Virus record (IMG/VR): IMGVR_UViG_3300033141_003971
Span: 1-20,623 of that record
Source: a virus
Length of the DNA stretch: 20,623 bases
Reading direction: 5' to 3' (one strand)
The notes below the pieces were generated by a model. That model was not told where the DNA came from. It was given only the letters and a program-made list of their open reading frames with translations, and did no database searches. Of this stretch, positions 1 to 20,623 are shown piece after piece (position 1 is the stretch's first letter; each line of letters starts with the position of its first letter). Position numbers and translations under genes: made by a program.

Positions 1-873
1 GCGCTCCATCTCGCGCCGCATGGAGCGCGGGAAGACCTGCGCCGCCGCCCGCGCCGCCGCCGGGATGTCGCGCGCCGCCACCACTCGCGACGGCACGGCG
101 CCCAGCCCGCGCGTCAGCGGCAGGCCCATGAGGAGCGGGTCCGTCAGCCCCGCACCCGCCAGGCCCGTCAGGACGCCACCCGTCCAGCGGAGCTCGTCAA
201 GCCACGTCTCGGGGCGGCCCAGATGCTCGGGGTAGACCGCCCTGAAACCCGCCTCCGCCATCGAGGTCGGGCGTTCGGGCGGAACGCCCCTCCCCGGCTC
301 ATACCACGGTCGCATCATCTCCGCCGCCGCCCGGCCCATGCCCCGCACCGTGGCCGCGTCCAGCGGCTTGCCGCTCCCGACCGCCTCCCCCAGCGCCTCC
401 GCGCCGCCCACCAGCATCGCGCCGGGCACGTCCAGGGGCCGCGCCATCACGTCGACGAGGGTGAGCATGGACTGTGCCATCGGCCACGTCCCGGCCACGA
501 CGCGCCGCGCCACGTCCTGCGCCTCCTCCTCCGTGGCGTCCGGCTTGGTGATCGCCCGGAGCAGGCCCTCCGGCAGGCCGGCCTCGGTCTCGGCACGACG
601 TAGGAGTATCTCCGTGGCGGCCGGGCGGCCCTCCGGGACGGGGATGGGCCGAACCGTGGGGTGGCGCCGCTGCAGAGCCTCCTCGTCACGCAGGCGCTGG
701 AGCTCCTCCGGCGTCAGGGGCGTACGCGTCTGGATGCGCTCCTGGAAGCCGCGCAGATGCGCCGGCATGGCGCCGGGCGGCGCCGTGGGCTCGACCTGCG
801 GCCCGGTCGGCCGTCGCTCCCGCCTCCGCCCCTGCTCCCACTCCTCAATGCTGGAATACTCGCTTCGCGGCAT
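1..873 (-). CDS. Large internal virion / ejection-type protein, N-terminal part (cut by window edge)
   Basis: The frame opens with ATG at 873 and stays open for 291 codons to base 1, so this is the N-terminal part of a longer gene. AGGAGA sits just upstream of the ATG, and the gene begins 2 nt after the TAA of the CHAP-like gene. The protein starts MPRSEYSSIEEWEQGRR, is rich in Ala, Arg and Pro, and contains helical stretches such as VDVMARPLDVPGAMLVGGAE (about residues 136-155) and an Ala/Gly-rich segment near residues 235-255. I recognise no enzyme motif. Its place, last after two ejection-type proteins and a lysin, suggests a large internal virion protein that enters the cell with the DNA. 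That role is inferred from position and composition. The reading frame is well supported; the function is not. Confidence 0.75.
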   Translation of the reverse strand, partial: MPRSEYSSIEEWEQGRRRERRPTGPQVEPTAPPGAMPAHLRGFQERIQTRTPLTPEELQRLRDEEALQRRHPTVRPIPVPEGRPAATEILLRRAETEAGLPEGLLRAITKPDATEEEAQDVARRVVAGTWPMAQSMLTLVDVMARPLDVPGAMLVGGAEALGEAVGSGKPLDAATVRGMGRAAAEMMRPWYEPGRGVPPERPTSMAEAGFRAVYPEHLGRPETWLDELRWTGGVLTGLAGAGLTDPLLMGLPLTRGLGAVPSRVVAARDIPAAARAAAQVFPRSMRREMER

Positions 874-875
874 GG

Positions 876-1328
876 TTATTCTCCTGGCGGGTACAGTGCC
901 ACCCACCCCTTGCCCAGGCGCGAGAGCTGCCACTTCCCGTTCAGGTACGACCGCAGTGCCAAGCCACCCGTCCCATCCGGTAGCGCCAGGCCGACGTGCC
1001 CGAAGTACCGCTTGCTGTTGTTGCTCCAACCACGATAGGTGCTGCCCTGCCGGTTGTTGTAGCAGATCACGTCGTAGGGATGCACATGGCCCTCGCGCAG
1101 CTTCCAGCCCTGCTTGCGAAGTGCCGCCGGCCACAGGTAGGCGTCAGGCAGCGACATGCCCAACGCTTGCGCCAGCGCGCTGGCGCACCAGCCGGGGCCG
1201 GGGTTGGGGGCGTTGCGCCCCGTCGTCCGCAGGTAGGCCTTGTAGCCTGTCTCGTTCCGCCCCAGGTTGCGCCCGCCCGTGTACATTCCGGTGGCGCTGT
1301 AGACCGGCTCGTCGGGCGACAGGCCCAT
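876..1328 (-). CDS. CHAP/NlpC-P60-like cysteine peptidase, probable virion-associated lysin
   Basis: This 150-residue protein carries the Cys/His layout of the papain-like peptidoglycan hydrolases. GWCASALAQALG places the nucleophile at Cys48 at the start of a helix, PYDVICY (residues 84-90) matches the usual GDhhhF strand, and FGHVGLALPDG puts the catalytic His at 111. Such enzymes cut peptide bonds or the N-acetylmuramoyl-L-alanine bond of peptidoglycan. There is no signal peptide or transmembrane segment and no holin next door. It lies between two internal-virion-type genes, so I infer an ejected wall-digesting enzyme that lets the short tail reach the membrane, rather than the lysis endolysin. 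The ATG at 1328 starts 2 nt after the upstream TAG. The C-terminus (GKWQLSRLGKGWVALYPPGE) may be a small SH3-like strand set, but this is uncertain. Confidence 0.7.
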   Translation of the reverse strand: MGLSPDEPVYSATGMYTGGRNLGRNETGYKAYLRTTGRNAPNPGPGWCASALAQALGMSLPDAYLWPAALRKQGWKLREGHVHPYDVICYNNRQGSTYRGWSNNSKRYFGHVGLALPDGTGGLALRSYLNGKWQLSRLGKGWVALYPPGE

Positions 1329-1330
1329 CT

Positions 1331-2707
1331 CTACCAGAGATTCAAGGACCCCACGCCGCGGCTCCGCGGTGAACTCCCATCGAAAGGGTCCTCGTCCCCC
1401 TCGGCGGGGGCCGCCGCAGTGCCGGACGAGCGGTGCTCTATCGTGGCGTGGCTCTCGCGCGTCGTCGGGATGCCACTGTAATCGACGGTCACGCGGCGGT
1501 CGCTGTGGAGGCGCGCCTGCTCCGTGCGGAGCTGCTCCAGCATCTCGTCCACGCGCGCCTTGCTCGGCGTCACGTCGCTCACGTAGTACTGGATGCCCAG
1601 CAGCGTGTCCATCGCCCGCCGGCGCACCTCGGCGTCATCGCTCTCCAGCATGTCCTTGAAGGCCTTGTTGCGCAGCAGCGCCTCGTCGTGTTTGAGCTGT
1701 GCGGCCTCCAAGTCCACCTGCGCCTGCTGTATCTGCAGCGGGTTCGTGGCCTCCGCCACGGCGTTCGCCAGCTCCTGCGCCCGGATCGTCACCTCCGCCG
1801 TGTGCTCGTCGAGGACGCGCATGATCTGGCGGTGGTCGATGTCGTCGGGGAGGTCCTGCAGCAGCAGCGCGGCGCGCTCGTTGCCGAGCTTCACCCCGTC
1901 GAGCTGAGCGCGCGCCTGGTCCAGGTTCACGCCGGCCTGCTCCAACCCCAGCCGCGCCCCCGCCACATCGATGTCCAGCATTTCCTCCTGCCGCGCGGAC
2001 GGCAGGGCGCCGCCGGGCACGTAGCCCCGGAGGCCGGGATCGTAGCGCACCGGCCCCTCCAGCTCGCCGTAGAGCGCCAGCAGGTCCTCGGCGGACCGCT
2101 CCTCCCAGGGCGTGACCTCGACGCCGGCGGCGCGCTGCTGCGCCTGCCACGGGCTGCCCTCCAGGCCGCGCGGGAGCGTCATCCGCGGCGCCCCCGTGCG
2201 CGTGCCCGCCTCTGGCAGTGCGGCGACGCCGTGCGGGCGCGCCGTCAGCGTGTCGGAGCCCGATGGCGGGAGACGCACCGGCGCCTCCAGCAGCTCTCGC
2301 GCGGGGGCCTCCGGCGCGTAGCCCTCCAACACCACGGACGGCGCCTGAGCGTGTGGCGGCGTCGGGCCGAGCCGCTGCCGCAGTTGCGCCAGCGTCATGC
2401 GCCGGGCGGCCTCCAGGCCCTCTGTCCGCAACGCCTCCTCGCGGTCCCAGCCCGTCTGCTGCCGCTGCATCGCCAGGCCGTGCTGCAGGCGCGTCAGGTC
2501 CCCCGGCGCCATGTAGCCCTCAATCTGGCGCCCCAGGTACTGCCGCTGGAGCCCCGCCGTCTGGAGCGCCGACCGGGCCTGCGCCACGCTCATCGCGTCC
2601 AAGAGCGCCTGCCGACGCAGCCCCTCACGTCGCTGCTCCTCCTCGGTCCGGCCCCGAAGGTAGCCCGCGCCGACGTGTGCCAGTCCGCCAAGCAGTGATC
2701 GAGCCAT
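1331..2707 (-). CDS. Helical internal virion / DNA ejection-type protein
   Basis: A 458-residue protein that is mostly charged alpha helix, with long Gln-, Arg-, Glu- and Ala-rich runs at about residues 15-115 and again at 240-420, where coiled coil is likely. A Pro-rich, less ordered middle separates them (about 110-235). The N-terminus, MARSLLGGLAHVGAGYLRGR, is a short Gly/Leu amphipathic segment like those at the front of many ejected proteins. No catalytic motif is seen. ATG 2707 begins one base after the TGA of the preceding ejection-type gene, and the gene ends in TAG 2 nt before the lysin gene. Context and helix content suggest a virion protein ejected with the DNA, analogous in role to the P22 and T7 internal proteins. 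A specific homologue is not recognisable by eye. Confidence 0.65.
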   Translation of the reverse strand: MARSLLGGLAHVGAGYLRGRTEEEQRREGLRRQALLDAMSVAQARSALQTAGLQRQYLGRQIEGYMAPGDLTRLQHGLAMQRQQTGWDREEALRTEGLEAARRMTLAQLRQRLGPTPPHAQAPSVVLEGYAPEAPARELLEAPVRLPPSGSDTLTARPHGVAALPEAGTRTGAPRMTLPRGLEGSPWQAQQRAAGVEVTPWEERSAEDLLALYGELEGPVRYDPGLRGYVPGGALPSARQEEMLDIDVAGARLGLEQAGVNLDQARAQLDGVKLGNERAALLLQDLPDDIDHRQIMRVLDEHTAEVTIRAQELANAVAEATNPLQIQQAQVDLEAAQLKHDEALLRNKAFKDMLESDDAEVRRRAMDTLLGIQYYVSDVTPSKARVDEMLEQLRTEQARLHSDRRVTVDYSGIPTTRESHATIEHRSSGTAAAPAEGDEDPFDGSSPRSRGVGSLNLW

Positions 2708-2708
2708 C

Positions 2709-3635
2709 TCATGTCACCCCGTATCTGAAGCCCCAGCCGGGCGGAAGAGGCGACCTCCAGCCCGTGCTTCTCGTGGCGGGCGCGGGCGCCGGCGCCGCCG
2801 AACTCATCCCGGCGGAGAGGGCGTCCAGCAACCCGTCATAGTCGGATGTCGTCGGGGAGCCCAGCAGGTAGGGCGCCGCCGCGCCCGCAAGCTCCGCCAG
2901 GTAATCCCAGGTACTCGGCTGCTGCATCCGTATCTGCTCGCGGCCCGCCTGAGCCCCCGCCGCCTGCTCGCGGCTGCCACCCATGATCTCCATCGCGTTC
3001 AGCAGCGACTGCCGGCGGGCGTCGAAGTCGGACTGCTGCATGGCGCCGTAGTAGTCGCCCAGGCTCCCGAGCCGCCCGCGCTCGATCTCCCCCAGTCCGC
3101 TCACCACGGCGCCGGAGTGGAGCAAGCCACGACGCCCCAGTGCGCCCATCAGGTTCTGCCGTGAGAACTGCGCCTGCTGGTTGATACCCGCCATGCCCCG
3201 CGTCAGCGCCTGCTGGTACTGCTCCGGGGGCAGGCCCGCCTCGCCGCCCAGCCAGCTCCCCAGCGTCTGCCGGAACTGCTGCCCCAGCTCGGGGTACTGC
3301 TGACCCAGCGACAGCGAGGTCCGCCCGGTCGGGCGCCGCCTCCGCCCACCGCCGTCGAAGAGACCGCCCAAGGCACTGCCCGCCATCCCCCACAGCGGCC
3401 CTCCAAGCACCGTCCCCGCCACCGACCCGAACAGCGACCCGAGGCCGCCGCCCCTGCCGTCTGCCGCACCCGAAACGCCCGGGCGGCTCCGGTGGCCGCC
3501 CTCCTGCTGCGCACGCCGCACGTTGACCGACGCCTGGGGCTGCATGACGCTCGCCGCCCCCTGTGCCGTCGTGCCGCCGAGCAGGCCCTGCAGGTACGCC
3601 TGCCGCGCCAGCGTCTCCGTCAGTGGCGAAATCAT
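2709..3635 (-). CDS. Putative DNA ejection / internal virion protein with Gly-rich hydrophobic segment
   Basis: I chose ATG 3635 because AGGAGG (3650-3645) lies 9 nt upstream and the ATG forms an ATGA overlap with the preceding stop; GTGs at 3644 and 3641 are too close to the SD. The protein is 308 residues. Residues 62-97 form a Gly-rich hydrophobic stretch (GGGLGSLFGSVAGTVLGG and onward) that could insert in a membrane. Residues 115-215 are a Gln/Arg-rich helix region containing RRGLLHSGAVVSGLGEIERG, a pattern I associate with phage DNA-transfer and internal virion proteins. The tail is Ala/Pro-rich. I infer that it is ejected with the genome and helps form the trans-envelope channel; a minor structural role is the alternative. 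Confidence 0.6.
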   Translation of the reverse strand: MISPLTETLARQAYLQGLLGGTTAQGAASVMQPQASVNVRRAQQEGGHRSRPGVSGAADGRGGGLGSLFGSVAGTVLGGPLWGMAGSALGGLFDGGGRRRRPTGRTSLSLGQQYPELGQQFRQTLGSWLGGEAGLPPEQYQQALTRGMAGINQQAQFSRQNLMGALGRRGLLHSGAVVSGLGEIERGRLGSLGDYYGAMQQSDFDARRQSLLNAMEIMGGSREQAAGAQAGREQIRMQQPSTWDYLAELAGAAAPYLLGSPTTSDYDGLLDALSAGMSSAAPAPAPATRSTGWRSPLPPGWGFRYGVT

Positions 3636-4132
3636 ATCCACCACCCTCCTACGGTGATGTTGAGGTAGTTGAGCGCGGCCGAAATCTTGTACTCGATCGT
3701 GCGGCTGCTATCGACCGCCACGATGCAGTCATCCCTGTGCGTCCGGCTCTCGCCGTAGAACTTCAGGCCAGACACGTTGTAGGCGTTGCTGTTGCCGTTC
3801 TCGCGAAACAGGACTTCCTGCTGCTGTGCGACGTCGCCTTCGACGCGCAGGAGCACATGGCCGGCGCCCGCCGGGACGATGCTGCTCAGGTCCAGGTCGT
3901 GCCAAGCGTTGTCCGCCGTCAGATCCCCGATGGCCCAATCGGCGCTGGACGGGTCACCTCGGTCCACCAGCGTGGTGCCCGTCTCGTCGGTGAGGGCCGC
4001 CAGCGCCGCGTCGATCATGGTCTGGACCTCGTCGCGGGTGAGCGTCGCCAGGTTGGCGTAAACGTCCGCGAAGGCCCGGTCGAGCTGGCCGTCCTGCGGG
4101 AACTGCGCATCCGGAGGCCGCGGAAGACCCAT
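3632..4132 (-). CDS. Short tail fibre / virion surface protein with C-terminal beta domain
   Basis: The start is ATG 4132, which shares a TGATG with the stop of the nozzle gene; an upstream in-frame start at 4201 would run 70 bases into that gene. The 166-residue protein has a helical N-terminal part (FADVYANLATLTRDEVQTM, about residues 20-50), suited to attachment or trimerisation. The C-terminal all-beta part runs from WHDLDLSSIVPAGAGHVLLR through FRENGNSNAYNVSG to a WW-I end. That beta pattern recurs in phage fibre-like and surface proteins. I infer a host-facing protein at the short tail or nozzle. No enzymatic motif is visible. It overlaps the next gene by 4 nt. Confidence 0.6.
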   Translation of the reverse strand: MGLPRPPDAQFPQDGQLDRAFADVYANLATLTRDEVQTMIDAALAALTDETGTTLVDRGDPSSADWAIGDLTADNAWHDLDLSSIVPAGAGHVLLRVEGDVAQQQEVLFRENGNSNAYNVSGLKFYGESRTHRDDCIVAVDSSRTIEYKISAALNYLNITVGGWWI

Positions 4133-6669
4133 CAGGCTCCCCTCGCCGTCCGCAGGCGGTACTCCACCCGGATGTTCTCCAGGCGGAAGCCCTTCGCCCA
4201 CTCGCCCTTGATCTGCAGATACCAGCGCCGCGCCGCGTTCGTGCGCGCGGAGCTGTCGTACTCGTAGCCATTAGGCACACCGATCACATGGCCGTCCTGG
4301 GGGCACTCCGGTGTGGTCTCCCAGGCGTTGTTGCCGGCGACGGCCGAGTAGGCCGCGTCATCGTTGAGGTAGAGCTTCGGGCGGTAGGCGGCAGTGCCGT
4401 GCAGGTCCCAATCGCCGACCACCCAGATGGCGCCGGGGAGCAGCTCGTAGCCCGGCGGCGCCTGCGGCAGCAGGAAAGTGAGCGTCACCGGCGCGTAGAG
4501 GTCGCTGTGCGACGACCCCTCGCCGTCGTGGTTGGTGATCTCGGAGACGGGATGCAGGACCGTGATCTCCTGCGCGCCGCCGTCCTTCCAGGCGGTGCGG
4601 GTGAGGATGTGGGCCTGTTGTGTGCCCTCGTTGTAGGCCCGCAGCGCCACCGTTGTGGTGTCGGCGTCCTCGTCGTCCCAGGCCATGCGCGTCCAGCTTC
4701 CGCGCTCGGGGTAGTAGATACTCAGCCTGTCGCCCGGCCCGCGGGCGTAGAAGCGGTTGTTGTGGAAGGCGATGGAGTGGACATCCGCCGCGGCCCACGG
4801 CGACCGCCCGCCGAAGGGCACGATGCGGCTGATGCTGGTGCCGTCGTAGAACCAGAGGCCGTCGCGGGAGGCCCACAGGACGCCGCTCGGGCCGCTGGCG
4901 ACGGCGTCCGCCACGAGGCCGCCGACGTTGGGCTCCAGCACCTCCAACCGGAACTGCTGTGAGGCGTAGCCGCTCAGCACCCAGGTGGAGGTCTCCTTGA
5001 AGATGAGCAGTTGGCTCCGCCAGGACGCCAGGCCGACGATGGGCGAGTGGTCGCCCACCTCGACGAAGTTGACCCCCGGCCAGTAGTAGGGCTCGCCGAT
5101 GGGCGTGTAGAAGAGCACGTTGCCGTAGTAGCCGGGCTCCAGCGGGTCCTCCTCGTAGTCGGGCGAGCCCTCGGTGCAGCCTGCGGCGAAGAGGCGGTCG
5201 CCGTGGTGGTGGAGGATGGTCCCCTGCGGGGGCCGCGCGTGATCGAAGGCGATCTCCTCGCCCAGCGAGTAGGCCGAGAAGTTGTCCAGCAGCGTCGTGG
5301 CCGCCTGGAGGATGACGTCGGTGATGTCGTAGGTGCCCTTCTCCGTGTTCCCCGCCGCCCCGAAGGCGTTCATCAGGTGGATGTAGCGGAAGGTCGTGTC
5401 GTCCACGTCCTTAAGCTGACGCGAAGCAATCGGCACGCCCGAGTAATCGCTGTTGGTGTAGAGCTTGAAGTAGATCGTGGTCCCGACGCGCCCCCAACGC
5501 ACGTAGTACGTGGTGCCGAGCGACAGCGGCCCCCAGGCATCGACCTCGCTGCTGTCATGGTCCGTCAGCTCCAACAACAGGGCGCCGCCCACCTTCCAGA
5601 CTGAGAGCGATACGCCGGCGCTCCAGTTGTAGGACTTGTCCAGAACGCCGCTCACGCCGCCGAGCACCACCGCTGCGTCCGCCTCCATCGCGGTCGGCTT
5701 AAATGAGAGGCGGTGCTCGAAGTCGCCGATGTTGCCCGCGCCCTCATCCTTCGTGACATACGCCTCGTCGTTGCGCTGAAGGTCAACGGCGGCGATCTTA
5801 TTCGCCGTCACGGTCAGGCGCGCCTGAGTGTCCTTCTCTACCCAACCACTGGTCAGGTCCTCCGTCGCGCCCGCCGCGCTGCCCGCAGGCAGGAGCGTGG
5901 GAAGGCGCTGGAAGTTGGCCCCGCGCGCGCCGCTCTCCAGGCTCGACGTGTAGGCCCGGTAGATGCGCTTGGGGTAGGCCCCCGTGATGCCGCTCAGGTC
6001 CACCGCGCCGCCGTCCGTGGTGATCTGCACGTCCACCACCGGCGACGGCATACTCTCCTGCCCGGTCTCCGGGTCGTAGTAGGTGTAGTAGTAGCTGTAG
6101 GTCCCCACCGGGAGGTCACCCGTGGTGGCGCTGGCCCCCGGCGCCGACGAGGGCGCCGCGATCCCCACCACCCGCAGCGTCGCCCCGTCCCAGACCAGCG
6201 CCTCCGTGTCGCCGTCCACCAGGATGAAAAGCTCGTTGCGCACCTGCACCACCGCCGCCGCCCCCTCGTCGCCGAGCAGCGCCACCGCCGCGCTCTCGGT
6301 CGTCACCTGCGCCCACGACTTGGCCGAGAAGATGCGGTAGCCGTAATCCCACTGCGTCGGCGACGGGCTCGACCAGTCCAGCCCGTCGAGCTTGTACAGC
6401 TTCCCCGTCCCGCTGTCGTCCACGAAGGCCAGGAGCTGGTTGTAATCGTCCGTGACGAACTCCACCAGCGTCTTGATGATCCCCACGCCGGGACCGTGGA
6501 TGCGGAACTGGTTGCGCCCCCAGCGAATCTCGCCGCCGGCGGTGAAGATGACGCCCTCGGCGTCCACGAGCTGGTCCCCCGCGACCTCCTGTGGGTAGAG
6601 GTCGCTCGGGGGCAGGTTCAGCGGCGACCAGCCGCGCTGCCAGCGTTCCAATACTGCCGTCTCAGCCAC
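4132..6669 (-). CDS. Tail nozzle protein (beta-propeller type) with inserted Con A/LamG-like domain
   Basis: From GTG 6669 the protein is 845 residues; an in-frame TTG at 6732 would add 21 Arg/Gly-rich residues inside the preceding gene, and I prefer the GTG, which overlaps that gene's end by 8 nt and has GAGAGG upstream. The start LNLPPSDLYPQEVAGDQLVDAEGVIF, split here only in description, and later blades such as DNQLLAFVDD-like, ELFILVDGD, DRLFAAG, SQLLIFKETSTWVLSG, GVLWASRDGLWFYDG and NRFYARG follow the repeated blade pattern of podovirus nozzle proteins, which extend the adaptor and open for DNA exit. Between about residues 285 and 455 sits an extra beta module (LSLGTTYYVRWGRVGTTIYF) of concanavalin-like type. 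It directly follows the adaptor genes, which supports the role. The exact residue limits of blades are approximate. Confidence 0.7.
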   Translation of the reverse strand: MAETAVLERWQRGWSPLNLPPSDLYPQEVAGDQLVDAEGVIFTAGGEIRWGRNQFRIHGPGVGIIKTLVEFVTDDYNQLLAFVDDSGTGKLYKLDGLDWSSPSPTQWDYGYRIFSAKSWAQVTTESAAVALLGDEGAAAVVQVRNELFILVDGDTEALVWDGATLRVVGIAAPSSAPGASATTGDLPVGTYSYYYTYYDPETGQESMPSPVVDVQITTDGGAVDLSGITGAYPKRIYRAYTSSLESGARGANFQRLPTLLPAGSAAGATEDLTSGWVEKDTQARLTVTANKIAAVDLQRNDEAYVTKDEGAGNIGDFEHRLSFKPTAMEADAAVVLGGVSGVLDKSYNWSAGVSLSVWKVGGALLLELTDHDSSEVDAWGPLSLGTTYYVRWGRVGTTIYFKLYTNSDYSGVPIASRQLKDVDDTTFRYIHLMNAFGAAGNTEKGTYDITDVILQAATTLLDNFSAYSLGEEIAFDHARPPQGTILHHHGDRLFAAGCTEGSPDYEEDPLEPGYYGNVLFYTPIGEPYYWPGVNFVEVGDHSPIVGLASWRSQLLIFKETSTWVLSGYASQQFRLEVLEPNVGGLVADAVASGPSGVLWASRDGLWFYDGTSISRIVPFGGRSPWAAADVHSIAFHNNRFYARGPGDRLSIYYPERGSWTRMAWDDEDADTTTVALRAYNEGTQQAHILTRTAWKDGGAQEITVLHPVSEITNHDGEGSSHSDLYAPVTLTFLLPQAPPGYELLPGAIWVVGDWDLHGTAAYRPKLYLNDDAAYSAVAGNNAWETTPECPQDGHVIGVPNGYEYDSSARTNAARRWYLQIKGEWAKGFRLENIRVEYRLRTARGA

Positions 6670-6916
6670 GTCGCTGCCGCCTCTCGTTGCGCCGTCGCTC
6701 CGCCGCCTGGCGGGGTCCGTAATCGTCGGCAATGTCCACGGCCTCGCGCTCGATCTCCGCGATGCGCTCGCGGTCGATCCGCTGCTGCTTCGCGCGCCGC
6801 TCTTTGCCCTCGACGGTGGCCTGGTTGCGCACCATCTGTCTCACGCGCCGGTCGCGCTCGGCCAGCGCCTTGCGGAAGAGCTTCTCGCGCTTCTCAAGCT
6901 GCTGCCCCTCGCTCAT
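6662..6916 (-). CDS. Small highly charged helical protein, unknown function
   Basis: The 84-residue protein starts at ATG 6916, one base after the TGA of the third adaptor-type gene, with GGGAGG about 8 nt upstream. It is almost entirely Arg, Lys, Glu and Gln-rich helix (MSEGQQLEKREKLFRKALAE) with a very basic end (NERRQRRG). There is no hydrophobic core, Cys pair or known motif. It ends inside the first codons of the nozzle gene. Position between adaptor and nozzle suggests an accessory assembly factor or a minor connector peptide, but the function is unknown. An in-frame upstream start at 6976 is unlikely because it lies inside the adaptor gene with no SD. Confidence 0.65.
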   Translation of the reverse strand: MSEGQQLEKREKLFRKALAERDRRVRQMVRNQATVEGKERRAKQQRIDRERIAEIEREAVDIADDYGPRQAAERRRNERRQRRG

Positions 6917-6917
6917 G

Positions 6918-7571
6918 TCAGTCCTCCCGCAGGCCCGTAAGCCACGGGTCGCGCGCAATGTCGTCGTACGGGTCACGCCCGTGGTAGCGAGCGTTCATGT
7001 GGACGATGGCCTCGAGCCCGTACGCCTCCTGGGCCTCGGCCCGCTCCGGCTCATCCGCCGCCTCGTACGCAAGCTGCATCGCCAGGTCGATGATGGCGTT
7101 GTGGAAGTGCTCGGGGAGCTCCGGGTTGGTCTCGGCGTCGATCTCGGCGGGTGTCCGCACGTAGTAGAGCTCGTAGGTCTCGCTGTCGCCCTGCGTGACC
7201 GTCCCCACGTAAAAGACGATATCATCGTTCTCGATGACGTGGAATGGGTTCGTCTCCGAGGGCGTGATGTGGCTGTTGGGGTCCACCAGTTCGCGTATCT
7301 GGTCCTTCGATTTGCGCACGCTCTCGATCCCCTTGTACAGCACCAGCCGATCGTACGCAAAGTCGTCGGGCAGGTCGTACTCCTCCTGGTCCGCGACCAG
7401 CGTCTGCACGTCGATGTCGGTGAGCGCCCAGAGGGTCGGGATCGACGCCTCGGCGGCGATGCGCCGCTGCGCCATCGAGAGGTACAGGTAGAGCTCGGTA
7501 TCGCCCCAGCGGTCCTCGCCGAGGTCGGCGAGCAGGGTTCTCAGGAGCCATTTCATCTGTACGCTGGTCAT
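6918..7571 (-). CDS. Head-to-tail adaptor-fold protein (third of three)
   Basis: A 217-residue protein with the layout of podovirus connector proteins. It has an N-terminal helical part with a YLYLSMAQRRIAAEA helix, then a beta core (VQTLVADQEEYDLPDDFAYDR), then a strand that ends YELYYVRTPAE. A final helix pair follows (HFHNAIIDLAMQLAYEAADEPERA). The same order is seen in the two preceding genes, so I call it a paralogue or fold relative. Family members dock under the portal as a ring and link it to the nozzle. ATG 7571 has GGGAGG 10 nt upstream and overlaps nothing; the upstream TGA is at 7580-7578. The match resembles the SU10-adaptor type, recalled from known families, not searched. Confidence 0.65.
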   Translation of the reverse strand: MTSVQMKWLLRTLLADLGEDRWGDTELYLYLSMAQRRIAAEASIPTLWALTDIDVQTLVADQEEYDLPDDFAYDRLVLYKGIESVRKSKDQIRELVDPNSHITPSETNPFHVIENDDIVFYVGTVTQGDSETYELYYVRTPAEIDAETNPELPEHFHNAIIDLAMQLAYEAADEPERAEAQEAYGLEAIVHMNARYHGRDPYDDIARDPWLTGLRED

Positions 7572-7577
7572 CGCTCA

Positions 7578-8240
7578 TCAGCCTCCCACATCGCCGGGTT
7601 CGTCGTCGCGCGGGATCACGCCGGCCTCGCTGAAGCGGGCGTTGGCCTTCTGGGCGCGCCGGAGGAACTTGCGCCGCAGGCGGTCGTACTCGGCCCACCT
7701 GCCCTTCGCGCAGCGCGCCAGAGCCACCGCGAGGTCCACCATCAGGCCGTGCCACCGCACGTTGATCTGCGGGTCCACGTCCGTGCTCATCGCTGTCGGG
7801 TTCTGCGTGTAGTGCAGCTCGTAGGGGTCGGTCGAGGACGGGTCGCCTACCTCGACATGAAAGCGCACCGCCACGTCCGTCGTGTTGTAGAAGAGCCAGT
7901 AGTACGGCTCGGTCGCGCCGGGCGCCACGTAGATGTTGTCGGTGAAGGCGTCACGCTCGGGCACCGGCCAGCGCCGCGCCGGGATCTTGTTGCTGCCAAT
8001 CGCCAGCAGCCGGACGCGCTGAAAGTTGGCGGGCAGCGGCGCTCGTGAGGCCACCAGGTTCCCCGACGCCACCGGCGTGAGCTCCGGGATCGCCGCGTCG
8101 TTGAAGCGCACCGCCAGGTCGCGCTGGGCGAAGTTGAGGTAGCCGATGATCTCCTCGTCCTCCACGCCCTGCTTGGAGGCCTCACCCAGGCGCATCCGCA
8201 CCTGGTCAACGAGCTTGTCTGTGATGTCGCCAGCAGCCAT
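7578..8240 (-). CDS. Head-to-tail adaptor-fold protein (second of three)
   Basis: The 220-residue protein begins at ATG 8240 with GAGGTGA just upstream, 11 nt after the previous stop. Its N-terminal helices include EDEEIIGYLNFAQRDLAVRF (about residues 27-46), matching the N-x-AQ-x-x-L helix of adaptor proteins. A beta core with PLPANFQRVRLLAIG and YELHYTQNP follows. The C-terminal helix VDLAVALARCAKGRWAEYDR closes the fold. There is no cofactor or catalytic motif. Function is inferred as a connector ring or a second layer of adaptors between portal and nozzle. A short proline- and arginine-rich frame that starts on the TGATG at its stop is a shadow, not a gene. Confidence 0.65.
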   Translation of the reverse strand: MAAGDITDKLVDQVRMRLGEASKQGVEDEEIIGYLNFAQRDLAVRFNDAAIPELTPVASGNLVASRAPLPANFQRVRLLAIGSNKIPARRWPVPERDAFTDNIYVAPGATEPYYWLFYNTTDVAVRFHVEVGDPSSTDPYELHYTQNPTAMSTDVDPQINVRWHGLMVDLAVALARCAKGRWAEYDRLRRKFLRRAQKANARFSEAGVIPRDDEPGDVGG

Positions 8241-8251
8241 GTCTTTTCACC

Positions 8252-9250
8252 TCAGATGCCCTCGTGGATCATGCCGCCCGAGCCGCCGCGCTCGATGGCC
8301 GCCTCGCGCCGCTCGGCCTGGATATGCGCGTCCACGAAGCCCTCGATGTTCAGCGCCTCCTGGGCGTGGCCCATGAAGCGGTACGCTCGGGCCGTCGCCA
8401 GATGCACGATGTAGTCATGCAGGTGGGCGGGGAAGCCCGGCACGTCGTCATCGCCCGTCAGGTCGTACGGCTCCATGCAGCCGTAGATGGTTGCCGTGGC
8501 GACCGTGGCGTCCGGCGTCGGGTACAGGTGCAGCTTGTCGCCGTGGTGGACGTAGTGCGTGGGGCGGCCCGTGACGGACGTGCTGTTGAACTTGGCGCCC
8601 CACTCGTCCAGAGAGAGGTGCTTGAGCTTGAAGCGGTTGCCGCTGTCGTCCTGGTACTCCACCAGGAGCCACTCGCGCACCCGCGACGGGATGAGGTAGC
8701 GATGCTCGTCCTCGACCACGTCGAAGGTGTACTCGCAGCGCGTCCAGCGCAGCCGCCGGTCGAGCTCCTGGTAGGCGTTGTTGAGCCACTGCTTGAGCAG
8801 GCTCGGTGGGAACAGGCGCGCGCTCTCCGGCCACTCGCGCCGCACTATCATGCTCAGCTCGCTGTGCATTTTCGCCAGGCTCAGGCCCGCCGGCGGCGCG
8901 TCCGCGCTCTCGCAGGTGAGCACCTGGGAGGCGGCCACGTAGACCGTCCCCAGGAAGCCGACCGGGTTCTCGTCGGAGACGCCCACCGTGGAGAAGACGG
9001 CGTACTCGGTATTCATCTCGAAGCCGTTCTCCTCGGTGATGTCGAACTCGACCTCGTAGAGGCCGGGGGCGTAGCTGGCGTGGGAGAGGAGCGCCGGGGT
9101 GGGCGTGACGACGGGAGCCGCGTCGGCGGCGGCGCCGCACTTGCGCACGTAGGCCGCCGGGCCGGCGCCGTCCGCGCCGGAGCCGCCGGGGTCGTTGAGG
9201 GCCATGTGGAAGCGGGCGGTGGTGCCCAGCCGCCGGGTCTTGTGGATCAC
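8252..9250 (-). CDS. Ig-like domain fused to head-to-tail adaptor domain (first of three)
   Basis: A 332-residue, two-part protein. Residues 1 to about 110 look like an Ig/BppU-type beta sandwich of the kind common in phage virion proteins (YAPGLYEVEFDITEENGFEM, then TEYAVFSTVGVSD and GFLGTVYVAAS). From about residue 125 the adaptor fold appears: LLKQWLNNAYQELDRRLRW helix, DEHRYLIPSRVREWLLVEY strands, KLHLYPTPDATVATATIYG and the closing helix HDYIVHLATARAYRFMG. This part closely follows classical short-tail adaptor layout. GTG 9250 makes a GTGA overlap with the lectin gene before it and has GAGGTGA upstream. I infer that it binds the portal directly, with the Ig domain facing outward. The domain fusion is a sequence-based reading. 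Confidence 0.7.
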   Translation of the reverse strand: MIHKTRRLGTTARFHMALNDPGGSGADGAGPAAYVRKCGAAADAAPVVTPTPALLSHASYAPGLYEVEFDITEENGFEMNTEYAVFSTVGVSDENPVGFLGTVYVAASQVLTCESADAPPAGLSLAKMHSELSMIVRREWPESARLFPPSLLKQWLNNAYQELDRRLRWTRCEYTFDVVEDEHRYLIPSRVREWLLVEYQDDSGNRFKLKHLSLDEWGAKFNSTSVTGRPTHYVHHGDKLHLYPTPDATVATATIYGCMEPYDLTGDDDVPGFPAHLHDYIVHLATARAYRFMGHAQEALNIEGFVDAHIQAERREAAIERGGSGGMIHEGI

Positions 9251-10362
9251 AGCGTCTCACCTCTTACAAGGACGTGCCCCAGGTGGACTGTCCGCAGGAG
9301 TGGCCGCGGCCCCCCCCCCACCGCCTCCAGCGCCCCCGCCGTCGCCCACGTCGCGGGGTCTGACAACATGAGATCGCTTATCGCTATCTCATCATCACTC
9401 AATCGCCGATCCCACCACGCCGCCCACATGATCTTTCCATCGAGGCTCTCAGTGTTGTCGCGCCCACCAAGAAACCAGCGATCTCCATACAGTGCATCAC
9501 CATCTGGGATCGCCTTCGTCGTAGTCCACCGGTTGCCTCGATGATCAACCGTCGCCTGCTTCGCTGCGCCATCCCAACGCAACTGAGTAATGAGGAGCTC
9601 ATCTACTACAACTTGATTGCTCTTGTCTATACGCCACTCGGTTGTATCGCCCTTAGCCCCGGCCTGCAGCGACGGGTTGGCATCGTCTCCTCGAATAGTG
9701 GTGAAGTTACTGTTGCTGGTGCGATTCGCCACCACGTTCTGATTGTTACCATATGAGCCAACATCCGGCATCCACACAACCTGAACGGTATGGTCGTCGG
9801 CACCCTTCCACGCCATGTTGCTGGGAATAGGTGAGGCGAACCGCACTGGCCACTGAACTCCAGGAGCTACGTGCAGACACTCATGAAACGCACCATCACT
9901 AGTACTCTCCCAGGTTGCGTTGACGATTGCTCCGTCGTTGCCGTATGTGGTTCGGTCTCCGACAGTCGCGCCAGTACCCTCTTCAATGGGTACTATGCAA
10001 GCCAACGTCGATACGTAGGTGTTCTGCTTCCACGCCGCGCTAGGAGCGCTCGCCCCGGCGTTGCCCACCCATCCCCAGATGCGCGTGTCGACGCCCGATG
10101 CCAGCACCGGCACGCGCACGTAGAGGTGCGCCTCCTGACCCGCCACGTCCAGCCGTGGATCGTCGTAGTACAGCTCACTGCTCCCCGCCTCGTCGCTGCT
10201 GAACCGCAGGTCCGCGCCCGTGGCCTGCATCTGCGCCCACGCGGTCGCGGGGAAGTGCGCGTCGGTCAGGAGGCATGGCCAGTCCGTGATAGGCGAGCCG
10301 ATCACGCTGTCCGCGTTGATGTCGATGGCCCACTTGTGGGTCCAGCCGTCCGGGAAGCTCAT
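9247..10362 (-). CDS. DUF2341 + LamG/Con A-like virion lectin
   Basis: Residues 1 to about 115 match the DUF2341 pattern (HKWAIDINADSVIGSPITDW, TGADLRFSSDEAGSSELYYDD). Residues about 118-345 form a LamG/concanavalin-like jelly roll with the typical opening VPIEEGTGATVGDRTTYGND and closing strand GKIMWAAWWDRRLSDDEI. DUF2341 with LamG is a frequent pairing in secreted and phage-associated glycan-binding proteins. Here it sits among structural genes and before the adaptors, so I infer a head or tail decoration that binds host surface sugar. The LamG half is about 54% G+C by my counts against about 70% in the N-terminal half. A run of ten G on the coding strand (9319-9310) lies near the 3' end. 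ATG 10362 is 4 nt after the previous stop. Confidence 0.7.
   Translation of the reverse strand: MSFPDGWTHKWAIDINADSVIGSPITDWPCLLTDAHFPATAWAQMQATGADLRFSSDEAGSSELYYDDPRLDVAGQEAHLYVRVPVLASGVDTRIWGWVGNAGASAPSAAWKQNTYVSTLACIVPIEEGTGATVGDRTTYGNDGAIVNATWESTSDGAFHECLHVAPGVQWPVRFASPIPSNMAWKGADDHTVQVVWMPDVGSYGNNQNVVANRTSNSNFTTIRGDDANPSLQAGAKGDTTEWRIDKSNQVVVDELLITQLRWDGAAKQATVDHRGNRWTTTKAIPDGDALYGDRWFLGGRDNTESLDGKIMWAAWWDRRLSDDEIAISDLMLSDPATWATAGALEAVGGGPRPLLRTVHLGHVLVRGETL
9310..9319. repeat. Ten-base C/G homopolymer inside lectin gene
   Basis: Ten C on the plus strand, read as ten G in the lectin coding strand, encode part of V-G-G-G-P about 18 codons before the stop. Loss of one G would read into a different C-terminus ending in TAA at about 9261-9259; gain of one would end in the TGA within AGAGGTGA. 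All three products have similar length. This is the type of tract that slips in replication. Confidence 0.8.
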
Positions 10363-10366
10363 CGCG

Positions 10367-10729
10367 CTATCCGTCCTTCGCGGTCACCGCCCATGCGTCC
10401 ACGGTCAGCTCTTCGCTGTCCGGCACCTCGCGGATGATCGCCGCCCCGCCGTCCGCGTCGTTCACGGCGATGCGGGCCAGCAGGTTGTTGCTCCCGTCCA
10501 GCAGGCCGTACTCGCGGATCGTCTGCGTGGAGCCGGTGCTGTTCGTCCACGTGCCGCTCACCGTCACGACCGCCCCGGAGCGCGTGACGGTCGCGTCGAT
10601 GCTGCCCGCCTGCGCCCCCAGGGCCGTGTCGCCGGCTTCCGTGGCGGTCCCGTCCGTCCCGAAGGCCAGCTTGGATATGTCGGCCTGAGCGTCGGCGGCC
10701 AGGGCCTCTAGCTCGAAGTTGACGATCAT
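10367..10729 (-). CDS. Small beta-rich virion protein, unknown function
   Basis: The 120-residue protein starts at ATG 10729, in an ATGA overlap with the membrane-anchored gene, and stops at TAG 10367. After a short polar start (MIVNFELEALAADAQADISK) it is almost all beta: AVVTVSGTWTNSTGSTQTIR, EYGLLDGSNNLLARI and a final ELTVDAWAVTAKDG. This pattern of alternating hydrophobic and Thr/Ser residues, with an R-E-x-G-L turn, is common in phage fibre and collar-associated domains. There is no catalytic motif. I infer a surface or fibre accessory protein, probably made with the lectin whose gene follows 4 nt downstream. Confidence 0.6.
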   Translation of the reverse strand: MIVNFELEALAADAQADISKLAFGTDGTATEAGDTALGAQAGSIDATVTRSGAVVTVSGTWTNSTGSTQTIREYGLLDGSNNLLARIAVNDADGGAAIIREVPDSEELTVDAWAVTAKDG

Positions 10730-11595
10730 TCGATGTCACTCTCCCGGATGTTGTGCCCGTAGCAGTAGCCGCTGTCGGTGGGCTGGTTGCGGGTCCCGAT
10801 CTGCTCGGCCACCGCCACGCCGCTGGCGAGGGCCACGCCGACCCGCAGCTCGTCCTCCAGCGCCACGGCGCTGCTCAGGCCGACGCCCGTCCGCAGAGCC
10901 TCATCGACCTCCACTGCGCTCTCCAGTGCGACCGGCAGGATGCCCTGGCGTATCTGCAGCAGCTCATGCATCGCGTCCCAATTACCGCAGACCCACAGGC
11001 AGTACTTCGCGCCCTCCGACAGTGGCGTCGAGCCCGAGAGCTCCAGCTCCACCCACCCCTCGCCGGTGGCGAACTGTACCCACTCCGGCGAGCCCGCCAC
11101 GTACGCGCCGGCCTCCGTGTAGACGGCGCCCGCCATCATCCCACCGCTGGCCTGGATGCGCTTGCAGTAGGCGCAGAACCGCAGCGGCAGCAGCGTCTGA
11201 GTGTCGTAGACCACGTACGTCGCGTAGTTGTGGTCACCTGCCGGGTCGTCTTCCATGTCCTCGCTGATGTCGCTCGGCCACTCCGGCCCCAGCCCCTGCC
11301 CGTGTTCGTACGAATCGGTCGCCATGCCGTCCGGGAACGGGAACGCCGTCGCTCGCGATTGGATGTCGTTCACGTCAACCCAGGTGCTGCCGGTGGCTAT
11401 CGTGCTCCCGAACGTCGCCTCGCTCATGCCCAGCTCGACCTCCGTCTCGTCCACCACGATCTGCGGCGCCTCCGCGGCCGCCGGCGGCGCCGGCTCGCAG
11501 ACCCTGCCCATGACCAGGTAGGCCACGAGCAGGACCGCGCCGAAAACGAGCGCGCACCATACCGCCTCATGGCTCTTCTTCTCCCGCCTGCGCAT
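10726..11595 (-). CDS. Membrane-anchored protein with jelly-roll-like ectodomain
   Basis: ATG 11595 is preceded by AGGAGGGG at good spacing; an in-frame earlier start at 11652 has no SD. The 289-residue product opens with a basic stretch (MRRREKKSHE) and a hydrophobic segment at about residues 11-30 (VWCALVFGAVLLVAYLVMG), a typical signal anchor with the C-terminus outside. There is no clear signal-peptidase or lipobox site. Residues about 95-205 look like a beta sandwich (LLPLRFCAYCKRIQASGGMM, EGWVELELSGSTPLSEGAKY), with several cysteines. The last 80 residues contain Val/Ala-Leu-rich near-repeats (ALESAVEVDEALRTGVGLSS, ALEDELRVGVALASGVAVAE). A membrane protein is unusual inside a virion operon. 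It may alter the infected cell surface or block superinfection; this is conjecture. A membrane-containing or pilot function is an alternative. Confidence 0.6.
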   Translation of the reverse strand: MRRREKKSHEAVWCALVFGAVLLVAYLVMGRVCEPAPPAAAEAPQIVVDETEVELGMSEATFGSTIATGSTWVDVNDIQSRATAFPFPDGMATDSYEHGQGLGPEWPSDISEDMEDDPAGDHNYATYVVYDTQTLLPLRFCAYCKRIQASGGMMAGAVYTEAGAYVAGSPEWVQFATGEGWVELELSGSTPLSEGAKYCLWVCGNWDAMHELLQIRQGILPVALESAVEVDEALRTGVGLSSAVALEDELRVGVALASGVAVAEQIGTRNQPTDSGYCYGHNIRESDIE

Positions 11596-11654
11596 CGTTG
11601 CGCCCCTCCTGATGATCCGGCATTTGTCAACTATCTCACAGCATACCCCCACTC

Positions 11655-11685
11655 ATGCGGGCACACAACCACGGAGTGCCCGCAT
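11655..11685 (-). other. Stem-loop in leader of membrane-protein gene
   Basis: A perfect 10-bp inverted repeat pairs 11655-11664 (ATGCGGGCAC) with 11676-11685 (GTGCCCGCAT) around an 11-nt loop. It follows the larger hairpin after only two bases in the direction of transcription. No T-run follows on either strand, so a simple intrinsic terminator is not shown. It lies about 60 nt before the ATG at 11595. Confidence 0.65.
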
Positions 11686-11687
11686 AA

Positions 11688-11760
11688 TGCAGGCGGAGGG
11701 CGGAGCCGGGCCGCGCGGCGGGGACGCGCGGCTCCAGGAGGGGGATGCCCTCCGCCTGCA
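11688..11760 (-). other. Long compound hairpin in gap after structural gene
   Basis: A perfect 14-bp inverted repeat pairs 11688-11701 with 11747-11760 (TGCAGGCGGAGGGC against its complement). The 45-nt interior holds a further GC-rich hairpin, with ggagc (11702-11706) against gctcc (11731-11735) and ccgcgcg (11711-11717) against cgcgcgg (11725-11731), which partly compete. It starts 9 nt beyond the TGA at 11772-11770. Possible roles are transcription attenuation, an RNA processing site, or a structured noncoding RNA. No poly-U tract is present. Confidence 0.7.
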
Positions 11761-11769
11761 GAACCGTCA

Positions 11770-12330
11770 TCAGCTCGCCACGTCGTTGTAGCAGAAGTCG
11801 ATCTCGAACAGGCGCATGTCCGCATCCAGCGTGTCAGAGGCGTGTCCTGACGTCCGCGTCACTTTCAGCATGACGATGTCCTTAGCGGCCATACTGTCGT
11901 TGTTTGTCAGCGCCACCTCCTTCAGGTTCGTCTCTCCTGCCGTGCCCTCAACGGTATCCGTCGCGGCGTTGGCGGTATCATACTCGGCGGAGTTCATGTC
12001 CTCGCCGTCGCTGTTGGCGAGCACACTCAGCGTCACGCGGATATCGCCGGCCGCGCCATTCAGCGTGTCGTAGATCAGCCGCGCCGTCGGCGTGTCCACG
12101 AAGCCCGACGGGCACACGAACTGGAAGATCAGCGTCCGCTGGAAGTCCTCCGAGAAACGCCAGAACTCCCGATAGGGAGCCACCTCTTCCTCTTCTGCGC
12201 CACCGCCCAGGAGGTAATCGCCGGCCATGACGCAGTGATCGTCAAGGTCCTGCTCATTGTCTCCACTGGTGTCATATAGGAAGTCGGCCACCAGATGCGG
12301 CTTCAACGAGAACGACCGTGTGATTGCCAT
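11770..12330 (-). CDS. Beta-rich structural protein, putative head decoration
   Basis: ATG 12330 has AAGGAG 8 nt upstream, while an in-frame GTG at 12339 overlaps that SD, so the protein is 186 residues. It starts MAITRSFSLKPHLVADFLYD, then has an acidic turn (GGGAEEEEVAPYREFWRF). A long beta-rich part follows: TLIFQFVCPSGFVDTPTARL, GDIRVTLSVLANSDGEDM, DIVMLKVTRTSGHASDTL and MRLFEIDFCYND. That layout looks like a jelly-roll or beta-sandwich surface domain. It lies two genes after the major capsid gene, a common place for decoration or head-completion proteins. I see no specific family signature. The local G+C (about 58% in a sampled line) is lower than in the capsid genes. Confidence 0.6.
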   Translation of the reverse strand: MAITRSFSLKPHLVADFLYDTSGDNEQDLDDHCVMAGDYLLGGGAEEEEVAPYREFWRFSEDFQRTLIFQFVCPSGFVDTPTARLIYDTLNGAAGDIRVTLSVLANSDGEDMNSAEYDTANAATDTVEGTAGETNLKEVALTNNDSMAAKDIVMLKVTRTSGHASDTLDADMRLFEIDFCYNDVAS

Positions 12331-12359
12331 TGCTGTCACTCCTTATCAGCCGGAAGAGA

Positions 12360-12719
12360 TTAGCCAGGCGACGCGGCGCGCTGCTTGAGCGCCAGGTCGC
12401 TCATGGCGCCCTCCAGGTACGGGTCGTACTCCACCACCATCACCGGATGGTAGGTCGTGTCGGTGGCGCCCGCCAGCTCGAAGAAGACAATGCCGCCCTC
12501 GTCGAGGTCGCCGGAGTCTATCTTCAGGCGGTAGAGGACGCCGTGGACCTGCTCGACCGTGGTGCCCGCCGTGGCCGAGAAGGCGCTCTCGGACGGCTTC
12601 TGCACCTTGATCGTCTGAGCCTCGGCGGTCCCCAGCTTCACAGGCACCGTGGCTCGCGCCGTGACCTTCTCATTGCGCTGCACAACGCCGGCGATGCGAT
12701 CATTGATGACATCGGCCAT
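12360..12719 (-). CDS. Small structural protein after capsid gene, putative decoration or head protein
   Basis: The 119-residue protein starts at ATG 12719 with AAAGGA about 10 nt upstream. It has a short helix (MADVINDRIAGVVQRNEK) and then beta strands, including VHGVLYRLKIDSGDLDEGGI and VFFELAGATDTTYHPVMVVE. The G-x-Y-R-L...D-L-D-x-x-G-x-h-x-h pattern resembles the Ig/BppU-type sandwich also suspected in the N-terminal half of the first adaptor gene. There is no catalytic motif. It immediately follows the major capsid gene, where phages often place decoration or stabilising proteins. Function is inferred from that position only. Confidence 0.6.
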   Translation of the reverse strand: MADVINDRIAGVVQRNEKVTARATVPVKLGTAEAQTIKVQKPSESAFSATAGTTVEQVHGVLYRLKIDSGDLDEGGIVFFELAGATDTTYHPVMVVEYDPYLEGAMSDLALKQRAASPG

Positions 12720-12746
12720 AGCGTCTCATTCCTTTCTCTGTGAGGT

Positions 12747-12777
12747 GCGGGCGGGGACGGTGGGCGCCCCCGCCCGC
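12747..12777 (-). other. GC-rich hairpin between capsid gene and next gene
   Basis: A perfect 10-bp stem pairs 12747-12756 (GCGGGCGGGG) with 12768-12777 (CCCCGCCCGC) around an 11-nt loop. It begins 12 nt beyond the capsid stop at 12789. No T-run follows on the minus strand, so it looks more like an attenuator or an RNA-stabilising or processing stem that could raise capsid mRNA over downstream genes. Confidence 0.65.
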
Positions 12778-12788
12778 TGCGGTCCCTA

Positions 12789-13895
12789 TCACGCCGCCGC
12801 CGGGATGGTGACGTTGGAGCCGATGTGCCAGTCGCTCATCGGCAGGACGGCCGGGTCGAGGCACACGTTGAAGATCCGGTGGAGCGTGCGGCGGGAGTCG
12901 CCGCCGATGCCGCCCCAGAAGTAGAAGTAGTTGAGGTACTGGTCATAGTCCGTGGGTCTGCGCCAGCCGTCGGGGTCCCACTTGAAGGCGCGGGACGCCG
13001 CGTAGTAGAGCTTCAGGTGGCGGAAGTTGAGGAAGAAGGCCTCGTAGCCCTTCGCCAGGGCTCGGGTGCTTTGCCCGGAGACCCACGCCTCGCCGGTGCA
13101 GTCGCGGTCGGAGACGATGGGGACGCCGTTGACGAAGATGGCGGAGTAGCCCCACTTGACGATGGGGTTGTCGCCGTTTGCCACGCGGGCGTTGTTGTAC
13201 TCGTTGCGGGTGAGCTGCCCGTAGAGGACGTCCCAATACGGCTCCGCGACCACGACGAGCTCCGGCTTCTCGTTCGCGCCGCAGGTGCCGGTCACGAGGC
13301 GGATGCCCTTGGAGATGTTGTCGAGGGAGGGCGCCACCGGGGTGGCGTAGCTGTCCTCGCCCTCCATGATGTGCGACGTCCACACGGGGATGCTGTCGCC
13401 GGACGGGTCGAGGCCGCCCCAGGCGCCGTCCGAGCAGCCGTCCTGGATGCCCTGGATCTGCGACGGGTCGGCGTCGGCGCCCGCGCCGGTGAAGAGCTTC
13501 GTGGACAGGTCCTTGCGAGTGGAGTTGATCTTGTTGTCCACGTACGCCTTCATCAGGTCCACAATCGCAAGCGGACCCTGAAGGTCGGTGGACTGCGCGT
13601 TGAGGCGCACCGGGTTGCGGTAGAACTGGTGCCCGAACAGCGCGCGCGTGGCGATGTCGCCGGAGACATCCGGGTGCAGGCTGCCGCCGACCTGATCGCC
13701 CGCGTCGTACCACTCGCCGCCCTCGGTGTCGTACATGATGATGGGCATGTAGCCCTTGCCCGACACCGGGATCATGTGCTGACGGAACATATCCCACACC
13801 GGGGTGCCCTGAAAGACATTGTCCACCAGCACCTCCGGTGTGTAATACTCGGTCAGCGCATCAAATGTGTCTGTGGAAGGAACGCTCTCAGCCAC
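12789..13895 (-). CDS. Major capsid protein (HK97-fold type)
   Basis: A 368-residue protein of normal length for an HK97-fold coat protein, encoded directly after the scaffold. It starts with a flexible N-arm (residues 1-30), then an extended segment with TEGGEWYDAGDQVGGSLHPD (57-76) consistent with the E-loop region. A long spine-like helix follows (LAIVDLMKAYVDNKINSTRK, 109-128). The closing strand IFVNGVPIVSDRDC (253-266) is the typical axial-domain motif of phage coat proteins. The C-terminus is aromatic (YDQYLNYFYFWGGIGG). GTG 13895 is preceded by AGGAGAG, which can pair with bases near the scaffold stop. A GC hairpin follows the gene. Capsomer assembly on the scaffold around the portal is established for this family. 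Confidence 0.85.
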   Translation of the reverse strand: MAESVPSTDTFDALTEYYTPEVLVDNVFQGTPVWDMFRQHMIPVSGKGYMPIIMYDTEGGEWYDAGDQVGGSLHPDVSGDIATRALFGHQFYRNPVRLNAQSTDLQGPLAIVDLMKAYVDNKINSTRKDLSTKLFTGAGADADPSQIQGIQDGCSDGAWGGLDPSGDSIPVWTSHIMEGEDSYATPVAPSLDNISKGIRLVTGTCGANEKPELVVVAEPYWDVLYGQLTRNEYNNARVANGDNPIVKWGYSAIFVNGVPIVSDRDCTGEAWVSGQSTRALAKGYEAFFLNFRHLKLYYAASRAFKWDPDGWRRPTDYDQYLNYFYFWGGIGGDSRRTLHRIFNVCLDPAVLPMSDWHIGSNVTIPAAA

Positions 13896-13938
13896 TTTGG
13901 ATCACTCTCCTGTCTGGAGCGCAATCCGGAGAGCGTTC
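13880..13938 (-). promoter_or_regulatory. Alternative stems around capsid start site
   Basis: Two pairings compete in the transcript. Stem A is a perfect 10-bp pair of 13929-13938 with 13880-13889 (GAACGCTCTC/GAGAGCGTTC) that leaves the capsid SD in its loop but encloses the GTG start. Stem B pairs 13928-13933 (GGAGAG in plus, CTCTCC in mRNA) with 13905-13910, the SD itself (GGAGAG in mRNA), over a 17-nt loop. They share bases, so only one can form. This is a structure prediction by eye. Confidence 0.4.
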
Positions 13939-14992
13939 AGCCGCCGCGCATGGAGTTGTACAGGCCGACGAGCTTCTCCATGAGCGCAGGGTCTTTCTTC
14001 TGAGCCGCCGCAATGTCGTCCAGGTTGGTGGAGTTGGGCTTGACCTCGGTCGTGACGGTCGCGCCGGCGTTGCCGGGCGGCGGGGCCGCCTCGCTCTCGC
14101 GCCGCTCGACCTGCTGCAGCCGGCCGTTCAAGCCCTCCTCGCGCGCCTGGTTCAACAACTCCGGGTGCGCGAAGAGGTAGGCGCGGCGCATCTCGTCGCC
14201 GCCGCTGAGGTCTGAGCCCATCCGCGCGAGAATGGTGGCGAGCTCCGCCTTGATGCTCGGGTCGCCGGCCGCCGGGAACTCCCTGCAGAGCTCCTCGTAC
14301 TGCGCCGCCGCACGGCCCTCGATCTGCTCCATCTCGCGCTCCATGAGGGTCTGCTCGAACTTGGAGGTGCGCTCCGTGACCTTCGCGTCCACCGCCGCCT
14401 CCAGCCGCGCCCCCACCTGGGCGTCCACCCGGTAATTGAAATAGTCCGCCTGCGTCGGCTCCCGGCCGTGCTTGGCGCGGAAGTCGCTGGCGAACGTCTC
14501 AACGTCCATGAGCGGGGTGGGCGGTGGGGGTTGTGCAGGGGGCTGCCCCTGCTGCTGGGGCTGGCTGTACTGCTCCTGGAACTGTCGCTGCGCCTCCTGA
14601 GCCTGCGCCATCAGCGCGTCCGCCTGCCTGCGCTGCTCGGCCACACTCTCCGTCTTGCGATGATAGTCGGTCAGTCGCAATGTGCCGTTGTTCAGGCGCG
14701 TCTGAAGCTCCGCGGGGTCCTCCTCAAGACGGCGTTGGAGCTCTGCCTGAAACTCCTCCGTCGAGAGGGACAGGAATGGCAAGTTGTCCGGGTGCTCGCC
14801 AGCCGGTTGGCCGCTACCGGGCTCCTGGCGCTGGGCCTGCCTGGGCTCGCCGTTCGCGTCCGATTGGTCCGTATCAACTCCATTCAGCGGTTGCTCGCCG
14901 GCCGAGGGTTCAGGCTGGCCGCCGTAGCGCAACAGCAGCTCCTGGTCCTCGGGGCTAAGTCCGCCGTCCGGTTCGTCAACATGACCAAGCAA
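13937..14992 (-). CDS. Capsid scaffolding protein
   Basis: The gene starts with TTG at 14992, with a full AAGGAGG (15007-15001) 8 nt upstream, and encodes 351 residues. The sequence has a disordered, acidic, Gln/Pro-rich N-terminal third and several coiled-coil-like helices (LSTEEFQAELQRRLEEDPAE; RQADALMAQAQEAQRQFQEQ; EREMEQIEGRAAAQYEELCR). A QPQQQGQPPAQPPPPTP linker lies near the middle. The C-terminus, LDDIAAAQKKDPALMEKLVG, is basic and helical, as expected for the part of a scaffold that binds coat. No protease motif is seen. Position between portal and major capsid genes is the classical one. The protein would fill the procapsid and leave before or during packaging. Confidence 0.8.
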   Translation of the reverse strand: MLGHVDEPDGGLSPEDQELLLRYGGQPEPSAGEQPLNGVDTDQSDANGEPRQAQRQEPGSGQPAGEHPDNLPFLSLSTEEFQAELQRRLEEDPAELQTRLNNGTLRLTDYHRKTESVAEQRRQADALMAQAQEAQRQFQEQYSQPQQQGQPPAQPPPPTPLMDVETFASDFRAKHGREPTQADYFNYRVDAQVGARLEAAVDAKVTERTSKFEQTLMEREMEQIEGRAAAQYEELCREFPAAGDPSIKAELATILARMGSDLSGGDEMRRAYLFAHPELLNQAREEGLNGRLQQVERRESEAAPPPGNAGATVTTEVKPNSTNLDDIAAAQKKDPALMEKLVGLYNSMRGG

Positions 14993-15035
14993 GGGAGTGG
15001 CCTCCTTCGCGCGTCAGTTTGACGATCTTGCCCAT
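14976..15035 (-). CDS. Possible 19-residue leader peptide before scaffold gene
   Basis: An ATG at 15035 starts a 19-codon frame (MGKIVKLTREGGHSLAWSC) that ends in TGA at 14978-14976, 17 nt inside the scaffold gene in another frame. A GGAGG lies 10 nt upstream but is inside a hairpin. Ribosomes finishing this peptide would stop next to the TTG start, so it could couple scaffold translation to leader translation. No homology is claimed, and a chance frame is possible. Confidence 0.35.
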   Translation of the reverse strand: MGKIVKLTREGGHSLAWSC

Positions 15036-15054
15036 CGGCGGAGTGCCTCCGCCG
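15036..15054 (-). promoter_or_regulatory. Hairpin covering leader-peptide SD
   Basis: A perfect 8-bp stem pairs 15036-15043 (CGGCGGAG) with 15047-15054 (CTCCGCCG) around a 3-nt loop. On the transcript it holds GGAGG (15050-15046) in its 5' arm and loop, and its 3' arm touches the ATG at 15035. It should hinder initiation at the leader peptide. No T-run follows, so it is not a clear terminator. Confidence 0.55.
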
Positions 15055-15117
15055 TTACATCCCTCGATTCGCCGCGCACTCCCCGCCGGTACAATCGGCA
15101 GGAATGCAGGCCGCCTC

Positions 15118-15147
15118 ATCATACATGACGTCAGAAATCCCTGTCAA
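15118..15147 (-). promoter_or_regulatory. Sigma70-type promoter for the capsid genes
   Basis: The minus strand reads TTGACA at 15147-15142 (perfect -35), an 18-bp spacer, and TATGAT at 15123-15118 (five of six to TATAAT). Transcription would start near 15111 and give a leader of about 120 nt before the scaffold TTG. The promoter overlaps the last codons of the small Cys-containing gene, in DNA that is locally AT-richer than the surroundings. It would raise scaffold and coat expression over packaging genes. Confidence 0.7.
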
Positions 15148-15259
15148 GCGCCGTCATTCGGGCCGGGCCGGCGGACCGGGGGCACTCGAAACGCTTCTCG
15201 CCGGGCACGGCCATGAGCAGGCCGTTGCCGCAGTCGTGGCAGACGCCCCAGCTCTCCAT
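15131..15259 (-). CDS. 42-residue Cys-containing peptide, zinc-ribbon-like remnant
   Basis: ATG 15259 shares a TGATG with the portal stop, a typical coupled start, and the frame ends at TGA 15133-15131. The peptide begins MESWGVCHDCGNGLLMAVPG and contains a first CxxC knuckle at Cys7 and Cys10, then FECPRS at residues 25-30. A normal zinc ribbon would have CPxC at the second knuckle; here the last position is Ser, encoded TCC, one base from the Cys codon TGC. It may be a degenerate or three-ligand zinc finger. Portal-adjacent small ribbon proteins occur in phages, but no role is known to me. The capsid promoter overlaps its 3' end. Confidence 0.55.
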   Translation of the reverse strand: MESWGVCHDCGNGLLMAVPGEKRFECPRSAGPARMTALDRDF

Positions 15260-17151
15260 CAGAGGCCCCCCTCGCCCGCCAGGAACATGCGCAGCAGCTC
15301 CTGCGCGTCCGCGTCCATGCCCGCCCCCAGGCCCGGCACCTGCTCCAGCGTCAGGCCCTGTCTCTTCGCCGCGTCGATGTCGCGCATGATGAACGGGTCC
15401 ACCACCGCCGCGAGCTGGTCGCGCATCATCTCCATCATCTGGGCGTTCTCCGCCTCCGCCGCCATCTCTCCGGTCACCTCCTGCGGGACCATCTGCGGCG
15501 CGGCCGCGACAGGGCCGCCCGCACCATCGGCGCCGGGCGCCTCGGCGGCCATCTGCGCCTCGGCCGCGGCCTGCTGGGCCATGTCGGCCTCGGCCTGGGC
15601 CGCCGCCTCCTGGCCCGCCACCTGCGCCCCGACGACCGCCTGATAGCGTTGCACGACCTTGTGCTTGTCCGGGAAGTTCACGGCATTCAGCAGCTCCGGC
15701 AGGAGCAGCTCCCACCCGACGATCTGCGCTATCGCCAGCGCCGTCTCGGCCTCCGCCGCCTCGCTGCGCGGCAGCCGCCCGTCCGCCTGCACCAGCACCT
15801 GGAACGGGTACGGGTTCTTGCCCTGCTCGCTTCCCAGCCGCGCCGGGTCCATCCGCAGAACCTGCGGCCTGCCCGCGTTGACCACCGGCATGGCGCGCTG
15901 CTCGGCGTAGTTGCGCTGCATCAGCTCCAGCAGCATCTGCCCCACCTGCCCCCAGGCGTTGCCCCAGAACATCGCCGGACCCGCCTGCCGCGTGCGGCCC
16001 GCCCGCTGGAGCACCTCCAGCGAGATACCCGAGGTGAGGCCCTTCGGCCGTATGCCGCGCTCCACTTCCTGCACGCCGCTGAGCACGTCGAGGCTTGCCT
16101 GCAGCGCCTGCAGCTCGTGGAAGACCTCCGGCGGGAGCGTCGGCGGGACCCAGGGGTCCGCCCTGCCGTCCGGCGTCTTCACCACCGTCCTCTGGCCCGG
16201 CGAGAGGTTGAGCACCAGGTTGGCGTCGTCGGTAATGATCGCCGGGTTGACGTAGAAGCGGAACCAGGTGGCGAGGCGCGTGCGGAGCTTGTTGATCTCG
16301 TCCTGGGAGTATCTGAGCTGCGGGACGATGCTCTGTGACCAGAAGTGGTTCTGGTCGGGCCACATCTGGAAGTGGACGAGCGGGATGACCTCGCCGGGGA
16401 TGGGCGACGGGCGTTGCACGATCAGCTGGCCGCCGGTGTAGATGGTCTGCCGTGCCCCGAAGAGGTCGTAGACCTCCCAGACCTCGACCTGCTCGACGGC
16501 GCCGCCGCCACGCGGCGCGATGATCGACTTCGGCGGGATGTCCTGCGTGTCGGTGACCGGCTGCGCCCGCTCCCAATCAATGGTCTCCTCGCCGAAGAGG
16601 CGCTTCGCCAGGGCCTTCCCGTAGACGTTCTTGATAGCGACGAACTCGGCGTCGTTGAGCGACTTGGCGGTGGGGTCGGGGTAGATGAGAAAGGGGCTCA
16701 CGGCGGAGAGGGCGGCGTCCTCCTGGCGGGCGGACCAGTGCGGCTTGAGGAAGCCGTTGCCCAGCCGCGTCACGTCCGTGTAGGTCTGCCACTGCGCCAG
16801 GGCCAGGTTCTTCACGGAGTAGAAGTGCTGCATCCAGTCGGTGAGGTCCTCGGCGAAGGGCTCCTGCGCCTCGTCGAGCGCCGCGACGTACCACGGTGGC
16901 GTCGCGAGCACGAGCATCGCCACCATCGTGTCCAGGAGCGCCTTCACGTAATTGATGACGGTCAGGTCGGTCCTGCACTCGGCGGGGAGCCCTTCGAGGA
17001 GGCCGTCCTTCTGGCCCGCGCCGTCCACGTACTCGACGTGGCCGCGCCAGTCGTCATGCCTGGCCTTCGCGGGGGCCTGGGCGGCCTGGACCTTCTCGTG
17101 GACCTCGCGCACCGCCGGGTCGGACAGGTCGTAATCCATCGCGCTCACCAC
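15259..17151 (-). CDS. Portal protein
   Basis: A 630-residue protein read from GTG 17151, whose SD GGAGAGGAG ends 6 nt upstream; an ATG four codons later (17139) is too far from it. Early helices (VINYVKALLDTMVAMLVLAT) are followed by TDWMQHFYSVKN and LGNGFLKPHW. The SPFLIYPDPTAKSLNDAEFV segment is typical of podovirus-type portals, which also carry a long helical barrel region: VQEVERGIRPKGLTSGISLE, then MFWGNAWGQVGQMLLELMQR. The C-terminus is Ala/Gln/Glu-rich helix (AAQAEADMAQQAAAEAQMAA). A dodecameric ring at one capsid vertex, the site of packaging and adaptor binding, is the known role. It follows the terminase, separated by the inserted methyltransferase gene, and is translationally coupled to it. 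Confidence 0.8.
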   Translation of the reverse strand: MVSAMDYDLSDPAVREVHEKVQAAQAPAKARHDDWRGHVEYVDGAGQKDGLLEGLPAECRTDLTVINYVKALLDTMVAMLVLATPPWYVAALDEAQEPFAEDLTDWMQHFYSVKNLALAQWQTYTDVTRLGNGFLKPHWSARQEDAALSAVSPFLIYPDPTAKSLNDAEFVAIKNVYGKALAKRLFGEETIDWERAQPVTDTQDIPPKSIIAPRGGGAVEQVEVWEVYDLFGARQTIYTGGQLIVQRPSPIPGEVIPLVHFQMWPDQNHFWSQSIVPQLRYSQDEINKLRTRLATWFRFYVNPAIITDDANLVLNLSPGQRTVVKTPDGRADPWVPPTLPPEVFHELQALQASLDVLSGVQEVERGIRPKGLTSGISLEVLQRAGRTRQAGPAMFWGNAWGQVGQMLLELMQRNYAEQRAMPVVNAGRPQVLRMDPARLGSEQGKNPYPFQVLVQADGRLPRSEAAEAETALAIAQIVGWELLLPELLNAVNFPDKHKVVQRYQAVVGAQVAGQEAAAQAEADMAQQAAAEAQMAAEAPGADGAGGPVAAAPQMVPQEVTGEMAAEAENAQMMEMMRDQLAAVVDPFIMRDIDAAKRQGLTLEQVPGLGAGMDADAQELLRMFLAGEGGL

Positions 17152-17179
17152 CAGTCACTCCTCTCCGGCTGCTCGTCGG
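17145..17179. repeat. 35-bp direct repeat, copy at methyltransferase/portal junction
   Basis: This copy is identical over 35 bases to 17871-17905, and the flanking bases differ at both sides. On the minus strand it carries the last 35 nt before and into the portal start: GGAGAGGAG, TGACTG and GTGGTGA. Here it encodes the C-terminal RRAAGEE and stop of the methyltransferase and then the portal GTG start. Confidence 0.95.
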
Positions 17180-17877
17180 AGTAATGGTACCATCCGTTCG
17201 TCACCGAACAGGCCGCCGATCTGTATCACCTGCTCCAGCCGGGTGGCCGCCTGTTGACAGAACTTTTCGTCGATCTCTATCCCGATTGCACCACGGCCCG
17301 TGAGCATCGCGGCCAACAGCGTGGTCCCGGCGCCCGCAAACGGGTCGAGGATCATGTCTTGTGGCTCGCTGAAACGGTCCAACAGCCACCGGACGTGAGA
17401 GAGGCGACGGCTACAGGGGTGGCTGTCTCTGTGCTTGCTCCGCGATGCGTCGGTATGCCAGACACGACCAGGCACGACATGGTAGCCGGGCCTGCTGGCC
17501 GGAGGCGGGCCGAACATGTAGCCCACGTCGAAGCTGTACAAAATCCGCCCCTTGTAGTGGGGCCGGGCGTAGTCGAGCGTGGCGGCTCGGAAGAAGGGGA
17601 AGCGGTCGCGAGGAACGGCTGCCAAGAAGCGCGGATCGCTGTCGGCTCCCAGGTGGACCATGAGGCGCAGCACACTCTTTGGTAGGAACTCACATACCTC
17701 TCCGAACAGGGCCTCTGGATTCTCCGCTCCAGCCATCTCTGGCAGTGCGTTCGGCCATACCGGGTCCGCATAACAGGTCTGTGCTTGAGTCAAACAGCCA
17801 GGGCCGAGCATATCGCGGCAGTCGGCATGGTAGAGTGTGAGCATGTGTTCCTCGTCGCTCCAATAGGGTTTCACCAC
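17155..17877 (-). CDS. Beta-class DNA (N4-cytosine or N6-adenine) methyltransferase
   Basis: A 240-residue protein from GTG 17877, which overlaps the terminase stop; an internal ATG at 17844 is an alternative. Motif IV is ADPVWPN (residues 37-43), a variant of DPPY/W with Val in the second position. Motif I, the S-adenosylmethionine-binding loop, is DPFAGAGTT (178-186) and is followed by GIEID (199-203). Since the catalytic motif precedes the cofactor motif, the order is of the beta class. SHPCSRRLSHVRWLLDRFS matches the conserved HP...R helix region. There is no restriction enzyme nearby. I infer an orphan enzyme that modifies phage DNA against host restriction, or marks DNA at packaging. 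A sampled G+C near 57-62% is lower than the portal and terminase. Confidence 0.85.
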   Translation of the reverse strand: MVKPYWSDEEHMLTLYHADCRDMLGPGCLTQAQTCYADPVWPNALPEMAGAENPEALFGEVCEFLPKSVLRLMVHLGADSDPRFLAAVPRDRFPFFRAATLDYARPHYKGRILYSFDVGYMFGPPPASRPGYHVVPGRVWHTDASRSKHRDSHPCSRRLSHVRWLLDRFSEPQDMILDPFAGAGTTLLAAMLTGRGAIGIEIDEKFCQQAATRLEQVIQIGGLFGDERMVPLLRRAAGEE

Positions 17878-17905
17878 CAGTCACTCCTCTCCGGCTGCTC
17901 GTCGG
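17871..17905. repeat. 35-bp direct repeat, copy at terminase/methyltransferase junction
   Basis: Identical to 17145-17179. Here it encodes the terminase end (DEQPERSDWW and TGA), plus the SD GGAGAGGAG at 17892-17884 and the GTGGTG start of the methyltransferase. The two copies are 726 bp apart, start to start, and exactly bracket the methyltransferase gene. Confidence 0.95.
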
Positions 17906-19571
17906 CGGGCGTCCGGGGCCGCCCCAACTGCTCCAGCGTCAGGCCCGGCTTGGAGCCGAGCTCCCGCACATGGCGCACCTTCTCCCGCTCCACGTCCGGG
18001 CTCGTCATCGCCTCGCGGAAGCCATACTGCATCCCCAGCCGCACCCCGTAGACCGCCGCGTCAAGCAGGTCATCGAGCTTGCCGTCCGGGAACTTCTTCT
18101 GCTGCGTCTCGTACGCCCCGCCCCGCAGCTCCGGGCTATGGACGATGCGCCCGTCCTCATACAGCGGCCCCAGCGTCGTCCGTATCCGCTGCTCCTTCTG
18201 CGTGTTGCCGCCGGGGATCGGCAGCAGCTTCATCGGCGCCTCCCGGCGCCTCATCTCGGCGCGTATCTGCTGCTCCATGCTGTGGCCCCCCTGCCCCACG
18301 CGCTCCAGCCCCACCACCAGCGGCCGGAAGCGCCAGAACGTGTCGAAGATGCCGCTGATGTACTGCCCCTCGCTCTTGAACTCGTCCGCCTCGTAGAGCA
18401 GGTGGAAGTTCATCTCCTCGTCCACGCCCACCACCATGATCGCCGGGTGACTCGTGCCCGTCCCCGACGCCGGATCGAGCCCCATGTAGCACGTCAGCGG
18501 CGGGCGCTCCCGAGCCCCCACGTAGCGCACGTCGCCCACATTCAGGCCCCGCGCGCCCTTGTGGCTCGTGTCCAGGTGGTACTGGCAGTAGAACAGGTAG
18601 CCCGACATCTGCCGCCGCTTGGCCTCGTACCGCTCCTCGTCCCACTCGTCAGGGTGCGCGTACGCGCCCTCAATCTCGGAGTGAGTCTCGATCTTCCCCC
18701 CCGCCCCCACCGCCAGCCACGTCCGCCCCCGCACCGGCTGGATCGTCACCTGCAGGTCCTGCGGGTAGTAGCTGTCCAGAAGATGCGCGTAGAGGTCGAA
18801 GTCGCTGTACAGCGTGCCCGTGAACAGCAACTCGTCCGTCTGCAGCGTCGGCCAGATGTTGTCGATCCGCCGCCGCAGGAACCGCTGGTCCACCTCGCTG
18901 TCGGCGTTGTCCTCGTTCACAAGGTCGTCCAGCGTGATCGTCTGCACGTGCCGCCCCGCCATCGACTGCTTGATCCGCCGCAACTCGAACGTCGGGCTCC
19001 CGTGCTGCGCGCTCCGACCCCACACGCTCATGCTCGTGTCCGACCAATCGTAGCTCGACGGCATCAGCCGCGGATACAGGACGTGAATCTGCTCCCGGTT
19101 TTCAATGAGCTTCCGCCGCTCGCGCATCCGCTGAATACCCAGCGCCGGCTCCCACGTCACCAGCACCTCGTCATACCGCTCCGGGTCCCGCGCCGCACGC
19201 CACAACGGCCGCGCCGTCCCGAACAGCGTCGTCTTGAACGCCTCCCGATACCACAGCACCAGCGTCGGGCGCTCCACCTCCTGCAGCGCGTACGTCTGAC
19301 GCCAGTGAAACGACCCCCACCCCCCGAACAGGTCATACCCAAGCACGAACACCGTGAAGAAGTGCAACGACCCGTCAGACAGACCCCGACAAGCCTCCCG
19401 CTCCTCCCCCGTGAGCTCCCCAGGCTCAAGCACCAGCCTCGTCAGCATCCGGTCCAGGTCCAAGCTCCTCAATCGCCGCCCGAGCCTCGGCAAGTAGCTC
19501 TGGATGTGCCTCGCCGTCCTCGGACCCACCCCCCGCGACCTCAGCCGCTCCTCCGTCACCTCTGCGCTCAC
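17871..19571 (-). CDS. Terminase large subunit (packaging ATPase and nuclease)
   Basis: Read from GTG 19571 (GAAGG about 9 nt upstream) it has 566 residues. The N-terminal 30 contain RSRGVGPRTARHIQSYL, a helix-hairpin-helix-like DNA-binding pattern. The ATPase part has LWYREAFKTTLFG with Lys113 as Walker A; the Gly that normally precedes Lys is Phe. TITLDDLVNE gives the Walker B pair near Asp215-Asp216. The nuclease part has acidic residues at LDPASG (Asp366), GLERVG (Glu423) and KLDDLLDAAVYG (Asp500/501/504). It drives DNA into the procapsid through the portal and cuts the concatemer. The gene overlaps the small terminase by 146 nt; ATG 19448 would reduce this to 23 nt but lacks a clear SD and drops the N-terminal motif. 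Confidence 0.85.
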   Translation of the reverse strand: MSAEVTEERLRSRGVGPRTARHIQSYLPRLGRRLRSLDLDRMLTRLVLEPGELTGEEREACRGLSDGSLHFFTVFVLGYDLFGGWGSFHWRQTYALQEVERPTLVLWYREAFKTTLFGTARPLWRAARDPERYDEVLVTWEPALGIQRMRERRKLIENREQIHVLYPRLMPSSYDWSDTSMSVWGRSAQHGSPTFELRRIKQSMAGRHVQTITLDDLVNEDNADSEVDQRFLRRRIDNIWPTLQTDELLFTGTLYSDFDLYAHLLDSYYPQDLQVTIQPVRGRTWLAVGAGGKIETHSEIEGAYAHPDEWDEERYEAKRRQMSGYLFYCQYHLDTSHKGARGLNVGDVRYVGARERPPLTCYMGLDPASGTGTSHPAIMVVGVDEEMNFHLLYEADEFKSEGQYISGIFDTFWRFRPLVVGLERVGQGGHSMEQQIRAEMRRREAPMKLLPIPGGNTQKEQRIRTTLGPLYEDGRIVHSPELRGGAYETQQKKFPDGKLDDLLDAAVYGVRLGMQYGFREAMTSPDVEREKVRHVRELGSKPGLTLEQLGRPRTPADEQPERSDWW

Positions 19572-19908
19572 GAAGCTCCGCCTTCTTCAGATACGTCAGC
19601 ATCTCAATCAACTGCTTCGCCACACTCGTCGCACGATTGATGATCTGCAGCGCCTTCGCAGGCTCCATGTCCGCCGCCTCCGCCAGCAGCCGCTCCGCAT
19701 ACCCCATCGACCGCTCCAACAACCCCTCCGCCCGCACCTCCAGATCGTCCAACAACACCCGCCGCCGATCTCGCGCTGCCTCCCACGCTGCAAAAAACTC
19801 CTCCAACCGGCCACACACCCCCTCCCCCTCAGACCCCTCCTCCAACTCACACCCGATATACGCCTCCCGCAACCGCTCCACTGCCTCCGACAACCCCACA
19901 GTCTCCAT
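19426..19908 (-). CDS. Putative terminase small subunit
   Basis: Start ATG 19908 is chosen over an in-frame GTG at 19953. AGGAGGTGA, a nine-base fit to the 16S anti-SD, lies at 19925-19917, and the GTG would sit upstream of the predicted transcription start. The 160-residue product is helical and acidic: METVGLSEAVERLREAYIGC, then LEEFFAAWEAARDRRRVLLD, LEVRAEGLLERSMGYAERLL and NRATSVAKQLIEMLTYLKKA. A disordered Gly/Ala/Glu-rich tail begins where the large-subunit frame opens. No clear helix-turn-helix is seen. Small terminases bind packaging sites and activate the large subunit; here that role rests on position first in the module and size. It could also be another packaging accessory protein. 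Confidence 0.6.
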   Translation of the reverse strand: METVGLSEAVERLREAYIGCELEEGSEGEGVCGRLEEFFAAWEAARDRRRVLLDDLEVRAEGLLERSMGYAERLLAEAADMEPAKALQIINRATSVAKQLIEMLTYLKKAELRERRGDGGAAEVAGGGSEDGEAHPELLAEARAAIEELGPGPDADEAGA

Positions 19909-19916
19909 CGACTCTC

Positions 19917-19925
19917 TCACCTCCT
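19917..19925 (-). promoter_or_regulatory. Strong ribosome binding site, deciding start at 19908
   Basis: AGGAGGTGA on the minus strand is a nine-base match to the anti-Shine-Dalgarno region of bacterial 16S rRNA, 8 nt before the ATG at 19908. It rules out the in-frame GTG at 19953 as the main start. Confidence 0.75.
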
Positions 19926-19943
19926 CTCCCCCCACCGGCACCA

Positions 19944-19972
19944 AGCCTACCACACCGGCGTCACGCCGTCAA
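19944..19972 (-). promoter_or_regulatory. Promoter for packaging operon, with palindrome in the spacer
   Basis: The minus strand reads TTGACG (19972-19967, five of six), a 17-bp spacer, and TAGGCT (19949-19944) preceded by TGG (extended -10). TAGGCT-like -10 boxes are usual in high-GC bacteria. The predicted start near 19937 leaves about 29 nt to the ATG. A palindrome, CGGCG-TCA-CGCCG at 19956-19968, fills most of the spacer and could be an operator. Confidence 0.55.
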
Positions 19973-20108
19973 CCTCCTCCCCCGGCCTCTGTCAACCACT
20001 ACACAATGCCCCACGGTACAACGAGACACCCCCTGCAACGCCGTTCCACCACCCACAACAACCCATCCCCCCACCTCACACCAAAAATCGCTTACAACGC
20101 CTCCCAGT

Positions 20109-20127
20109 GCTCAACATCCGCTCAACA
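20109..20127. repeat. Two GCTCAACA direct repeats, 11-bp period
   Basis: GCTCAACA occurs at 20109-20116 and again at 20120-20127. The spacing is about one helical turn, which suits two protein molecules bound on the same DNA face. It may be a regulatory or small-terminase binding site; chance cannot be excluded for two 8-mers in A/C-rich DNA. Confidence 0.45.
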
Positions 20128-20143
20128 ACACCCCCCACTACAC

Positions 20144-20171
20144 AAAAACCTCCAGCAAAAAAATCTCCAGC
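20144..20171. repeat. Tandem A-tract / CTCCAGC repeats
   Basis: Two consecutive units read AAAAACCTCCAGC (20144-20156) and AAAAAAATCTCCAGC (20157-20171). The A5 and A7 tracts could bend the DNA. On the minus strand they read as GCTGGAG followed by T-runs, but no hairpin precedes the T-runs, so a terminator is not supported. Confidence 0.55.
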
Positions 20172-20216
20172 CCGGTATACACCCCCCACAGCAGGACGCG
20201 AAGCGGAATGCGAAGT

Positions 20217-20242
20217 GGGGGGTGGGGGGGGGCGTGGGGGGG
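20217..20242 (+). other. G-quadruplex-prone G-tract cluster
   Basis: The plus strand has G6 (20217-20222), T, G9 (20224-20232), CGT spacer, and G7 (20236-20242). The nine-base run can supply two tracts, so four tracts of three or more G with short loops are available. Immediately to the left the plus strand is C-rich, so G and C change strands at about 20214. Confidence 0.7.
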
Positions 20243-20257
20243 CGTATGGCGGCGGCG

Positions 20258-20297
20258 CTGCAGCTGGAGGCCGGTGGGGGCGGCGGCCCTGCAGCTG
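20258..20297. repeat. Two CTGCAGCTG repeats
   Basis: CTGCAGCTG occurs at 20258-20266 and 20289-20297, start to start 31 bp, both preceded by GGC plus one base. Each is nearly palindromic (CAGCTG, CTGCAG). It may be part of a protein-binding or packaging site, but the evidence is weak. Confidence 0.4.
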
Positions 20298-20460
20298 CGC
20301 CGGGGGGGGCCTGGCTCGATGACGCTGCCCGGCAGCCCCCCTGCCAGCGGCGACGACATCGTGCGCGCGGGCGCGACGCCCTGCCGGGCACGACGGCCCT
20401 GCGGGGGGCAACTGCATCTCCGTGGGTTGCCTGCTGCGAGGCAGAGGAGGAGTACGAGCT

Positions 20461-20607
20461 ATGGGCCGACAGACAGGCAGCCAACACACGACACCGGCAG
20501 CGCCACCCACCCCCCCTATAATCCCCCCCTCCCTCCAAGCGCGGCGGCTGGCCAGGGGGGGCTCAGGCGGCTGCCCCCCTCGTACAGGCAAGCGCCGCCC
20601 TGAGTGA
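20461..20607 (+). CDS. Weak candidate: 48-residue Pro/Arg-rich ORF on plus strand
   Basis: ATG 20461 is preceded by AGGAGGAG at 20445-20452, 8 nt away, an ideal SD, and the frame ends in TGA at 20607 inside the loop of a strong hairpin. The product is MGRQTGSQHTTPAAPPTPPI and onward to a basic KRRPE end, with no recognisable motif. It would be the only gene divergent from the packaging operon. Part of the frame translates a C-run tract, so it could be chance. No plus-strand promoter is evident. Confidence 0.25.
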   Translation: MGRQTGSQHTTPAAPPTPPIIPPSLQARRLARGGSGGCPPRTGKRRPE

Positions 20608-20623
20608 GCGGCGGCGCTTGGAG
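20533..20623. other. Cluster of strong alternative hairpins at right end
   Basis: An 11-bp perfect stem pairs 20589-20599 (CAAGCGCCGCC) with 20610-20620 (GGCGGCGCTTG) around a 10-nt loop. A 10-bp inverted repeat pairs 20533-20542 (CTCCAAGCGC) with 20614-20623, using part of the same sequence, so the two compete. Between them, AGGGGGG (20554-20560) pairs with CCCCCCT (20574-20580). No T-run is visible before the window ends. A terminator of the neighbouring module, or part of an origin or packaging site, are options. Confidence 0.65.

Follow-up and report, generated by a model that had tools for sequence, protein, structure and literature searches.

A DNA methyltransferase gene bracketed by a 35-bp direct repeat between the terminase and portal genes of a metagenomic phage

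Results and Discussion

A 35-bp repeat on either side of a methyltransferase gene

We report a phage locus in which a DNA methyltransferase gene, situated between the genes for the terminase large subunit and the portal protein, is bracketed by an exact 35-bp direct repeat that carries the stop, Shine-Dalgarno and start signals of the junction. We consider it very probable that the gene was recently inserted there together with a duplication of the terminase-portal junction; as an event in this phage's own lineage this is well supported but not proven. The locus is a clean example of a known route of gene gain in phages and not a new system.

The window, by which we mean the whole stretch of DNA analysed, is a virus record from a metagenome, 20,623 bases long. 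Its large minus-strand genes resemble a head and tail module from a short-tailed type of phage, with genes for a terminase, a P22-like portal and a capsid-like protein, for three SU10-type adaptor proteins and for an internal virion protein. The three proteins matching the SU10_adaptor family are encoded in tandem on the minus strand (6918-7571, 7578-8240 and 8252-9250), the first two being 25% identical to each other; three such paralogues in tandem seem unusual. The features of the locus, in gene order, are:

17871..19571, minus strand: terminase large subunit (phrog_38), the upstream neighbour
17871..17905, minus strand: repeat copy one, 35 bp, with the terminase codons for DEQPERSDWW and the stop, the Shine-Dalgarno GGAGAGGAG and the methyltransferase start GTGGTG
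17155..17877, minus strand: DNA methyltransferase (N6_N4_Mtase; DPVWPN phage subfamily), the proposed cargo; likely start at 17874, GC3 0.73
17145..17179, minus strand: repeat copy two, 35 bp, identical, with the methyltransferase codons for RRAAGEE and the stop (in another frame), the Shine-Dalgarno and the portal start GTGGTG
15259..17151, minus strand: portal protein (P22_portal, phrog_156), the downstream neighbour

The repeat reads CCGACGAGCAGCCGGAGAGGAGTGACTGGTGGTGA on the minus strand, and its copies at 17145-17179 and 17871-17905 match perfectly, so that the original prediction, an error-free 35-bp repeat in direct orientation where the methyltransferase meets the terminase on one side and the portal on the other, was right in both position and identity. 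The 40-bp flanks of the two copies are unrelated, with 30% and 17.5% identity on either side. No other exact repeat in the window comes near this length, the runner-up being 19 bp, and 35 bp is far beyond chance, as the longest repeats in third-order Markov shuffles (n=30) measured 14-18 bp. It is present twice only in the record of 20,623 bases, which may be a fragment. The 19-bp repeat (15340-15358 and 17928-17946) codes for GLTLEQ in the portal and in the terminase, within the C-terminal tail of each, and is borderline against the shuffles, the largest value of which was 18.

Reading the junctions 5' to 3' on the minus strand, we found that the terminase ends with PADEQPERSDWW and its stop codon within copy one, which also holds the GTGGTG at the methyltransferase start. 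The methyltransferase in turn ends with LRRAAGEE and a stop in copy two, in a frame differing from that of the terminase, its last seven residues and stop codon being supplied by the repeat; the portal start GTGGTGAGC sits 3 nt past this stop, and in both copies the Shine-Dalgarno GGAGAGGAG lies 6 nt ahead of the GTG. This reading confirmed the contents foreseen for the repeat (terminase C-terminus, Shine-Dalgarno and GTGGTG in copy one) as well as the double role of copy two, which closes the methyltransferase in another frame and opens the portal. As the copies are read in different frames, their identity is not explicable by common protein coding, while a duplication explains it. When one copy and the methyltransferase are removed in silico, the terminase end and the portal start both remain intact and overlap in GTGA.

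The methyltransferase is a foreign member of a phage family

The methyltransferase matches PF01555 (N4/N6 DNA methyltransferase) with 57.7 bits against a Pfam gathering cut-off of 26.7. Its cofactor motif DPFAGAGTT (DPFxGxGTT) and catalytic motif ADPVWPN, with DPVW as in the subfamily, align with those of 10 homologues, which constitute a DPVWPN-motif phage subfamily from ten viral contigs retrieved with a designed pattern. The best-scoring homologue, L102, is 45% identical over nearly the full length and shares the start and the motifs; in cellular genomes and plasmids the searches gave remote domain matches at most, or none. Homology to the family starts at the second GTG (17874), within the final 4 nt of the repeat, and because the homologues begin M-K-P-Y-Y this second GTG is likely the true start. 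Genes of the family mostly open with NTGAAACC or similar, and several overlap the preceding gene by a 4-bp NTGA stop/start. The L102 homologue also has a long C-terminal tail, and hence the tail of the methyltransferase is by itself no proof of read-through into the repeat. The enzyme probably modifies the phage DNA against host restriction.

By composition the gene is foreign to its surroundings. Its G+C content of 62.2% (GC3 72.6%) compares with 67.6% (92.2%) for the terminase and 69.9% (94.9%) for the portal, in agreement with the lower G+C sampled initially, and its synonymous codons have a mean log probability of -1.24, versus -0.79 for the terminase and -0.70 for the portal. In this locus, a short direct repeat without mismatches thus flanks a segment on each side, at gene boundaries, and the segment is foreign by GC3 and synonymous codon usage, as in repeat-bracketed cargo, for which we treat foreign composition as a sign of recent gain and not as a strict requirement. 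A second compositionally foreign gene lies inside the structural module (9247-10362, minus strand; GC3 0.70, synonymous-codon score -1.25); it has a weak match to DUF2341, and its ends are without a long exact repeat.

A proposed history of the insertion and its alternatives

The observed repeat, reading frames, foreign composition and family affiliation, along with the ancestral-type junction in other phages, can be accommodated in a single history. The ancestor would have had the terminase directly followed by the portal, the stop of the one overlapping the start of the other (TGGTGGTGA). Into this junction illegitimate recombination, probably through copy-choice or end-joining, would then have brought an orphan DNA-methyltransferase gene of another phage. 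The exit from the junction may have taken place at the TGA of the start region, matching the NTGAAACC start of the donor gene; as the second GTG and one further A close the repeat (GTGA), crossing over at the common TGA would fit. Re-entry 35 bp upstream would have doubled the 35-bp junction segment, such that one copy preserved the terminase end and gave the methyltransferase its Shine-Dalgarno and start, and the other provided a new methyltransferase 3' end (RRAAGEE and the stop) and left the portal with its own Shine-Dalgarno and start. Translation of the three genes would presumably be coupled. Of the original proposal that the methyltransferase was gained by junction duplication, the part that rests on the frames, the codon usage and the reconstructed empty junction stands, while a single-copy site in the phage's own lineage did not come to light, gain being the likelier polarity there and ongoing loss between the repeats the other.

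The same final structure would result from homologous recombination with a sister phage that already held the repeat-gene-repeat arrangement, or from a single crossover with a circular or terminally repeated one-copy donor. This is a variant of the junction-duplication history, with which its probability overlaps, and it differs in that the duplication would have arisen elsewhere or earlier; we regard it as possible but distinctly the less probable course, since the donor, itself unseen, would have to carry these 35 bp too, and a search with the 22-bp core of the repeat matched no other viral contig. An assembly artefact, in which two genomes were joined through a loop at a repeat about as long as a k-mer, is conceivable for a metagenome record with a repeat short enough to mislead small k-mers, but the flanks are unique and the reading frames coherent at both copies, and so good a fit of stop and start is not expected of an artefact; of all the alternatives we give this one the least credence.

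A repeat maintained as a regulatory or translation signal, and not left behind by an insertion, is hardly more plausible. Both places do have a strong Shine-Dalgarno and start, and start-associated repeats do occur in Cluster K and EF phages, but here there are just two occurrences flanking one foreign gene, the identity runs far upstream of the Shine-Dalgarno through sequence that is coding in two frames, and no other gene start within the window carries the repeat. Equally improbable, in our view, is an insertion of the transposon-like or homing type in which a 35-bp target site was duplicated: HNH-type endonucleases do occupy the terminase-portal junction in Pseudomonas phage PA11 and locus L047 (see below), but the insert has no transposase or endonuclease and the ends of the unit lack terminal inverted repeats, which likewise sets it apart from transposable elements with target-site duplications. 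A 35-bp target duplication would moreover be unusual. Nor does the gene resemble a moron with its own promoter and terminator, for it has no non-coding flank; no promoter for the unit was found in a search covering sigma-70-like types, and the sole terminator-like site lies inside the methyltransferase gene, at about chance level.

Direct terminase-portal junctions in other phages

No near relative of the phage, with or without the methyltransferase gene, was recovered by DNA among 50,697 phage records, by terminase, portal and capsid protein scans of viral contigs, or with a specific portal pattern; the closest terminase in viral contigs is ~24% identical. Among distant relatives, the next long gene after the terminase stop, taken as the portal in this count, lies less than 60 bp from the terminase in 44 of 74 loci, 23 of which show a 1- or 4-bp overlap. 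The junction is likewise direct in 12 of the 13 loci of the L030 clade and, with the exception of PA11, in all named Zobellviridae examined. By analogy with these three sets, direct adjacency of terminase and portal is likely the ancestral state. The alignment of related junctions by which the original prediction was to be checked has thus yielded the direct 1- and 4-bp overlaps in distant relatives, but not in a near one.

Other genes at terminase-portal junctions

The best other case of cargo beside a duplicated portal start is offered by PA11 in comparison with phage O4. PA11 has an HNH-type endonuclease gene (gp048) between terminase and portal, which is missing from O4 and HHBS10_2 (94-98% identical) and from DMTU_1. 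The start region that originally belonged to the portal (ATAATGTCAACTAAA, MSTK), including the Shine-Dalgarno, is now found on the endonuclease gene, and the PA11 portal has a second, similar start region (ATAATGTCTGTAAAA, MSVK); the duplicated piece measures ~15 bp with 4 mismatches. A related HNH-type protein (40% identity over 103 residues) is encoded at the junction of L047, where the insert ends in GRSRR and a stop, residues identical to those at the end of the preceding terminase. In L023 the junction holds a gene of 133 residues that shares GGAAGAAGATA with the terminase at their 3' ends, and the terminase is 91.5% identical to that of L030, the junction of which is empty. PA11/O4 and L023/L030 are independent pairs of occupied and empty terminase-portal junctions. 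Furthermore, L013 has a Methyltransf_11 protein at this position. The pre-portal insert of L023 and a small post-portal gene share 21 bp, AATGGCTAAGAAACCAGTAAA, at their starts (1797-1817 and 3959-3979), which gives the impression of a single start region put to use a second time; both genes are missing from the direct relative L030.

We examined 22 other occupied terminase-portal junctions for a repeat, comparing each with junction pairs drawn at random from its own locus. Values below 0.05 were obtained for PA11 (p=0.04) and L012 (p=0.02) only, with a shared stretch of 8-11 bp, followed by L068 (0.07), L023 (0.09) and L047 (0.13); the repeats in L023 and L047 are suggestive, and in the remaining occupied junctions of this set no convincing shared repeat above chance was found. 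As one value below 0.05 is expected by chance in 22 tests, we do not claim a general cassette mechanism. The idea of an insertion hot spot with a ready-made translational cassette is accordingly weakly supported: other cargo does occur at the junction (PA11, L023, L047 and L013), but most of the 22 cases show no repeat above chance. The terminase-portal junction is used repeatedly, and a duplicated junction is readable in few cases; that the neighbours are intact may mean no more than that viable insertions were selected. The apparent inserts of L036, L038 and L084 were rejected as cargo, being partly the second half of a split terminase; in these loci the terminase apparently consists of two open reading frames with a small gene between them, and L084 has an additional gene of 265 residues there.

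It has long been asked how phages fit new genes into tightly packed operons with coupled translation and leave these operons working; at most mosaic boundaries the traces of the event have aged beyond reading. At the methyltransferase locus the event appears to have been caught while its scar is still perfect, and the duplicated piece holds just what the newcomer and both neighbours need. Together with PA11/O4 and L023/L030 this makes three readable cases at one kind of junction. The locus also leads to a prediction of precise loss through the repeat: if the proposed history is true, annealing between the copies would delete the methyltransferase precisely and restore the terminase-portal overlap. 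One might speculate, though we think it rather doubtful, that phages repeatedly add single genes to tightly coupled essential operons by duplicating a stop/Shine-Dalgarno/start junction, with repeat annealing reversing the addition and the population holding both forms.

Comparison with known systems

A precedent in the literature is mycobacteriophage LRRHood, in which four cargo genes (genes 43-46, 1.35 kb), including a repressor, lie between 29-bp direct repeats; the repeat is located at a gene end and is single-copy in relatives without the cargo, and both acquisition through recombination within the repeat and loss by way of it have been discussed (PMC3029335). Both loci have cargo bracketed by a short direct repeat at a gene boundary, but LRRHood has four genes and relatives with an empty site, whereas here a single gene lies between terminase and portal, and the repeat is slightly longer and supplies start and stop signals. 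The PA11 gp048 gene resembles the methyltransferase in taking over the portal's original Shine-Dalgarno, start and first codons at the same kind of junction, but differs in its ~15-bp duplication with 4 mismatches, its endonuclease cargo and its distantly related group (Zobellviridae). The HrdP HNH endonucleases of Skunavirus are likewise accessory genes at the terminase-portal junction; they occur in all members studied and a packaging role has been proposed for them, and in contrast to the present locus the main text mentions no direct repeat or duplication (PMC12724721).

The Start Associated Sequences of Cluster K and EF phages, conserved over clusters as many dispersed 13-bp copies (PMC3203893, PMC7302621), share with the 35-bp repeat that they surround a Shine-Dalgarno and start codon and that an upstream stop can fall inside them. 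Their many copies genome-wide contrast with the two copies around one gene in our record, which may be a fragment, and the 35-bp repeat does not fit among them. Compared with the orphan N4/N6 DPVWPN methyltransferases of phages, the enzyme studied here has the same start and motifs, but its last residues and stop would derive from the duplicated junction. A dispersed start-associated hairpin was seen in L092 (IMGVR_UViG_3300009012_000004), one of the contigs with a homologous methyltransferase: on the reverse complement (5106-8100), a palindromic repeat, GGGAGCGGG-ttaa-CCCGCTCCCAAAATGAAT, exact or variant, precedes many successive gene starts, often with the stop of the upstream gene in its loop.
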